Source of the DNA: Salidesulfovibrio onnuriiensis | GTDB lineage: Bacteria; Desulfobacterota; Desulfovibrionia; Desulfovibrionales; Desulfovibrionaceae | Assembly: GCF_008001235.1 (NCBI RefSeq) | Contig: NZ_CP040751.1 | Location: forward strand, 2,587,001 to 2,651,000 | Direction: 5' to 3' | Length of the DNA: 64,000 nt | Translations under genes and position numbers: made by a program | Notes under the pieces: model-generated | The model's input: only the letters and a program-made list of their open reading frames with translations | Told to the model about the DNA's origin: nothing | Databases searched by the model: none | Shown: positions 1 through 64,000 of the stretch, piece by piece | Position numbering within the stretch: the first letter of the stretch is position 1 | How the letters are laid out: each line of letters starts with the position of its first letter

Positions 1-64
1 CCCGCACGATTATGTCCACGCCCGCAATCAGAAGCGCAAGAACAGCCAGATAAACGACATACAT
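1..64 (-). CDS. N-terminus of a cut-off small membrane protein
   Basis: An open frame runs off the window edge on the minus strand. It begins at an ATG preceded by a GAGG ribosome-binding motif. The 21 visible residues (MYVVYLAVLALLIAG then VDIIVR) form one hydrophobic helix, as expected for a membrane anchor or the first segment of an integral membrane protein. An in-frame ATG 27 bases upstream exists but has no clear ribosome-binding site. Family cannot be named from so little sequence. Confidence 0.35.
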   Translation of the reverse strand, partial: MYVVYLAVLALLIAGVDIIVR

Positions 65-198
65 GACAACCTCGTTTGCCGGTAAAAACATCAGCTTTAT
101 CAGAGCTAAATCAACTAGCAATACGAAACCATTATTTCATGCCTTGCCATCAAATGCGGGTATAAAAAACGAACAAGAAAAAGATTGATGCCATAAAA

Positions 199-229
199 TA
201 AAAAAAGGTCTTGCTTTCACAAGACCTTA
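199..229 (-). terminator. Rho-independent terminator, probably the original terminator of the tRNA-Ser
   Basis: A perfect 9-bp stem (AAGGTCTTG / CAAGACCTT) with a 6-base loop is followed on the minus strand by a run of T residues. It lies just beyond the copied tRNA 3' end, in the position where the tRNA-Ser terminator would sit if the island were removed. Confidence 0.75.
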
Positions 230-238
230 TTGAATTCA

Positions 239-258
239 TGGCGGAGAGGGTGGGATTC
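239..258. repeat. Distal attachment-site copy (tRNA-Ser 3' end duplicate)
   Basis: These 20 bases are identical to the last 20 bases of the tRNA-Ser gene (2337-2356): part of the T loop, the 3' T stem, the 3' acceptor strand, the discriminator and CCA. The flanking bases differ. A lone copy of a tRNA 3' end in the same orientation, downstream of the intact tRNA, is the usual scar of site-specific integration. Confidence 0.8.
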
Positions 259-371
259 CAGAAATGGAACCAGCAAATCCTGTTATCATTGATGTTATTT
301 TGTCGCCGTTCTGTCTTTGGTGTAGCAGTCTGGTATGTCACTTTAAAACAATGTTTTTTGAGATGCTCCTA

Positions 372-1760
372 TCATTGACGCGGAATAAAGCCAGCAAACT
401 GTGCATGTCGTCTCAATGTTGTTTGAATGGCAGTGGCAATGGTTGATGGCATCGTATTCTCGGCGTTATATGCTTTCAGTTCTACTATTATTTTTGATGG
501 TAAAATTGGTGTTCTGTCAATAAAAACATCTGCTCGAACTTTGCTATAGGAAGATATTAGTGTTTCCTCATGTACAGCATTTAATCCTATTTGTGATATG
601 CATGTTGCCAATCTTTTACCCAAGTGTGTTGGTTGCTGGGTTACCGTTGGATACCACGCACGAGCTTCATCAGCACGTTTAGATTCTCGCTCTCTTAACG
701 GTGCGTATGAATCAGGAGACCAATTTCCCGACGCAACTGATATGAAATGTGTCTTTTGAAATCTATCCAGATAGCTTCTCCCTGGAATATATGAATCATC
801 ATCGAGGTTTTTGCAGAGAGGGTGAATGTCGGCAGCAGCGATCGGAACGATCCTCACATCAAAATACAATCGTGCCCTGTTGTACTCACGAAGAGGCAAA
901 GTGTTTTGATCTTCAGAATTCAATTGCCTATACCATGCATTCCAATCAAGCTTGTAGCCCTGTCGAGGGTCAGAAAACTGTTGAACTCTTGATATTCGAA
1001 GACCATCCGTAACTGGCCAAAGAATTACAACCATATAGTCTGAAAGGTCATGAAGGGCTGTAATATACTGGGCAAGTCGGCCACCAACCTCTTCAATGGC
1101 TGAACCAAGGGTAACAGAGTCGTCGCTTATTTGTTGAAGATCCATCTCCAAAATTTCACAATCAGAAAGATCTTTGTCCTGGTTGTGAAACTGAAATGTT
1201 TCTTGAATAATACTTGGCCAGCCCGATTTGTCGATGCTGATAATTTCAAAGTCTTTAGAGACCAGGATGCGCTGATTTCGGCTTGTAGCCGCAGCAAGGT
1301 CGTTCTGAAAGGCGCGGCTTGTGGTTAACCATATAAATAAAATTTGATTGAGGTTGCTGCGATCTCGATCTAGCAAGCTTAACGTCTCGACAAACGTAGA
1401 GGGAACTGACGTGCTTTGGGCAGCAACCTCTTCATATTGATCGACGACAGCAACAAGGCGTCGGCCTTTCCCCTTTTTGGACATTATTTCCAGAGTGTTT
1501 TTTAATGATGAAGCGTCCTCGATCGCGTGACGAGGGAGTTGTTCAACATACAACTCGGGGAGGTGTGTTCCAATTTCTAACGCTGCAGAGGTTTTGCCAC
1601 TTCCACTCTGTCCATAAACAGGAAGAAAACGAATACCGCCGCTAACTTCCATAGAAGCGAAAGCTCGTTTAACAAAAGAAAGTAAAGACTGGTTCGGTTT
1701 CAACCGACCACGAAAAGCCATATCCAAATCTTCATACCGAGAGGGAAGGCGAAGCGACAT
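372..1760 (-). CDS. P-loop ATPase with C-terminal PD-(D/E)XK-like nuclease motifs (candidate defence protein)
   Basis: 462 aa, family not recognised. Seen: Walker A GQSGSGKT at residues 50-57; a Walker B-like strand ending in DQYEE (107-111), which resembles the DQFEE motif of STAND-type NTPases; and a possible sensor strand ending TTS near 146-148. The last 55 residues carry RADVFID (D411), then IVELK (E427, K429), then a helix with Q446. That order and spacing match a PD-(D/E)XK nuclease core, although the protein stops soon after, so the fold may be short or truncated. The middle (about 220-400) matches nothing I know. The ATG follows a weak GTAGGT motif. The gene is AT-rich and is the only intact gene in the tRNA-Ser island. 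Known single-gene defence proteins pair STAND/AAA ATPases with nucleases; a role here in anti-phage or anti-plasmid defence is inference. Confidence 0.7.
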   Translation of the reverse strand: MSLRLPSRYEDLDMAFRGRLKPNQSLLSFVKRAFASMEVSGGIRFLPVYGQSGSGKTSAALEIGTHLPELYVEQLPRHAIEDASSLKNTLEIMSKKGKGRRLVAVVDQYEEVAAQSTSVPSTFVETLSLLDRDRSNLNQILFIWLTTSRAFQNDLAAATSRNQRILVSKDFEIISIDKSGWPSIIQETFQFHNQDKDLSDCEILEMDLQQISDDSVTLGSAIEEVGGRLAQYITALHDLSDYMVVILWPVTDGLRISRVQQFSDPRQGYKLDWNAWYRQLNSEDQNTLPLREYNRARLYFDVRIVPIAAADIHPLCKNLDDDSYIPGRSYLDRFQKTHFISVASGNWSPDSYAPLRERESKRADEARAWYPTVTQQPTHLGKRLATCISQIGLNAVHEETLISSYSKVRADVFIDRTPILPSKIIVELKAYNAENTMPSTIATAIQTTLRRHAQFAGFIPRQ

Positions 1761-2101
1761 ATAGACCTACAAGGGTAGACAGTGTAAAAAGCAATATGAA
1801 ATTAAACCATAAAATCAATATCAGGACGCCGTTCTAGTTGGCAAGGAATAGTTACACGCTGTTGTCAAAATTGATGATTGCCCTTGTGGTCACATTAATT
1901 TGATGGATCGATTGGGAATATTGGCTACCAACCAAATACATCTTTATCCATCCCAAAAGACAGATATTCCCAAAGACAAAGCCCGTCCAGCAACGTAGGC
2001 AGGGCGGGCATTTGCGGACGCCATAGAGGCGTCCTGACTTCTAATTTGGCCTTTGACCGGCCAGGAAGCATCAGAGACGAAATTTGGAGGCTGTTTTTCG
2101 G
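1761..2101. other. Non-coding stretch inside the island with several short hairpins
   Basis: No convincing gene is seen. The AT-rich part next to the ATPase start probably holds its promoter, though no strong pair of hexamers is evident. Between about 1965 and 2065 there are several short inverted repeats, including GGACGCC/GGCGTCC around 2017-2035 and GCCCG/CGGGC around 1980-2008. Their role is unknown. Confidence 0.4.
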
Positions 2102-2284
2102 CTATCCCTCGATGATCCGATACAAAGTCTGGCGGCTGATGTCGAACTCGGCTCCAACGCCTTCTTTTCCACTCCCTCCCTGCGCCGCCTGATCTCGTCC
2201 ATCTGTTCCTTGGAGAGCTTCGCCGTGCGTCCACAGTGCTTACCCCTGGCTTGTGCCTTGGCGAACTCTAGGGACACGAGACTG
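2102..2284 (-). pseudogene. Serine recombinase (resolvase/invertase) C-terminal HTH fragment, frameshifted
   Basis: One frame reads EFAKAQARG, then GRTAKLSKEQMDEIRRRRE, the linker and first helix of a resolvase C-terminal DNA-binding domain. The expected continuation, GKEGVGAEFDISRQTLYRII, is found intact in a neighbouring frame and ends at a TAG at 2102-2104. The two halves are separated by a frameshift near 2185. The catalytic N-terminal domain is absent; the fragment starts beside the island's tRNA-proximal terminator. This is a remnant of a mobile-element recombinase, unable to act as it stands. Confidence 0.7.
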
Positions 2285-2296
2285 TTTTTTTGCAAC

Positions 2297-2329
2297 AAAA
2301 AATCCCTTGGAACACATTCCAAGGGATTT
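2297..2329 (-). terminator. Rho-independent terminator of tRNA-Ser, carried by the island
   Basis: A 13-bp stem (AAATCCCTTGGAA / TTCCAAGGGATTT) with a short loop, followed on the minus strand by Ts, lies 7 bases beyond the tRNA-Ser CCA. It presumably ends tRNA transcription now that the older terminator (199-229) is displaced about 2.1 kb away. Confidence 0.75.
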
Positions 2330-2334
2330 GAACT

Positions 2335-2432
<98 letters not shown>

Positions 2433-2486
2433 GAATGGGAGGATGTATATAAACGGACTCGGCTTGGTATGCAAGCCCGAAAAGGA

Positions 2487-2981
2487 CTAACCTTTACGCT
2501 TGCCTAAAAAAAACCTTTTCAGCGTTGCGGAACATTCGTCTTCCATGACGCCGCCCACATACCACATCCGGTGGTTGGTGAAGGGCAGGGCATGGCCTTC
2601 CAGGTTGGAAACCAGCGCACCGGCGCGCGGATCGGACGCGCCGAAGACCACTCCCGCCACCCGGGCATGGATGAGCGCGCCCACGCACATGATGCACGGC
2701 TCCAGCGTAACCACCATGATGGAACCGGTCAGCCGGTAGTTGCCCACCTGTTCTGCGGCACGGCGCAGGCAGAGAATTTCCGCATGGGCCGTGGGATCGC
2801 AGGACGCTATGGGCTGATTGTGGGCTGTGGCCAGCAGCCCGCCGTTGGCCGAATATAGCGCTGCGCCGATAGGAGCCTCGCCCGTCTTGGATGCCTGAAA
2901 GGCTTCCTCCAGAGCCGTGCCCATGAGGTCACGCCAGGTGGTTCCCGCAGGAGGATCCGGAGGAATGCATGCGCAAGCCAT
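2487..2981 (-). CDS. tadA: tRNA-specific adenosine deaminase TadA
   Basis: 164 aa. Converts adenosine 34 of tRNA-Arg(ACG) to inosine in the cytoplasm. The zinc-dependent deaminase signature is complete: HAE at residues 66-68 (zinc ligand and proton-shuttling Glu) and PCIMC at 95-99 (two Cys zinc ligands). Length is normal for the family. It lies 6 bases after purQ on the same strand and is probably cotranscribed with it. The first dozen residues are Pro/Cys-rich and unlike the family core, so a start a little further in is possible. Confidence 0.9.
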   Translation of the reverse strand: MACACIPPDPPAGTTWRDLMGTALEEAFQASKTGEAPIGAALYSANGGLLATAHNQPIASCDPTAHAEILCLRRAAEQVGNYRLTGSIMVVTLEPCIMCVGALIHARVAGVVFGASDPRAGALVSNLEGHALPFTNHRMWYVGGVMEDECSATLKRFFLGKRKG

Positions 2982-2987
2982 TGCCTT

Positions 2988-3800
2988 TTACAACCCCTTG
3001 AGGTAATTGACCCCGCCTTTGAGCATTGCGATTCCGATCTCGTCGGAAACTTCGCCGCGTGTCCAGTGCGGATGGTTGGTGGGGTGGTTGAATGCTTCGG
3101 GGTGCGGCATGAGGCCCAGGATGCGTCCGGAAGGATCGGTCAGTCCGGCAATGGCGCACGGAGAACCGTTCGGATTGTAAGGATATTCCTGAGTCGGTTC
3201 CTTGGTTTCCGGATGCACGTACTGAAGAGCGACAAGGTTTTGGTTTTTCAATTCTTCAAGTAAAGCTTCATCTTTGGGGATTATCTTTCCTTCACCATGA
3301 CGCACGGGAATGTACATGGTATCCAATCCCTTGGTGAAGACACACGGAGAATCCGCGTTGGATTTCAGATGCACCCAGCGGTCCTCGTAACGGCCCGAAT
3401 CGTTATAGGACAGGGAGACCTGACGCTCGAAGTATTTGCCGCCCACCGCCGGGAGCAGGCCAAGCTTCACCAGGAGCTGGAAGCCGTTGCAAATGCCGAG
3501 AATGATGCCGCCCTTGTCGAAAAAGGCTTTGAGCTGATCAAGTACGGGCTTTCCGTCCTCGGTTTCGAGCCAACGCCAGCGCTGGGCAGCGGCCTGGGCG
3601 GCGCCGAGATCGTCGCCGTCGAGAAAACCGCCCGGAAAAATTAGGTAATTATAGTCGTCGAGTCGGGAATGTCCCGCAGCAAGATCGGAAAAGTATATGA
3701 TGTCGGCAGAATCTGCACCAGCTTCCCGAACGGAATGCGCGCATTCCTGTTCACAATTGGTGCCATATCCGGTAATAACAAGCGCGTTGACGCGGGCCAT
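2988..3800 (-). CDS. purQ: Phosphoribosylformylglycinamidine synthase, glutaminase subunit (PurQ-like)
   Basis: 270 aa. Class I glutamine amidotransferase that feeds ammonia to the FGAM synthase step of purine synthesis. The catalytic triad is visible: Cys104 in GICNGFQ, and His233 and Glu235 in PHPE; the HGEGK motif of PurQ is at about 168-172. It is longer than the usual 220-230 aa PurQ of Gram-positives, with extra sequence around 120-165. No purL or purS is adjacent. A TTGACT/TATGTA promoter lies upstream. Confidence 0.88.
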   Translation of the reverse strand: MARVNALVITGYGTNCEQECAHSVREAGADSADIIYFSDLAAGHSRLDDYNYLIFPGGFLDGDDLGAAQAAAQRWRWLETEDGKPVLDQLKAFFDKGGIILGICNGFQLLVKLGLLPAVGGKYFERQVSLSYNDSGRYEDRWVHLKSNADSPCVFTKGLDTMYIPVRHGEGKIIPKDEALLEELKNQNLVALQYVHPETKEPTQEYPYNPNGSPCAIAGLTDPSGRILGLMPHPEAFNHPTNHPHWTRGEVSDEIGIAMLKGGVNYLKGL

Positions 3801-3871
3801 TTAAGTGTCCTCCCGATATTGACATTGGTGAGCGGCCTTGCAACATAAACAAAGGCCACGGTGTTGGGGAG

Positions 3872-3900
3872 TACATACTTAGCGCCGGGTCGTCAGTCAA
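3872..3900 (-). promoter_or_regulatory. Probable sigma-70 promoter for purQ-tadA
   Basis: Minus strand: TTGACT (3900-3895), a 17-base spacer, TATGTA (3877-3872), about 72 bases before the purQ start. The opposite strand of the same gap must also hold the pyrG promoter; a short hairpin AAGCCG/CGGCTT at about 3914-3930 lies in its leader. Consensus match only. Confidence 0.45.
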
Positions 3901-3910
3901 TATAGTATAA

Positions 3911-5611
<1,701 letters not shown>

Positions 5612-5635
5612 GGAAGAGCCGCAAAGAGCCACTCT

Positions 5636-6445
5636 ATGAACAGCACTGATCTGTATTCAGTCAGCACACAGGGGCCGTTTATCATTGCCGGCCCCTGTGT
5701 CATTGAGCAGAGGGAACTGACGCTTGGCATCGCTCGGGAGCTCAAGGCCATTTCAGAACGCCTCGGGCTTCCGATCGTATTCAAGAGCTCGTTCGACAAG
5801 GCCAACCGTACTTCGGGCGCCAGCTTTCGCGGCCCGGGCATGCAGGAAGGCCTCGAAATTCTTTCCGAAGTACGGAAGGAGACCGGGCTTCCCGTCGTCA
5901 CGGACATCCACTGGCCCGAACAGGCCGCCACAGTGGCCGAGGTCGCGGATGTTCTCCAGATTCCCGCGTTTCTGTGCCGCCAGACCGACCTGTTGCTGGC
6001 CGCCGCGAAAACAGGAAAAATCATCAACATCAAGAAAGGCCAATTCCTTGCCCCCTGGGACATGGAAAACGCCGTGAACAAGATCCGCGAAGCCGGAAAC
6101 GACAAGGTCTGGCTTACCGAGCGCGGAGCAACGTTCGGGTACAACAACCTGGTGGTTGATTTTCGTTCCATGCCCATCATGGGCGGATTCGGCGTGCCCA
6201 CGGTCTTTGACGCCACCCATTCGGTGCAACTGCCGGGCGGGCAGGGGGGCTGCTCGGGCGGCCAACGCGAATTCGTGCCGGTCCTGGCGCGCGCCGCGGT
6301 TGGCGCGGGGGCTCGCGGTGTCTTCCTGGAGGTCCACCCGGACCCGGACAAGGCGCTCTGCGACGGTCCCAACAGCCTGTACCTCGATTCCGTGGAACCG
6401 CTGCTCAGGCAGCTCAAGGCCATCTGGGAGATCGTGGATGCTTAG
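5636..6445 (+). CDS. kdsA: 3-deoxy-8-phosphooctulonate synthase (Kdo-8-P synthase)
   Basis: 269 aa. Condenses phosphoenolpyruvate with arabinose-5-phosphate to Kdo-8-phosphate, the first committed step to the LPS inner core. The N-terminal [10 protein letters not shown] and the following [12 protein letters not shown] motif are diagnostic, with [19 protein letters not shown] and the C-terminal [13 protein letters not shown] also matching. Its last 8 bases overlap kdsC, so the two are translationally coupled. Confidence 0.96.
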
Positions 6446-6962
6446 CGCCGAAGATCGCGCAAAAAACATCAAGCTGCTCGTACTTGACGTGGACGGCGTC
6501 CTGACCGACGGGGGCCTGTATTACGGCGACGAAGGCCTGGCCTTCAAGCGTTTCAACGTACAGGACGGCCTGGGCATCAAGATGGCGCAGGCCGCCGGGC
6601 TGGAACTGGCCGTCATCACCGGCTTGAACCAGAAACCCGTGGAAAGACGCATCACCGAACTCGGCATCAGACATTATTATCCGGGCAACCATGACAAGGT
6701 GCCGCTCTTCGAGGAAGTCTGCAAAAAGGCGGGCGTTTCCGAAGAGCAGGCCGCCTTCATGGGCGACGACTGGATTGATGCGGGCGTCATGCGCAGGGCG
6801 GGGCTGGCCATGAGCGTGCCCAACGCCCAACCGGAAATCATCGAGATGGCCCACTGGATCTCCCGCAAGCCCGGAGGGCATGGCGCGGTCCGGGAAGCCA
6901 TCGCCTTTCTGCTCAAGAAGCAGGGCCGGTTCGAAGCCATCTGGAAGGAGTGGGCCAAGTAG
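6438..6962 (+). CDS. kdsC: Kdo-8-phosphate phosphatase
   Basis: 174 aa from the ATG that overlaps the kdsA stop; a longer open frame upstream lies inside kdsA and is not used. HAD-family hydrolase without a cap domain: DVDGVLTDG at 17-25 supplies the nucleophile and acid/base Asp, and MGDDWID is the distal metal-binding motif. It removes phosphate from Kdo-8-P to give Kdo. It sits between kdsA and lptC, and lptC starts at the base after its stop. Confidence 0.94.
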
Positions 6963-7571
6963 ATGAAATTCCGTCCTCTTTTTCTCTGGGGCGCAGTGTT
7001 CGTCTGCGGCCTCCTGTTCGGCTTTCTGGTCAAGGAATTCGTGCATTCCGAAACGGAAACCATGCCGCAGAACGTTCCTCCCCAGGAACGGACCGAGCGG
7101 GCCGCCTTCGAAGACGCCGACATCGAGGCCGAGGATATTGAACTGGTCCAGGGCAAGGACGGCGCGCTCCAGTGGAAACTCCAGGCAACCAATGCTAAAT
7201 ACAATCAGGAAAAGAAGCTGGTTGCCGTGGAGCGCCCCCAGTTGACCGCCTTTTTCGGCGACGACCGCCAGGAAGTGTTCATCAAGGCGGACGCAGGGGA
7301 CATCGACCAGAAGAACGACAACCTGACCTTGTGGGACAACATAGACGGCCGTTTCGGCATGTTCGCCCTCAAGGCCCAGCATTTCGACTACATAGGCGCC
7401 ATCGGTAAGGTCTACCTCAAAGGCGGCGTGGCCGTGAGCAGGCCGGACCTTTCCGTCAATGCGACAGCCGTTGAGATCGACATCGTATCCAGGGAACTGG
7501 TTGCGGCCGGCGGCGTGGAAGCGGTCATCATACCGCAGAATACCAATCTGACGTCCTCCCAGGAGAACTGA
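6963..7571 (+). CDS. lptC: LPS export protein LptC
   Basis: 202 aa. N-terminal membrane anchor (residues about 5-27) followed by a periplasmic OstA/LptC-type beta-jellyroll, recognisable from the pattern of short strands ending in the conserved DxSV/aTAVEID region near residue 160-175. LptC passes LPS from the LptB2FG transporter to LptA. Placement between kdsC and lptA/lptB supports the call more than the sequence, which is poorly conserved in this family. Confidence 0.85.
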   Translation: MKFRPLFLWGAVFVCGLLFGFLVKEFVHSETETMPQNVPPQERTERAAFEDADIEAEDIELVQGKDGALQWKLQATNAKYNQEKKLVAVERPQLTAFFGDDRQEVFIKADAGDIDQKNDNLTLWDNIDGRFGMFALKAQHFDYIGAIGKVYLKGGVAVSRPDLSVNATAVEIDIVSRELVAAGGVEAVIIPQNTNLTSSQEN

Positions 7572-7573
7572 TT

Positions 7574-8467
7574 ATGAGATTTTTGGGGAAAATACTTTTT
7601 GCGACACTTGCTCTGACACTCTTCACCGTTTCCGCTTTTGCCGGGGATTGGGGGGAAATACGCAGGGCCGACCGGAATCTCAATGTCCGCCAAAAACCGA
7701 CCGTCAATTCCGAGCACGTGCTGACCCTCAAGAAGGGACAGCAGGTCAAAACGGATTTCCTGCAGGAAAACGGCTGGGTGGCCATTTTCAAGATCAGCGA
7801 GGATATTCGGGATGAATCCCGAGCCCTCGGGTATGCCAACGGCAAATACCTGAGCGTGGTGGCGCAGAGTGAGCCGCTGCCCGGAAAAACGCCCGAGCCC
7901 GTCGCCCCCGCGCCGGAAAAGAAGACCCCCAGCTCGGCTGCGGGAGCCATGAAGCCCAGTGCCCCGGCCCAGGGCGTGGGTGAAGTGAAAAGCCAGGTGG
8001 TCAGTTCGCCCCCGGCTGTCGAGCCTACAACGGCTGTACCCGGCGTCCCCGTGAAGATCACCTCCGAGCGCATGACCTATGACGAAAACAAGCGGATCGT
8101 TTCCTTCATCGGGAACGTGGTGGCGCACCATGAGGGCCTGACCATGTGGGCCGATACCATTTCGGCATATTTCATGAGCTCCGATAAAAAGAATCTCAAG
8201 GTGGACAGCATCGACCGCATTGTTGCCAAGGGCAATGTCCGGGCGGAAAAGGGCAAGACCAAGGGCTCCTGCGGCAAGGTGACCTACCAGGTGGCCGACC
8301 GCATCCTGATCATGGAGGACAATCCGAAGCTCAGCGACGGTCCCAACAGCATCACCGGCGACGTCATCCGTTACTACGTGAAGGAAAACCGCAGCGAAGT
8401 GGTGGGCAACAAGGGCAAGCGCGTGGAAGCGCTCTTCTTTACTCCCAAAGGCCTGAAGGTCCAGTAA
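7574..8467 (+). CDS. lptA: LptA with an N-terminal SH3b domain
   Basis: 297 aa. Signal peptide (about 1-23, cut after AFA), then an SH3b-like domain (about 25-97: LNVRQKPTVNSEHVLTLKKG, ending GYANGKYLSVV), a Pro/Ala-rich linker (about 98-155), and a C-terminal OstA domain (about 158-297: KITSERMTYDENKRIVSFIG is the typical LptA strand pair). LptA is the periplasmic bridge for LPS. The usual protein is about 170-190 aa with no SH3b domain. The fused domain might contact peptidoglycan, which is inference. Its stop overlaps the lptB start. Confidence 0.88.
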   Translation: MRFLGKILFATLALTLFTVSAFAGDWGEIRRADRNLNVRQKPTVNSEHVLTLKKGQQVKTDFLQENGWVAIFKISEDIRDESRALGYANGKYLSVVAQSEPLPGKTPEPVAPAPEKKTPSSAAGAMKPSAPAQGVGEVKSQVVSSPPAVEPTTAVPGVPVKITSERMTYDENKRIVSFIGNVVAHHEGLTMWADTISAYFMSSDKKNLKVDSIDRIVAKGNVRAEKGKTKGSCGKVTYQVADRILIMEDNPKLSDGPNSITGDVIRYYVKENRSEVVGNKGKRVEALFFTPKGLKVQ

Positions 8468-9189
8468 TGGACGGGCTTGTCGCAGCGAACCTCAGCAAGA
8501 GGTACGGACAGAAAGAGGTGGTGCACAGCGTCAACCTCAATGTCTCGAAACAGGAAGTGGTGGGGCTTCTCGGCCCCAACGGCGCGGGAAAAACCACGAC
8601 CTTCTATATGCTGGTGGGGATCGTCAAACCCAACACGGGCGAGGTGTCATTCAACGGCCGGAGGATCACGGACCGTCCCCTGCACGAGCGGGCCCGCATG
8701 GGAATCAGCTATCTTCCCCAGGAGAGCTCCATCTTCAAGAAGCTCACCGTGCGGCAGAACCTTGAAATCATCCTCGAACAGACTTCAATGACTCCCCGCC
8801 AGCAACACGGCAGGGCGGAGGAGCTCATGGAGATGTTCACCATCACCAAACTCGCGGATCAGCCGGCCATGTTCCTTTCCGGCGGCGAGCGGCGCAGGCT
8901 AGAGATCGCCCGCGCCCTGATCATGAACCCCAGCTTCATTCTTCTGGACGAACCCTTTGCGGGCATCGATCCCATTGCGGTCATCGATATCCAGGAGATC
9001 ATTTCTGTGCTCAAGAGCATGGGGATAGGTATCCTCATCTCCGACCACAACGTGCGTGAAACATTGAATATCTGCGACCGCGCCTACCTGGTTTACGAAG
9101 GAACCATCATCCTGGAAGGCACTCCCCAGGAAATCGTCCAGAACAGTCAGGCCCGACAGATCTATCTCGGCGAAGATTTCAGCCTCTAG
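8467..9189 (+). CDS. lptB: LPS export ABC transporter ATP-binding protein LptB
   Basis: 240 aa. Walker A GPNGAGKTT at 36-44, signature LSGGERRR, Walker B FILLDEPFAGIDP, and switch His in ISDHNVRETL: all the ABC ATPase elements, with the LptB-specific SYLPQESSIFKKLTV region. It powers extraction of LPS from the inner membrane with LptF and LptG, which are not in the window. Its ATG shares a base with the lptA stop. It ends the kdsA-lptB series; rpoN follows after 266 bases. Confidence 0.96.
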   Translation: MDGLVAANLSKRYGQKEVVHSVNLNVSKQEVVGLLGPNGAGKTTTFYMLVGIVKPNTGEVSFNGRRITDRPLHERARMGISYLPQESSIFKKLTVRQNLEIILEQTSMTPRQQHGRAEELMEMFTITKLADQPAMFLSGGERRRLEIARALIMNPSFILLDEPFAGIDPIAVIDIQEIISVLKSMGIGILISDHNVRETLNICDRAYLVYEGTIILEGTPQEIVQNSQARQIYLGEDFSL

Positions 9190-9455
9190 GGGCCCAATCT
9201 CCCGGAAATCATCAAATTCCACTCCCTGCCGCCCCGCATTTCTCATATTGGAGATTTACAGGGGCTATGAAGATTGGTACAGTTTTTTCATGCTTGGATT
9301 TGCTTAATTGTAAATTCAAATGTGACAATACGTTATCATGATTCCTCTGGCGCTCGGCATTTGCCATTGTCCCATGAATCCGTAACGAACGAAGAACCGA
9401 TCGAAAAATATTCTGATTATACCGAGCGGCCCGAAGCCGTCACCAGGTAATACAT
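9190..9455. other. Intergenic stretch before rpoN
   Basis: 266 bases without a gene. The centre (about 9265-9340) is AT-rich and probably holds the rpoN promoter; a TTGTAA with a weak CGTTAT 17 bases on is the best pair seen. No terminator hairpin with a T run is seen after lptB, so read-through from the lpt genes is possible. Confidence 0.3.
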
Positions 9456-10868
9456 ATGGGATTGGAACTCAGACAACAACTCAAGCTCTCTCAACAACTG
9501 GTCATGACGCCCCAGTTGCAGCAGGCCATCAAGCTGCTGCAGCTTTCCCGTCTTGAACTGGTTGAAACCGTGCAGCAGGAATTGCTGGAGAATCCGTTCC
9601 TTGAGGAGCCCGATCCCGAAGAAGTTCGGGAGGACACCAAGGACGCCGGTTCCGGCGATGACGAAAGCGCGGAACTGATCCGTGACGCGGACTGGGAAAA
9701 CTACCTGGGCGAATTCTCCAGTACCTCCAAGCAGTCTCATGCCCGGGAAGCGGAGCTCCCGGAAGAGGGCATGTCCTTCGAGGCACGCCTTGCCTCCAAG
9801 CCTTCCCTGGGCGGCCATCTCAACTGGCAGATGCGCCTTTCCAACTTCACGGACGAGGAAATCGCCATCGGCGAAATCATCATCGGCAACCTGGACCACA
9901 ACGGCTACCTACAGGCCGACGTGGCCGACATTCTTTCCATGGTCGCGGCCACCGAGGAACAGGTGGAGTCGGTCATCAAGAAAATCCAGCGTCTCGACCC
10001 CATCGGAGTCGGAGCCCGGACCCCCCAGGAATGTCTGCTGGTGCAGCTCGAAGTCTATGAACTGGACGACGATCCCGTTCTTGTCTCCCTGGTGCGCGAC
10101 CACCTGGAGGACCTGGAAAAGCATCGCTACAAGCCCCTGGCCCGCAAATTCAAGATCAGCATGGAAGAGCTCAAGGAATACCTCGAGGAAATCCAGAAAC
10201 TCGACCCCATGCCCGGGACGAATTTCTCGTCCACGGAACCGCACTACGTCAGCCCTGACGTGTTCGTTTACAAATTCGGGGACGAATTCGTTATCATCCT
10301 CAATGAGGACGGCCTGCCGAGGCTGCAGATGAACTCGTTCTATGTGGACAACGTCAAGGCCCGTAACGAGAAGGAAAAGGATTACTTCTCAGAGAAGATG
10401 CGTTCCGCGGCGTGGTTGATGAAAAGTCTGTACCAACGCCAGCGCACACTGTATAAAGTAGTTGAAAGTATTGTCCGTTTTCAGCGTGATTTCTTCGAGG
10501 AAGGGGTAACCAAACTCAAGCCCCTGATTCTCAAGGAGGTAGCCGAAGACATCAATATGCATGAATCGACCGTCAGCAGGATCACGACCAGCAAGTACGT
10601 GTCCACGCCCCACGGGATCTTTGAGCTGAAGTTCTTCTTCAACAGCGCACTGGATCTCGGGGACGGCTCCCAGGTCGGCTCGGAAAGCGTCAAGGCCCTT
10701 ATCAAAGAACTCATAAGCGAGGAGAATCCGAAAAAACCATTAAGTGACGAAAGAATCGGTGATATTCTGAAAGAAAAACTGGACGTCAATATTGCGCGGA
10801 GAACCGTGGCAAAATACCGCTCGGCAATGGGCATTCCCTCTTCGTCCAAGCGGAAACAGTTTTTCTAG
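9456..10868 (+). CDS. rpoN: RNA polymerase sigma-54 factor
   Basis: 470 aa. Glutamine-rich region I (QLKLSQQLVMTPQLQQAIKLLQ) that contacts enhancer-binding activators, an acidic region II (about 50-80), the core-binding region, an HTH (MHESTVSRITTSKYVSTPHG), and the C-terminal RpoN box ARRTVAKYRSAMGIPSS that reads the -24 element (commonly ARRTVAKYRE). It lies upstream of hpf, ptsN and rapZ, the standard proteobacterial rpoN neighbourhood. Confidence 0.97.
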   Translation: MGLELRQQLKLSQQLVMTPQLQQAIKLLQLSRLELVETVQQELLENPFLEEPDPEEVREDTKDAGSGDDESAELIRDADWENYLGEFSSTSKQSHAREAELPEEGMSFEARLASKPSLGGHLNWQMRLSNFTDEEIAIGEIIIGNLDHNGYLQADVADILSMVAATEEQVESVIKKIQRLDPIGVGARTPQECLLVQLEVYELDDDPVLVSLVRDHLEDLEKHRYKPLARKFKISMEELKEYLEEIQKLDPMPGTNFSSTEPHYVSPDVFVYKFGDEFVIILNEDGLPRLQMNSFYVDNVKARNEKEKDYFSEKMRSAAWLMKSLYQRQRTLYKVVESIVRFQRDFFEEGVTKLKPLILKEVAEDINMHESTVSRITTSKYVSTPHGIFELKFFFNSALDLGDGSQVGSESVKALIKELISEENPKKPLSDERIGDILKEKLDVNIARRTVAKYRSAMGIPSSSKRKQFF

Positions 10869-10905
10869 AAGCTTCTCAATACCCACAACCGTAGGAGGGT
10901 AGTCC

Positions 10906-11454
10906 ATGAATATCAGTTTCACCTTCAAGAACTTCGACCCGTCCGACCACCTGAAGAAGTATGCCAACAAGCGCTTCGGCAAACTCGGCAAGTACGTCTC
11001 CCATTCCGACGTCGCCGAACTCCAGGTAACGCTGATGGTAGAGAAATTCCGCCAGAAGGCTGAAGTGATTCTCAAGGCCGACAATATGAACATGACGGCC
11101 CTGGAGTCTTCTGAGGACATGTACTCTTCCATCGACATGGTTCTGGACAAGCTCGAAGCTCAGCTGCGCAAGTCGCGCGAAAAGATGAAGAGCCGGAGCA
11201 AGAAGGCCAAAGCCAACAAGACGGTGCAGATGGATTATCTGACTTTCCACGACCGGGAATCCGGCGACTGGACTCCGACCATCGTGGGCCGGGACTCCTA
11301 CGAGCCCAAGCCCATGTCCATTGATGAAGCGGCTATGCAGCTGGACACCAAGGAAAACGACTTCCTGGTGTTCCTCAATTCCGATACCGAAGGAATCAAC
11401 GTCATCTACAAAAGAAAAAATGGTGATTTCGGCCTTATAGATCCTGGACATTAA
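10906..11454 (+). CDS. hpf: Ribosome hibernation promoting factor, long form
   Basis: 182 aa. The N-terminal half (about 1-100) is the S30AE/YfiA domain (NISFTFKNFDPSDHLKKYA start). The C-terminal part (about 120-180) is the dimerisation domain of long HPF (LTFHDRESGDWTPTIVGRDSYEPKPMS... DFLVFLNSDTEGINVIYKRK). Long HPF joins 70S ribosomes into inactive 100S dimers. A strong AGGAGGGTAG motif precedes the ATG. Its stop is 2 bases before ptsN. Confidence 0.93.
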   Translation: MNISFTFKNFDPSDHLKKYANKRFGKLGKYVSHSDVAELQVTLMVEKFRQKAEVILKADNMNMTALESSEDMYSSIDMVLDKLEAQLRKSREKMKSRSKKAKANKTVQMDYLTFHDRESGDWTPTIVGRDSYEPKPMSIDEAAMQLDTKENDFLVFLNSDTEGINVIYKRKNGDFGLIDPGH

Positions 11455-11456
11455 TC

Positions 11457-11906
11457 ATGAAACTCGGTGATTACCTCGAAAAAGAACTCATAATACCGGC
11501 ATTGACCTCCGCCACCAAGGCGGAGGTCCTTGCCGAACTTGTTTCCCCCCTGGCGTCCACGACCGCATCTTTTGATGCGGAACAGGCCGTTTCCGTGCTT
11601 CTGGAAAGAGAAAAGCTCGGCACCACCGGCATCGGCGACGGGATAGCCATTCCCCACGGCAAGCTGGAAAGCCTGGAAAAAATCCGGGTGGTTGTCGGCC
11701 GCAGTATCGAGGGCGTTGAATTCGAAGCCCTCGATTTCAAGCCTTGCCATATCTTTTTTCTGGTTCTGGCTCCGGAGCAGGTTGCGGGGTTGCATCTGCG
11801 GCTGTTGGCGCAGATTTCCCGGCTGCTCAAGGACGAGAATTTCCGCAGGGAATTTCTCCAGGCCGAGGACGGGGAGACCCTTTGGAAACTCCTCAAGAAC
11901 TCCTGA
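11457..11906 (+). CDS. ptsN: PTS EIIA-like nitrogen regulatory protein
   Basis: 149 aa. EIIA of the fructose/nitrogen family; phosphorylatable His67 sits in GIGDGIAIPHGKL. It takes phosphate from HPr-like proteins and regulates rather than transports sugar. It lies between hpf and rapZ, as in many proteobacteria. No EI or HPr gene is in the window, so its phosphate donor is encoded elsewhere. Confidence 0.92.
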   Translation: MKLGDYLEKELIIPALTSATKAEVLAELVSPLASTTASFDAEQAVSVLLEREKLGTTGIGDGIAIPHGKLESLEKIRVVVGRSIEGVEFEALDFKPCHIFFLVLAPEQVAGLHLRLLAQISRLLKDENFRREFLQAEDGETLWKLLKNS

Positions 11907-11925
11907 CGCCTGAAGGAAGCCAGCC

Positions 11926-12807
11926 TTGACACCCAAGACTCATTTCCCGGTCATAGTTGTCACCGGCCTCTCCGGTTCCGGAAAAAGCACGGCCCTGCGG
12001 GTTTTCGAAGACCTGGGCTATTTCTGTGTGGACGGCATGCCCGTGGGAATGCTTCCCAAGCTGGCGGAAATGTTCCAGCAAAAGGATTCCAAGCACAGGG
12101 GGCTCGTGCTGGGCATGGACCTGCGCCAAGACGATTTCATCGAGGAATGGGAACAGGCCATGGCCGAGCTGGATGCGGTGAATCTGGAAGTGCAGGTTCT
12201 TTTCCTGGAATGTCGGCTGGAAACACTGGTGACCCGGTACGCCACCACGCGCAGGCCGCATCCCCTCGAATCCATTGACATAGGGCTGGAACAAGCCCTG
12301 GAAAAGGAAAAGACCCTGCTGGATCCCATCCGCAAGGTCTCGGCCCTGGTTCTTGACACCACCGACTATTCCATCCATGACTTGAGACGGATTGTCCAAG
12401 AAAAGTGGGCGGACCTGGAGGAGCAGGGCCGGAGCATGCGGGTGCATGTGGTCACTTTCGGGTTCAAGTATGGCGTACCTCTGGAAGCGGACCTTGTTTT
12501 CGATCTCCGCTTTCTGCCCAATCCGTATTTCGACGAGTCCCTGCGGGAAATGTCCGGCAAGGACGAAGCCGTGGCCAAGTATGTGCTGGGGCAGGAGCCG
12601 GGCATTACGTTCAAAACCAAGTTTCTGGACTTTCTGACATACATGCTTCCCTTGTACGCCCAGGAGGGGCGCTACCGGATGACCGTGGCCATCGGGTGCA
12701 CCGGAGGACGGCACCGCTCTGTTTCCGTTGCCGAGGAAGTGTATCAAAAGCTGAAAAGTGACGGCTACTCCGTAGCCATAGAACATAGACATCTTGAACT
12801 GGGATAA
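11926..12807 (+). CDS. rapZ: RNase adapter protein / nucleotide-binding protein RapZ
   Basis: 293 aa from a TTG start. Walker A GLSGSGKST at 14-22 and the C-terminal GCTGGRHRSV motif typical of RapZ (YvcJ). In enterobacteria RapZ steers GlmZ/GlmY small RNAs and so GlcN-6-P synthase; whether that holds here is unknown. PTS genes follow directly: the IIA start is 2 bases past its stop. No better ATG or GTG exists upstream of the P-loop, and the AAGGAAG motif 10 bases before supports the TTG. Confidence 0.92.
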   Translation: MTPKTHFPVIVVTGLSGSGKSTALRVFEDLGYFCVDGMPVGMLPKLAEMFQQKDSKHRGLVLGMDLRQDDFIEEWEQAMAELDAVNLEVQVLFLECRLETLVTRYATTRRPHPLESIDIGLEQALEKEKTLLDPIRKVSALVLDTTDYSIHDLRRIVQEKWADLEEQGRSMRVHVVTFGFKYGVPLEADLVFDLRFLPNPYFDESLREMSGKDEAVAKYVLGQEPGITFKTKFLDFLTYMLPLYAQEGRYRMTVAIGCTGGRHRSVSVAEEVYQKLKSDGYSVAIEHRHLELG

Positions 12808-12809
12808 GC

Positions 12810-13238
12810 ATGCCATCCAATGAACAGCACGTGGGAATCGTCGTGGTTACCCACGGAGACTTCGGCAGGGAGTTGATCAAGGCCGCTGAAATGGTCCTGG
12901 GAGCACAGGAACGTTGTTTTGCAGTCAGCGTCGATGTGAAGCGGGAAGTGGACGAAACCGTGGAGGCCATCCGCCAGGCGGCTCACAAGGCCGGCGCGGG
13001 CACCGGCGTCCTCATTCTCACCGACCTCTTCGGCGGATCCCCGACCACCCTGAGCCTTTCCCTGCTGAAGGCAGACGACCTTGAGGTGGTTACCGGCGTG
13101 AACCTGCCCATGGTCATCAAGGCCCTACAGGCCCGAAGCGAAGCCTTGGGCGATCTCGCCGCGGCGGTCCGGGACGCGGGACTTCAGGGCATTGTCGTGG
13201 CGGGGGAACTGCTGCGAAAGAAAACCAGAAAGAAGTAG
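12810..13238 (+). CDS. PTS mannose-family EIIA
   Basis: 142 aa. The fold begins VGIVVVTHGDFG with the phosphorylated His15, and continues with LTDLFGGSPTT, both conserved in ManX-type IIA domains. It would take phosphate from HPr and pass it to the IIB encoded next. Free-standing rather than fused to IIB as in E. coli ManX. It is the first of three mannose-type PTS genes attached to rapZ. Confidence 0.9.
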   Translation: MPSNEQHVGIVVVTHGDFGRELIKAAEMVLGAQERCFAVSVDVKREVDETVEAIRQAAHKAGAGTGVLILTDLFGGSPTTLSLSLLKADDLEVVTGVNLPMVIKALQARSEALGDLAAAVRDAGLQGIVVAGELLRKKTRKK

Positions 13239-13243
13239 CGGTC

Positions 13244-13696
13244 ATGAGCTGGGTCCGAATCGATAACCGCCTGATTCACGGGCAAATAATAGAAACATGG
13301 ATTCCTTATACCGGGGCACGGTCAGTACTGGTGGCCAACGATGAACTGGCCTCGGACATCATGCAGCAGCAAATCATGTCCCTGGCCATTCCCGGCAACA
13401 TCGAAAGCCATTTCGTCACCGTGGATGCCGTGGCCCGGGAAATGAAAGCCATCGGCAAAAACACGATCATCCTCTTTTACAACTGCTCCGACGCCAAAAA
13501 GGCCTTCGACACCGGGTTCCTTTTCGACATTCTCAACATCGGCAACGTTCATTACAGCCCCGGCAGAAAACAGGTTTCCCCCAATGTGGCCCTGACCAAC
13601 GAGGACGAACACTGCCTCAAGTATTTCTGCAAGAAGGGCGTCGAACTCGATTTTCGATGTGTTCCCAACGACACGGTACAGGTGAGGTTGCCATGA
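13244..13696 (+). CDS. PTS mannose/fructose-family EIIB
   Basis: 150 aa. Begins WVRIDNRLIHGQIIETWIP; His12 is the phosphorylation site of mannose-family IIB proteins. The family's DE(L)A..IMQQQIMSLAIP segment follows. Length fits a single IIB domain. The stop codon overlaps the start of the EIIC gene (ATGA), so the two are translationally coupled. Confidence 0.9.
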   Translation: MSWVRIDNRLIHGQIIETWIPYTGARSVLVANDELASDIMQQQIMSLAIPGNIESHFVTVDAVAREMKAIGKNTIILFYNCSDAKKAFDTGFLFDILNIGNVHYSPGRKQVSPNVALTNEDEHCLKYFCKKGVELDFRCVPNDTVQVRLP

Positions 13697-14402
13697 TGGA
13701 TGTCGCCATGTTGGGCTGGTTTGCCATTGTCGCTTTTTTTTTGCGCTTTTCTCCCTGTTCCGCAGCTCGCTAAGTATCGGCCTTCTTGAGCGCCCCCTGG
13801 TCATCGGCCTGTTTTGGGGAGTGTTCAACGGAGACCTTCCCACCAGCCTGTTCATCGCCATATTCTTCGAACTCTTCTGGCTGGACCTCATCCCGGCCGG
13901 CACCTTTATCCCGCCCCATCTCGCGGCATCCACCTTTTCCTCCCTGGCCCTGACCACCTGGTTCCAGCTGACCAATCCTTCCCAGATCATGATCGTCATG
14001 TTCGCCAGCATGCCCCTGGCCTGGGTCGGAGCGAAGCTAGAAGGCATGATGCGGGATCGGCAGCGCCTCAGCTACAATCGCATGCTGAATTGGGCGCGAA
14101 ACCCGGTGGACGCCAATCTGCCGGGCATGATCATCCTCCGTTCCATAGCCGCCACGGCAGCCGTTTCCTGGGGGTTGTTCTTCCTCACGATGCTTGTCTT
14201 TCAGCAGGCATTCTCCTTCCTTTTCGAAGACTTTCCGGACCTGCTTCTGGCTCTCAAGGTGCAATGGCCTCATCTGTGGATTGCGGCCACTCTGGGCGGG
14301 GTCATGGCCCTGCGCGTAAAACGCGCTTATGCAATACTGACTGCGGGAATCGGATTTGTTCTTTTTTTCTCAATCTGGTCCGTATTCACTTGGCAGTCCT
14401 AA
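13693..14402 (+). CDS. PTS mannose-family EIIC, frame broken at a T9 tract
   Basis: Reading from the ATG that overlaps the IIB stop gives MMDVAMLGWFAIVAFF and then runs into a stop at about 13773. The nine Ts at 13734-13742 are the break. With ten Ts the frame continues FALFSLFRSSLSIGLLERPL and joins the long open frame that ends at 14402, giving 236 aa with the EIIC features GLLERPLVIG, GDLPTSLFIAIFFELFWLDL and GTFIPPH. Either the sequence is one T short, the gene is a fresh pseudogene, or slippage on the T9 tract restores the frame. No IID gene follows, so a normal mannose permease could not be formed from this cluster. Confidence 0.75.
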
Positions 14403-14487
14403 AAGATTGTGATAATCCGAACATTCTGAAAATGACTTGAATATTTTTGTAGTCAAGCAATTTCATTAATATTTAGGAGGAGTTGAA

Positions 14488-15408
14488 ATGGCTATCGTAG
14501 TAGTAGGACACAAGAATCCGGATACCGACACCATCGCTTCCGCCATCGCGGTTGCAGACCTGTGGACCAAGCGTGGCATGGAAGCAAAGGCCATCGCTCA
14601 GGGCGAAATCGCTCCTGAAACCGCCTTTGTTCTGGAAAAATTCGGTTTTTCCGCTCCTGAAATCCTGGCCGACGCCACCGATCAAAAGATCATCCTGGTG
14701 GACCACACCGACCTGTCCCAGTCCATGGACAACCTGGAAAAGGGTGAACTGATCGCCGTTGTGGACCACCACAAGCTGGGCGACGTCACCACCCCGAATC
14801 CCCTGGAAATGTGGGTGTGGCCCGTGGGCTGTACCGGCACCGTGATCAAGTCCATGTACGATTTCTTCGGCGTTGAAATGCCCAAGAACATCGCTGGCAT
14901 CCTGCTCTGTGCAATCCTGAGCGACACTGTCATGTTCAAGTCCGTGACCTGCACCCCGCAGGACAAGGAAGCAGTGGAAGCTCTGGCTAAGATCGCCGGT
15001 GTTGGCGACGTCATGGCTCTGGGCATGGAAATGTTCAAGGTCAAGTCCGCCGTGGATGGCGCTTCCGCCAGCGAACTGGTCTTCCGTGACTACAAGGACT
15101 TCGACATGTCCGGCAACAAGGTCGGCATCGGCCAGCTGGAAGTCGTTGACCTGTCCATGCTGGACGCACACAAGGAAGCCCTTCAGGCTGAAATTGAAAA
15201 GGTCAAGGCTGACGGACGTCACTCCGTCTTCCTGCTGCTGACCGACATCATGAAGGAAGGCTCTGAAATGCTGATCGCCTCCGACGACGCTTCCGTTGTC
15301 GAAAAGGCATTCGGCAAGGCTCCCGAAGGCAAGTCCATCTGGCTGGACGGCGTCATGAGCCGCAAAAAGCAGGTTGCTCCGAACTTCATCAAGGCCTTCG
15401 AAGGCTAG
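14488..15408 (+). CDS. ppaC: Manganese-dependent inorganic pyrophosphatase (class C)
   Basis: 306 aa. DHH-family phosphoesterase: GHKNPDTDT (His8, Asp12, Asp14) and VVDHHK supply the metal ligands, and the C-terminal DHHA2 domain ends SRKKQVAPNF. It hydrolyses pyrophosphate to phosphate in the cytoplasm, important in sulfate reducers because ATP sulfurylase releases pyrophosphate. A strong AGGAGG precedes the ATG and a strong terminator follows; codon use is biased toward a narrow set, suggesting high expression. Confidence 0.95.
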   Translation: MAIVVVGHKNPDTDTIASAIAVADLWTKRGMEAKAIAQGEIAPETAFVLEKFGFSAPEILADATDQKIILVDHTDLSQSMDNLEKGELIAVVDHHKLGDVTTPNPLEMWVWPVGCTGTVIKSMYDFFGVEMPKNIAGILLCAILSDTVMFKSVTCTPQDKEAVEALAKIAGVGDVMALGMEMFKVKSAVDGASASELVFRDYKDFDMSGNKVGIGQLEVVDLSMLDAHKEALQAEIEKVKADGRHSVFLLLTDIMKEGSEMLIASDDASVVEKAFGKAPEGKSIWLDGVMSRKKQVAPNFIKAFEG

Positions 15409-15437
15409 TTCGCAACCGGCTGAAAAGCCTATGCTCG

Positions 15438-15470
15438 GGCCCGCTGGCATCATGCCGGCGGGCCTTTTTT
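15438..15470 (+). terminator. Rho-independent terminator after ppaC
   Basis: GGCCCGC / GCGGGCC stem with a TGGCATCATGCCG-rich loop followed by six Ts, 30 bases past the ppaC stop. Confidence 0.85.
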
Positions 15471-15559
15471 ATGCCAGAGCTTATTATTCCTTTCGTCATC
15501 CATCGCATCGGAGCCATCTATGTCCTTGCTTGCCTTGACGAAAGGCATACAATACCACC

Positions 15560-16648
15560 ATGCGGAAAACATGTGAGAATCAGGGCCTTCACATTTCCCG
15601 GGACTGTACGGAATGCGGGGCTTGCGTTAAAAATTGCGCCTTTCTGGAGGAACGGGGGACTCCCAAAAGCATTGCCGAGACGGTTCTGTCCGGCAGCCTT
15701 TCTTCCAGCATCGCCTTTGACTGCAGCCTATGCGGACTGTGCGAAACTATTTGCCCGGAGAAGTTGTCCATTACAGCCTACTTTCTGGAGATGCGCCGAC
15801 AATGCCAGCAGGACGGTTCGGTGGACATGCGTCCGTACAGGCCGATTCTTCAGTACGAAAAAACAGGACACTCACGCCTTTTCGCCCATTACGACATCCC
15901 CGAAGGCTGCGACACTGTCTTCTTTCCGGGCTGCACCTTTCCCGGCACCAGACCCAAAACGACCCAGGCCTTTTTCAAGACCCTTCAAAAGCATGTACCC
16001 ACTGCGGGTATCGTACTCGACTGCTGCCACAAACCTTCCCATGATCTGGGGAGACAGGATTATTTTGAAAGCCGTTTTGCGAGGATACTGCAAAAGTTGC
16101 GTGAGCATGACATAAAGCGAGTCATTGTGGCCTGCCCTAATTGCTACAAGGTTTTCAGGGAGTATGGACAGAAGCTGAAAATACAATCCGCCTACGAATT
16201 TCTGGCGGAGAAGGAAACCCCGGACATAGCCGCCCCCGATGTACTGGATGTAGTTATCCACGACCCGTGCCCCTTGCGAAATAAAAAGGGCATACACAAA
16301 GCAGTACGTTCGCTTGCCACCTCTCTGGGGTGCGGATGGGAGGAAGCCCGAAACAATAAACGGCGCACCCTCTGTTGCGGGGAGGGCGGTTCTGTCCCGT
16401 TCGTCCGCCCGGACCTTGCGCTCCGCTGGAGCAGGCGGCGTGTCGACCAAGCCGGGGGCAAAACCATTCTGACCTATTGCGCGGGGTGCACCGTCACTTT
16501 GTCCCGCCTGGTCCCAACGGTCCACATACTGGACATGCACTTTTTCAGGGACAGCATTCTTTCCGGGACATTCAAGCCGCTCCGAGGTCTCGCAACCTAC
16601 CTGGCCAGGCTCTGGCTCAAATTGCGACTTCTGATCAGGCGAGCATAA
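15560..16648 (+). CDS. (Fe-S)-binding CCG-domain protein (GlpC/HdrD-like)
   Basis: 362 aa. Two ferredoxin motifs at the N-terminus (CTECGACVKNC near 16-26 and CSLCGLCETICP near 55-66) are followed by two cysteine-rich CCG domains (FFPGCTFPG... DCCHKPS and DPCPLR... LCCGEGG... YCAGC). This is the arrangement of GlpC, HdrD and lactate/glycolate oxidase Fe-S subunits, which pass electrons to membrane carriers. No flavoprotein or dehydrogenase partner lies beside it and it has its own terminator, so the electron donor is unknown. The C-terminal 25 residues are basic and hydrophobic and could touch the membrane. Confidence 0.85.
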   Translation: MRKTCENQGLHISRDCTECGACVKNCAFLEERGTPKSIAETVLSGSLSSSIAFDCSLCGLCETICPEKLSITAYFLEMRRQCQQDGSVDMRPYRPILQYEKTGHSRLFAHYDIPEGCDTVFFPGCTFPGTRPKTTQAFFKTLQKHVPTAGIVLDCCHKPSHDLGRQDYFESRFARILQKLREHDIKRVIVACPNCYKVFREYGQKLKIQSAYEFLAEKETPDIAAPDVLDVVIHDPCPLRNKKGIHKAVRSLATSLGCGWEEARNNKRRTLCCGEGGSVPFVRPDLALRWSRRRVDQAGGKTILTYCAGCTVTLSRLVPTVHILDMHFFRDSILSGTFKPLRGLATYLARLWLKLRLLIRRA

Positions 16649-16682
16649 AAAAAGCCCCGCGGCATAAACCTCGGGGCTTTTT
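16647..16682. terminator. Bidirectional terminator between convergent genes
   Basis: AAAAAGCCCCG / CGGGGCTTTTT stem with a 12-base loop: T runs follow on both strands, ending the Fe-S gene on the plus strand and dapA on the minus strand. Confidence 0.85.
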
Positions 16683-16702
16683 CATTTCTGATGAATCGAG
16701 AA

Positions 16703-17587
16703 TCAAACCAAGCCGTGCTCCTTGAGCATGGCATCCAGCTTGACATCGGTTTCCGGGGTAACCGGAAGCATGGGAAGTCGGAATTCGAGGTTCTTGAAAA
16801 TTCCCATCTTGTACAAGCAGGTCTTCACGGGCATGGGGTTGGTTTCGAAGAACATGGCCCGGTTCACCGGCGCCATCTTCAGGCTCAGATCCAGGGCTGT
16901 TTCCATGTCCCGCTTTTCAAAGGCGGAGCACATGTCGGCCATTTCGCCGGGCATGATGTTGGAAATGACGGAAATGACGCCACAACCGCCCACGGCAAGA
17001 AGGGGCAGCACCGTGAAGTCATCCCCGGACATCATGTCGAAATCCTTGCCGCATTCTTCAATGACCTCGGCGCACTGCTTCAGGTTGCCGGTGGCTTCCT
17101 TGATGCCGACCACTTCGGGAACCGCATCCTTGATGCGCTTCAGGGTCTCGGGAAGCAGATTCAGGGCAGTACGGCCCGGAACATTGTAGATGATGATAGG
17201 CATGGACACTTCGGCGGCAATGGCCTTGAAATGTTCCACCAGACCGGCCGGAGTCGGTTTATTGTAATAAGGCGTAATCAGGAGTGCACCGTCCGCCCCG
17301 GCGTCCTTGGCCATCTTGGTCAGTTCAATGGCTTCCTTGGTGCTGTTGGAACCGGCCCCGGCAATAACCGGAACACGTCCCTTGGACTGTTCCACGCAGA
17401 TACGGATGACCTCTCCCTGTTCCTCGTGGGAAAGGGTGGCCGCTTCACCGGTGGTTCCGCATGGCACCAGCCCGTTTATGCCTTTTTCTATCTGCCATTC
17501 AATGAAATCCCTGTAATTCGCTTCATCGACTGCGCCGTTCTTGAAGGGGGTCGATAGGGCGGTAAAAGCTCCGCTGAACATTTGCAC
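16703..17587 (-). CDS. dapA: 4-hydroxy-tetrahydrodipicolinate synthase
   Basis: 294 aa. Condenses pyruvate with aspartate semialdehyde, committing carbon to lysine and diaminopimelate. The Schiff-base Lys is in VVGIKEATGNL (about residue 161), with the GTTGEAATL phosphate-like loop and the TPYYNKP motif holding the catalytic Tyr. Full length. It follows the UshA-like gene by 6 bases and ends at the shared terminator. Confidence 0.95.
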   Translation of the reverse strand: MQMFSGAFTALSTPFKNGAVDEANYRDFIEWQIEKGINGLVPCGTTGEAATLSHEEQGEVIRICVEQSKGRVPVIAGAGSNSTKEAIELTKMAKDAGADGALLITPYYNKPTPAGLVEHFKAIAAEVSMPIIIYNVPGRTALNLLPETLKRIKDAVPEVVGIKEATGNLKQCAEVIEECGKDFDMMSGDDFTVLPLLAVGGCGVISVISNIMPGEMADMCSAFEKRDMETALDLSLKMAPVNRAMFFETNPMPVKTCLYKMGIFKNLEFRLPMLPVTPETDVKLDAMLKEHGLV

Positions 17588-17593
17588 TCCTCC

Positions 17594-18469
17594 TTAGTTG
17601 TTGCTCAGGTCGACATTGCTAAATATTTTTTCAATTTTCAAGCTATCATAATAGCGATTATCCAACACGACGAGGGTGGAAAGAACGTTTTCCGATGGAA
17701 TCCAGACAAAATCTCCCTCTTGGGGCCATTTTAGTATCTCTACCTGATTGATGGCCTTGCCCTTGTCATAGGAACGTACATACAGCAGACGGCCATCAAG
17801 CATGACCTGACCGCGAATACCGGTTCCGCTGCCGCTGCCGAACAAGAGGTGCGGAGCATCCTTGGGCTTTCTGGCCAAATATTCCCGCTCGGCCACAATG
17901 CCCCAGTCGCACAGGCCGATCACGAGGTCGCCCTTTTTTCGCGCTTGTCGCACTGACCTGGCTATCTTTGCAAACGTGCCGTCGTCCGGCATGTCCGAAT
18001 CCTTGGGCAGGGGAGGGAAAACCACGACCTCCACCTTTTTCCCGTTTTCAAGCACGAGTTCACGGCAAGCGCTTTGCTCATAGGTCGCCCAAGGCGCAGG
18101 AGGCACGACTCCGGCCTCCTCAAAGGCAGCCGCTTCCCTGCGGGTGAGCAGGGCGGCATCGTACCCCAGAAAGACATAGGCCCTGGCCATGGCTTCGAGC
18201 AATTCCGCCCCGGGCTGCGGGCCCGCACGGTGGGTAAACTCGAAACCGCCTGCAATCTTCAGGGTTGGTGCATCGGACTGATATACGTCCTTAAAAAAAG
18301 TAGCCCGCCGGGCCACGCCTCCGAGAGTCTTGTTCCCTCAGGACGGGCAGGGGCGGACTATGCCATACGTATTGGACGTATAAAAGATATTCAGCACGGA
18401 ATCAGCTCTTGCCATTGCCGGGAAAGCCGACGCAATGGCAAGAGCCATCAAAAAAAGAAGCCGAATCAT
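17594..18469 (-). CDS. Secreted UshA/metallophosphoesterase-like protein, probable selenoprotein (in-frame UGA)
   Basis: Read through one UGA this is 291 aa. It starts at an ATG 2 bases after the HU stop, with a clear signal peptide (MIRLLFLMALAIASAF, cut after ARA near residue 22). Residues 28-55 read NIFYTSNTYGIVRPCPS, then UGA at codon 44, then GNKTLGGVARRATFF. Related proteins that I recall have Cys in the equivalent CxxC/CxC position before GGLARR, so UGA replaces a Cys (CxxU). A hairpin at 18301-18315 lies in the SECIS position. An internal GTG at 18316 would give a shorter protein without signal peptide or active motif, so it is not preferred. It resembles the N-terminal metallophosphoesterase domain of 5'-nucleotidases; substrate unknown. 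dapA follows. Confidence 0.7.
18301..18315 (-). promoter_or_regulatory. SECIS-like hairpin after an in-frame UGA
   Basis: On the minus strand UGA occupies 18340-18338. A stem TGGCCC/GGGCTA (6 bp, one G-U) with loop GGC follows; the loop begins 28 bases after the UGA. The bacterial SECIS pattern as I know it wants a small loop with a G among its first two bases, 16-37 bases from the UGA. This hairpin fits, but SECIS elements are weakly defined. Confidence 0.5.
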
Positions 18470-18471
18470 TC

Positions 18472-18747
18472 TTAATCGTTTATAAACTCTTTCAGCTCTT
18501 TACCGGGGCGGAAGAAGGGCAGTTTCTTGGATCTCACTTCAACCACGGAACCGGTTTTGGGGTTACGCCCAGTGTAGCCTTCATAGTCCTTGATCTTGAA
18601 GCTGCCGAATCCGCGAATTTCGACGCGGTCACCGCGAAGAAGGGCTTCCTTGACGGAATCCACAAAGGCGCCAACGATCTTGGTAGACTCGTCCACATGC
18701 AGTTTTTTCTTTTCCGCCAGAGCTTTGATCAGTTCGCTCTTATTCAT
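18472..18747 (-). CDS. HU/IHF-family DNA-binding protein
   Basis: 91 aa. The beta-arm motif GRNPKTGSVVEV carries the intercalating Pro, and FFRPGKELKEF ends the fold. It bends DNA nonspecifically (HU) or at specific sites (IHF); sequence alone does not decide. The window has a second member at 31588. It has its own promoter and heads a unit with the UshA-like protein and possibly dapA. Confidence 0.93.
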   Translation of the reverse strand: MNKSELIKALAEKKKLHVDESTKIVGAFVDSVKEALLRGDRVEIRGFGSFKIKDYEGYTGRNPKTGSVVEVRSKKLPFFRPGKELKEFIND

Positions 18748-18834
18748 GGCTTCCCCCAGTAGGTTAAATGTAAACCGCCGGTTTTCACCGGGCTTAGAGA
18801 CTCGATAAAATGATTATCTCTATAATCTTCACTA

Positions 18835-18864
18835 ACTATGCCGAAAAAAAACTCTTTTCGTCAA
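18835..18864 (-). promoter_or_regulatory. Probable sigma-70 promoter for HU and the UshA-like gene
   Basis: Minus strand TTGACG (18864-18859), 18-base spacer containing a T8 run, CATAGT (18840-18835). The HU ATG is about 88 bases downstream. Consensus match only. Confidence 0.45.
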
Positions 18865-18877
18865 GCCCCTTTCTTTT

Positions 18878-19690
18878 TTAATCAGGAAAATCTTTCAGCA
18901 CGGGGCGGCCGGCAATACGGGCCCGGTTGTCCTCACGGTAGCGCATGAGCTTCTGCGCCAATGCTGTAATATCCTGAGAAGCCGGCGACTTGGGAGCAAA
19001 ACTCATGAGCGGACGCTGCTTCCTTACGGATTCGATCAGGTTGTTATCCTGCCGCACATGACCGAGATTTACCAATTCGATACCCAGGAAATTCTGGCAT
19101 GCGGCGTTGAGCCTGTCGAAGGTCGTCTTGGCTTCCGAGGATGAAGTGGCCTGGTTGACGATGACCAGGAAATCCTTGACCCCATGCTGGGTGGCCAGCA
19201 CCTTGATTACCGCATAACTGTCCGTCAGCGACGTGGGTTCCGGGGTGACGACCATGATCCGCAACTGGGTAATGCTGGCAAAGGCCATGACCGTATTGCT
19301 GATGCCCGCGCCCAGGTCCAGCAGCAGAAAGTCGTAGTCCCCGGCCAGGGAAACCAGCTTCTTGAAAAGAATGTCCTGCATGTCCTCGTCCATCTCCACC
19401 AGCTCGGGAACGCCGCTGGTGGCGGGCAGAATATCCAGGCCGTCGTCTTCGATGGGCACAAGCACGTCGTCCACGGGCGCGTCGGAACGCAGCAGGTCCT
19501 GCAGGTTCTTTTCCGGGGAAATGCCGAGCAGAACGTCGAGGTTGGCAAGCCCCAGGTCACAGTCCATAAGCATGGCCGTCTTGCGAGCCTGGTACAGGGC
19601 GTAGCCGAGGTTGAGAACGATGTTGCTTTTACCGACCCCGCCCTTGCCACTCAAAACGGCAAGACTCAATGTATTGTTCTTGTTGGTCAT
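18878..19690 (-). CDS. MinD/ParA-family ATPase (FlhG-like)
   Basis: 270 aa. Deviant Walker A GKGGVGKSN at about 15-23 with the signature Lys, MDCDLGLANLDVLLG (A-prime motif), and the LLLDLGAGIS Walker B region. The DLGLANLD form and the length point to the FlhG/MinD2 branch that counts or places flagella, rather than chromosomal ParA. It ends without an obvious amphipathic MinD-type tail. It follows the GGDEF gene on the same strand by 15 bases, so c-di-GMP and a placement ATPase may work together. Confidence 0.85.
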   Translation of the reverse strand: MTNKNNTLSLAVLSGKGGVGKSNIVLNLGYALYQARKTAMLMDCDLGLANLDVLLGISPEKNLQDLLRSDAPVDDVLVPIEDDGLDILPATSGVPELVEMDEDMQDILFKKLVSLAGDYDFLLLDLGAGISNTVMAFASITQLRIMVVTPEPTSLTDSYAVIKVLATQHGVKDFLVIVNQATSSSEAKTTFDRLNAACQNFLGIELVNLGHVRQDNNLIESVRKQRPLMSFAPKSPASQDITALAQKLMRYREDNRARIAGRPVLKDFPD

Positions 19691-19705
19691 CTGTCTCAGC
19701 TCCCA

Positions 19706-20566
19706 CTATTTACCAAACAGGAATTGCTTTTCATTGGCCTGAACCAGGGTTTCCTGGGGCACCAGATCGATATCGGGAATCCTGGAAACCAGAACCTGGT
19801 CCTTCCCCTGTTCCTTGGCCTTGTAAAGGGCTTCATCGGCAAGATCGATCAACTGTTTCACATCCATGTCCACGGTTCCCTTGTAACAGGTAAGTCCGAC
19901 TGAGCAGGTGACGGAAAACGTTTCGCCCTCCGGACTTTCGAACCGCTTGTTGCGGAACTCCTCCAGCAGACGGTTGAGAACCCGCTTGGCCTTCACCAGG
20001 CCGGTGCCGGAAAGAACAAGCGCGAATTCCTCGCCCCCCAGGCGCGCAGCCAGGTCATAGCGCCGCGTGGTCTGGAACACCTTGCGGGAAAAGGCCACCA
20101 GCACTTCGTCGCCCTTGGTGTGGCCGTAGGTATCGTTGACCTGCTTGAAGTCATCCAGGTCGATGATGGCAAGGCTCACGGAAGTTCCCGCCCGACGCGA
20201 ACGCTCGATCTCGATGTCGAGAATCCGGTCAAAGGCGCGACGGTTGGCGAGCCCGGTGAGGGGATCGTGATCCGTCTGGTAGGACAGGCGCTCCATGGTT
20301 TCCTGAACCTGCTTGAGGTGCGGGTAGGCGTCTCCGTCTATGGGCAGAGTAAGCCACTGCTTGAGGTCGTGCCTGCGGGAGATGTCCTCCCACTCGGTCA
20401 TGGAGATTCCCGGAAAAAGACGAAAAAGGCACAGGGCCGGTTCCGGGTCGAGCTTGAGACAATACTCATTGGCCCGCGTACACAGTTCTTTCTGCAACGA
20501 GTTGAGTTCCATGAGGACTTCGTGCTCCAGAATCTTTTCGCTAATGTCTGTTTTCGGCATGGGCAT
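19706..20566 (-). CDS. Diguanylate cyclase (GGDEF domain)
   Basis: 286 aa. The C-terminal GGDEF domain (about 115-275) carries DHDPLTGLANRRAFD, DLDDFKQVND with metal-binding Asp, and the active loop GGEEF. An RxxD inhibitory site (RRYD) sits five residues before it, so product inhibition by c-di-GMP is likely. The N-terminal 110 residues have no membrane segment and no recognised sensor domain. The start overlaps the 3' end of prfB by 26 bases; an ATG two codons in is equally possible. Confidence 0.9.
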   Translation of the reverse strand: MPMPKTDISEKILEHEVLMELNSLQKELCTRANEYCLKLDPEPALCLFRLFPGISMTEWEDISRRHDLKQWLTLPIDGDAYPHLKQVQETMERLSYQTDHDPLTGLANRRAFDRILDIEIERSRRAGTSVSLAIIDLDDFKQVNDTYGHTKGDEVLVAFSRKVFQTTRRYDLAARLGGEEFALVLSGTGLVKAKRVLNRLLEEFRNKRFESPEGETFSVTCSVGLTCYKGTVDMDVKQLIDLADEALYKAKEQGKDQVLVSRIPDIDLVPQETLVQANEKQFLFGK

Positions 20567-21657
20567 GCAAGAGGTAGTTGCGGATCAGTTCGTCGAGATT
20601 CCCGTCCAGGACGTCGTCGACGCTGCTGATCTCGGTGTTGGACCGGTGGTCCTTAACAAGCCGGTACGGCTGCAACGTGTACGTCCGTATCTGGCTTCCC
20701 CAGGCAATGGCCTCCTTGGAGGCATAGTCCTGCTTGCGGTCTGCATCCAGTTTCTGCTGTTCCAGCTCGTACAGGCGGGCCATGAGCACCTTCATGGCCG
20801 ACTGCTTATTCCTGATTTGCGACTTCTCGTTCTGGCACTGCACCACGATGTCCGTGGGCAGATGGGTGATGCGCACAGCCGAGTTGGTCTTGTTCACATG
20901 CTGGCCGCCCGGGCCGCTGGAACGAAACACGTCAATGCGCAAGTCCTCGTCGCGTATGTCGATTTCAATTTCTTCCGTTATATCGGGATAAACGTCAACC
21001 GAGGCAAAGGAAGTATGCCTTCTTCCGGAGGCATCGAAGGGGGAAATACGGATCAACCTGTGTACCCCGGCCTCGCACCGAAGCTGTCCGTAGGCGTAAA
21101 ATCCCTCAATCTGCAGGGTCACGCTCTTGATGCCGGCCTCGTCACCGGGAAGCAAATCCAGCACCTTGACGGAAAGGTTCTTGCGCTCGGCCCAGCGGCG
21201 ATACATGCGCAAAAGCATTTCGGCCCAGTCCTGGGATTCCACGCCTCCGGCACCGGGATGAATTTCGAGAATGGCGGGGTTCTTGTCCTTGGCATCCCTG
21301 AACAGGGTGGCCATTTCGGTCGAGTTGAGCTTTTCCTCGAAAATCTGGAGTTGGTCGCTCAGGGCGCCCAGGGTTTCCGCCCCACGGTCCTCTTCGGCCA
21401 GCATGATCCAATCTTCCAGGTCGCTCTTGGCCGTGGTCAGCTCGTCGTAGCTGGACAGCTTGTCTTCAATCTGACTTTTTTCCCGCAAAAGCGGCGTCAG
21501 GGCGTCGGGCTTGTCCCAGGCACCGGGCTGGGACAGCTCGTGCTCAATTTCCTTGAGACGGTCGGATATGTCCGAATAGTCAAAGACGCCCCCAAAGCGT
21601 CTGAAATTGTTCAAGGAGTTCGTTGGAACGATTTTTCAATTCAGGATATTCAAGCAT
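20541..21657 (-). CDS. prfB: Peptide chain release factor 2 with programmed +1 frameshift
   Basis: The first frame starts at ATG 21657, reads MLEYPELKNRSNELLEQFQ then TLWGRL and meets UGA after codon 25. The slippery site CTT TGA C is preceded by a GGGGG Shine-Dalgarno-like run. A +1 shift continues DYSDISDRLKEIEHELSQPG to 20541, giving about 366 aa. The GGQ loop motif (RSSGPGGQHVNKTNSAVRITHLP) catalyses release; the stop-codon recognition domain precedes it. RF2 reads UGA and UAA, and the shift lets RF2 control its own synthesis. An ORF call from 21614 misses the first 25 residues. Confidence 0.95.
21577..21590 (-). promoter_or_regulatory. prfB programmed frameshift site
   Basis: Minus strand GGGGGCGTCTTTGAC: SD-like G run, slippery CTT codon (21585-21583), UGA (21582-21580), then C. 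This is the conserved bacterial prfB shift cassette (CUU UGA C). Confidence 0.92.
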
Positions 21658-21675
21658 TGTAACTATATTTTTCTG

Positions 21676-23202
21676 TTAGGAATTCTTTGTCAGGGTATTC
21701 GTTTTCTTGCGACGTGAAATGATAATCCACGCAAACCACAGCAGGGTGGAAACGGCCAGAACCGGCCCAAGCCACGGTTGAATCTTGTGAAACACCGTGA
21801 CGCCGGAAACCGCCCGCACCGTGCCGTTCAAAAAGACCGGAACAAACTGGGGCGCAATGCTGTCGAAACGTCCCAGGGGGTCAATGAACGCAGTGATGCC
21901 GGTATTGGTGCAACGGGCTATCCAGCGCCCCTGTTCAAGGGCGCGCAGGGCCGTGAGCGCCAGATGCTGCATGGGAGCCGCCGTTTCCCCAAACCATGCA
22001 TCGTTGCTGATGTTTACAAGCAATTGTGCACCGTTGGCAACCTGCTTTTGTGCAAGCTCGGGGAAAATGGCTTCGTAGCAGACCAGAACACCGAAAGGAA
22101 CATCCTTGACCCGGATGGGCTCATTGCCGTTGCCGGGCTTGAAGTTGCCTGCCGCCTGCACCAGTTTCTCAAAGGGCATGAAGTCCTCAAGGGGCATGTA
22201 CTCGCCAAAGGGCACCAGGTGTTCCTTGTCGTACTTGCCGGTGTCCATGCCCTCGCCATCCACCAGAAAGGCACGGTTGAAAAGGACATAGCGGCGTTTC
22301 GCCGGATCCGTGACCTTGTAGGCGGGAGCTCCGGTAAGAATGGCGGTTCCGGATTTGCGGGCAAATCTGCGCACGCTCCGGCCATAGACCGTATCGTCCT
22401 GAAAATAGAAAGGCATGGCCGTTTCCGGCCAGACCACGAGATCCGGCTTGCCCTTGAGAATACTGTCCCGGCTCAATTCCATGTAGGAGGTGACGGTTTT
22501 GGTCTGGTATTTGGGATTCCACTTAAGGCTCTGGTCCACATTGCCCTGGACAAGTCCCACAATAAATTCCCTGCCTTCGGGCGCATAGGCCTGGAGACGA
22601 TAGACACCGAAACCGCAAATGATCATGAGCAACGCCACGCCCAGAAGAGTGGCGCCGCGAATGGTGCTGTAGAGCAGGGCGGCCACGGCCAGCATCACGA
22701 AAAGACCGGAGAGCGCATAGGCCCCGATCACCGAGGCCAATTGGGTAAACACGGGCCAGGGCACAAATGCAGATGCAAGGTTCATCCACGGGAATCCCGT
22801 GAACATCACGCCCATGAGCTGTTCCATGCAGGTCCAGAGCATCCCGGCCAGCACGCAAAGGAGCACCCCATCCACCCGGCGTCCGGCATGGTACATGGCC
22901 ACGCAGAACCCCGCGTAGTACAGGCCGAGAGCGCCTCCCGCCAGCACAGGGCAGGGCAGGGCCACATACCAGGGCAGATTGCTGTAGACGGCGACCGGCA
23001 CCACCATCCAGTACAGACACCCGGTGCAGGCCAGGGTTCCGGCCAACCAGCCCGTAAAAAAGGCGCGCTTCCAGGAATAGGCACGGAAGGCTATCCAGGA
23101 AAGCCCCAGGGGAAAGGCGAGCGCAAGAACGGGAATCTGGAAAAGCTGGTTGGCGAATCCCAACCAGGCCCCAAGAACGGCTATGAGAATGAGATATGGC
23201 AC
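21676..23202 (-). CDS. lnt: Apolipoprotein N-acyltransferase
   Basis: 508 aa. About seven membrane segments in the first 200 residues, then a nitrilase-fold periplasmic domain with the triad Glu (LVVWPETAMPF), Lys (the expected site lies in the LVDGEGMDTGKYDKEHLVPFGEYMP region) and Cys (VLVCYEAIFPEL), and a final membrane helix near 480-500. It adds the third acyl chain to lipoproteins in the inner membrane. It lies between corC and prfB, the common corC-lnt pairing of proteobacteria; a Lys-rich tail faces the cytoplasm. Confidence 0.94.
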   Translation of the reverse strand: MPYLILIAVLGAWLGFANQLFQIPVLALAFPLGLSWIAFRAYSWKRAFFTGWLAGTLACTGCLYWMVVPVAVYSNLPWYVALPCPVLAGGALGLYYAGFCVAMYHAGRRVDGVLLCVLAGMLWTCMEQLMGVMFTGFPWMNLASAFVPWPVFTQLASVIGAYALSGLFVMLAVAALLYSTIRGATLLGVALLMIICGFGVYRLQAYAPEGREFIVGLVQGNVDQSLKWNPKYQTKTVTSYMELSRDSILKGKPDLVVWPETAMPFYFQDDTVYGRSVRRFARKSGTAILTGAPAYKVTDPAKRRYVLFNRAFLVDGEGMDTGKYDKEHLVPFGEYMPLEDFMPFEKLVQAAGNFKPGNGNEPIRVKDVPFGVLVCYEAIFPELAQKQVANGAQLLVNISNDAWFGETAAPMQHLALTALRALEQGRWIARCTNTGITAFIDPLGRFDSIAPQFVPVFLNGTVRAVSGVTVFHKIQPWLGPVLAVSTLLWFAWIIISRRKKTNTLTKNS

Positions 23203-23207
23203 GTGTC

Positions 23208-24044
23208 TTATTCTTTTGAAACGGATTGTGTGGGCAAGGCCTGCACATGAATAAGGCTGATCTGCTTGGCGTCGGCCTCGCGCACCGTGAACCTGCGGCC
23301 TTCCAGGGTGAAGAATTCGCCCTCGTGGGGGATTCGCCCGGCCATTTCCGTCAGGTATCCGCCGATGCTGTCCACCTGCTCGGAATCAAGGTGGATGTCG
23401 AACTCTTCCTCGAGGTCGTCGAGCATGACCCGGCCGGAAATGAGCAGGGAGCCGTCCTCGAGCACCTCAATTTCGTCCGGGCGTTCGGCATCGTATTCAT
23501 CCTGAATCTCGCCCACAATTTCCTCGAGGATGTCATCCAGGGTCACCAGGCCGGAGGTGCCGCCATACTCGTCCTGCACAATGGCGATATGCACGCCGTT
23601 GGCCTTGAACACGTTGAGAACCTTATCAAGGGTGGCGGTTTCCGGGATGAAAAAGGGAGGGCGCAGCAGACCGGAAATGGGATCTTCGGTCCTGCCCTCC
23701 AGCAATGGAGTCAGCAGGTCCTTGGCATGGACCATACCCACGATCTGGTCCTTGCTTTCCCGATAGATGGGAATGCGGGAATGAGCATCGCCGCCGGTGA
23801 TCGTCTCGGCGACCTGGCGTATGGTGCTTGCGACATCCGCGCATTCCATGTCGATGCGCGGAACCATGACTTCCGTGACCAGCTTTTCATCGAGATCCAG
23901 CACGTTGAGCAGCATGTCCAGCTCATCGCTCTCAATCTCGCCCACATCCTTGGCCTCAAGGATGTGTTCTTCAAGATCTTGCCCGTTTTTTTTGAATATT
24001 TGTTTGAAAAGATTACGGAATCGACTGTCAGAGCCTTCGTCCAA
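23208..24044 (-). CDS. corC: CorC-family CBS-domain protein
   Basis: 278 aa. Soluble member of the CorC/HlyC family: no membrane domain, two CBS motifs (about 65-185, including IVQDEYGGTSGLVTLDDILEEIVGEI) and a C-terminal CorC_HlyC domain (about 195-275). E. coli CorC (YbeX) is linked to Mg/Co efflux or ribosome maturation and sits beside lnt, as here: the lnt start is 5 bases after its stop. Function in this organism is unproven. Confidence 0.88.
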   Translation of the reverse strand: MDEGSDSRFRNLFKQIFKKNGQDLEEHILEAKDVGEIESDELDMLLNVLDLDEKLVTEVMVPRIDMECADVASTIRQVAETITGGDAHSRIPIYRESKDQIVGMVHAKDLLTPLLEGRTEDPISGLLRPPFFIPETATLDKVLNVFKANGVHIAIVQDEYGGTSGLVTLDDILEEIVGEIQDEYDAERPDEIEVLEDGSLLISGRVMLDDLEEEFDIHLDSEQVDSIGGYLTEMAGRIPHEGEFFTLEGRRFTVREADAKQISLIHVQALPTQSVSKE

Positions 24045-24169
24045 GGCTGTGTCTCCTTGTTGGTTGATGCGGGAAAAACCCTGCCATGCAGGGTAATTAT
24101 TCGTATTATCCTGTAGTAATATCTATGCAGCGGCCCCCGCGATGTCAATAGAGAGGCGGTCCCGGTATG

Positions 24170-26053
24170 TTACAGAAGGCCGTTTTTCTTGAGATGAACC
24201 TCGAGGCAGGAGATGGCTGCGGGAGTGATGCCGGAAATACGGCTGGCCTGGCCGAGGGTCATGGGCGCAACGCTCGTGAGCTTCTCGACCGCCTCGCGCG
24301 TCAGCCCGGCAATGGAGGAATAATCGGTATCCTCGGGCAGGGGAACGTTTTCCAGCTCCCGGAATCGCTCCACCAGTTCCTGCTGGCGAACCAGATAGCC
24401 TTCATAGCGAACCTGGGTCTCCGCCTCCAGCAGTACGGCTTCGTCGATCCCTTCCAGAGAGCCGTGCAAAGCACCCAGACTGTCGATGGTCACCTGGGGT
24501 TGGCGGAGAATCGTGGCCAGGGTCACAGCCTTGCCCGGGATGGATGCGCCGATGGCCTCCAGCTTGGAACGCGTCTCCACATCCGGACGGACCTGGGTGC
24601 TGTTGAGCACGTCCAGGGTCTCGTCGAGCTGCCTTTTCTTGGCCGAAAACATGGCCCACTGTTCATCATCCACCAGCCCGAGTTCACGGCCGATGGCCGT
24701 GAGGCGCAGATCGGCATTGCCCTCCCGGAGCAAGAGGCGGTGTTCGGCGCGGGAAGTGAACATACGGTAGGGCTCGCGGGTCCCCTTGGTCACCAGGTCG
24801 TCCACGAGCACGGCCATGTAGGCCTGGTCCCGGGAAAGCAGGAACGGTTCCCGCCCTTCCAGGGCGCAGAACGCGTTCAGGGCAGCCCACAACCCCTGGG
24901 CCGCAGCCTCCTCGTAACCGGAGGTTCCGTTGATCTGCCCGGCAAGATACAAACCGGGCAGGACCTTGGTTTCCAGGGTCGGTTTGAGCTGTGTGGGAGG
25001 GGCATAGTCATATTCGATGGCATAGCCCGGCCGCACGATCTGGGCGTTCTCCAGGCCCTCCACGGTGCGCAGCATCTTCTTCTGCACGTCCAGAGGCAGG
25101 CTGGTGGGAATGCCGTTGGGATAGACCTCGGGGTGATTGAGCCCCTCGGGCTCGATGAAAATCTGATGCCGTTCCTTTTCCGGGAAACGGGCCACCTTGT
25201 CCTCGATGGACGGGCAGTAGCGGGCTCCGGTGCCTTCGATGACCCCGGTGAACATGGGCGAACGGTCGAAACCGCTGCGGATGATCTCGTGGGTGCGCTC
25301 GTTGGTGTAGGTCATGTAGCAGGGCAGCTGCGGCAGGGGCACTGTCCTGTTGCGGAAGCTGAAGGGCTTGGGCGGATTATCGCCAGGCTGCACCTCCATC
25401 CTGTCGAAATCAATGCTGTCCTTGAGCAACCGGGGCGTGGTGCCGGTCTTGAGGCGTCCCAATTCCAGGCCCAATTCCCGCAGGCTATGGCTCAGGTTGT
25501 CGGCTGCCGCCTCGCCCAGCCGTCCGCTGGAAAAGTTGGTCAATCCGACATGGATGAGTCCGCGCAGGAACGTGCCGGTGGTCAGAAGCACGCTGCGGGC
25601 CTCGAATTCCTCGCCCAGGCGGGTTTTCACGCCACAGGCGCGGCCGTCGCGGGTCATGACTGCCTGGGCCGTGTCCTGGCGGACCCAGAGGGTCTCCTGG
25701 CTGAAAATATCCCGCTGGACCACCCGCAGGTACTCGGCCCGGTCTATTTGTGCCCTGGAGGCGCGCACGGCAGGCCCCTTGCGGGTATTGAGAATGCGGA
25801 ACTGGATGCCCGCGGCATCGGCCCACAGGCCCATCATGCCACCGAGGGCGTCGATTTCCTTGACCATATGCCCCTTGGCAAGCCCGCCGATGGCGGGATT
25901 GCAGGAAAGCTGGCCGATGTGGTCGACATTGATGGTCAGGAGCAGCGTCTTGAGCCCGAGACGCGAGGCAGCCATTGCTGCCTCGCACCCGGCATGACCC
26001 GCACCGACCACAATGATGTCGAATACGTCAGGAAAGGGGGCTTTTTTCCACAT
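24170..26053 (-). CDS. mnmG: tRNA uridine-34 5-carboxymethylaminomethyl modification enzyme MnmG
   Basis: 627 aa, full length. FAD-binding [17 protein letters not shown] at 16-32, the GidA-specific [22 protein letters not shown], and the second signature [23 protein letters not shown]. With MnmE it modifies wobble uridines of several tRNAs. No mnmE is in the window. It follows the M20 peptidase by 14 bases on the same strand. Confidence 0.96.
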
Positions 26054-26067
26054 TCTCGCTTTTACTC

Positions 26068-27288
26068 CTAGGCCATGAGCATGTGCGCCATGACCTTGGC
26101 GTCATTGACGGTGGCCGCCAGAGACGCCCATTCATTGGGCTGGTGCGCCTGGTGCATGAGGGTGGCCCAGACAACGGCGTCGAACCCATGCCTGCGCAGG
26201 AACGCGGCAACAGTCCCACCGCCCACGCCGGCGGGCCTGCCGTCCTTGCCGTAGATTTCCTTCACTCCGGCCATGACACGCTGGACGATTTCGCTTTCCA
26301 CCGGGGTGGCGGGGGCGGCCGTTTCCATCTGCACGACCTCGTCCGAAATCTTCACGCCGTACTTTTCCTCAACCTCGCGGCCATAGCCCCGAATGGTTTC
26401 CAGAATTTCCTCGAGGTCATAACAGGCCAGCACGCGCGCATCCACGTAAAACACGTCGCGGCCGGGCAGGGTGTTGATGTTTTCCACGTTGGCCTCTTTC
26501 TTGGTGGGCTCGAACGTGGAAAAGGCCGGGTCGAAAAGTTCGTCGCGGGCGTCGTATTTTTCATAGAGCTGGCGGATCTTGAGAATCATCTCGGAACAGG
26601 CCACCAGGGAGTTGTTGCCCTGTTCCGGGGTGGAGGCGTGACACTGCCGGCCTTCCACGATGACCTTGAGCCAGAACATGCTCTTCTCGGCCACTTCCAG
26701 AAAATCGGATGTGGGTTCGCCGAAATCCGGCACCAGGAACAGGTCGTCCCTGGAAAAGACATCCGCATGCTCCTTGACCACATACCCGAGTCCGTATTCG
26801 CTGCCGGTTTCCTCGTCGGCCACGAACATGAGGCCGAGGTTGATCTCCGGGGTGATCCCCAGATCAATGAGCCCCTTGGCCAGGCACAGGGAGGAAGCGA
26901 GCCCCTGCTGGTTGTCTTCCACGCCGCGGCCGATGATGCGGTCGCCGTCGCGGACCAGGGTATAAGGATCGGTTTCCCACAGGGTACGGTCTCCCGGAGG
27001 CACCACGTCGATGTGCGCAATGATCCAGAGAGTCCTTTCCGTATTCTTTCCGGGGATGACCGCCACGATATTGGGACGGTAGCCGCAGGGCACGCGGTCA
27101 TCGGGAGCCTTGTACTCCCGGATGTCCTTGATACCCAGATCCTTCAGGTGATCCTTCAGGAAATCGGCCTTGTCCTTTTCACCAACACCGTCATTGTCCG
27201 GGCTGAGAGCGGGGATAGAGACGAGCTTGGACTGGAGTTCAACGATGTAATCGCGCATGCCTTCGATGGCATCATAGAGCTGGTGCAT
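26068..27288 (-). CDS. M20-family metallopeptidase
   Basis: 406 aa from the ATG at 27288, which follows CGGAGGTACC; a longer open frame upstream lacks a ribosome-binding site and runs over the neighbouring terminator. Metal ligands of M20 enzymes are visible: AHIDVVPPG (His, Asp), ADEETGSE (catalytic and bridging Glu) and the final [11 protein letters not shown] His. It resembles dipeptidase/ArgE-DapE relatives (SapE/PepV side). The substrate is unknown; the context (mnmG downstream) gives no hint. Confidence 0.88.
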
Positions 27289-27301
27289 GGGGTACCTCCG
27301 G

Positions 27302-27338
27302 AAAAGAAAACGGCGTACGGCCCGAGGGACGCACGCCG
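27302..27338 (-). terminator. Rho-independent terminator after the PxxKW gene
   Basis: Minus strand CGGCGTGCG...CGTACGCCG stem followed by TTTTCTTTT, between the PxxKW gene and the M20 peptidase start. Confidence 0.7.
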
Positions 27339-27386
27339 GATTCGACAAGTTGTTGGCGAAAATCGCCGAAATCAACCAATAAGCGA

Positions 27387-27671
27387 CTAGCGACCGCGAG
27401 CTGCGCGCTTGGAAGCCTTGAGCGGGTTGACCTTGGTCTTGCCTTCGCTGTCCACGGTTGCACGGACATGAGTGGCGAAGTTGCAGACACCGTGCGCCCA
27501 CTTGCGCTCGGGCTGAGCGTAGGACGGACAGAAGTTCTTTTCTTCAATGGTGACGATGCGTTCGCAACCATCACATTTCTCAACCACGGGCTCCATGATG
27601 ACGCCTTTGTAGGACAGACCATCTGCGGTCATGACAGCGCCTTCGAGTGCGGGGGTTTGTCTTTTAGCCAT
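27387..27671 (-). CDS. PxxKW-family cysteine-rich protein
   Basis: 94 aa. The name-giving PERKW motif lies at about 57-61, with conserved cysteines in EKCDGCERI, FCPSYAQP and VCNF that could bind a metal. Small basic C-terminus (LKASKRAARGR). Families like this are annotated by motif in Desulfovibrio and relatives; no function is established. A good AGGAGGAACC precedes the ATG. Single gene with its own terminator. Confidence 0.8.
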   Translation of the reverse strand: MAKRQTPALEGAVMTADGLSYKGVIMEPVVEKCDGCERIVTIEEKNFCPSYAQPERKWAHGVCNFATHVRATVDSEGKTKVNPLKASKRAARGR

Positions 27672-27802
27672 TTAGGGTTCCTCCTTGAAAAAAATAAGCC
27701 TTGCGAACCAAGCCGCATGGCGAACGTGTTCATCGTTTGCGTTAAAGCAGAACCGAATATGCTTAGAAACCAGTGATTGTCAAGGGCAAAACAGGGATTT
27801 TT

Positions 27803-29134
27803 TCAGGATCGGCGTTCCTCGATCCAACTCTGCACCCGCCGCACCTCTTCAAACAGCTCGTTTCTGTCAAATTCCGTATACTTGCCGTCCCGGTACACCA
27901 CCTTGCCCGCAACCATGGTCATGCACACCTCATGGCCCGAGGTTGCATACACCAGCTGGGACACGGGATTGAAAAGCGGCTGCAGGTTGGGGGCATCCAG
28001 ATCCAGGGCAATAATGTCCGCGGGGCATCCCGCCTCGATCCTTCCCAGTTCCGGCCAGTGCAGGCACTGGGCCGAATTCCTGGTGGCCATGTCCAGCACG
28101 GACGAGGCGCTCACCGCCGAAGCGTCGTCGGCGCGCACCTTGCCCATAAGTGCGGCCAGACCCATGTCGCGGAACATGTTCAACTGGTTGTTGCTGGCGG
28201 CCCCGTCCGTCCCCAGGCCGACCACCACGCCCGCATCCAGCATTTTCTGAACCGGGCACATGCCGGAATTGAGCTTGAAGTTGGAAGCGGGGTTATGCAC
28301 GACTCTGGCCTGTTTCTCGGCCAGAAGGGCAATTTCGCCGTCGTTCACGTCCACGCAGTGATGCAGGGTGACGCGGGAGGAAAGCAGCCCCAAGGAATCG
28401 AGCAATTCAACCGGACGCTTGCCATACTTCTCCATGCAGACCGCCGTTTCCACGGGAGACTCCGCCAGATGGACCTGCCAGGGCATGCCCAATTCTTCGG
28501 CCAGCTCATAGCTTGCGGTGAGATGCTCCGGCGGAACCGTGAACACGGCATGCGGCGTCACGGCCGAACGGACACGCGGCTCTCCGGCGAACTGGCCGTC
28601 TATGTCCCGGATGGAATCCCAGCAATGCTGCGGGGTCGGGAACATGGGGGAGGGGAAACCGAAAAAGCCTTCGCCCAGCACCGCACGCATACCGGACTGC
28701 TGCACGGCCCGCCCCACAACTTCCTCATGGATGTATCCGTCCAGAAAGGCGGTGGTGCCGGTTGCCAGCATTTCTGCGCAGGCCAGCCGCGCCCCGAGCT
28801 CGATAATCTCCTCGGTGAGCTGGTGCTCTATGGGCCAGATATTGTCCTCCAGCCATTCCATCAGCGGCAGATCGTCGGCAATGCCGCGCAGCAGCACCAT
28901 GGGGGCATGGCAATGCCCATTGACCAGGCCGGGCATGAGCAGCTTACCGGGCAGGTCCATTTTGTCCCGGGCCTCCCAGGCCTGGCGTAGTTCGGAAGAA
29001 GCACCGACCGCAACCACGACACCGTCCGCCACGGCAACGGAACCATGGCGCAAGACCCGGCGTTTCCCGTCCTGGGTGACGACCACATCCGCATGGAGCA
29101 GCAGGTCGCACTTGTTTTTCATGGGTTTGGACAT
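27803..29134 (-). CDS. mtaD: 5-methylthioadenosine/S-adenosylhomocysteine deaminase-type amidohydrolase
   Basis: 443 aa. TIM-barrel amidohydrolase: metal ligands in NGHCHAPM (HxH), VHLAES, LHHCVDV and LGTDGAASNN, all in the MTA/SAH deaminase pattern. It deaminates the adenine moiety of MTA, SAH or 5'-deoxyadenosine. It starts at the base after the mtnP stop, next to apt, so substrate choice fits adenosine-type thioether salvage. Exact substrate cannot be read from sequence. Confidence 0.86.
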   Translation of the reverse strand: MSKPMKNKCDLLLHADVVVTQDGKRRVLRHGSVAVADGVVVAVGASSELRQAWEARDKMDLPGKLLMPGLVNGHCHAPMVLLRGIADDLPLMEWLEDNIWPIEHQLTEEIIELGARLACAEMLATGTTAFLDGYIHEEVVGRAVQQSGMRAVLGEGFFGFPSPMFPTPQHCWDSIRDIDGQFAGEPRVRSAVTPHAVFTVPPEHLTASYELAEELGMPWQVHLAESPVETAVCMEKYGKRPVELLDSLGLLSSRVTLHHCVDVNDGEIALLAEKQARVVHNPASNFKLNSGMCPVQKMLDAGVVVGLGTDGAASNNQLNMFRDMGLAALMGKVRADDASAVSASSVLDMATRNSAQCLHWPELGRIEAGCPADIIALDLDAPNLQPLFNPVSQLVYATSGHEVCMTMVAGKVVYRDGKYTEFDRNELFEEVRRVQSWIEERRS

Positions 29135-29884
29135 CTATTTCATGCTCTTGATGGTTTGGATAAGTACCGAAGTCACCTTTTCCACGTTGCTCTTGAAGAC
29201 TTTAAGGATTTCTTCCCAGGTGACCGGGGCCTCATCGGTCTTCCAGCAGTCATAATCCGTGGACATGGCCACCGCGGCATAGGGAATGCCCGCCTCGTTG
29301 GCCAGAATGCACTCGGGCGCAATGCTCATGTTGATGACATCGGCCCCCCACATGCGGAACATATTGGATTCGGCGCGGGTGGAAAAACGCGGGCCTTCGA
29401 TGGTGACCACGGTTCCCTTTTCATGGTGCGTCACGCTTGCCTCGCGACAGGCGGCAATGAACAGGCCCCGAAGCTCCTCGTCAAAGGGGTCGGCCATGCC
29501 CGTATGCACTGCGGCATGCGGCTCGAACCGGTCATGAAAGGTAATATGGCGGTGGCGGGTGAAATCGATGAACTGATCCAGCACCACCAGGTGGCCCCGG
29601 TCGATTTCCTCGCGCAGGGAGCCGCAGGCGGTGGTGGCCAGAATGCAGTCGCACCCGGCGTCCTTGAGCGCCCAGATGTTGGCGCGGAAATTCACATGGG
29701 TCGGAGTCTCGGTGTGCTCCCGCCCATGCCGGGCCAGAAGCACCACGTCCTTTCCGGCAATCTTGCCCACCTTCAACGGGGAAGTGGGAGAGCCGAAGGG
29801 CGTGTCGACGACGATGTCCCGGGCCTCCTCGAGAATATCCGGATTATCCAGACCGCTGCCGCCAATGATGCCTATCATGGTCAT
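29135..29884 (-). CDS. mtnP: S-methyl-5'-thioadenosine phosphorylase
   Basis: 249 aa. Purine nucleoside phosphorylase fold: IGIIGGSGLDNPDIL at the start (phosphate-binding), LARHGREHTETPTHVNFRAN, and GPRFSTRAESNMFRMWGADVINMS. It phosphorolyses MTA to adenine and methylthioribose-1-phosphate. The adenine product is the substrate of apt, 12 bases upstream on the same strand; the pairing is functional as well as positional. Some relatives prefer inosine or hypoxanthine analogues. Confidence 0.9.
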   Translation of the reverse strand: MTMIGIIGGSGLDNPDILEEARDIVVDTPFGSPTSPLKVGKIAGKDVVLLARHGREHTETPTHVNFRANIWALKDAGCDCILATTACGSLREEIDRGHLVVLDQFIDFTRHRHITFHDRFEPHAAVHTGMADPFDEELRGLFIAACREASVTHHEKGTVVTIEGPRFSTRAESNMFRMWGADVINMSIAPECILANEAGIPYAAVAMSTDYDCWKTDEAPVTWEEILKVFKSNVEKVTSVLIQTIKSMK

Positions 29885-29895
29885 GGGACCACCTC

Positions 29896-30414
29896 CTACA
29901 ATTCGACCAGGAAGCAGTGGTCATGCCCCTTGCTTTTGATCTTGTCGGGGCCATCCAGGAAGCCGAGCTGGACCACGAATCCGATACCCACGATATCGCC
30001 GCCCGCTCCCTTGACCAGCTTGAGCATGCCCTCGGCCGTGCCGCCGGTTGCCAGCAGGTCATCGATGACCAGCACCTTTTCGCCTTCCGCAATGGCGTCC
30101 TCGTGCATGCAGAGGGTGTCGGTGCCGTATTCCAGATCGTAGGTGACGCAGGTGGTCTTGTAGGGCAGCTTTCCGGGCTTGCGGACCGGCACGAAACCGA
30201 TACCCAGCTTGTAGGCCAGGGGCGCGCCGAAAATGAAGCCGCGGGCTTCCGCAGCCACAACTTTCGTGGCACCGCTGTTCTTGAATTTTTCGGCCAGGCA
30301 GTCAATGGTGTGCCGAAAGGCGTCGGGGTCGGACAACATGGGCGTGATGTCGAAAAAAACGATTCCTTCCTTGGGGTAGTCGGGAATATCCCGGATATGC
30401 TCTCTCAAATCCAT
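29896..30414 (-). CDS. apt: Adenine phosphoribosyltransferase
   Basis: 172 aa from ATG 30414; an open frame extending to 30744 overlaps the opposite-strand ksgA and is not used. The PRPP-binding loop VLVIDDLLATGGTA is at about 118-131 and the start DLREHIRDIPDYPKEGIVFFDITP is typical of Apt. It converts adenine and PRPP to AMP. First gene of the apt-mtnP-mtaD salvage unit. Confidence 0.95.
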   Translation of the reverse strand: MDLREHIRDIPDYPKEGIVFFDITPMLSDPDAFRHTIDCLAEKFKNSGATKVVAAEARGFIFGAPLAYKLGIGFVPVRKPGKLPYKTTCVTYDLEYGTDTLCMHEDAIAEGEKVLVIDDLLATGGTAEGMLKLVKGAGGDIVGIGFVVQLGFLDGPDKIKSKGHDHCFLVEL

Positions 30415-30541
30415 AGCAGAACTCCTCGTTGAAATTGAAGATATGTAGTAATGCCCCCGGAGGATCGGTGTCAATGTTGTTGATTCCCGCAAGCGCGTTA
30501 GATACAAGGCCAGCAAGCACTCAGACAGAACAGAGGATTTC

Positions 30542-31318
30542 ATGAACGAAAACAGATTGCCCAGGGCGAAAAAAAGCCTCGGCCAGAATTTTCTAGTGGA
30601 CAAGAATATCTGCGCCAAGATCGTGGCCCAGCTCCAGATCAATCCGGACGACCACGTGCTGGAAATCGGGCCGGGCAGGGGAGCCCTGACCGAATTCCTG
30701 GTCAGCGCCGCTCCCGCCAGCCTCACCGTGCTGGAAAAGGACAACGAACTGGCCGAACGCCTGGAAGGGCTGTACCCGGAAATCGGGATTCTTCAGATGG
30801 ACGCCCTGGCCTTTGACTGGCAAAGCCTGGATCCGGGAACGAAGATCATCGGGAACCTTCCCTACAACATCGCCTCCAAGCTCATCTGGGACATCGTCAG
30901 CAAGGCGGTCAACATGACCAAGGCGACGTTCATGGTACAGCACGAGGTGGCGCTTCGCCTGACGGCGCAGCCATCAAATAAGGAATATGGCGGACTGACC
31001 GTTTGGGTCAAAAATCACACCGAGACCGAGTACCGGTTCAAGGTTCCCCCCCATGTTTTCAGGCCCCAACCTAAAATTGACTCGGCAATCGTGGATTTTT
31101 TTCCGTTACCCCTCGATCAGCGCCCGGAAAACCCCGAACAATTGTCGACCTTTATCAAAACCTGCTTCCAGAAGCGCCGGAAGCAGCTGGCTAACATATT
31201 GAAAAAACAATGGAATGAACAAATAGAAGCGTGGTTTTCAGAGCAGGGACTATCCCCTCAAACACGTCCGGAAAACCTTTCGCCGGGACAATTCAAATCG
31301 CTCTCAGCGCTTGTCTGA
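30542..31318 (+). CDS. rsmA: 16S rRNA A1518/A1519 dimethyltransferase
   Basis: 258 aa (also called KsgA). SAM-binding motif VLEIGPGRGALTE near 37-49, catalytic NLPYNIASKL, and the N-terminal KKSLGQNFLVD signature. It dimethylates two adenines in the 3' end of 16S rRNA, a late step in 30S assembly. Divergent from apt; no strong terminator is seen after it. Confidence 0.95.
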   Translation: MNENRLPRAKKSLGQNFLVDKNICAKIVAQLQINPDDHVLEIGPGRGALTEFLVSAAPASLTVLEKDNELAERLEGLYPEIGILQMDALAFDWQSLDPGTKIIGNLPYNIASKLIWDIVSKAVNMTKATFMVQHEVALRLTAQPSNKEYGGLTVWVKNHTETEYRFKVPPHVFRPQPKIDSAIVDFFPLPLDQRPENPEQLSTFIKTCFQKRRKQLANILKKQWNEQIEAWFSEQGLSPQTRPENLSPGQFKSLSALV

Positions 31319-31587
31319 TGCGGTTTTTACTCAAAAATGCTGGCTTCCCCTATTGACTTGTTCCCCAAAATTCTGTTTTACATCTTGAAGACACGAGAGG
31401 GGATTCCCCTTCGGGTCCAAGCTTCCCGGTCCGAATATGTGACGCTCAATCGTTATACCTTTTGGACATAGTGTAGAAGTGAGTTGATTTGGCAAAGTAT
31501 GCTGCAATGCAGACATGCCTCCGCACCGTTTACATTGCAGATTCTTTCATAGTGAAAGTGCAAACCATCTATGAGGAGGAAGGACTG
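31319..31587. other. Intergenic stretch between rsmA and HU
   Basis: 269 bases. Some short hairpins (e.g. GGGGATTCCCC at about 31398-31408) and AT-rich segments that must include the HU promoter. I see no RNA gene; a TTTACA at 31528 is a possible -35 with a poor partner. A potential ORF beginning upstream of the HU start reads through this stretch but lacks a ribosome-binding site. Confidence 0.3.
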
Positions 31588-31860
31588 ATGACTAAGGCTG
31601 ATCTCGTTGTTAAAATCGCAGAAAAGGCCAACCTGACCAAAGCCAACGCTGAGCGCGCTCTGAACGCATTCCTGGAAACCGTTGAAGGTACCCTGGTAAG
31701 CGAAGGCAAGCTCACTCTGACCGGCTTCGGCACCTTTGCCGTTGAAGAACGCAAAGCACGCGTTGGCCGCAACCCCCGCACCGGCTCCGAACTGAAGATT
31801 CCTGCCACCAAGGTTGTTAAATTCCGTCCTGGCAAGATCCTCAAAGAAGCCGTCAAGTAA
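31588..31860 (+). CDS. HU-family DNA-binding protein
   Basis: 90 aa from the ATG preceded by GAGGAGGAAGGA; an in-frame extension upstream is ignored. GRNPRTGSELKIPATKVVKFRPGK is the standard HU beta-arm and C-terminal strand. Codon use is uniform and strongly biased, suggesting abundant expression. A 55-aa membrane protein follows 20 bases later. Confidence 0.94.
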   Translation: MTKADLVVKIAEKANLTKANAERALNAFLETVEGTLVSEGKLTLTGFGTFAVEERKARVGRNPRTGSELKIPATKVVKFRPGKILKEAVK

Positions 31861-31880
31861 GTAACTCCGGGAGTATCGCT

Positions 31881-32048
31881 ATGCTTCACGGAGAAACTGT
31901 ACACAGCCCGCTTCCCCAGGATCTTCCCTGGTGGATGCCCGACCACTTCGTCTTCTTTGGCGTACTGTATGCCGTTCTCGGTATCATCGGTATCGGCCTT
32001 GCGTACACCGTGATCAAATCCTGGTGTGACACCAAGTGCCAACACTAG
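31881..32048 (+). CDS. Small single-span membrane protein (55 aa)
   Basis: Too short for most ORF lists. An ATG at 31881, seven bases after GGGAG, opens a frame that ends at TAG 32048. Residues 1-20 are polar and Trp/Pro-rich (LPWWMPDH), residues about 22-44 form one membrane helix (FVFFGVLYAVLGIIGIGLAY), and the tail CDTKCQH has two Cys three apart. A terminator follows at 29 bases. It is cotranscribed with HU. No family recognised; the Cys pair could bind metal or heme. Confidence 0.65.
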   Translation: MLHGETVHSPLPQDLPWWMPDHFVFFGVLYAVLGIIGIGLAYTVIKSWCDTKCQH

Positions 32049-32076
32049 GATAATAGGCTTTATCGGTCTATGCGAT

Positions 32077-32113
32077 AAAAGGCTTGCCGCTTGCGGCAAG
32101 CCTTTCTTTTTCT
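32077..32113 (+). terminator. Rho-independent terminator after HU and the 55-aa gene
   Basis: AAGGCTTGCCG / CGGCAAGCCTT stem with a 4-base loop followed by TTCTTTTTC. Confidence 0.85.
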
Positions 32114-32161
32114 CCCCAGCTGGGAAATTCCGGACTTTATGCGCCTTTCCCCATATTCATG

Positions 32162-32189
32162 CTTGCATTTCTCCAGAAGTCAGTATAAT
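32162..32189 (+). promoter_or_regulatory. Probable sigma-70 promoter of the rpsU-rpoD operon
   Basis: CTTGCA (32162-32167), 16-base spacer, perfect TATAAT (32184-32189), 59 bases before the rpsU start, just past the upstream terminator. Confidence 0.6.
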
Positions 32190-32247
32190 TAACCAAATTC
32201 GACTTTAGCCCGCCATTAGATGCGGGTCACGGAGGAGGTGATTCTCA

Positions 32248-32448
32248 ATGCCCGGTGTATACCTTGACGATAACGACAATTTCGACATTTCCCTGCGTCG
32301 CTTCAAGAAGCAGGTTGAAAAGGCCGGAATTCTGTCCGAGCTGAAAAAACGTCAGCACTATGAAAAGCCCAGCGTGCAGCGCAAGAAAAAGAAGGCTGCC
32401 GCCAAGAAAAGGCTTGCCAAAAAAGTTCGCAAAATGAACATGCGTTAA
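32248..32448 (+). CDS. rpsU: 30S ribosomal protein S21
   Basis: 66 aa. [26 protein letters not shown] then [24 protein letters not shown] and a basic tail: the S21 pattern. A GGAGGAGGTGATT motif precedes the ATG. S21 helps initiation. It heads the macromolecular synthesis operon (rpsU, yqeY, mutS2, dnaG, rpoD). Confidence 0.95.
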
Positions 32449-32452
32449 GAAG

Positions 32453-32899
32453 ATGAGTCTCCTATCCAAAATAGAAAAAGACTACATCGAGGCTTATAAG
32501 GCCAAGAACACGGTAAAAGTGGCCGTCTTGAGGCATCTCAAGACGGCCATCAAAAACCGTATGGTGGAAGTCGGCAGGGAACTTGCCGATGAAGACGTGC
32601 TTGACCTTGTCTCCAAACAGGTCAAGCAACGCAAGGATTCCATGGACCAGTACGAAAAGGCGGGCCGACAAGACCTTGCCGACGTCGAAAAGGCGGAACT
32701 GGTCGCGCTGGATGACTACATGCCCAAGCAGATGTCGGAAGACGAACTCGCGGCCGCAGTGGAACAGGCCGTTGCCGACACCGGCGCCTCCTCCATGAAG
32801 GACATGGGCACGGTCATGAAAGCCCTGACGCAGGCCCACAAAGGGCAATTTGATGGCGGCAAGGCCAGCGCATTGGTCAAGGCGCGTCTTTCCTCGTAA
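32453..32899 (+). CDS. yqeY: GatB/YqeY domain protein
   Basis: 148 aa. The YqeY-like tail domain of GatB as a stand-alone protein: LKTAIKNRMVEVGRE and the later VADTGASSMKDMGTVMKAL, ending FDGGKASALVKARL. YqeY is often next to rpsU and dnaG; a role in tRNA binding is suggested by GatB but not shown. Four bases after rpsU. Confidence 0.88.
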   Translation: MSLLSKIEKDYIEAYKAKNTVKVAVLRHLKTAIKNRMVEVGRELADEDVLDLVSKQVKQRKDSMDQYEKAGRQDLADVEKAELVALDDYMPKQMSEDELAAAVEQAVADTGASSMKDMGTVMKALTQAHKGQFDGGKASALVKARLSS

Positions 32900-32928
32900 A
32901 CCACCACATCGCTTCCAGCGGGTCCTTC

Positions 32929-35238
32929 ATGGAATCCAAAGCATTCCAATTACTGGAATTTCATAAGGTATTGGAAATCCTTTCAGGCTATACAACGTCT
33001 GAACCGGGTGCCCATGCCTGCCGTTCCATTTCCGTCTGCGACGACATCGAGCGCATCCAACACGCCAACCTGCTCTACAACCAGGCGGTTGTCTGGGTGG
33101 CTGAAAGCGATTTCAAGCTCGGCTCCTTCATCAGCCTGGACGGCCTGTTCAACTATCTGGCTTCCGAAAAGGCCGTTCTGGACCAGGACGCGCTCTTCGC
33201 CCTCAAGACCATTCTCGAAAAAACCGCGACCCTCCGCAATTCCCTGGACAAATACGAGGAACGCGGCTGGAACGTGCTGGGTGAAACGGTTTTCCGCTTC
33301 GACTGGCCGCAGAAATCCGCTTCCGGCATCAACCGCTGCCTGGATCAGGAAGGGCGACTCAAGGACGACAGCTCTCCCGATCTCTACGCAGTCCGGGAGG
33401 AAATTCGCGGCATCCACCAGCGCTGCACCAAACGGGTCAAGGATTACGTCCTCAAGGAAGGCATAGCGAACTACCTTCAGGAAGATTTCATGACCATTTC
33501 ATCGGACAGGTACGTCCTGCCCCTGAAGGTCAACTTCAAGAACCGGCTCAACGGAATTATACACGACTATTCACAGACCGGTGAAACCTGCTACTTCGAA
33601 CCCATGTTCCTGGTGGAGACCAACAACAGGCTCCAGGAACTCAAAAAGGAAGAGCGGGAAGAAGAGTATAAAGTTCTCGTATATTTAACCGATCTGATTC
33701 GTCAGGAACTCGGAGCGGTGGAGGCCTGTTACAACTGCCTTGTGGAAATGGACGTGCTCCTGGCCAAGATCAGGCTCGCGGGGGAATATGACGGCCGGGC
33801 CGTTGATGTCATCGAAGGCGTCAATCCGCTTTTGAGGGGAGCCCGTCATCCGCTCCTGGCGCTCCAGGAGGAGAAGGTCCAATCCATCGATGTGGAACTG
33901 CTCCCCGAGCACCACGCGCTCATTGTCAGCGGCGGCAACGCTGGCGGGAAAACCGTCTGCCTTAAGACCCTCGGGCTCACGGCGATCATGGTTTATGCGG
34001 GCCTTCCCGTGCCCGTGGAACCCGGCTGCAGGTTGCCGCTCTGGAAGAATATTTTCGTCATCATGGGCGACGAGCAGAGCCTGGAAGAAAACGTCAGTAC
34101 TTTTACGGCCCAGATTCATTATCTGAAAAACACCTGGAACGAAGTGAACGCCAACACCCTGTACATTCTCGACGAATTCGGCGCCGGCACCGACCCCACC
34201 CAGGGGGCGGCACTGGCCCAGGGTGTCATTGACGAACTCATGGCCAAAAAGGCCACGGTGATCGCGGCCACGCACTTCCCGGCGCTCAAGGCCTATGCGG
34301 TAGGCACCAAGGGCGTCCGCGCAGCAAGCGTCCTGTTCGAGCCTTCCACCAAAAAACCGCTCTACAAACTCGCCTACGACCAGGTGGGGGCGTCCATCGC
34401 CCTGGATGTCGCCCGCGACAACGGGCTGCCCGAGGCCATTCTGCAACGTGCGGAAAAATACCTGCTTCTGGACGGTTCCGACACCAGCGCCACCCTCGAC
34501 CGCCTCAATGCCTTGGCCGTGGAGCGGGAAAAGGAAGTGCGGCTGGCCAAGAAAGAGCGCGATGCCCTGCAAAAAAAGCAGGATGGGCTGGAAGCCAAAT
34601 TTCAAAAGGAACGCCAAAAGCTGCTGGACGATATTCAGGCCAAGGCGCAAGGTATCGTCAAACAGTGGAAAGCTGACAAAATCAGCCGCAAGCAGGCCCA
34701 GAAGGAAATGGCCGGCCTGCGAGAAAAACTGGCGGACAAGGGCGTCAAGAAGCCCGCAAGTGTCGCCAAGGCCTTTGGCTGGGACGACATCCAGCCCGGC
34801 ATGCAGGTGCGCTACGAGGCCTGGGACAAGGTCGGCATCGTGCTGGAATGCAACGACCGGAAAGAGCAGGCCAAGGTCGACATCAACGGCGTGGCCATGT
34901 GGGTCAAGGCGGAACACCTGGGACCGGCGCAGGGCAATCCGGCCACGGTAAAACCCGGCAAGGCGATCTACAACGATCCCGCCGAACACACCGGCCTGAC
35001 CCTGAACACGGACCTTCGCGGCTACCGCGCCGACGAGGCCCTTTCCCAACTGGAACGGTTCCTGGACGACGCCCTCATGCGCGGGGCCAGTACCCTGGAA
35101 ATCGTCCACGGACGGGGCACCGGAGCGCTGCGCAGGGAGATACACGATTTTCTGAAGACCTATCCGGCTGTCAAGACGTTCGCCCTCGCCAATGAAGAGC
35201 GAGGCGGCGACGGCATGACCGAAGTGACCTTGAAATAG
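32929..35238 (+). CDS. mutS2: Endonuclease MutS2
   Basis: 769 aa. MutS-like ATPase: Walker A SGGNAGGKTVCLK near 341-350, Walker B TLYILDEFGAGTDPTQG, a coiled-coil linker (about 520-600, rich in Glu/Lys/Gln) and a C-terminal Smr domain with LRGYRADEALSQLERFLDDAL and HGRGTGALRREI. It lacks the mismatch-reading domain of MutS. MutS2 suppresses recombination or rescues collided ribosomes in other bacteria. Insertion between yqeY and dnaG is unusual for the operon. Confidence 0.93.
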   Translation: MESKAFQLLEFHKVLEILSGYTTSEPGAHACRSISVCDDIERIQHANLLYNQAVVWVAESDFKLGSFISLDGLFNYLASEKAVLDQDALFALKTILEKTATLRNSLDKYEERGWNVLGETVFRFDWPQKSASGINRCLDQEGRLKDDSSPDLYAVREEIRGIHQRCTKRVKDYVLKEGIANYLQEDFMTISSDRYVLPLKVNFKNRLNGIIHDYSQTGETCYFEPMFLVETNNRLQELKKEEREEEYKVLVYLTDLIRQELGAVEACYNCLVEMDVLLAKIRLAGEYDGRAVDVIEGVNPLLRGARHPLLALQEEKVQSIDVELLPEHHALIVSGGNAGGKTVCLKTLGLTAIMVYAGLPVPVEPGCRLPLWKNIFVIMGDEQSLEENVSTFTAQIHYLKNTWNEVNANTLYILDEFGAGTDPTQGAALAQGVIDELMAKKATVIAATHFPALKAYAVGTKGVRAASVLFEPSTKKPLYKLAYDQVGASIALDVARDNGLPEAILQRAEKYLLLDGSDTSATLDRLNALAVEREKEVRLAKKERDALQKKQDGLEAKFQKERQKLLDDIQAKAQGIVKQWKADKISRKQAQKEMAGLREKLADKGVKKPASVAKAFGWDDIQPGMQVRYEAWDKVGIVLECNDRKEQAKVDINGVAMWVKAEHLGPAQGNPATVKPGKAIYNDPAEHTGLTLNTDLRGYRADEALSQLERFLDDALMRGASTLEIVHGRGTGALRREIHDFLKTYPAVKTFALANEERGGDGMTEVTLK

Positions 35239-35250
35239 CCCGGAGAGCTC

Positions 35251-36982
35251 ATGGACAGAAATGGTGTCGAGGCCGTCAAGGCCCGCATCAATATAGCGGA
35301 CGTCATCCGCAGATACGTCGACCTGAAGCCCGTTTCAGGCCGGTGGATGGGTGCGTGCCCGTTCCACCAGGAGACCAAGCCGTCCATGAGCGTCAACGAG
35401 GAAGAGGGCTTTTTCTATTGCTTCGGGTGCCAGGCCTCCGGAGACGTCATTGATTTCTATCAGCGCATCAACGGGCTTGAATTCCGCGAGGCCCTGGAAG
35501 CGCTGGCCGCCGAGGCGGGAATCGACCTGCAGTACAGTGCGCCCGACCCGCAGGCCAAGGCGCAACAGCAGAAGAAAAAGCTCTTTCTGGACATGCACGA
35601 CGAGGCGCAGGAATTCTTCCGCAACTGCCTGGGACACGCCGTGGGCGAGGTGGCGCGGAACTACCTGAACCGCCGGGGGCTGGCCCCGGAGATCGTGCAG
35701 GCCTTTGGCCTGGGCTGCAGCCCGGACGATTGGCACGGCCTGGACAACTACCTGCGTGGCCGGGGACGGGACCCCGAGGCGGGAGTGGAGTCCGGACTTT
35801 TATCAAAGAACCAAAAAGGTAATATTTACGATAGGTTCAGAGGCAGACTCATCTTCCCGATCAAAAATTTATCGGGCAGGGTTATTGCCTTTGGCGGCAG
35901 AATAATTACAGAGGGTGAACCCAAGTACCTCAACAGCAGTGATTCGCCGATCTACAAGAAGGGGGACCACTTGTACGGGCTTGATGTGGCCCGTCAGTCC
36001 ATGACCCGCACGAGAAGGGCGCTTCTCACCGAAGGATACATGGATGTGCTTTCCCTGCACCAGTTCGGGTACACGGATTCGTGCGGGGTGCTGGGGACGG
36101 CCCTGACCAAGGATCAGGTAAAGCGCCTGGCCGGATTCTGCTCCCGGGTGGACCTGGTTTTCGACGGCGACAATGCGGGACGCAAGGCAGCCCTGAAGAG
36201 CAGCAGAATGATACTGCTCCAGGGAGTGGCTTGCCGCGTGGTGCTTCTGCCGGACGGCGAAGACGTGGACAGCGTGCTGCAGCAGCACGGCCGCGATGGT
36301 TTCAAGCAGTGCCTGGAAAAGGCCCAGGACGGTTTGACCTTCTGCTTCGACTATCTCGGCCGCGAGTTCGCGCCCAGGGAAATCATGGACTGGGCGAAAA
36401 ATTTCCTGTCCGACTTGTCGGACCCGTCCCTGCGCGCCTACTATCTTCCGAGGGTCGCACAGGGGCTTGGCCTTGCCGAGGCCGAACTGAGGCTGACCGC
36501 CAATGCCTCCATGCAGCGGAATGCGCCGCCGCAGGCATCGAGCGTTAGCCCGGCGGCCGTTCAGGCTCCGGCCACGGGAAAGGAAGACAAGGACGACAGA
36601 TATTTCATGAAATTCCCCATCCAGTATCCGGAATACATCCCGGCGCTGGAGCAGAGGGGATTTGAAAACGTTCTGAGCTCGCAGTGGGCTCCCGTATTCT
36701 GGAAAAAACTGGTTGCAATGCAGCCCAGGGCAGATCTGACCCGGCTGAACCAATACGAGAAACGGTTTTATATCCAGTGCCGGGAACAACTGCGGGAAAA
36801 CTCTCTGGAAGGCAAGGAATTGCTGGACGAGTGGGAACATATTTGTAATAAAATCGCGGCTGGACAGCAGAAAATGACCGTCGAGCAGCTCAAGCGATCC
36901 CTGAAAGAAGCACAGCAGACCGGGGATATGCACAAGGTCAAGGAATGTCTGCAAGCTCTCAATGACTGCCTAGGGAGGGAGA

Positions 36983-36996
<14 letters not shown>
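35251..36996 (+). CDS. dnaG: DNA primase
   Basis: 581 aa. CHC2 zinc finger ([13 protein letters not shown]... [11 protein letters not shown] near 36-65), the RNA-polymerase core, a Toprim domain ([17 protein letters not shown] with the catalytic Glu; [15 protein letters not shown] with DxD near 302-316) and a helical C-terminal domain that should bind DnaB. It makes primers for replication. Its last 14 bases overlap rpoD. Confidence 0.95.
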
Positions 36997-38746
<1,750 letters not shown>

Positions 38747-38756
38747 ACCGAAACAC

Positions 38757-38790
38757 AGCGGGAGGGGCCACGGCTTCTCCCGCTTTTTTT
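38757..38790 (+). terminator. Rho-independent terminator after rpoD
   Basis: AGCGGGAG / CTCCCGCT stem with a 12-base loop and seven Ts. The Ts end four bases before the cbiB start codon. Confidence 0.85.
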
Positions 38791-38794
38791 GCCC

Positions 38795-39745
38795 ATGAAC
38801 GACCTGATCATCTTCTTCATCCCACTCTTCGCCTTCCTGCTGGACCAGCTTCTGGCCGACCCCCGCTGCCTGCCGCACCCCGTGGTCCTGGTCGGCAAAT
38901 GCATCAGCATGCTCGAGAGCCTTGCACGCCGGCATGAAAAACGGTGCAGTCTCCGCACTGCGGGCATCATGGCGCCCATCCTGCTCTGCGTTGCCGTGGG
39001 CGGCATTGTCTGGCCGCTGGCCTCTATCCCCGTCTTCGGCGTCATCATTGCCATCTACTTGGCCTTTGCCGGACTGGCCCTGAAGGGACTCGTGCAGGAG
39101 GCGGGCAAGGTGGAGGCGCTCCTTGCCGAAGGAGACATCGAAGAAGCCCGCAAGGCACTGGCCATGCTCGTCAGCCGGGAGACAGGGACCATGGGGGAAC
39201 GGGAGATCAGACGTTCCCTGGCCGAGACGGTCAGCGAAAACTACAGTGACGGCTTTTTCGCTCCCTTTTTCTATCTCGTGCTGGGCGGGCCGACAGGGCT
39301 GTGGATATACAAGACCATCAACACCTTCGACTCCATGTGGGGCTACAGGAACAGCACATATGAACGGCTTGGCTGGTTTTCGGCAAAAACGGACGACCTT
39401 GCCAACTGGATACCGGCCCGTCTTTCCACGCTCAGCCTGATCTTCGCCGGCAAGGGGCTCGGCCTGGCCACGGAAAACGTCATGGACAACACCATACGCC
39501 AAGCCCCGAGTATGGAAAGCCCCAACGCGGGCTGGCCCATGGCGGCCTGCGCCTGGCTGGTGGGCGGAACCATGGGAGGTCCCACAATCTATTTCGGAAA
39601 GACCAAGGACAAACCGATCCTCGGCCCCGAGGGACAGGAATGGACAGCGGAAAGGATCGAAACGCTGTTCCGGCTTGTGGACAGGGCTGGGTGGCTGACC
39701 ATGCTCCTTTCGCTCTGCGTCCTGTTTCCGCTTTCAATGATCTAA
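38795..39745 (+). CDS. cbiB: Adenosylcobinamide-phosphate synthase CbiB
   Basis: 316 aa from ATG 38795; an alternative TTG two codons upstream lies in the terminator tail. Integral membrane protein (about four or five helices) with the CbiB motifs LDQLLADPRCLPHPV, SETVSENYSDGFFAPFFY and KTINTFDSMWGYRN. It joins aminopropanol phosphate to cobyric acid in B12 synthesis. The start sits directly behind the rpoD terminator with no Shine-Dalgarno motif, so expression is either weak, leaderless, or from a later start. No other cobalamin gene is nearby. Confidence 0.9.
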   Translation: MNDLIIFFIPLFAFLLDQLLADPRCLPHPVVLVGKCISMLESLARRHEKRCSLRTAGIMAPILLCVAVGGIVWPLASIPVFGVIIAIYLAFAGLALKGLVQEAGKVEALLAEGDIEEARKALAMLVSRETGTMGEREIRRSLAETVSENYSDGFFAPFFYLVLGGPTGLWIYKTINTFDSMWGYRNSTYERLGWFSAKTDDLANWIPARLSTLSLIFAGKGLGLATENVMDNTIRQAPSMESPNAGWPMAACAWLVGGTMGGPTIYFGKTKDKPILGPEGQEWTAERIETLFRLVDRAGWLTMLLSLCVLFPLSMI

Positions 39746-39775
39746 AAAAAGGGAGAGCCCGAAGGCTCTCCCTTT
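39744..39775. terminator. Terminator between convergent cbiB and proC
   Basis: AAAGGGAGAGCC / GGCTCTCCCTTT stem with GAAG-type loop. The minus strand has a run of seven Ts (ends proC); the plus strand has a weaker tail. Confidence 0.8.
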
Positions 39776-39802
39776 GCGTTTCATTCTTCGGCAGCCGAAC
39801 GG

Positions 39803-40606
39803 CTACTTCTGACCGAGTTCAATATTCCTTTCATAGGCCTCGACAATCGCGTCGAGAATGTTGCCCCGCGTGGCCGTGCGGTCCATGTGCGCCAGGGCGC
39901 GAATGGTGCTTCCGGCAGGGGAGCTGACCATCTCGCGAAGCACGCTGATGTGCTCGTCGGATTCCGCAGCCATGCTCACGGAGCCGTCGAACAGCGCCAG
40001 GACCATGTCGGTGGCCTGCGGCCTGGGGATGCCCAGATACACGGCGGATTCCACCAGGGCCTCCATGAAGTACATCACGTAGGCCGGGCCGGATCCCACC
40101 ACGGCGGTAAAGGCGTCAAACAGCTTCTCGGACAGGATATGCACCTGGCCGATGGACTTGAACGCCTCGGGCACAAAGGATTTCTGCTCGCTGGAGAGCT
40201 TTTCGTCCTCCAGGCAGATGGCATAGACGCCCTTGCCCACCAGGGCCGGGGTGTTGGGCATGATGCGGACCACCGGGCACTTGCCCCCGATGTACTCGCG
40301 CAGTGTTTCCGAAGTGAGCCCGGCAGCAATGGAAAGCAGGCATTTGCCGCCATCCAGGACACCGGACAGGCTGTCCAGCACGGGCCTGGCATGCTGCGGC
40401 TTGACCGCAAGCACCACATAGTCGCAGGCGGCGGCCAGGGCTTCCGCCCCGGGCTGGGCCACCATGCCGCAGTCCTTGCTCAGCATTTCCAGCCGCGCCT
40501 TGTCAAGATCGGTGCCATGCACTTCCACGCCATCAAGGGCGGAAAGCCCCTTTATGATGGCTCCGCCCATGTTGCCTACGCCGATGAACCCGATTTTCTT
40601 TGTCAT
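39803..40606 (-). CDS. proC: Pyrroline-5-carboxylate reductase
   Basis: 267 aa. N-terminal dinucleotide fold IGFIGVGNMGGAIIKGL and C-terminal dimerisation helices with LREMVSSPAGSTIRALAHMD, the ProC signature. It reduces P5C to proline with NAD(P)H. Its start overlaps the last base of ndk; the two form an operon. Confidence 0.94.
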   Translation of the reverse strand: MTKKIGFIGVGNMGGAIIKGLSALDGVEVHGTDLDKARLEMLSKDCGMVAQPGAEALAAACDYVVLAVKPQHARPVLDSLSGVLDGGKCLLSIAAGLTSETLREYIGGKCPVVRIMPNTPALVGKGVYAICLEDEKLSSEQKSFVPEAFKSIGQVHILSEKLFDAFTAVVGSGPAYVMYFMEALVESAVYLGIPRPQATDMVLALFDGSVSMAAESDEHISVLREMVSSPAGSTIRALAHMDRTATRGNILDAIVEAYERNIELGQK

Positions 40607-41028
40607 TATCCCACCATTTCAAGGTTGCTGAAGAAGTAGGCCACTTCCACCGCAGCGGTTTCAGGGGCGTCAGAGCCATGAACCGCGTTGTTCTGGATGT
40701 TGGCGGCAAACTTCTTGCGAATGGTTCCTTCCGCGGCCTCTGCGGGATTGGTGGCCCCCATGAGTTCGCGATACCGCTTGATGGCGTTTTCGCCTTCCAG
40801 CACGGAAACGACCGCCGGGCCGGAAATCATGAAATCCACCAATTCTCCGAAAAAGGGCCTTTCCCTGTGGACCGCATAAAAGCCTTCGGCCTGTGCCCTC
40901 GTCATGTGAATCATCTTGGTGGCCTTGATCTTCAGGCCCCCGTCGGTGATCATTTGCAGAATGGCGCCGATGTTGCCCGCTGCAACGGCGTCGGGTTTGA
41001 TGATGGAAAAAGTGAGTTCAGTACTCAT
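40606..41028 (-). CDS. ndk: Nucleoside diphosphate kinase
   Basis: 140 aa. Phosphohistidine His117 in [13 protein letters not shown], and the KPDAV start loop. It equilibrates NTP pools using ATP. A GGGAGGCAATTTAGGT ribosome-binding stretch precedes the ATG. First gene of an ndk-proC unit. Confidence 0.96.
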
Positions 41029-41091
41029 ACCTAAATTGCCTCCCTTGGTGTTTTATATCCAACGGCACGTTATTGCCAGTTGAATTCCTCC

Positions 41092-41895
41092 TCAGCACAG
41101 GAGCATGCGGTCCGAAAGGCCGTCCTCACCCCTGAGTTCCGTAAAGCGCTGCAACAGCTCCTCAACCGTGAGCGCCTTCTTCTCCTCACCCCGGATATCC
41201 ATGACCACCTTGCCCCGGTGGAACATGAGCAGCCGGTTGCCCATGGAAATTGCCTGCTGCATGTTGTGGGTGACCATAAGCGTGGTCAGCCGCTGGCCTG
41301 CAACAAGCTGTTCGGTCAGGCCCAGGATCATCTGGGCGGTCTTGGGGTCCAGGGCCGCAGTATGCTCGTCCAGAAGCAGCAGGCGTGGCCGGACCATGGT
41401 GGCCATGAGCATGGTCAGGGCCTGTCGTTGTCCCCCCGACAGAAGCCCCGTGGCGGTTTTCAGGCGTCCTTCCAGGCCCAGCCCCAGAAGCGCCAGCTTT
41501 TCCGCAAAAAATTCCCTGTGGCTGCGTTTCACGCCCAATCCCAGGCCGCGCCGTTTGCCGCGCTTCATGGCCAGGGCGAGATTCTGCTCAATGGTGGCTC
41601 CGGCGCAGGTGCCGAGCAGGGGATCCTGGAACACCCGCCCGATCTTGGCGGCGCGGCGGTACTCGGGCCAGGAGGTCACGTCCTCGCCGTCCAGGGATAT
41701 CGTGCCCGCATCGAGCGGGAAGCACCCGGCCAGGGCGTTGAGAAACGTGGATTTCCCGGCCCCGTTGGAGCCGATGATGGTGATGAAGTCGCCCTCGGAA
41801 ATGTCGACATGAATGCCGTCCAGGGCCTGGACCTCGTTCACGCCGCCCCTGTTGAAGGCCTTGGCTATGCCCTTGATGGAAATCTGCTCGCTCAT
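41092..41895 (-). CDS. ABC transporter ATP-binding protein
   Basis: 267 aa from ATG 41895, which overlaps the permease stop (ATGA); longer open frames upstream lie inside the permease gene. Walker A GSNGAGKSTFL near 43-53, signature LLSGGQRQALTML, Walker B LLLLDEHTAALDP and H-loop MVTHNMQQAI. It energises the PF04392-type importer of the two preceding genes. The His in LLDEHTAALD in place of the usual Pro or Ser is common in this transporter group. Confidence 0.9.
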   Translation of the reverse strand: MSEQISIKGIAKAFNRGGVNEVQALDGIHVDISEGDFITIIGSNGAGKSTFLNALAGCFPLDAGTISLDGEDVTSWPEYRRAAKIGRVFQDPLLGTCAGATIEQNLALAMKRGKRRGLGLGVKRSHREFFAEKLALLGLGLEGRLKTATGLLSGGQRQALTMLMATMVRPRLLLLDEHTAALDPKTAQMILGLTEQLVAGQRLTTLMVTHNMQQAISMGNRLLMFHRGKVVMDIRGEEKKALTVEELLQRFTELRGEDGLSDRMLLC

Positions 41896-42794
41896 GCCTT
41901 GGCACCCCGGGAAAGAAATTTCTTTTTCATGGTCGGCGCGGTCAGGGCAATGACCACCAGCGCGGCCGTAATCAGGTTCAGGTCGCTGGGCGTGACCGAA
42001 AAGGCCCCGAGCTTGAGCCCGAGCGCCAGGGCGATGGCCACGCGGTAAAGCACCGAGCCCAGCAGGGCCGCTATGATGGCCCGCAGAATGGTGCGGTCGC
42101 CGAACACGGTCTCGCCGATGATGACCGAAGCCAGCCCGGCAATAATGGTTCCCACACCCATGTTCACGTCGGCAGCCCCCTGGTTCTGGGCCACCAGGGC
42201 CCCGGAACAGGCCACCAGGGCATTGGAAAGTCCCACGCCGAAGATGATGACCGTATGGGTGTTCACCCCCTGGCTGGTGATCATCTGGGGGTTGTCGCCC
42301 GTTGCCAGCACGGTCATGCCTATCTCGGTATGCAGGAACCAGACGAGCAGGAGGGCGAAGGCCACGCAAATGATGCCGAACAGGATGGGGGTGGACAGAT
42401 ACTGCGGCAGGCCGGTGAAATACGTGAAATGGTCCACCACGGTATCCTTGCCCAGCAGGGTGAGGTTGGGCCTGCCCATGATGCGCAGGTTCACGGAATA
42501 AAGGGCGATCATGGTCAGTATGGATGCCAGAAGATGCAGTATCTTGAGCTTGGTGTTCAGAATGCCGGTGACCATGCCGGCAATGAACCCGGCGCAGGTA
42601 GCCATAAGAATGGCGAGCAGCGGATGGTAGCCGTTGGTGATGGCCACGGCCGAGACCGCTGCGCCGAGCGGCAGGCTGCCGTCAACGGTGAGGTCGGGAA
42701 AGTCGAGGATGCGGAACGTCAGGTAGACGCCCAGGACCATAAGGCCGAAAGCGAATCCCTGTTCCAGGGCACCGTAAAAGGCATAGAGCGACAT
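41892..42794 (-). CDS. ABC transporter permease (branched-chain/TrpY-like)
   Basis: 300 aa from ATG 42794, inside a longer frame. Eight to nine membrane helices and the DFPDLTVDGSLPLGAAV region shared by permeases working with TrpX-type binding proteins. Similar folds serve branched-chain amino-acid importers. A terminator hairpin separates it from the binding-protein gene, giving reduced expression of the membrane parts. Confidence 0.88.
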   Translation of the reverse strand: MSLYAFYGALEQGFAFGLMVLGVYLTFRILDFPDLTVDGSLPLGAAVSAVAITNGYHPLLAILMATCAGFIAGMVTGILNTKLKILHLLASILTMIALYSVNLRIMGRPNLTLLGKDTVVDHFTYFTGLPQYLSTPILFGIICVAFALLLVWFLHTEIGMTVLATGDNPQMITSQGVNTHTVIIFGVGLSNALVACSGALVAQNQGAADVNMGVGTIIAGLASVIIGETVFGDRTILRAIIAALLGSVLYRVAIALALGLKLGAFSVTPSDLNLITAALVVIALTAPTMKKKFLSRGAKA

Positions 42795-42823
42795 TATGTG
42801 ATTTCCCCCTCGGGATCTGAATG

Positions 42824-42852
42824 AAAAAGGCGCGTTGACTTGCAACGCGCCT
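42824..42852 (-). terminator. Partial terminator between binding protein and permease
   Basis: Minus strand GGCGCGTTG / CAACGCGCC stem followed by TTTTTC. Such hairpins after the first gene of an ABC operon let the binding protein be made in excess. Confidence 0.6.
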
Positions 42853-42889
42853 TGTATACCGAATGGCCTTGAATGGCAAATCCGGGAGC

Positions 42890-43840
42890 TTACCGGATGA
42901 CCTTGTCGGCGCGGGAAACCACTGCTTCCGGAATCGTGACGCCCATGGACTCCGCAGCCTTGAGGTTCACGTGCAGGCGCAGGCGCTTGATGGATTCCAC
43001 GGGCATGGTGGCGGTGTCCGCTCCCTGCAGCACGCGTGCGGCCATATCCGCCGTCTGCACGCCCATGTCGCGGTAGTCCACGGCCAGGGCCGCAATGGTG
43101 CCGCGGGCAACGGAATCGGTATCACCGGAAATGAGCGGCAGATGGTTCTGGCGGCAGACCTTGATGGCCGATTCCAGTGCGGAGACAACGGTGTTGTCCA
43201 GCGGAATGTAGACGGCTTCGCAGCGGCCCACCAGACTCTTGGCGGCCTGGTATACGCCGGAGGAGTTGGCGATGGTGGCTTCCTCCACGTTTACGCCCTC
43301 GGCGTTGGCAAACTTCTTGAGCAGGTCGATGAGCACCACGGAGTTGGGCTCGCCCGCGTTGTAGATGACGCCGATGGACTTGATGCCCGGTACGATCTCG
43401 CGGATGAGTTCGAAATGCTTGTCCATGGGGCTCATGTCGGTCATGCCCGTGACATTACCGCCCGGAGCTTCCAGGCTTTTCACGATGCCTGCTGAAACCG
43501 GATCGGTGACCCCGGTGAAAACAATGGGCCGATCCTTGATCTTCTGGACCACGGACTGGGCGGACGGGGTGGTGATGGCCAAGACAAGGTCGGGCTTTTC
43601 ACCGACGATCTGCGAGGCGATCTGGGTGTTGGTGGCCATGTTGCCCTGTGCGATGTGCACGTTGTACTCGGCCTGGAGGCCCAGTTCCTTCAGGCGATCC
43701 ATGAAACCGAAACGCATGGCGTCCAGGGACGGATGCTCGACGATCTGGTTGACGGAAATGGTGTAGGTCTTATCCGCGGCCATGGCGGTGGCGGCAAACA
43801 GGCAGAGCGCCAGTACGGCAACAGCAAACAGTTTTTTCAT
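42890..43840 (-). CDS. ABC transporter substrate-binding protein (PF04392 type)
   Basis: 316 aa. Signal peptide MKKLFAVAVLALCLFAATAMA, then a two-lobed binding fold with VNQIVEHPSLDAMRFGF, NMATNTQIASQIVGEKPDLVLAI and GVTDPVSAGIV typical of the TrpX-like family. Relatives bind tryptophan or tyrosine; others have unknown ligands. Operon order is binding protein, permease, ATPase. Confidence 0.86.
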   Translation of the reverse strand: MKKLFAVAVLALCLFAATAMAADKTYTISVNQIVEHPSLDAMRFGFMDRLKELGLQAEYNVHIAQGNMATNTQIASQIVGEKPDLVLAITTPSAQSVVQKIKDRPIVFTGVTDPVSAGIVKSLEAPGGNVTGMTDMSPMDKHFELIREIVPGIKSIGVIYNAGEPNSVVLIDLLKKFANAEGVNVEEATIANSSGVYQAAKSLVGRCEAVYIPLDNTVVSALESAIKVCRQNHLPLISGDTDSVARGTIAALAVDYRDMGVQTADMAARVLQGADTATMPVESIKRLRLHVNLKAAESMGVTIPEAVVSRADKVIR

Positions 43841-43923
43841 CTCTTTCCTCCGGGGGATATAGTGGAGTGCACAGTCTGGTGGATAGAGGGAAGTTTCGTC
43901 AAGAGCAGACAGACGAAAGACAT

Positions 43924-43948
43924 AAAAAAAGGCCGCTTGAAGCGGCCT
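43924..43948 (-). terminator. Rho-independent terminator after fliM
   Basis: Minus strand GGCCGCTT / AAGCGGCC palindrome followed by seven Ts, 24 bases past the fliM stop and before the ABC operon. Confidence 0.75.
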
Positions 43949-43971
43949 CGTTCATAATCGGGCAAATGAGA

Positions 43972-44949
43972 TCAGAACCGGATTTCCTGTTCCTTGACCA
44001 CGCGGAAGGACTTGTTTCCCTTGACCCGGCCGGGCAGGCCGTAGAATTTCTTGATCCCCTCGATCTCGGCCTCGAGCAATTCGTCCTCGTCCGTATCCAG
44101 CAGCAGGATATCGCCTTTTTTCAAGCTCAAAAGCTGACGCCCGGAAATCTTGGACTCGCCGAGGCGAACCACCATTTCCACGGGAGTCTCCATGAGCCGT
44201 TCCTTGAACCGGTTGATCCAGGCATGGTCCACTTCCAGGCGTTCGGACTGGAACGAGGCGTGCAGCTTTGAACGGATAGGCTCCATGGTGGCGTAAGGCA
44301 GGCAGATGATGAGCGAACCGATGGCGTTTTCCAGTTCCACCTCGAAGGTGACCACGATGACCACGTCCGAAGGCGGCACGATGGCCGCGAACTGGGGGTT
44401 GACCTCGGTGCGGACCATTTCGATGTGCACCTCGTGGACGGGCTGCCAGGATTCTTCCATATTGCTCAGGGCGATCTTGACCACCCGCTCCACAATGGCC
44501 TGCTCGATGGGCGTGAAATCGCGCCCCTCGACCTTGGGCTGGGACCCCGCGCCGCCAAAGAAATTTTCCACCAGGGCAAAGACAAGCCGGGAGTCCACCA
44601 CGAGCAGGGCGTTGCCGCGCAGGGGGTCCATCTTGAAGATGGAAATGGATGTGGGGACGGGCAGCGAACGCATGAAATCCCCGAACTTGGACATGTCGAT
44701 GGAAATGGGGTTGATGTCCACGCGCTTGCGCATGGTATTGGCCAACGCGTTGGTGGCCAGGCGTGCGAAACGGTCGTTGACTATTTCGAGAACGGGCATG
44801 CGGCCGCGGATGATCCTGTCCTGGTTGGCCAGGTCAAACGCGACCACGCCGGAGTCGTCTTCGGGCAACTCCGCTTCGGTCTCGACGTCCCCACCGGAAA
44901 GCCCCCTCAACAGGGCATCGACTTCATCTTGTTCGAGGATCTTGCTCAT
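43972..44949 (-). CDS. fliM: Flagellar motor switch protein FliM
   Basis: 325 aa. N-terminal CheY-binding peptide KILEQDEVDALLRG, a central CheC-like domain (about 50-230) and a C-terminal FliN-like domain (about 240-320, beginning LMETPVEMVVRLGES). It forms the C-ring of the flagellum. It stands alone here, with terminator, apart from any flagellar cluster. Confidence 0.95.
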   Translation of the reverse strand: MSKILEQDEVDALLRGLSGGDVETEAELPEDDSGVVAFDLANQDRIIRGRMPVLEIVNDRFARLATNALANTMRKRVDINPISIDMSKFGDFMRSLPVPTSISIFKMDPLRGNALLVVDSRLVFALVENFFGGAGSQPKVEGRDFTPIEQAIVERVVKIALSNMEESWQPVHEVHIEMVRTEVNPQFAAIVPPSDVVIVVTFEVELENAIGSLIICLPYATMEPIRSKLHASFQSERLEVDHAWINRFKERLMETPVEMVVRLGESKISGRQLLSLKKGDILLLDTDEDELLEAEIEGIKKFYGLPGRVKGNKSFRVVKEQEIRF

Positions 44950-45309
44950 CTATGACCTCAAAAGTCCTTTGCGTCAGTTTTTTCTCAGGCTGTCAGAACC
45001 AAAAGCAAAAAACGGACCGAACTCCTTTATTCCTATCGGCAAATACAATGGTTTCTTAAGTTTTTCCTAACACCCGACAAGCCGGATAGGCAATAAAAAC
45101 AAATGTGAATCGGGATATCGTACAAGATAAAATCTAGAAAAAATCTAGATGATATTCATCACCCACAAGCACGAAACCATTTAAATCAATTATTCATGCA
45201 TATTGCGAATGTACTAGCTTGTCCGATTCGCAGCAAATGCTAACAGCGGTTGTCAGTCTCTACGGTCTCCAGGTGACAAACAGCCTCCCGGCGAACACCC
45301 GGTGCGATT
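44950..45309. other. Gene-free AT-rich stretch between fliM and the deacetylase gene
   Basis: 360 bases. It must contain the fliM promoter on the minus strand. An inverted repeat ATCTAGA/TCTAGAT flanks an A run at about 45132-45148. Towards 45285-45330 GCCTCCCGGC and GCCGGAGGCT could pair over the deacetylase stop. I see no gene or RNA. Confidence 0.35.
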
Positions 45310-46578
45310 TTATTCCGGCCGGAGGCTGGAAATGGGAATAACCTGAACGGATTTGTCCCGTTGGTCGGCCCATTGACGCAGCGCGGACAGAGTGGTCGCG
45401 TAATTATGGCCTATGGCTATGGCCTTGCCGCGACGCTTGGCAATTCGTTCCGCCTTGCGCAGCTGCAGGATAATGGAGGGAACTACCTTGATGTTGTCCA
45501 GGAAAACATCCCGTTCGTAATAGGCAATCCCGACCTTGTCCGCAATCTTCCGGCCCGCGCTTTTCGGAGTGGTCATGCTGTCCAGGAAGAACAAGCCCTT
45601 GTCCTTGAGGGCCGAAAGAGCGGTCTTCATGCCCGTTCTGCTTTCGGTAAAACGGGACCCCATGTGATTGTTGGCGCCAATGGCGCCCGGCACCATGGGA
45701 ACATTCGCGTCCACGGTCTTTCGGATATCGCCTGCGGACATGGAGGTGAAAAGTGCGCCCGGCCCCGGGTCCACCTTAGGGTAGCCCTTGGGCTCCATGG
45801 GAAAATGAAGGATGAGATCGCTGCCGGATTCACGAATAAGGCGTGCGGATTCGTCAGTATGGCTGCTCACGGGCCAAACGGCATAAACCAGGGGGATATC
45901 AAGCTTGAGCAGCCCCTTGAGCACCCGGAGGTTTTCGCCCACGTCGTCGATGACGATAACCAGCTTCGGCCCGGGGGTGCTGGGATACACCGGCGCAGGG
46001 GCGGTTATGTCCAGGACGATGCGGTGGGTCTGGACATTGTCGATGTCGACGCCGACCACCTCCGTGCCGTCGCCCACAAGAAAGGCGCCGGGCGCGCGTT
46101 GCGCAAGTCCTTCCTGCAACGCCAGCAGAAATTTGCTTCTGTCCTTGATGCCGGGAATGCGCAATTCCTGGAAATGGTAGATCTGACCGTTGTGCTGTCG
46201 GACCTGGACATCCGTCAGTTCCAGCCGCTGCATGTCCACGCCGGTCTTGCGCAGGGTCTCCAGCAGGGCCAAATCGACCTGCTTGACCTGCTCCTCGAGC
46301 ATGGTGGCCAGGATCTCCTCATAGGCTCTGGTGGAATTGCCGTCGTCGGGCACGGAGGCCCTGAGGATGATGGGGGATTCCACCACGGCCGGGGAAGACG
46401 CGGGCCTGGAGTGGACGAGATACATGATGAACCCCGCCAGCAACAGCAGCACCGCGCCGAAAATGGCAACAAGAGGACCGGGCCGGTACAGGCGTTGTTT
46501 CAGCCTGTCCAGCCCGGTCACGGGAGTACTCTTTTGATCAACCGCGTTTTCTTCACGCGGTTCAAGGTCTTGATTCAT
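45310..46578 (-). CDS. Divergent polysaccharide deacetylase family protein
   Basis: 422 aa. A membrane anchor near 37-55, a variable middle and a C-terminal NodB-fold domain (about 200-420) with LVIVIDDVGEN, LILHFPMEPKGYP and GANNHMGSRFT, the divergent (YibQ-like) version. The anchor places it in the periplasm. It lies directly behind ctpA and EnvC-like genes, the usual order for envelope-hydrolysis units. Substrate unknown. Confidence 0.88.
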   Translation of the reverse strand: MNQDLEPREENAVDQKSTPVTGLDRLKQRLYRPGPLVAIFGAVLLLLAGFIMYLVHSRPASSPAVVESPIILRASVPDDGNSTRAYEEILATMLEEQVKQVDLALLETLRKTGVDMQRLELTDVQVRQHNGQIYHFQELRIPGIKDRSKFLLALQEGLAQRAPGAFLVGDGTEVVGVDIDNVQTHRIVLDITAPAPVYPSTPGPKLVIVIDDVGENLRVLKGLLKLDIPLVYAVWPVSSHTDESARLIRESGSDLILHFPMEPKGYPKVDPGPGALFTSMSAGDIRKTVDANVPMVPGAIGANNHMGSRFTESRTGMKTALSALKDKGLFFLDSMTTPKSAGRKIADKVGIAYYERDVFLDNIKVVPSIILQLRKAERIAKRRGKAIAIGHNYATTLSALRQWADQRDKSVQVIPISSLRPE

Positions 46579-47868
46579 TTACTTTATCTTATTCAGCCTG
46601 GGCAGGTTTCTGACAAGTTCCAGGGCTATACGGAGCTGGTTGTCCCGCGCAAGCATGTCCTTGACATCCTGGTCCTTGCGCTTGGACTTGACCTTGTCTC
46701 CATTGACGTTTTCCAGGTGACCGCCAAGATCCTTTTCGCGGACGGTGAAACGGCGACGCATCTCGTCCACTTCCGTATCCTTGGCGGGCTGTACAAAGGG
46801 AATTTCCAGGTCGGGCTGGATGCCGGTGGCCTGGATGGAACGGCCGTTGGGGGTGTAGTAGAGCGCCGTGGTCAGCTTGATCCCGGCACCGTCGGACAGG
46901 GGGATGACGGTCTGCACCGAGCCCTTGCCAAAGGAACGCTCGCCCACGAGCAGGGCGCGGTTGTGGTCCTGCAGAGCTCCGGCAACGATTTCGGATGCGG
47001 AAGCGGAGCCGGAGTTGATGAGCACCACCATGGGCGCGGTGACTTCATCCTTGTTCTTGCCGGCAAGGAAATCCTTGCGCTTGGCTTCATCCTTGCCCTG
47101 AATGTAGACGATGAGACCTTCCTCGATAAAGGTATCGGTCACGGACACGGCCTGTCCAAGCAGACCACCAGGGTTGTTCCGGAGGTCCAGGACAACGCCC
47201 TTGATCTTGCCGTGCTTCTTGAAATCGCGAATGGCCGTGCGAAGCTCGTCCGTGGTGTTCTCCTTGAATCCTGTGAGGCGAACATACATAAAGCCATCTT
47301 CCAGTACACGGGACTTCACCGTCAGAACAGGAACCGTTCCGCGCACGATGGCTATTTCCATGGGAACCTGCGACCCTTCGTGGAGAACCGTCAGCACGAC
47401 GGTGGACCCCTTGGGGCCGCGGATTTTTTTCACGGCGTCCATGAGGGAGAGGTCCTGGGTGGACTCACCGTCGATCTCCAGGATGATGTCGCCGGCCTGC
47501 ATGCCCGCCTTGTAGGCCGGAGTATCCTCAATGGGAGAGACACAGATCAGCCGTCCGTTTTCCATGCTGATCTCAATGCCGATGCCGTCAAATTTGCCGC
47601 TGGTGCTTTCCTGGACGTCCTTGAAATCGTCGGGGCTCAGGTAGGCGGAATGGGGATCGAGCTGCTCCAGCATGCCCTTGATGGAATCCTCAATCAGCTC
47701 CTGCTTGGTGATCGGTTTGACATAATAACCTTCGACCATATCCAGAACCTGGCTGAAGCGCTTCAGTGCGTCGAAGTGCGCCCCGTCCTTGCCTGCGGCG
47801 CTGGGGCCGGGAGCAATGGTCAGCGTGAAAAGCAGAAGAAAGGTGATCAACCACGTGGAAATTCTCAT
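46579..47868 (-). CDS. ctpA: C-terminal processing peptidase (S41)
   Basis: 429 aa. Signal peptide (about 1-25), PDZ domain (about 90-170: GIGIEISMENGRLICVSPIEDTPA), and the S41 Ser-Lys dyad (Ser in INSGSASASEI near 306; Lys in GERSFGKGSVQT). It trims periplasmic proteins, often peptidoglycan hydrolases. Its start is 41 bases after the EnvC-like gene and its stop touches the deacetylase start. Confidence 0.93.
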   Translation of the reverse strand: MRISTWLITFLLLFTLTIAPGPSAAGKDGAHFDALKRFSQVLDMVEGYYVKPITKQELIEDSIKGMLEQLDPHSAYLSPDDFKDVQESTSGKFDGIGIEISMENGRLICVSPIEDTPAYKAGMQAGDIILEIDGESTQDLSLMDAVKKIRGPKGSTVVLTVLHEGSQVPMEIAIVRGTVPVLTVKSRVLEDGFMYVRLTGFKENTTDELRTAIRDFKKHGKIKGVVLDLRNNPGGLLGQAVSVTDTFIEEGLIVYIQGKDEAKRKDFLAGKNKDEVTAPMVVLINSGSASASEIVAGALQDHNRALLVGERSFGKGSVQTVIPLSDGAGIKLTTALYYTPNGRSIQATGIQPDLEIPFVQPAKDTEVDEMRRRFTVREKDLGGHLENVNGDKVKSKRKDQDVKDMLARDNQLRIALELVRNLPRLNKIK

Positions 47869-47909
47869 TACATCCTCCGAGAATATACGGTCTCAGGTTA
47901 ACTTGCTTA

Positions 47910-49034
47910 TCAATTCAAAGAGGTTAACCAAAGTTTCGGATTAATGGGTTTTTGATGAAAACGCAATTCGAAATACAGGCCGGGGCCGTTCGCAAGCGGG
48001 TAGTACCCGGCCTTGCCGATGGGCTCGTCCTTTTCCACCTCCTGGCCGGTAACCACGGCGGTGTCTCCCAAATATGCGTACAGACTATAGTAATTATATC
48101 CATGATAAATAATGACGACCCGTCCGAAACCGCGAAGCGTGTCGTTATGCACCACCTTGCCCCAGAATATGGAACGCACCTCGGCGTCATCAATGACGCT
48201 CAGGGAAAGCCCCCGGCGGGGCGGCGTGGCCCCGGGATTGAACCCGGCAATGACGTCCCCGTCCACGGGCCAGGGCAGGGAACGCTTGTAATAGTCGAAC
48301 TTCTTGGTCTTCTGGCTGTTGAGCTGGTAATTGAGCTGCTTGATGGTGGCCAGGATTTCCTGCAGTTCGGATTCGAGGCTCTCCTTCTGTGTGCGGACCC
48401 GCTTCAAATTCGAACGCAGGGTCCATTTGTCGCGCAGCAGCTTGTCCTTGGAATTGTTGATCTTGGCCAGCTGCACTTCCGCTTCCTTTTCCAGCAGGCT
48501 CTGGCGCTCCAGGTTCCGCTTCAGCAAGTCCGCAGTGGTACGCGCCTCTGCGAACTTGTCGCGGGTGGCCCCATAGACGTCCGCCAGCCAATTGAAACGC
48601 CTGTCGGCCATGGCCCAGTTCTCCACCCCGGCAAAGCGGGCCTGCACGCTCTGCATGTGCACGGGCCACAAGGCCCGGAGCAGGCCCTGCAACTCTTCGA
48701 AAATCTTGTCCCTGCGGGCTTCGAGAACGTAATGCTCCTTGCGGGCCGCAGCCTCGTACTGCCGGATCTCGTCCAGCACCTTTTCCTGGGCCTTTATTTG
48801 TGAGCCCAGCTTGCCGATCCGGTTTTCAATGGAGGAAAGCCGGCCGGAAAGCTGGCTGGCTTTGCGGTTCAGGCTCTGGACCTGTTTTTCGCGGACGTCG
48901 GCCTTCTGATGCTCCTCCTGGATGGCGTCATGAATGGCGTCCCCCGCGTCCTCCTGCTGCGCCGAAACGGAGAAGGGGAACAACACGAGGACAAGTATCC
49001 ATATGAAGGTATGCAGTCTCTTCGTATCAGCCAT
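47910..49034 (-). CDS. EnvC-like murein hydrolase activator
   Basis: 374 aa from the ATG overlapping the stop of the glycosylase gene. Signal peptide (about 1-25), long coiled coil (about 30-245), and a C-terminal M23/LytM domain (about 260-374) in which the metal-binding His residues are replaced (GLYFELRF instead of HLHFE). This degenerate site is what makes EnvC an activator of amidases, not a peptidase itself. It leads the ctpA-deacetylase unit. Confidence 0.88.
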   Translation of the reverse strand: MADTKRLHTFIWILVLVLFPFSVSAQQEDAGDAIHDAIQEEHQKADVREKQVQSLNRKASQLSGRLSSIENRIGKLGSQIKAQEKVLDEIRQYEAAARKEHYVLEARRDKIFEELQGLLRALWPVHMQSVQARFAGVENWAMADRRFNWLADVYGATRDKFAEARTTADLLKRNLERQSLLEKEAEVQLAKINNSKDKLLRDKWTLRSNLKRVRTQKESLESELQEILATIKQLNYQLNSQKTKKFDYYKRSLPWPVDGDVIAGFNPGATPPRRGLSLSVIDDAEVRSIFWGKVVHNDTLRGFGRVVIIYHGYNYYSLYAYLGDTAVVTGQEVEKDEPIGKAGYYPLANGPGLYFELRFHQKPINPKLWLTSLN

Positions 49035-49684
49035 CAGGAAAGAAACGGTTGCAGGGGGCATGTTTCGCACAACCCCTTTTGCTTTTTGCACCAGTCCTTG
49101 CCAACCCGAACGATAAGGGCGTGGTATTCGTTGAACAATGCCACATCCCGGGGAAGCACGTCCATGACAAAGGCCTGTAGCTCATGGTAGTCGGCCTCGT
49201 TGGGAACCAGGCCGTGCCGCTGAAACATCCGCGCCGTATAGGCATCGACAACGAATACAGGATAATCAAGGGCATAGCAAAGAATGGCGTCCGCCGTCTC
49301 GGGCCCTATGCCCTTGACGCCGAGCAGGGCTTCCCTGAGGCCGGAAAAGTCCCGATCCCCGAGCAAGCCGATATCCCCGTCCACTTCCCGGTCGATGAAG
49401 GCCAGCAGATTGCGCAGCCTCCCGGCCTTCAGACGAAAATACCCGGCAGGACGGATGAACTCCTCCAGTTCGGGAACCGGCAGGGCCAGCAGACCCTTCA
49501 CATCAAGAAGACCGGCCCGCTTGAGATTGTCGATGGCCTGGGAAACGTTCTTCCAGTTGGTGTTCTGGGTCAGCACGGCCCCCACGGCGATTTCCAGGGG
49601 AGTCTCGCCCGGCCACCAATGACTGGGCCCCAGGGCACCGAGCATGGCATCGTACATGTCCATGAGCGTTTCGGCGCGGCCCAT
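49034..49684 (-). CDS. Endonuclease III-family DNA glycosylase (MagIII-like)
   Basis: 216 aa. Helix-hairpin-helix GVKGIGPETADAILCYAL and catalytic Asp in VVDAYTARMF. The lyase Lys of Nth (GRKTA) is replaced by PETA, so it should be a monofunctional glycosylase. It closely resembles KGIGKESADAILCY of 3-methyladenine glycosylase MagIII. The iron-sulfur loop has three Cys (CKKQKGLCETC) but the fourth position is Leu. The start overlaps no gene; prmA ends 3 bases upstream. Confidence 0.85.
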   Translation of the reverse strand: MGRAETLMDMYDAMLGALGPSHWWPGETPLEIAVGAVLTQNTNWKNVSQAIDNLKRAGLLDVKGLLALPVPELEEFIRPAGYFRLKAGRLRNLLAFIDREVDGDIGLLGDRDFSGLREALLGVKGIGPETADAILCYALDYPVFVVDAYTARMFQRHGLVPNEADYHELQAFVMDVLPRDVALFNEYHALIVRVGKDWCKKQKGLCETCPLQPFLS

Positions 49685-49687
49685 TCT

Positions 49688-50551
49688 CTATTTCTCCACC
49701 TTGTCCCAGACAAGAACGACCCATTCGCCCTGAGCGGTAATCTCGGGCATGCCGATACCGCGCCTGTCATAGGCGGCGGCCACGGCCTTGGCCTGCTCGT
49801 TGAGGATGCCGGAAAGAACGAGCACGCCGCCCGGCTTGACGTGGGCCAGGATATCGCCGGCCATCTCGATGAGCGGCCCGGAAAGGATATTGGCCACCAC
49901 CAGGTCGAACACATGGTCCGGCCTGAGGCTGTCGATGGTGCCCACGGCCAGCTTCATGGAATCGTCCACATGGTTGATTTCCAGGTTTTCCTGGGCGCAG
50001 GGGATGGCCTGCGGATCAATGTCCAAGCCAATTCCGTTCAGACCGAGCTTGCACAGACCGATGCCCAGGATGCCCGATCCGGTGCCGAGATCCAGGAATT
50101 CCATGCCTTTCTTGATGATGCCGCGTTTGGCGACATCGCCGATGGTTTCCAGGCACAGGGAGGTGGTGGGGTGATGCCCCGTACCAAAGGCCATTTTGGG
50201 TTCGATGACTATGTGGGTCATGCCGTCATGTCCTTCCCCGGACATCCACGGCGGCAATATTTCGAAACGTTCGCCACAGGCAATGGGATTGAAGAAATCC
50301 TTCCAGGCCATGGCCCATTGCTCGGCCTCCTGCTCGGCATAACGGATGCCGCACTCCGGGAAACGCGCTTCGATTTCCCGCATGAGCTCCATTCCCAGGG
50401 GATGGTCCTCCAGAAAAATCCGAAAGAGCATGGCGTCCTGGCCCAGGGGAGTTTCCTCCCAGCCGTGGGGAACCTTGGGGGAGAGGAACGTGCTGCAGAT
50501 GTCAGCCTGTTCCGCGTTGACCTGAAATTCGATTTTCAACAGGGTCGACAT
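49688..50551 (-). CDS. prmA: Ribosomal protein L11 methyltransferase
   Basis: 287 aa from ATG 50551 behind AAAAGGAAATGAC; a longer frame starts upstream within the terminator of the previous gene. SAM-binding DLGTGSGILGIGLCKLG near 147-163 and the catalytic NPF/Y-type loop VVANILSGPLIEM. It trimethylates L11 in the cytoplasm. Downstream the glycosylase and EnvC-like genes follow with almost no gap. Confidence 0.9.
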   Translation of the reverse strand: MSTLLKIEFQVNAEQADICSTFLSPKVPHGWEETPLGQDAMLFRIFLEDHPLGMELMREIEARFPECGIRYAEQEAEQWAMAWKDFFNPIACGERFEILPPWMSGEGHDGMTHIVIEPKMAFGTGHHPTTSLCLETIGDVAKRGIIKKGMEFLDLGTGSGILGIGLCKLGLNGIGLDIDPQAIPCAQENLEINHVDDSMKLAVGTIDSLRPDHVFDLVVANILSGPLIEMAGDILAHVKPGGVLVLSGILNEQAKAVAAAYDRRGIGMPEITAQGEWVVLVWDKVEK

Positions 50552-50572
50552 GTCATTTCCTTTTCTGAGAAC

Positions 50573-50603
50573 TAAAAAGAGGCCAGAAGAACATCTTCCG
50601 GCC
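50573..50603 (-). terminator. Rho-independent terminator after the 73-aa gene
   Basis: Minus strand GGCCGGAAGA / TCTTCTGGCC stem followed by TCTTTTTAG. Confidence 0.7.
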
Positions 50604-50628
50604 ATGCTTTCATTTATTTGAAATCATT

Positions 50629-50850
50629 TTAAAAAATCGTATCAATGAAAGAGCCTTTTCCGGTGTAGGCGGCATTGAGCACGGACTGCTTGAAGCTCTG
50701 ATCCTGGTCATGGGCCTTGATCACGGCCTTTTCCAGGTCCTGCATGGTCTTTTCCGCGATCTGCTCGGGCCTTTCCCGTTCGATTCTGACCTCTTTGGTC
50801 TTGGGCGACTCGTATTCGCTGATGCCGCCGATTGCGGGGACTGCTTCCAT
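50629..50850 (-). CDS. Small hypothetical protein (73 aa)
   Basis: 73 aa from ATG 50850, which follows AAGGAGCCGGAC; an upstream ATG at 50910 has no comparable site. Sequence is charged and helical (KTKEVRIERERPEQIAEKT...DLEKAVIKAHDQDQSF), with no membrane span or Cys. It ends TGKGSFIDTIF. Family not recognised. It lies between argD and prmA on the same strand and has a strong terminator. Confidence 0.6.
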   Translation of the reverse strand: MEAVPAIGGISEYESPKTKEVRIERERPEQIAEKTMQDLEKAVIKAHDQDQSFKQSVLNAAYTGKGSFIDTIF

Positions 50851-50946
50851 GTCCGGCTCCTTATACAACAAAACATACGTATTGCCGCACAGCCGGTCAA
50901 GTTTGGGCAAGGAAAAGGGGCGCCTCGCGACGCCCCATGCCTTTCA

Positions 50947-52155
50947 TCACACTTCGGTTTCTTCCAGAATGCCGTCCAGGCATTCCAGAAAATCAACAAT
51001 ATCCTGCTTTTCGATGACCAGAGGCGGCACGAGCCGCAGAATGCGCCCCTGGGTCAGGTTGCAGACGAACCGCTTTTCCAGAAGCTTTTTCCAGACTTCC
51101 TTGCCGTCAAAGGTCAGCTCAATGCCAAGCAGCAGCCCCAACCCGCGCACTCCGGCTACTTTTTCCGGATGTTTCCGGATGAGCCGGGCGGCCTCGGTCT
51201 TGACGAACATGCCCATTTGCTCGGCGCGCTCGGCAATATGCTCTTCCTTCATGATGTCCACGACCTTGGAGGCCACGGCGGAAACCACGGCGCCGCCCCC
51301 GAAGGTGGTGGCGTGGGAGCCGGGCTCGAACCCCTGGGCGACGTCTTCGGTCACGAGCACCGCGCCCATGGGCAGGCCGTTGGCCAGGGCCTTGGCCGAG
51401 GTGAAGATGTCCGGCTTGATGCCGTAATGCTGGTGCGCCCAGAACTTTCCGGTGCGGCACAGGCCGGTCTGGATTTCATCCACAATGACCAGCAGGCCGT
51501 ATTCGCGACGCAACTCCATGACCGCGTCCACATATTCCATGGACAGGGGACGCACGCCGCCTTCGCCCTGGACCACCTCGATCATGATGGCGCAGGTTTT
51601 TTCGCTCACGGCGTTGCGCAGGGCGTCCGCATCGTCGAAGGGAACCGTGGTGAACCCGGGGGGCAGGGGATCGAATCCGTCCTTGATGAGCCCGGCCTGG
51701 CCCGTGGCGGTCAGGGTGCACAGCGTCCTGCCGTGAAAGGAGCGCTCCAGGGTGATTATCTCGACGGCATCCTTCTGCTTGATGCGCTTGGTGTAGCGGC
51801 GGGCCAGCTTGATGGCCCCCTCGTTGGCCTCGGCCCCGGAGTTGCAGAAAAAGACGCGGTCCGCCTCGCAGGTGGAAAGCAGCCTTTCCGCCAGATCGAG
51901 CTGCTCGTTCTGATAGAACAGGTTGCTCACGTGAACCAGCTTGCGCGCCTGCCCGGCCATGACCTCGGCCAGGTCCTCCCGGCTATGGCCCAGGCTGCAC
52001 ACGGCAATGCCGGAAAGCAGATCCACGTATTCATCGCCGTCCAGATCGTAGAGACGACAGCCCTTGGCGCGGGAAACGGCCAGGGGGTACCGGCCATAGG
52101 TGCTGCACAGAAGTTTCTTTTCCCGCTGAACAATGTTCTCGAAATGGGTGCTCAT
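50947..52155 (-). CDS. argD: Acetylornithine aminotransferase
   Basis: 402 aa from ATG 52155. Class III PLP aminotransferase: PLP Lys in TSAKALANGLPMGAV (about 252), Asp in LVIVDEIQTGLCRTG, and the FCNSGAEANEGAIKLAR motif. It makes N-acetylornithine in arginine synthesis and can act as succinyl-DAP transaminase. Seven bases after dut on the same strand. A longer frame runs into dut and is not used. Confidence 0.92.
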   Translation of the reverse strand: MSTHFENIVQREKKLLCSTYGRYPLAVSRAKGCRLYDLDGDEYVDLLSGIAVCSLGHSREDLAEVMAGQARKLVHVSNLFYQNEQLDLAERLLSTCEADRVFFCNSGAEANEGAIKLARRYTKRIKQKDAVEIITLERSFHGRTLCTLTATGQAGLIKDGFDPLPPGFTTVPFDDADALRNAVSEKTCAIMIEVVQGEGGVRPLSMEYVDAVMELRREYGLLVIVDEIQTGLCRTGKFWAHQHYGIKPDIFTSAKALANGLPMGAVLVTEDVAQGFEPGSHATTFGGGAVVSAVASKVVDIMKEEHIAERAEQMGMFVKTEAARLIRKHPEKVAGVRGLGLLLGIELTFDGKEVWKKLLEKRFVCNLTQGRILRLVPPLVIEKQDIVDFLECLDGILEETEV

Positions 52156-52162
52156 ATTATCC

Positions 52163-52630
52163 TCAATGTTTTCCGGTATGTCCGAATCCTCCAGCCCCGC
52201 GTTGCGTTTCGGAAAGCTCTTCGGAGGGAATGATGTTCGCCTGATAGCACGTCTTGAAGACCAGCTGTGCAATGCGCTGGCCCCGGCGAATTCGTCGCTT
52301 TTCTCCGGAGGTATTGAGCAGGGAGACCTTGATTTCACCGCGATAATCGGGATCGATGACGCCCACGCCCTGGCTCACGGTCAGGCCTTCCTTGGTGCCC
52401 AACCCGCTTCGGGAATAAACGAACCCGGCCACGCCCGGTTCGCGCACTTCAATGGCGATCCCGGAAGGGATGGCGGCACGGCCGCCCGGTTCGATCTCAA
52501 TGTATTCCTCGTCAAAGCAGGCGCGCAGGTCCAGGCCCACGGAGTGGGGGGTGCCGTATGCAAGTTCGTTTTCGTCCCATACCTTGTGCAGGAATTTCAC
52601 TTTCACATCGATTTTCGTCGGTTCCATCAA
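52163..52630 (-). CDS. dut: Deoxyuridine 5'-triphosphate nucleotidohydrolase
   Basis: 155 aa. Trimeric dUTPase motifs: GLDLRACFDEEY (motif 1), SRSGLGTKEG (motif 2), GVGVIDPDYRGEIKVSLLN (motif 3), RGQRIAQLVF (motif 4) and GAGGFGHTGKH near the end (motif 5). It keeps dUTP out of DNA. It is in an operon with argD. A second Met one codon in is an alternative start. Confidence 0.95.
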   Translation of the reverse strand: MMEPTKIDVKVKFLHKVWDENELAYGTPHSVGLDLRACFDEEYIEIEPGGRAAIPSGIAIEVREPGVAGFVYSRSGLGTKEGLTVSQGVGVIDPDYRGEIKVSLLNTSGEKRRIRRGQRIAQLVFKTCYQANIIPSEELSETQRGAGGFGHTGKH

Positions 52631-52684
52631 TCAATCTCCTTAATATTCTGAGGCACTTTTATGATCACCCACGGCCCGGCTTGT

Positions 52685-52728
52685 CAAAGAAAAGTTTCCG
52701 GGCGCCGAAGAGAGACATCGACGCCCGG
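52685..52728 (-). terminator. Rho-independent terminator after the symporter
   Basis: Minus strand CCGGGCG / CGCCCGG stem with a long loop, followed by a T-rich tail (AAACTTTTCTTTG), 28 bases past the symporter stop. Confidence 0.55.
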
Positions 52729-52755
52729 TTGAGGAGGGTGATTCAAGAGGTTCCG

Positions 52756-54375
52756 TTACTTGAGATTCTCCCAACAGAGCTCGAGATGCGCGGACTCCAT
52801 GCGTCGGGTCACCAGGCTGACGGCAACGGCCAGCCCGAAGGACACGGGCAGGGCCACCACATTGGGATCGACCCATTGCATGAGCCAGAGCCAGGAGCCC
52901 TTGGCGGCCGCGGCGGCCAGGGAATCCATGCCGGTCAGCGCCTTGCACAGGCCGATGGAGGCGGATTCCTTGAGATGCACGAACAGCAGCCAGAACATGG
53001 AGGCGCAGAAGCCGCCCACCATGGAGATCTTGGCTGCCGTCTTGGTCATGCCTTTCCAGTAGAGCCCCAGCAGGTAGATGGGCAGGAAGGAGGCCGCGCA
53101 CAGGCCGAAGAAAAAGGCCGTGGCCCGGGCAATGATGGAGCCGGGCAGCACCCAGGCCCAGACCAGGGTCATGACCACCGTGACCGTGACGCCCACCTGG
53201 TTGAGCTTGAGAGAGCTTTCGCCATTCCCGGTCTTGACGAGCTGCTCGAAGAAGTCGCGTCCCAGGGAGGTTCCGCCGGCATGATACTGGGAGGACATGG
53301 TGGACATGGCCGCGGCGAACATGGCCACCAGGAAAAGACCGGCAAACCACGGAGGCATGATCTTTTCAATGTACAGGGGAATGATCTTGTCAAAGTTTCC
53401 CTGAGCCATGGCAATGGAAATCTTGCCGAACTGCTGCATGAACACGGCGTTGGACAGGGCACCCACGGTAAAGGCCACCCCGGTCATGAGCAGGATGAAC
53501 ACGCCACCCATGAGCACGGCTCGGTTGAGCTCGCGGTCGGAGGGCACGGTCATGAAGCGCACGGCAAGCTGCGGCTGGGCCAGCACCCCGATGCCCACGC
53601 CATATACTATAGTGGTATAGATGGTCAGCCCGAGGGGAGAGGCGAAGTGCGCCCCCTGGGTCCAGCCGATCATGCCGCCCTGCTGAAGCTTGGCGGGCAT
53701 GAGAGCGGCCATGTCCGTGAGGGCCTGGTGGGCCGAGGTGAAGCCGCCCAGCAGCTTGTAGGTGGTGAAAACAAGGATGAACATCATCACCGCCATGATG
53801 GAGCCCTGGAAGGCATCGGTATACATGACCGCCTTGAGTCCGCCGGTGATGACGTACAGGGCGATGAGCCCGGTAACCACGATGAGCCAGGCCTCGTAGG
53901 GCAGGCCGATGACGGTCCCGGCAAAGGAGACTTCGAGCATGCGGCAGATGCCGATGAGCACGGCGGCGGCATACACCGGAATGAACAGGAAGATGATGAT
54001 GCCCGCGAACTGCTGGATGAAACGGGAATGATAACGTCTGCCCAGCAGTTCGGGGAAGGTGTGGCTGTCCAGGGCCAGGCCCATGCGCCGGGTGCGCTTG
54101 CCGAAAAAGACCATGGCGATGAAGATTCCCACAAAAATGTTCAGGAATGTCAGCCAAAGCAGGGAAAACCCGAACAGCCCGGCCGCGCCGCCGAATCCGA
54201 TGATGGCCGAGGTTGAAATGAAGGTGGCTCCGTAGGACATGGCCATAATGAAGGGATTCATCTGCCGGCCCGCCAGCATGTAGTCCGTGGACTGCCGGGT
54301 CTGCTTGTACCCCTTGTAACCGAGATAGAAGACGATCCCGAGATAGGCGAGAATGGAAAGGGCCTTGAGAATCAT
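52756..54375 (-). CDS. Sodium:solute symporter (SSS family)
   Basis: 539 aa, about 13 membrane helices. SSS signatures: SYGATFISTSAIIGFGGAAG, GGLKAVMYTDAFQGSIM, and AAAMSTMSSQYHAGGTSLGRDFFEQL. It imports a solute with sodium. Substrate cannot be read from the family. Its start overlaps the stop of a small partner gene (ATGA). Upstream is a phenylalanine-type attenuator, suggesting an aromatic amino acid or a related compound as cargo; that is inference. Confidence 0.9.
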   Translation of the reverse strand: MILKALSILAYLGIVFYLGYKGYKQTRQSTDYMLAGRQMNPFIMAMSYGATFISTSAIIGFGGAAGLFGFSLLWLTFLNIFVGIFIAMVFFGKRTRRMGLALDSHTFPELLGRRYHSRFIQQFAGIIIFLFIPVYAAAVLIGICRMLEVSFAGTVIGLPYEAWLIVVTGLIALYVITGGLKAVMYTDAFQGSIMAVMMFILVFTTYKLLGGFTSAHQALTDMAALMPAKLQQGGMIGWTQGAHFASPLGLTIYTTIVYGVGIGVLAQPQLAVRFMTVPSDRELNRAVLMGGVFILLMTGVAFTVGALSNAVFMQQFGKISIAMAQGNFDKIIPLYIEKIMPPWFAGLFLVAMFAAAMSTMSSQYHAGGTSLGRDFFEQLVKTGNGESSLKLNQVGVTVTVVMTLVWAWVLPGSIIARATAFFFGLCAASFLPIYLLGLYWKGMTKTAAKISMVGGFCASMFWLLFVHLKESASIGLCKALTGMDSLAAAAAKGSWLWLMQWVDPNVVALPVSFGLAVAVSLVTRRMESAHLELCWENLK

Positions 54376-54536
54376 TTGCCTGCCCCCTTGTTGTCCAGCA
54401 CGTCTTCCGCGCAGGAGGGAACGGCTTCATTGCCCCTGTTGTTCCAATTCACAATACCGTAAACAACACACCCCAGCGCGGCGGCCAGACACAGCCAGAA
54501 TACCAACGCAATCTCGATGCTCCCCAAACCCAGCAT
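54372..54536 (-). CDS. Symporter small accessory protein (54 aa)
   Basis: Short gene ending TGA within the symporter's ATG. One membrane helix (about 7-29: IEIALVFWLCLAAALGCVVYG) and a polar tail with CAEDVLDNK. A TCGGGAGGTTTCC motif precedes the ATG. Position and size match the small accessory subunits found next to SSS transporters in sulfate reducers. Confidence 0.75.
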   Translation of the reverse strand: MLGLGSIEIALVFWLCLAAALGCVVYGIVNWNNRGNEAVPSCAEDVLDNKGAGK

Positions 54537-54582
54537 GGAAACCTCCCGATGGTTTGCGGGCTTCAGGCTTCCCCGTCGGCCG

Positions 54583-54728
54583 AAAAAAAGGGCCGCCAGG
54601 TCTTGCCTGCGGCCCTTGTTGCTGATGCTTTCCTTATCCTAGATGACACCAACTCCGTCAGACCGCAGGCTGCTGCGGAAATAAAAAAAGAAAAAGCTAA
54701 AAAAGCGGTAGAAGTTGTTGGTGATCAT
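54583..54728 (-). promoter_or_regulatory. Phenylalanine-type transcription attenuator of the symporter operon
   Basis: On the minus strand a Phe-rich leader ORF (54728-54639) is followed by three pairings that exclude one another. Pairing 1:2: CCGCAG (54678-54673) with CTGCGG. Antiterminator 2:3: CCTGCGG (54669-54663) with CCGCAGG (54612-54606). Terminator 3:4: GGGCCGC..AGG (54615-54606) with CCTGGCGGCCC (54600-54590) then seven Us (54589-54583). Segment 1 starts within one base of the last Phe codon, so a ribosome stalled on Phe codons would hide it and favour 2:3, letting transcription proceed. The layout is that of pheA/pheST attenuators. Confidence 0.75.
54639..54728 (-). CDS. Phe-rich leader peptide (29 aa)
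   Basis: ATG at 54728, stop TAG at 54641-54639. Residues 6-17 read FYRFFSFFFFYF: eight Phe and two Tyr in twelve codons, recalling the E. coli pheA leader peptide. The rest (RSSLRSDGVGVI) is unremarkable. The ribosome-binding site is weak (AAAAGAATTGGC). It is too short to be found by ORF callers. Function: ribosome-mediated sensing of charged tRNA-Phe. Confidence 0.65.
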   Translation of the reverse strand: MITNNFYRFFSFFFFYFRSSLRSDGVGVI

Positions 54729-54759
54729 GCCAATTCTTTTAGTTTACATTTTTAGCAAA

Positions 54760-55151
54760 TGTCAACGTTTATATGGATTTATTTTAAAAGGCCAATTGCG
54801 AAGTTTTTTTCTGAAGAAGTCACTATTTTCCTGGAAATGCGCAATGAGAATGGGGTATAATTGCATTAATCGCAAAAGGCTCATTTGAGCTTATTTCACG
54901 CTCCGCAAGGGTAAAACAGGGAATTCCGGCATCACTTTAGGCGCAAAAGCAAATTCTGGCTCATGATCGCCGGTTCAAATGAATCTTTTGCAACACTTCG
55001 CGCTTGACACGGAGATAATCACTATGCTCTCCTGACTTTCCCTCGAGAATGAGGCAAAAAATACATAATTGTAAAAAAATAAACCAAAGCCGCAGTCACA
55101 CCGCCAGATAATGACTTTTTTGGCAAACACTTTGGAGAGAGGGTACCTGCC
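54760..55151. other. Intergenic region between the symporter and glutamate synthase operons
   Basis: About 390 AT-rich bases. A TATAAA at 54776-54771 (minus strand), 16 bases after a TTGGCC, is the best promoter for the symporter leader. On the plus strand a TATAAT at 54856-54861 is a possible -10 for the glutamate synthase genes, which would give a leader of nearly 290 bases. No gene or named RNA was recognised. Confidence 0.35.
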
Positions 55152-56678
55152 TTGCTGTTTCAACCCATCAACAAGAATTACCACGAGTTTCACATCGATC
55201 GTGACAAGGACTTGTGCATCAACTGCGAAGTCTGCGTTCGCCAGTGTTCCTACGGCGCCCATTACTGGGACAAGGTGCGCGGCAAGGTCATGCACGACAA
55301 CTCGAAATGTGTAGGCTGCCACCGTTGCGAGGCATTGTGTCCCACGGCGGCCCTGCACATCCGGAAAAAACCCTCCGAATACCGCGGCGGCGCAAGCTGG
55401 CGTCCGGTGTTCATGGAGAACATCTACAAGCAGGCCGATTCCGGCGGCGTGCTGCTGGCGGGCATGGGCTCCCCCGTGGACATTCCCGTCTACTGGGACC
55501 GCATGCTCCTGGATGCCAGCCAGGTGACCAACCCGTCCATCGACCCGCTGCGCGAACCCATGGAACTCAAGACCTTCCTTGGTTCCAAGCCCAGCAAGCT
55601 GGACATCCAGACCGGCAAGGACGGCAAGCCCAAGCTCAAGACCAGGCTCACGCCGCAGCTTGAGCTGAACTATCCGATCATGTTCTCGGCCATGTCCTTC
55701 GGGTCCATCAACTTCAACCTGCACCGCGCCATGGCCCGTGCAGCCTCCGAACTGGGCATCTACTACAACACCGGTGAGGGCGGCCTGCACAAATCCTTAT
55801 ATAAGTATGGGAAGAACACCATCGTCCAGGTGGCCTCGGGACGCTTCGGCGTGCACAAGGACTACCTCCAGACGGGTGCGGGCATCGAGATCAAGGTCGG
55901 GCAGGGCGCCAAGCCGGGCATCGGCGGCCACCTGCCGGGCGAAAAGATCAACGACATGGTTTCCGAAACCCGCATGGTTCCCATCGGATCGGACGCCATT
56001 TCCCCGGCGCCGCACCACGACATCTATTCCATCGAAGACCTGCTGCAGCTCATCTACGCCCTCAAGGAAGCCTCGGAATACAAGGCTCCGGTCTCGGTGA
56101 AGATCGCCGCGGTGCACAACGTTGCCGCCATCGCCTCGGGCATTGTCCGGGCGGGCGCGGACATAGTGACCATCGACGGCATGCGCGGCGGCACGGGTGC
56201 TGCTCCGGCCATGACCCGCGACAACGTGGGCATTCCCCTCGAGCTGGCCCTGGCCGCAGTGGACCAGCGCCTGCGCGACGAGGGCATCCGCAACCAGGCC
56301 TCCATCGTGGCCGCGGGCGGCATCCGCTGTTCCGCCGACGCCATCAAGGCCATCGCGCTGGGCGCGGACGCCGTCTACATCGCCACCGGCGCTCTCATCG
56401 CCGTAGGCTGCACCCTGTGCGGCCGCTGCTACACCGGCAAATGCCCGTGGGGCATCGCCACCAACGATGCCAAGCTGGCCAAGCGCCAGAACCCGGACAT
56501 CGCGGCCAAGAAGATGGCCAACCTGGTACGTGCATGGGGCCACGAGATCGAGGAAATGCTCGGCGGTATGGGCCTCAACTCCATCGAAAGCCTGCGCGGC
56601 AACCGCGACAAGCTCCGCGCCGTGGGCCTTTCGGACACTGAAATGGACATTCTCGGCATCAAGCATGCCGGTCGATAG
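55152..56678 (+). CDS. Glutamate synthase FMN domain with N-terminal ferredoxin
   Basis: 508 aa from a TTG start behind GAGAGAGGG. Two [4Fe-4S] motifs (CINCEVCVRQCSYG, CVGCHRCEALCPTA in residues 22-65) precede a glutamate synthase central/FMN domain (about 100-480): GEGGLHKS, GQGAKPGIGGHLPGEKI, DGMRGGTGAAP and the Fe-S Cys in CTLCGRCYTGKCPWGI. This is the archaeal-type GltB FMN subunit that makes glutamate from 2-oxoglutarate and ammonia delivered by the amidotransferase encoded three genes on. Confidence 0.92.
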   Translation: MLFQPINKNYHEFHIDRDKDLCINCEVCVRQCSYGAHYWDKVRGKVMHDNSKCVGCHRCEALCPTAALHIRKKPSEYRGGASWRPVFMENIYKQADSGGVLLAGMGSPVDIPVYWDRMLLDASQVTNPSIDPLREPMELKTFLGSKPSKLDIQTGKDGKPKLKTRLTPQLELNYPIMFSAMSFGSINFNLHRAMARAASELGIYYNTGEGGLHKSLYKYGKNTIVQVASGRFGVHKDYLQTGAGIEIKVGQGAKPGIGGHLPGEKINDMVSETRMVPIGSDAISPAPHHDIYSIEDLLQLIYALKEASEYKAPVSVKIAAVHNVAAIASGIVRAGADIVTIDGMRGGTGAAPAMTRDNVGIPLELALAAVDQRLRDEGIRNQASIVAAGGIRCSADAIKAIALGADAVYIATGALIAVGCTLCGRCYTGKCPWGIATNDAKLAKRQNPDIAAKKMANLVRAWGHEIEEMLGGMGLNSIESLRGNRDKLRAVGLSDTEMDILGIKHAGR

Positions 56679-56690
56679 GGGAGAGTAGTC

Positions 56691-57137
56691 ATGAAAAGAG
56701 TCTACCCCGATAAGGATTTCTGTATTGGTTGCCATCTCTGCGAGGTGGCCTGCATCACCGCCCACTCCGAGAGCAAGGACGTGATCATCGCCTACACCCG
56801 GGAACGCCAGGAAAAAGGCCTGCAGTCCTGCAAGAAGGTCTTTGAAAAAGGCCACACCTGCGTGGCGGTCAGCTGCCGCCATTGCGACGAGCCCGCCTGC
56901 GTGGCCGCCTGCATCTCCGGCGGCCTGCACAAGGATCCCGAAACCGGGCGCACCGTGTACGACCGCGAAAAATGCGTCGGCTGCTGGTCCTGCCTCATGG
57001 CCTGTCCCTACGGCGCCATCAAGCGTCACCCCCTGGAAAGCAAGATCGTCAAGTGCGACCTGTGCCAGGACAGGGAGGAAGGCCCGGCCTGCGTGGCTGC
57101 ATGCCCCAACCAGGCCCTCAAGTTCGAGGAACGCTAA
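56691..57137 (+). CDS. Four-cluster ferredoxin-like electron carrier
   Basis: 148 aa. Four [4Fe-4S] cysteine sets: CIGCHLCEVAC, CRHCDEPACVAAC, CVGCWSCLMACPYG and CDLCQDREEGPACVAACPNQA. This is the beta-subunit-type wiring (HycB/NrfC-like). It should carry electrons between the FAD oxidoreductase downstream and the FMN domain upstream. 13 bases separate it from the latter. Confidence 0.9.
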   Translation: MKRVYPDKDFCIGCHLCEVACITAHSESKDVIIAYTRERQEKGLQSCKKVFEKGHTCVAVSCRHCDEPACVAACISGGLHKDPETGRTVYDREKCVGCWSCLMACPYGAIKRHPLESKIVKCDLCQDREEGPACVAACPNQALKFEER

Positions 57138-57164
57138 CCGTCACCGGCAATCGGAGTTCACATC

Positions 57165-58442
57165 ATGAAATACGTCATCATCGGAAACGGCATTGCATCC
57201 ATCGGGGCCATTGAAGGCATCCGCCAGGTGGACAAGGAAAATCCCATCCTGGTCATCGGCGCTGAAAACGCCCCCGCATACGGCCGTCCGCTCATTTCCT
57301 ATCTGCTGGCAGGCAAGATCAAGGCCGACCGCATGGCCCTGCGTCCCGCCAAGTTCTACGAGCTGAACAAGGTGGAGCTCAAGCTGGGCACCACCGTAAC
57401 CAGCCTGGACACCAAAAAGAAGGTCATCACCACGGAAGGCGGCGAGACCATCAAGTACGAGAACCTGCTGCTGGCCACCGGCGGCACGCCGTTCACCCCG
57501 CCCATCCCGGGTTCCGAGGGCACCGGCGTCTATAACTTCACCAATCTGGAGCACGCCCAGGAGCTCATCGGCATGGCCCGGGACATCAAGCGGGCCGTGG
57601 TCATCGGCGGCGGTCTCATCGGCCTCAAGGCCGCCGAGGCGCTCTTTGACCGGGGCGTGGACGTGACTATTGTGGAGCTTTCCGACCGGGTGCTCAGCCT
57701 GGCCTTTGACGAAAACGCCGCAGGCCTGGCCGCGGGCCGCCTGGACGAAGTGGGCCTCAAGGTCCGCACCGGCGTTTCGGTCAAGGAAATCCAGCGCGAC
57801 GCCGAGGGCGGCGTGGTGGGCTGCCACCTCACGGACGGTGGCTTCCTCCAGACCGAAATCGTTGTCATCGCCATCGGCGTGGTGCCCAACTACAACCTGG
57901 CCAAGGACGCAGGCGTCAAGGTGGACCGGGGCATCATGGTGGACGACCACATGTCCACGGATGCCAAGGGCGTCTACGCCGCAGGCGACGTGGCCCAGGC
58001 TCTGGACATGCTGGCGGGCGAAAACCGCGTGGTGCCCATCTGGCCCAACGCCTACAACCAGGGATTCTGCGCGGGCAAGAACATGGCCGGCAAGGAAACC
58101 GGATATTCCGGCGGCCTGGCCATGAACTCCATCAGCTTCTACGGCCTGCCCACCATTTCCGTTGGCACAGTCAACCCGCCCGAAGGCGACACAAGCTTCG
58201 AGGCGGCCATGAAGCTGGACGACAAGAAAAAAAGCTACCGCAAGCTGGTGTTCCAGAACGACGTCCTCGTGGGATACGTGCTGGTCGGCGATATCGACCA
58301 GGCGGGCATGTTCACTTCCTTCGTGAAGTTCAAGCTGCCCATCGAAGGGGAAACCAGGGCCAAGCTCATGGCCGGCGAACCCGACGCACTGCTCTGGCCC
58401 GACGAGTTCTTCAACGAGACCTGGAACCCCGAGGCCGTCTAG
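57165..58442 (+). CDS. FAD/NAD(P)-dependent oxidoreductase of the glutamate synthase operon
   Basis: 425 aa. FAD loop IGNGIASIGAIEGIR, NAD(P) loop VVIGGGLIGLKAAEALF (about 145-160) and YAAGDVAQA (about 270), then a C-terminal interface domain: the NADH oxidase/nitrite reductase (NirB-like) large family. It probably feeds reducing equivalents into GOGAT, in place of GltD. 27 bases from the ferredoxin. Confidence 0.88.
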   Translation: MKYVIIGNGIASIGAIEGIRQVDKENPILVIGAENAPAYGRPLISYLLAGKIKADRMALRPAKFYELNKVELKLGTTVTSLDTKKKVITTEGGETIKYENLLLATGGTPFTPPIPGSEGTGVYNFTNLEHAQELIGMARDIKRAVVIGGGLIGLKAAEALFDRGVDVTIVELSDRVLSLAFDENAAGLAAGRLDEVGLKVRTGVSVKEIQRDAEGGVVGCHLTDGGFLQTEIVVIAIGVVPNYNLAKDAGVKVDRGIMVDDHMSTDAKGVYAAGDVAQALDMLAGENRVVPIWPNAYNQGFCAGKNMAGKETGYSGGLAMNSISFYGLPTISVGTVNPPEGDTSFEAAMKLDDKKKSYRKLVFQNDVLVGYVLVGDIDQAGMFTSFVKFKLPIEGETRAKLMAGEPDALLWPDEFFNETWNPEAV

Positions 58443-58464
58443 GGCCCGTGCATACGGAGGAACA

Positions 58465-59562
58465 ATGAAAGCTCCAGAAAGATACTACGATTTTGAAAAG
58501 GATATATCCGGCTGCGGCGTCTTCGGCGTCATCAGCAGGAAGGGCAACCTGATCAAGGGGGACATGCCCATCAACGCCATGGCCTGCATGCATGATCGCG
58601 GCAACGGCTTGGGCGGCGGTTTCGCGGCCTACGGCATCTACCCGGAAATGGCCGACAAGTACGCCTTCCACATCATGTGCGACGACCGCAGCGGGGTGGA
58701 CGCTTCCGAGGAAGTGCTCAAGCGCTACTGCACGGTTCACGAATACGAACCCATTCCCACGCGCAAGACCCTGGCCGTAACCAATCCGCCGCTGGTCAAC
58801 CGCTACTTCGTGTCCCCCAACTTCGACCCGGCCCACGAAATGTCCGAACTGCCCGAAGAGGACTACATGGTCTCCGTGATCATGAAGATCAACTCGTCGG
58901 TTCCCGGCGCCTACGTCTTCTCCAGCGGCAAGAACATGGGCGCGTTCAAGGGCGTGGGATACCCCGAGGACATCGCCGACTTCTTCCGGCTGGACGAATA
59001 CAGCGCGCACATCTGGACCGGCCACAACCGGTTCCCCACCAACACCCCGGGCTGGTGGGCGGGGGCGCACCCGTTCACGCTCCTGAACTGGTCCATCGTG
59101 CACAATGGCGAAATCTCGTCCTACGGCATCAACCGCCGCTACCTGTGCGAACACGACTACCTGTGCTCGCTCATGACCGACACCGAGGTGGTGGCCTACG
59201 AACTGGACCTGCTCATCCGCAAGCACGGCCTCTCCTGGGAAATGGCGGCCAAGGTCTTCGCCCCTCCGTTCTGGGACGAGATCGAGCGCATGGACAAGGA
59301 CGACAAGGAACTTTACACAGCGCTGCGCGCCACCTACGGCGCGGGCATGCTCAACGGCCCGTTCGCCATCCTGGTGGCCGACAACAACCGGCTCATGGGG
59401 CTCAACGACCGCATCAAGCTGCGGCCCCTGCTGGTGGCGGAAAAGGACGACATGGTGTTCATGTCCAGTGAGGAATCCTCCATCCGCGAAGTGTGTCCCG
59501 AACTGGATCATGTCTGGATGCCCAAGGCGGGCGAACCCGTCATCGTGGATATGGAGGCGTAA
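58465..59562 (+). CDS. Glutamate synthase glutaminase subunit (class II amidotransferase)
   Basis: 365 aa. Catalytic Cys17 in SGCGVFGVIS; the preceding 16 residues look like a cleavable propeptide, as in the GOGAT large chain. HDRGNGLGGGFAAYG and GHNRFPTNTPGWWAGAHPF plus NGEISSYGINR are the class II signature. It releases ammonia from glutamine for the FMN subunit. Stop is 3 bases before the next gene. Confidence 0.9.
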   Translation: MKAPERYYDFEKDISGCGVFGVISRKGNLIKGDMPINAMACMHDRGNGLGGGFAAYGIYPEMADKYAFHIMCDDRSGVDASEEVLKRYCTVHEYEPIPTRKTLAVTNPPLVNRYFVSPNFDPAHEMSELPEEDYMVSVIMKINSSVPGAYVFSSGKNMGAFKGVGYPEDIADFFRLDEYSAHIWTGHNRFPTNTPGWWAGAHPFTLLNWSIVHNGEISSYGINRRYLCEHDYLCSLMTDTEVVAYELDLLIRKHGLSWEMAAKVFAPPFWDEIERMDKDDKELYTALRATYGAGMLNGPFAILVADNNRLMGLNDRIKLRPLLVAEKDDMVFMSSEESSIREVCPELDHVWMPKAGEPVIVDMEA

Positions 59563-59565
59563 ACC

Positions 59566-60330
59566 ATGACCAAGACCAAGACGAAAAAGATCACCCTGGA
59601 CGCGAAAGGCGTCTACTACAAGCAATTCAATGAAACGATTCGCGAAAAGGTTCGCGAGGGATACACCGACTTCACCCTGTCCAATGTCAACGGCCAGCGC
59701 TACATCGGCACGGCCCTGGAGGGCGACCTCACGTTCACCGTCGAGGGCGTACCCGGCCAGGATATGGCCTCGTTCATGCGCGGCCCGTATATCCGCGTGA
59801 AGGCCAACGGCCAGGACGGCATTGGCAACACCATGGACGACGGCAAGGTGGTGGTGGAAGGCATGGTCGGCGACGTGGCCGGCTACGCCATGCGCGGCGG
59901 CCGCATCTACATCAAGGGAGATGTCGGCTATCGTGTCGGAATTCATATGAAAGCCTACATGGACCACCAGCCCATCATCGTGGTGGGGGGCAAGGCCGGG
60001 GACTTCCTCGGCGAATATATGGCCGGTGGAATTATTTTGCTCTTGGGAATGTTTTCTGGTAAGCCTGATGCGCCTCTTTCGGGTCGTAGCCTCGGAACAG
60101 GCATGCACGGTGGCGTCATCTACGTTCGCGGCGAGGTGCCCGAGCACCAGCTCGGACCCGGCCTGCATTCGCAGCCCGTGGACAGCGACGACCTCAAGGC
60201 CATCAAGGCCATCGTCAAGGATTACGCCAAAGAGCTTGACTTGAACGCCGACGAAATCTTAAGCGAAGGGTTTACCAAGATTCGTCCGTTCTCTCACAGG
60301 CCGTACGGCAATCTGTACGTGCCGACCTAG
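59566..60330 (+). CDS. Glutamate synthase GXGXG (GltB3-like) subunit
   Basis: 254 aa. A right-handed beta-helix of repeats with GxxG turns (e.g. GNTMDDGKVVVEGMVGDVAGYAMRGGRIYIKGDVGYRVG), matching the C-terminal domain of glutamate synthase large subunit, shared with FwdC. It has a structural role. Last gene of the five-gene split GOGAT. Within it, 60020-60070 is locally less G+C-rich. Confidence 0.9.
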   Translation: MTKTKTKKITLDAKGVYYKQFNETIREKVREGYTDFTLSNVNGQRYIGTALEGDLTFTVEGVPGQDMASFMRGPYIRVKANGQDGIGNTMDDGKVVVEGMVGDVAGYAMRGGRIYIKGDVGYRVGIHMKAYMDHQPIIVVGGKAGDFLGEYMAGGIILLLGMFSGKPDAPLSGRSLGTGMHGGVIYVRGEVPEHQLGPGLHSQPVDSDDLKAIKAIVKDYAKELDLNADEILSEGFTKIRPFSHRPYGNLYVPT

Positions 60331-60372
60331 TCCGGCTCGAACGAGAAAATAAAACATCCCAGGAGGATCGTT

Positions 60373-60729
60373 ATGCTGCTAGACACAGTTGCTTTTGCTA
60401 TGGGAGCCGCCCCGGGCGGAGCCGAAGGCGCGGGAGGCCCCGCAGGGCTTCTGGCCGGACCGCTGCCCATGCTCGTTCTCATGTTCGCCATCTTCTACTT
60501 CCTGCTCATCAGGCCGCAGCAGAAGAAGGCAAAAACTCACAAGAACATGCTGGACAACCTGAAAAATGGCGACAAGGTCTGGACCAACGGCGGCATCAGG
60601 GGCTCCATCGTCGAGATCAAGGACGACGTGGTCACCCTGGAAATCGCCAAGGACGTCAAGATCGACGTGCGAAAGGGTTTCATCACCGATCTGGATGGCC
60701 CCGTAGCCGCACCTGAAAAGAAGAAGTAA
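60373..60729 (+). CDS. yajC: Preprotein translocase subunit YajC
   Basis: 118 aa. One N-terminal membrane helix (LPMLVLMFAIFYFLLIRPQQKKAKTH) and a small soluble domain with LKNGDKVWTNGGIRGSIVEIKDD and VDVRKGFI. It joins the SecDF complex. The AGGAGGATCGTT site precedes the ATG. secD follows after 132 bases that contain two hairpins. Confidence 0.93.
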   Translation: MLLDTVAFAMGAAPGGAEGAGGPAGLLAGPLPMLVLMFAIFYFLLIRPQQKKAKTHKNMLDNLKNGDKVWTNGGIRGSIVEIKDDVVTLEIAKDVKIDVRKGFITDLDGPVAAPEKKK

Positions 60730-60861
60730 CGTAAGGCCGACTGCCTTTACGAGCGGCTTTTCCGCGGACCGGGCCCGCCCAGGCGGCCTTGGTCCGCGCT
60801 TGTGTTTCCCGCCGCCCGGCAAAGCCGTCCCTCAATTTCACCCACAGGGGAGAATTCATTC
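60730..60861 (+). other. yajC-secD spacer with two hairpins
   Basis: GTAAGGC..GCCTTTAC (about 60731-60750) and GCGGACC..GGTCCGC (60764-60797) could fold; only a weak T tail follows the second, so it may be an attenuator or partial terminator. Confidence 0.35.
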
Positions 60862-62445
60862 ATGCAGAGTCTGCGCTGGAGAATCATCATCGCCCTGACA
60901 GTCCTGGTACTGGGTCTGGCATACATGCTGCCGTCCCTTCCCGGAGTGCAGGGGTCCTCGCTCGCCAAATTTTTGCCCGGCGACAGCATCAATCTCGGTC
61001 TTGACCTCAAAGGCGGTATCCACCTGACGCTCGGCGTCGACCTGGACACGGCCCTGGAGAACAATCTCGACCGCATCGGCGACGACCTCAAGGCCGTTGC
61101 CAAGGAAGACGACATCTATCTGCTTCGCCCGACCGTAATGCCCGGCGACAAGATCCAGGCCATACTGCTCAAGAAAGAGCAGCAGGAAGCCTTTGAAGAA
61201 ATCGTCAAAAAGAACTTCGAATCCTTGAAGATCGACGGCACCGAAGCCATGGATGACGGTCGAGTCCGCTACGTGTTCGGCATCACCACCGAATACCGGA
61301 AGTATTTCACCAAGATGACCATGGAACAGGCCATCAAGACCATCCGCAACCGCATTGACCAGTTCGGCGTGGCCGAACCGGACATCCGCCGCCAGGAAGG
61401 CAACCGCATCCAGATCCAGCTGCCCGGCATCCAGGATCCGGAACGGGCCATCAAGCTCATCGGCCGCACCGCGCACCTGGAATTCAAGCTGGTGGATGAA
61501 ACCGCCAACCCGCAGGGAGCGCTTCCCCCGGGCAGCGCGATCTACCAGATGCAGCGCAGGCTGGCCAACGGCACCTATGCGGAATCGCCCATCGTGCTGA
61601 AAAAGGACACCGTGCTCACCGGCGAGTTCATCACCAACGCCTATGTCAGCTACGACCGCAACGTCCCCTATGTCGGCATCAACTTCGACAACAAGGGTTC
61701 CCGCATCTTCGAACGCCTGACCGGCGACAACGTGGGCAAGCGCATGGCTATCGTCCTGGACGGCAAGGTCTATTCCGCGCCCACCATCCAGGACAAAATC
61801 AGCGGCGGACGCGCCAGCATCACGGGCCACTTCACCGACGAAGAAGCCCGCGACCTGGCTGTGGTGCTCCGCGCCGGTTCGCTGCCCGCGCCCATCAACA
61901 TCCTTGAACAGAGGACCGTCGGTCCCTCCCTGGGCCAGGAATCCATCGACAAGGGTATCCAGTCCGCATACATCGGCATGATCGCCGTGCTCGTGTTCAT
62001 GGTCATCTACTACGGCATCGCCGGCGCCATCGCCGACCTGGTGCTCGTGCTGAACATCATGCTCATCATGGCGGGTCTGGCCGCATTCGGCGCAACCCTG
62101 ACCCTGCCGGGCATCGCGGGTATCATCCTGACCATCGGTATGGCCGTGGACGCCAACGTCATCATCTTCGAGCGCATCCGCGAGGAGCTCAGGCGAGGCC
62201 TGACCGCCCGCGCCGCGATCGACGAAGGATACGGCAAGGCAACCCTGACCATCTTCGACGCCAACGTGACCACGGTCATCGCGGCAGTCATTCTCTACAA
62301 CTTCGGTACCGGCCCCATCCGCGGCTTTGCCGTGACCCTGACGCTGGGCATCATCACTTCCATGTTCACGGCCATCTTCGTGTCGCGAATCCTGTTTGAC
62401 GCCTACGTGAAAAACCGAGCCGATAGCACCAAGCTGAGCATCTAG
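60862..62445 (+). CDS. secD: Protein translocase subunit SecD
   Basis: 527 aa from ATG 60862 behind AGGGGAGAATTC; the open frame starts earlier but without support. N-terminal helix, GLDLKGGIHLTLGVD (domain P1 start), a periplasmic region to about 330, then five helices with GMAVDANVIIFERIREELRRG. It uses the proton gradient to help pull proteins out of SecYEG. secF follows 12 bases later. Confidence 0.96.
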   Translation: MQSLRWRIIIALTVLVLGLAYMLPSLPGVQGSSLAKFLPGDSINLGLDLKGGIHLTLGVDLDTALENNLDRIGDDLKAVAKEDDIYLLRPTVMPGDKIQAILLKKEQQEAFEEIVKKNFESLKIDGTEAMDDGRVRYVFGITTEYRKYFTKMTMEQAIKTIRNRIDQFGVAEPDIRRQEGNRIQIQLPGIQDPERAIKLIGRTAHLEFKLVDETANPQGALPPGSAIYQMQRRLANGTYAESPIVLKKDTVLTGEFITNAYVSYDRNVPYVGINFDNKGSRIFERLTGDNVGKRMAIVLDGKVYSAPTIQDKISGGRASITGHFTDEEARDLAVVLRAGSLPAPINILEQRTVGPSLGQESIDKGIQSAYIGMIAVLVFMVIYYGIAGAIADLVLVLNIMLIMAGLAAFGATLTLPGIAGIILTIGMAVDANVIIFERIREELRRGLTARAAIDEGYGKATLTIFDANVTTVIAAVILYNFGTGPIRGFAVTLTLGIITSMFTAIFVSRILFDAYVKNRADSTKLSI

Positions 62446-62457
62446 GGGGACGAGATA

Positions 62458-63528
62458 ATGGGACTGCAATTCATCAAGCCTGATACCAATATCGACTTTA
62501 TCGGTTTCAGGAAAATCGCCTTCATCATATCCATCCTGGTCATTCTGGCCGGGGTAGGGTCCCTGATCCTCAAGGGCGGCCCCAAATACGGCATCGACTT
62601 TGCCGGGGGCATGATCGTCCAGGTCAAGACGGACAACCCCGTCGAGGTCAAGGAACTCAAGGAAGCCCTCAAGGAAGTGGAGCTGCCCGGCATGGTCGTG
62701 CAGAGCTTCGGCCAGGAGGGGGACAACGAATACCTGATCCGCACCTCCTCCTCGGACATCACCTCCGCGGAAGTGCGCGACCAGGTTTCCTCCGCATTGA
62801 GCGCCAACCTCAAGAACGCCAAGTACGAAATCCAGCGCCTGGAAATGGTCGGCCCCAAGGTGGGCGCAGACCTTCGCTCCAAGGCGCTTGAGGCCATGTT
62901 CTACGCGGTGCTGTTCATCGCCATCTACATCTCCGGCCGTTTCGAACAGCGCTGGATGGCAGCCGCCATCATGGCCGGCGGCCTGATCGGCGGGCAGTGG
63001 GTCCTGGGCTTCACCGGGCTGGACATCGGCTGGACCATCATAGGCATGCTGTTCATCACCGTGGGCCTGTGCTGGTACCTGCGCCTCAACTACGCGCTGG
63101 GCGCGGTGGTGGCGCTCATCCACGACGTGATGATCACCGTCGGCATCTTCTCCATCCTGGGCAAGGAGTTCGACCTGACCATCATCGCAGCGCTGCTGAC
63201 CATCATCGGTTACTCGCTCAACGACACCATCATCGTCTTTGACCGCATCCGCGAGAACATCAAAGGCCAGGACAAGGCGAACTTCGGCTCGCTCATCAAC
63301 AAGAGCATCAACCAGACCCTGTCGCGCACCATCCTGACCTCCGGCACAACCCTGCTGGTGGTGCTGAGCCTGTTCGTGCTCGGCGGCGGCGTGATCCACG
63401 ACTTTGCCCTGGCGCTGCTCATCGGCATCGGCGTGGGTACCTATTCCTCCATCTTCGTGGCCAGCCCGATCCTGCTCGGATTCGGCCCCGCCACCATTGA
63501 GGAGGAAGGGGACAAGGCGACCGCCTAA
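62458..63528 (+). CDS. secF: Protein translocase subunit SecF
   Basis: 356 aa. N-terminal helix, YGIDFAGGMIVQV, periplasmic P1 head, and six membrane helices with GYSLNDTIIVFDRIRENIKG and SRTILTSGTTLLVVLSLF. Partner of SecD. The yajC-secD-secF order is standard. A terminator follows. Confidence 0.96.
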   Translation: MGLQFIKPDTNIDFIGFRKIAFIISILVILAGVGSLILKGGPKYGIDFAGGMIVQVKTDNPVEVKELKEALKEVELPGMVVQSFGQEGDNEYLIRTSSSDITSAEVRDQVSSALSANLKNAKYEIQRLEMVGPKVGADLRSKALEAMFYAVLFIAIYISGRFEQRWMAAAIMAGGLIGGQWVLGFTGLDIGWTIIGMLFITVGLCWYLRLNYALGAVVALIHDVMITVGIFSILGKEFDLTIIAALLTIIGYSLNDTIIVFDRIRENIKGQDKANFGSLINKSINQTLSRTILTSGTTLLVVLSLFVLGGGVIHDFALALLIGIGVGTYSSIFVASPILLGFGPATIEEEGDKATA

Positions 63529-63550
63529 CCAGACCTTCAAAAGCAACTGC

Positions 63551-63585
63551 AAGGGAAGGGCCTTCGGGTCCTTCCCTTTTTCTTT
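63551..63585 (+). terminator. Rho-independent terminator after secF
   Basis: AAGGGAAGG / CCTTCCCTT stem with a 10-base loop and TTTTCTTTG tail, 22 bases past secF. Confidence 0.8.
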
Positions 63586-63632
63586 GTCCGCGTCCACTTG
63601 TGGGCCTGTCCGGCTGCTGCTATCACCCTCCC

Positions 63633-64000
63633 ATGGATACGGAAAAAATCATACGGGCGCTTAAAGGCATGCTCGGGGACGGTCTGTCCCCGGGGATGAC
63701 CTCCATCCCGCACATGGGACTGCTTTCCGCGGTCAGGGCGCACCGGCTTCACTCGGTGGCCCTGCAGCAATCCGCCGTCATCATCATTCTGAGCGGCCGC
63801 AAACGCGTCTTCCTCGGCGAGGAAACCACCACCCTCGGGGAGGGTGACGTCTTCCTGTATCCGGCAATGGTGGAGACGACCATCGAGAACATCCCGGCCA
63901 CGGCGTCAGGCCAATACATGGCCCTGTGCCTGAGCTACACGGAATCCATGATCGCGGACGTCGTCGCCGGCCAACTGGATACCCCCAACGGCCACCCCCT
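63633..64000 (+). CDS. AraC-family transcriptional regulator, N-terminal part (cut by window end)
   Basis: An ATG at 63633 opens a frame to the end of the window (122 codons seen). Residues about 20-115 resemble the AraC_N arm: TSIPHMGLLSAVRAH, QQSAVIIILSGRKRVFLG, TLGEGDVFLYPAMVE and MALCLSYTESMI. The DNA-binding HTH pair expected at the C-terminus would lie beyond 64000. No strong Shine-Dalgarno motif is seen. Ligand and targets unknown. Confidence 0.75.
   Translation, partial: MDTEKIIRALKGMLGDGLSPGMTSIPHMGLLSAVRAHRLHSVALQQSAVIIILSGRKRVFLGEETTTLGEGDVFLYPAMVETTIENIPATASGQYMALCLSYTESMIADVVAGQLDTPNGHP

Follow-up and report, generated by a model that had tools for sequence, protein, structure and literature searches.

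A probable phenylalanine attenuator ahead of a sodium:solute symporter operon in Salidesulfovibrio onnuriiensis and other Desulfovibrionales

Results and discussion

A minus-strand operon in the Salidesulfovibrio onnuriiensis genome (a single 3.89-Mb contig) consists of a leader attenuator, a gene for a small accessory protein and a gene for a symporter of the sodium:solute symporter (SSS) family. Our confidence is high that a ribosome-mediated transcription attenuator responsive to the charging of tRNA-Phe controls the operon; on the sequence of the leader and its conservation in relatives, attenuation by Phe-tRNA is very likely. In the following, the window is the whole stretch of 64,000 nucleotides that was analyzed. 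The features of the operon are:

54760-54765, minus strand: -35 box TTGACA; TTGAC is found at the matching distance in relatives
54736-54741, minus strand: probable -10 box TAAAAG with an 18-nt spacer to the -35 box; predicted from spacing
54639-54728, minus strand: leader ORF of 29 codons, MITNNFYRFFSFFFFYFRSSLRSDGVGVI; from ORF translation and conservation in relatives
54705-54728, minus strand: probable strand 1, at the start of the leader ORF; its partner is 54667-54642 (-22.9 kcal/mol)
54678-54713, minus strand: control codons 6-17, eight Phe and two Tyr; Phe run conserved in 24 congeners
54660-54670, minus strand: strand 2, GCCTGCGGTCT; alternative partner of strands 1 and 3
54605-54617, minus strand: strand 3, AAGGGCCGCAGGC; joins strand 2 in the antiterminator or serves as 5' arm of the terminator
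54588-54600, minus strand: strand 4, CCTGGCGGCCCTT; 3' arm of the terminator, covaries in one genus
54583-54589, minus strand: seven-U run ending the intrinsic terminator; from sequence
54372-54536, minus strand: symporter small accessory protein of 54 aa; GGGAGG just upstream at 54547-54542; NCBIfam NF045580, 49.1 bits against a cut-off of 35
52756-54375, minus strand: SSS-family sodium:solute symporter of 539 aa; Pfam SSF, 182.1 bits against a cut-off of 22.8

The 29-codon leader with eight Phe and two Tyr in codons 6-17, described in an initial annotation made from the sequence alone, was confirmed at 54728-54639, as were the 2:3 and 3:4 pairings and the seven Us at the coordinates listed.

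The operon genes

The 54-aa protein passes the curated cut-off of NF045580 and the symporter that of Pfam SSF, and the ATG of the symporter overlaps the TGA of the accessory protein (shared ATGA). A structure model of the symporter (pLDDT 85) agrees with the SSS family – its fold matches SGLT, SiaT and CHT1, and SGLT-MAP17 complexes are the best Foldseek matches – and, as far as this model goes, the cargo is not readable from it. Among equivalog models PutP and PanF score best, both below cut-off (190.9 bits against 515.5 for PutP, TIGR02121), and a monocarboxylate transporter model also matches below its cut-off. The nearest named relatives of the symporter belong to Pseudodesulfovibrio. A comparison of the small accessory protein with plasmids gave no match.

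A split glutamate synthase cluster at 55152-60330 of the window is transcribed divergently from the operon; it encodes a ferredoxin-GOGAT synthase domain, an Fe-S protein, a PadH-like NAD(P)H oxidoreductase, a glutaminase and GXGXG proteins.

Conservation of the attenuator

Symporter homologues were searched for in 348 genomes of the order at E up to 1e-100, and close homologues were found at 82 places in 71 genomes. Three of these places are cut before the leader, leaving 79 scorable. The attenuator is present at 65 of the 79, the window included, and absent from 14; it is also absent from five homologues apparently outside the order (L015, L017, L019-L021). The 65 attenuators hold 64 distinct leaders (L032 is identical to L031), and the arrangement of the window was thus found again at 63 other distinct loci. 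Besides L032, the set of 64 leaves out L006-L014, L016 and L018, which are second copies of loci already counted (two of them cut), and L050, L081 and L098, which are cut.

Most of the distinct leaders are dominated by Phe: 56 have at least five Phe codons, two are mixed and six are Tyr-rich. Together with the 65 of 79 homologues that carry the attenuator, this supports the initial annotation, which had read the region as a Phe-type attenuator upstream of an SSS operon. The leader ORF is 25-41 codons long across the relatives, a typical one being MNTNQNRFSFFFFFSFRFFRSACGLGVCV in the genus of the window and MNTNKALFFFFNFFSFTSPVVWRCSLA in another genus. The peptide is strongly conserved within the genus of the window, and the Phe codons vary synonymously at several positions among 24 congeners. 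What persists from one genus to another is chiefly the aromatic run, the sequence of strand 2 and the terminator; much of the remaining peptide differs. A terminator lies between the leader ORF and the first gene at all of the 64 loci, 54 of them identified by pattern and the remaining 10 by eye.

Ahead of the 19 homologues with no Phe or Tyr leader, a crude script and inspection by eye found no convincing leader of another type, and there were no Rfam hits in 18 of these 19 loci. Upstream of the four distant SSS paralogues of the S. onnuriiensis genome, nothing aromatic was found among the best two ORFs per strand, except ORFs with three Trp.

Promoter and leaderless leader ORF

In 63 of the 64 attenuators TTGAC is found 35-38 nt upstream of the leader ATG. 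At loci with several in-frame ATGs, the one nearest to 37 nt was taken; most loci have one. In the window the ATG follows TAAAAG by 7 nt. Transcription is predicted to start at the leader AUG or within about 3 nt of it, and because of the near-constant distance from TTGAC to ATG the leader ORF is probably leaderless. A generic promoter and terminator scan listed neither the promoter nor the terminator of the window; the hairpin of this terminator has a one-base bulge. In one genus (L054, L057-L059, L062, L065, L066), a palindrome resembling AGTAAGTAAAYGCTTACT lies between the -35 and -10 boxes, possibly a repressor site.

Pairing of the leader RNA

Folding of the leader, a check that the initial annotation had proposed, gave a 194-nt leader more stable than its shuffles (z -2.35; 4 of 200 shuffles equally good). 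The terminator (54617-54588, with seven T at 54589-54583) has a predicted energy of -21.3 kcal/mol. The 2:3 pairing CCTGCGG/CCGCAGG lies within an 11-bp helix of 54670-54660 with 54615-54605 (-23.7 kcal/mol). Pairings that involve the leader ORF were compared with those in synonymous recodings that preserve the peptide. In the window, with 1000 recodings for each of the two pairings, the 2:3 pairing was rarely equalled (p 0.002), and so was the pairing of the start of the ORF with its end (p 0.001), at -22.9 kcal/mol compared to a mean of -10.9 in the recoded set.

All 64 leaders have the 2:3 pairing, at -16.5 to -25.5 kcal/mol; strand 2, which reads GCCTGCGG or a variant of it, is located in the final third of the leader ORF. 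Thus both the Phe run and the 2:3 pairing, whose loss in close relatives had been named beforehand as counting against an attenuator, are kept. Strands 2 and 3 are paired in 97.9% of cells in the alignment of 24 congeners, one of which has CCTACGG/CCGTAGG, and in 100% of cells in 13 leaders of a second genus, with no double changes; the pairing hardly covaries because it is nearly invariant. It beat recoding at p<0.05 in 4 of 24 representatives (window included) and at p<0.5 in 23 (L077 gave 0.78), a low yield due to the peptide, which fixes much of strand 2.

For the terminator, strands 3 and 4 are paired in 94.9% of cells in the 24 congeners, with 10 double-change cells, a count as high being reached in none of 500 shuffles. 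Eight of the 10 concern the same pair and could go back to a single inherited change, and the number of further pair types in this genus was no better than that of the shuffles (500 of 500). The second genus had 90.8% of cells paired, no double changes and no covariation.

The start of the ORF is, from these comparisons, the best-supported strand 1 in most clades. In the genus of the window (ATGAACAC..ACC.AACCGC) it pairs with strand 2 and on through to the stop codon, enclosing the Phe run. Of 24 representatives, 15 have an ORF-start pairing better than synonymous recoding at p<0.05, and 22 at p<0.5; the nine above 0.05 include L071 (0.87) and L075 (0.61). When partners were exchanged among the 24, the own partner had a mean rank of 4.5, with 11.5 expected. 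Within single genera, covariation appears to give the pairing modest support – in the genus of the window 77.7% of cells are paired and 49 of 500 shuffles were as high, and in the second genus the support is weak, with 77 of 500 shuffles as high. Little or no such pairing is seen in L067, L071, L072, L074 and L075.

The initial annotation had proposed a different 1:2 pairing, a local hairpin of CCGCAG (54678-54673) with CTGCGG (54668-54663). It exists in the window (-10.3 kcal/mol), where it showed no excess over recoding (0.13), but it is not conserved as such: it beat recoding at 0.05 in none of the 64 leaders, has about four weak pairs in most congeners and was rejected as a conserved element, the ORF start being the better-supported strand 1 in most clades. 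The hairpin is strong in the window (six pairs) and in L067 and L071 (seven pairs each), the latter two being loci with no ORF-start pairing, and it is fairly strong in the Tyr leaders; it may have a role in these leaders. The covariation expected in all three stems was thus seen for 3:4 in the genus of the window; it was lacking for 3:4 in the second genus, slight for the nearly invariant 2:3 and modest for the ORF start.

In a 27-row alignment (A1), MAFFT shifted the start of three rows (the window, L001; L026; L035), and no covariation count was taken from it. The alignment of 24 congeners (A2) excludes these three, which are included in the survey of 2:3 pairing and in the recoding tests. 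A Halodesulfovibrio alignment (A4) was left out of the pair counts.

These pairings suggest the following mechanism. Transcription would start at or beside the leader AUG. When Phe is plentiful, the ribosome would pass the Phe run to the stop codon and mask strand 2, so that 3:4 forms and transcription ends. When Phe-tRNA is scarce, the ribosome would stall in the Phe run, over strand 1, so that 2:3 pairs and the operon is read. When translation is absent, the ORF start would pair with strand 2, leaving the terminator to form.

Tandem symporters and Tyr leaders

Six Halodesulfovibrio-like genomes have two symporter genes in tandem, each with one attenuator. The leader of copy A is of the Phe type (MNKLNTNFFFAFFGFRGIQACGSVECVRA), mixed in G202 (4 Phe, 2 Tyr). 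Copy B, the second of the two, has a Tyr leader (MNTINHHMNSYFYAYYGYRVIKTCGSVECV) and accounts for all six Tyr-rich leaders. In a tree of 83 symporter proteins (a quick search, no bootstrap), leader type is strongly clustered, with 6 changes compared to about 25 for shuffled labels. The symporters with Tyr leaders form one group (SH-aLRT 98), and therefore the control codons probably changed to Tyr after the duplication. At another locus (L075:4730-6334), a second tandem symporter copy lies about 100 nt behind the first, with no leader of its own.

A comparison of the proteins with Phe leaders and those with Tyr leaders identified no specificity residue. The cleanest separation is at position 302 (Phe in 33 of 33, Tyr in 6 of 6), at which both residues also occur in proteins with no leader. 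It was rejected as a specificity residue, as an alignment to vSGLT and its site residues did not place it at the sugar site.

Sister attenuators on aromatic genes

A covariance model (R1) was built from the attenuators, one row of which (L108) entered with a wrong end. It has four full-length matches below E 1e-6 in the S. onnuriiensis genome. One is the symporter leader. Another, with the leader MTNRTAYRFFFFFGFFFFGKTCGPGVH, precedes a second ADTH synthase (family confirmed), and a third, with the Phe/Tyr/Trp leader MDKFFSNNLFSYLYFWYWYARARGHGRVVL, precedes an aromatic operon for ADTH synthase, dehydroquinate synthase II, prephenate dehydratase with a chorismate mutase domain and EPSP synthase. 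The fourth (L126, G000:C1:2842527) has the Phe leader MIKLFFFRFFFFMDLT and precedes paaK; the encoded phenylacetate-CoA ligase reaches 631 bits, slightly short of the 646 required for PaaK. An R1 match at E up to 0.01 is found in 314 of the 348 genomes of the order, and some of these matches may cover the terminator alone.

Twenty R1-matched places, two in the S. onnuriiensis genome and 18 in other genomes, were typed by tblastn of the S. onnuriiensis enzymes. ADTH synthase followed by dehydroquinate synthase II was found at 10, ADTH synthase with no dehydroquinate synthase II at nine, and S. onnuriiensis paaK at one. With the aromatic operon of S. onnuriiensis (L106) added to the 10 other places, Phe, Tyr and Trp codons are all present in 11 of 11 aromatic-operon leaders. 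Trp codons are missing from all nine leaders of the second isozyme, which contain 6-10 Phe and 0-2 Tyr. Judged by their sequences, the codons of the sister attenuators follow the product, and this is the main argument that the symporter would serve Phe supply.

Aromatic-operon leaders with mixed Phe/Tyr/Trp were noted at L106:5270-5430, L107-L110, L134, L136-L143 and L145, and Phe-dominated leaders on the second ADTH synthase isozyme at L127-L133, L135 and L144. The second isozyme is reminiscent of E. coli, in which the isozymes of the first step are differently regulated. No Phe leader with a terminator was found within 1.5 kb of prephenate dehydratase in seven genomes; at L102 a Phe-rich ORF with no terminator lies near this gene. 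The aromatic-operon leaders are farther upstream than 1.5 kb, and were found in all five genomes then examined.

An ORF rich in aromatic codons and preceded at 33-40 nt by TTGAC was found at 25 of 30 paaK loci of the genus and, by the same rule, at 15 of 30 in a second set. The Phe leader of paaK suggests that PaaK works toward Phe synthesis in those genomes. Overall, a Phe-rich attenuator-like leader was seen at paaK in many genomes (L146-L175, L181-L203). A further arrangement in the S. onnuriiensis genome (L116:1417-1600, around G000:C1:3785555) has three consecutive Trp codons at the 3' end of an ORF, a terminator-like hairpin and then, by eye, anthranilate synthase; it is perhaps a Trp attenuator that uses the tail of the preceding gene.

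We consider it an even question whether all of these belong to a single aromatic attenuation regulon of the Desulfovibrionales. Such a regulon would be built from one leaderless, codon-tunable kind of attenuator, with Phe/Tyr/Trp codons on the aromatic operon and Phe codons on the second ADTH synthase, on paaK and on the SSS symporter as a dedicated Phe carrier; a switch of the leader to Tyr after tandem duplication would have given paired Phe and Tyr carriers.

The cargo of the symporter

Phe is the likely cargo of the symporter. It is the simplest reading of the leader codons, which by the same reasoning would have copy B of the Halodesulfovibrio-like genomes import Tyr, and it is strengthened by the Tyr-leader paralogues and by the sister attenuators with codons matching their products. 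The main rival accepts the same Phe-tRNA attenuator and has the symporter import phenylacetate or phenylpyruvate, from which PaaK and indolepyruvate:ferredoxin oxidoreductase (IOR) would make Phe. An aromatic precursor is conceivable because paaK is in the same regulon – by its own Phe leader in S. onnuriiensis and by the aromatic-rich ORFs at most paaK loci of the genus. IOR is present in the S. onnuriiensis genome, PaaK is present in all 39 symporter genomes of other genera that were searched, and Phe can be made from phenylacetate and phenylpyruvate according to a passage in a rumen paper (PMC7356843). The match to the monocarboxylate transporter model points the same way; the best equivalog models are nevertheless PutP and PanF, and all three are below cut-off. 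The six genomes with the Phe and Tyr transporter pair speak against precursor import. No IOR-alpha passing the family threshold was found in any of them, compared to 21 of the 22 other genomes searched, the exception being cut off at a contig end, and an aromatic leader at the expected spacing was found at none of five paaK loci of the Halodesulfovibrio-like genus, one of them from the six pair genomes. Control of the transporter therefore persists where the PaaK/IOR route looks absent or outside Phe control. The IOR argument is weakened by a divergent homologue of about 830 aa, the sole IOR-alpha homologue in these genomes (G202, G204, G207-G210). Overall, we regard precursor import as unlikely.

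It is less probable still that the attenuator responds to Phe on behalf of a transporter that carries an unrelated solute or exports, Phe shortage being a proxy for amino acid or nitrogen stress. SSS proteins have many different cargoes, but the leader codons of the sister attenuators follow the product, from Phe/Tyr/Trp on the operon to no Trp on the isozyme, and the duplicated transporter was retuned to Tyr instead of staying on Phe. Very improbable, in our judgement, is a functional micropeptide or an sRNA, with attenuation playing a minor part or none. Strong conservation of the peptide within the genus of the window speaks for this reading, as does the ability of leader peptides to act in trans, described for peTrpL in part of PMC7298713; between genera, however, it is mainly the aromatic run, strand 2 and the terminator that are kept, and a Tyr version exists. 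Import of Phe through an operon under Phe-tRNA attenuation is thus the reading we prefer.

Relation to known systems

The best Rfam hit of the leader is RF01859 (Phe_leader), over the full model (1-125), at 29 bits and E 0.0034. It is not a member of this family because its score is below the gathering score of 55, although it would work alike, with a Phe-run leader peptide, a 2:3 antiterminator and a 3:4 terminator. We take RF01859 to cover the pheA and pheST leaders of gammaproteobacteria. The attenuator described here differs in that it controls a transporter operon, that its strand 1 is in most clades probably the beginning of the ORF, whose pairing encloses the Phe run, and that, with transcription starting where predicted, the leader AUG would be too close to the 5' end for an ordinary ribosome binding site.

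T-box RNA binds tRNA directly, whereas here the translating ribosome would read the codons. The two are alike in that tRNA charging controls a transporter (a predicted response here) and the codon names the cargo: for T-box amino acid transporters of Firmicutes, the codon has been used in this way, giving Phe for NSS and Tyr for NhaC and NSS transporters (portions of PMC2494555). One section of that paper has seven T-box transporter families, and SSS is not among them. A leader AUG at the 5' end of the transcript is known from the leaderless leader ORFs of Sinorhizobium meliloti trpL and Corynebacterium diphtheriae ilvB, as stated in sections of PMC7298713 and PMC5784534, respectively. Those starts are reported in the papers; here, promoter spacing predicts the start, and the control codons are for Phe or Tyr.

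The SGLT-MAP17 complex is likewise an SSS-fold carrier with a small partner protein, MAP17. Its cargo is sugar, and the likeness to the symporter and its 54-aa protein is one of arrangement.

The literature matches listed include no report of a Phe or Tyr attenuator in Desulfovibrionales or on an SSS symporter, a weak negative, as most subscription literature is outside the search; likewise, the portions of a premature-terminator survey (PMC2965389) covered here have no mention of Desulfo- or phenylalanine.

Conclusions

The attenuator would extend classic attenuation to a lineage, the Desulfovibrionales, for which it is unreported among those matches. The leader codons give the unassigned group of SSS symporters with small subunits a testable cargo, as has been done with T-boxes, and the pair of Phe and Tyr leaders is a natural experiment on the re-coding of an attenuator after gene duplication. 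The Phe leader of paaK suggests a direction for the anaerobic aromatic route. If the regulon reading is true, PaaK works toward Phe synthesis in these organisms and the SSS symporter is a dedicated Phe carrier.
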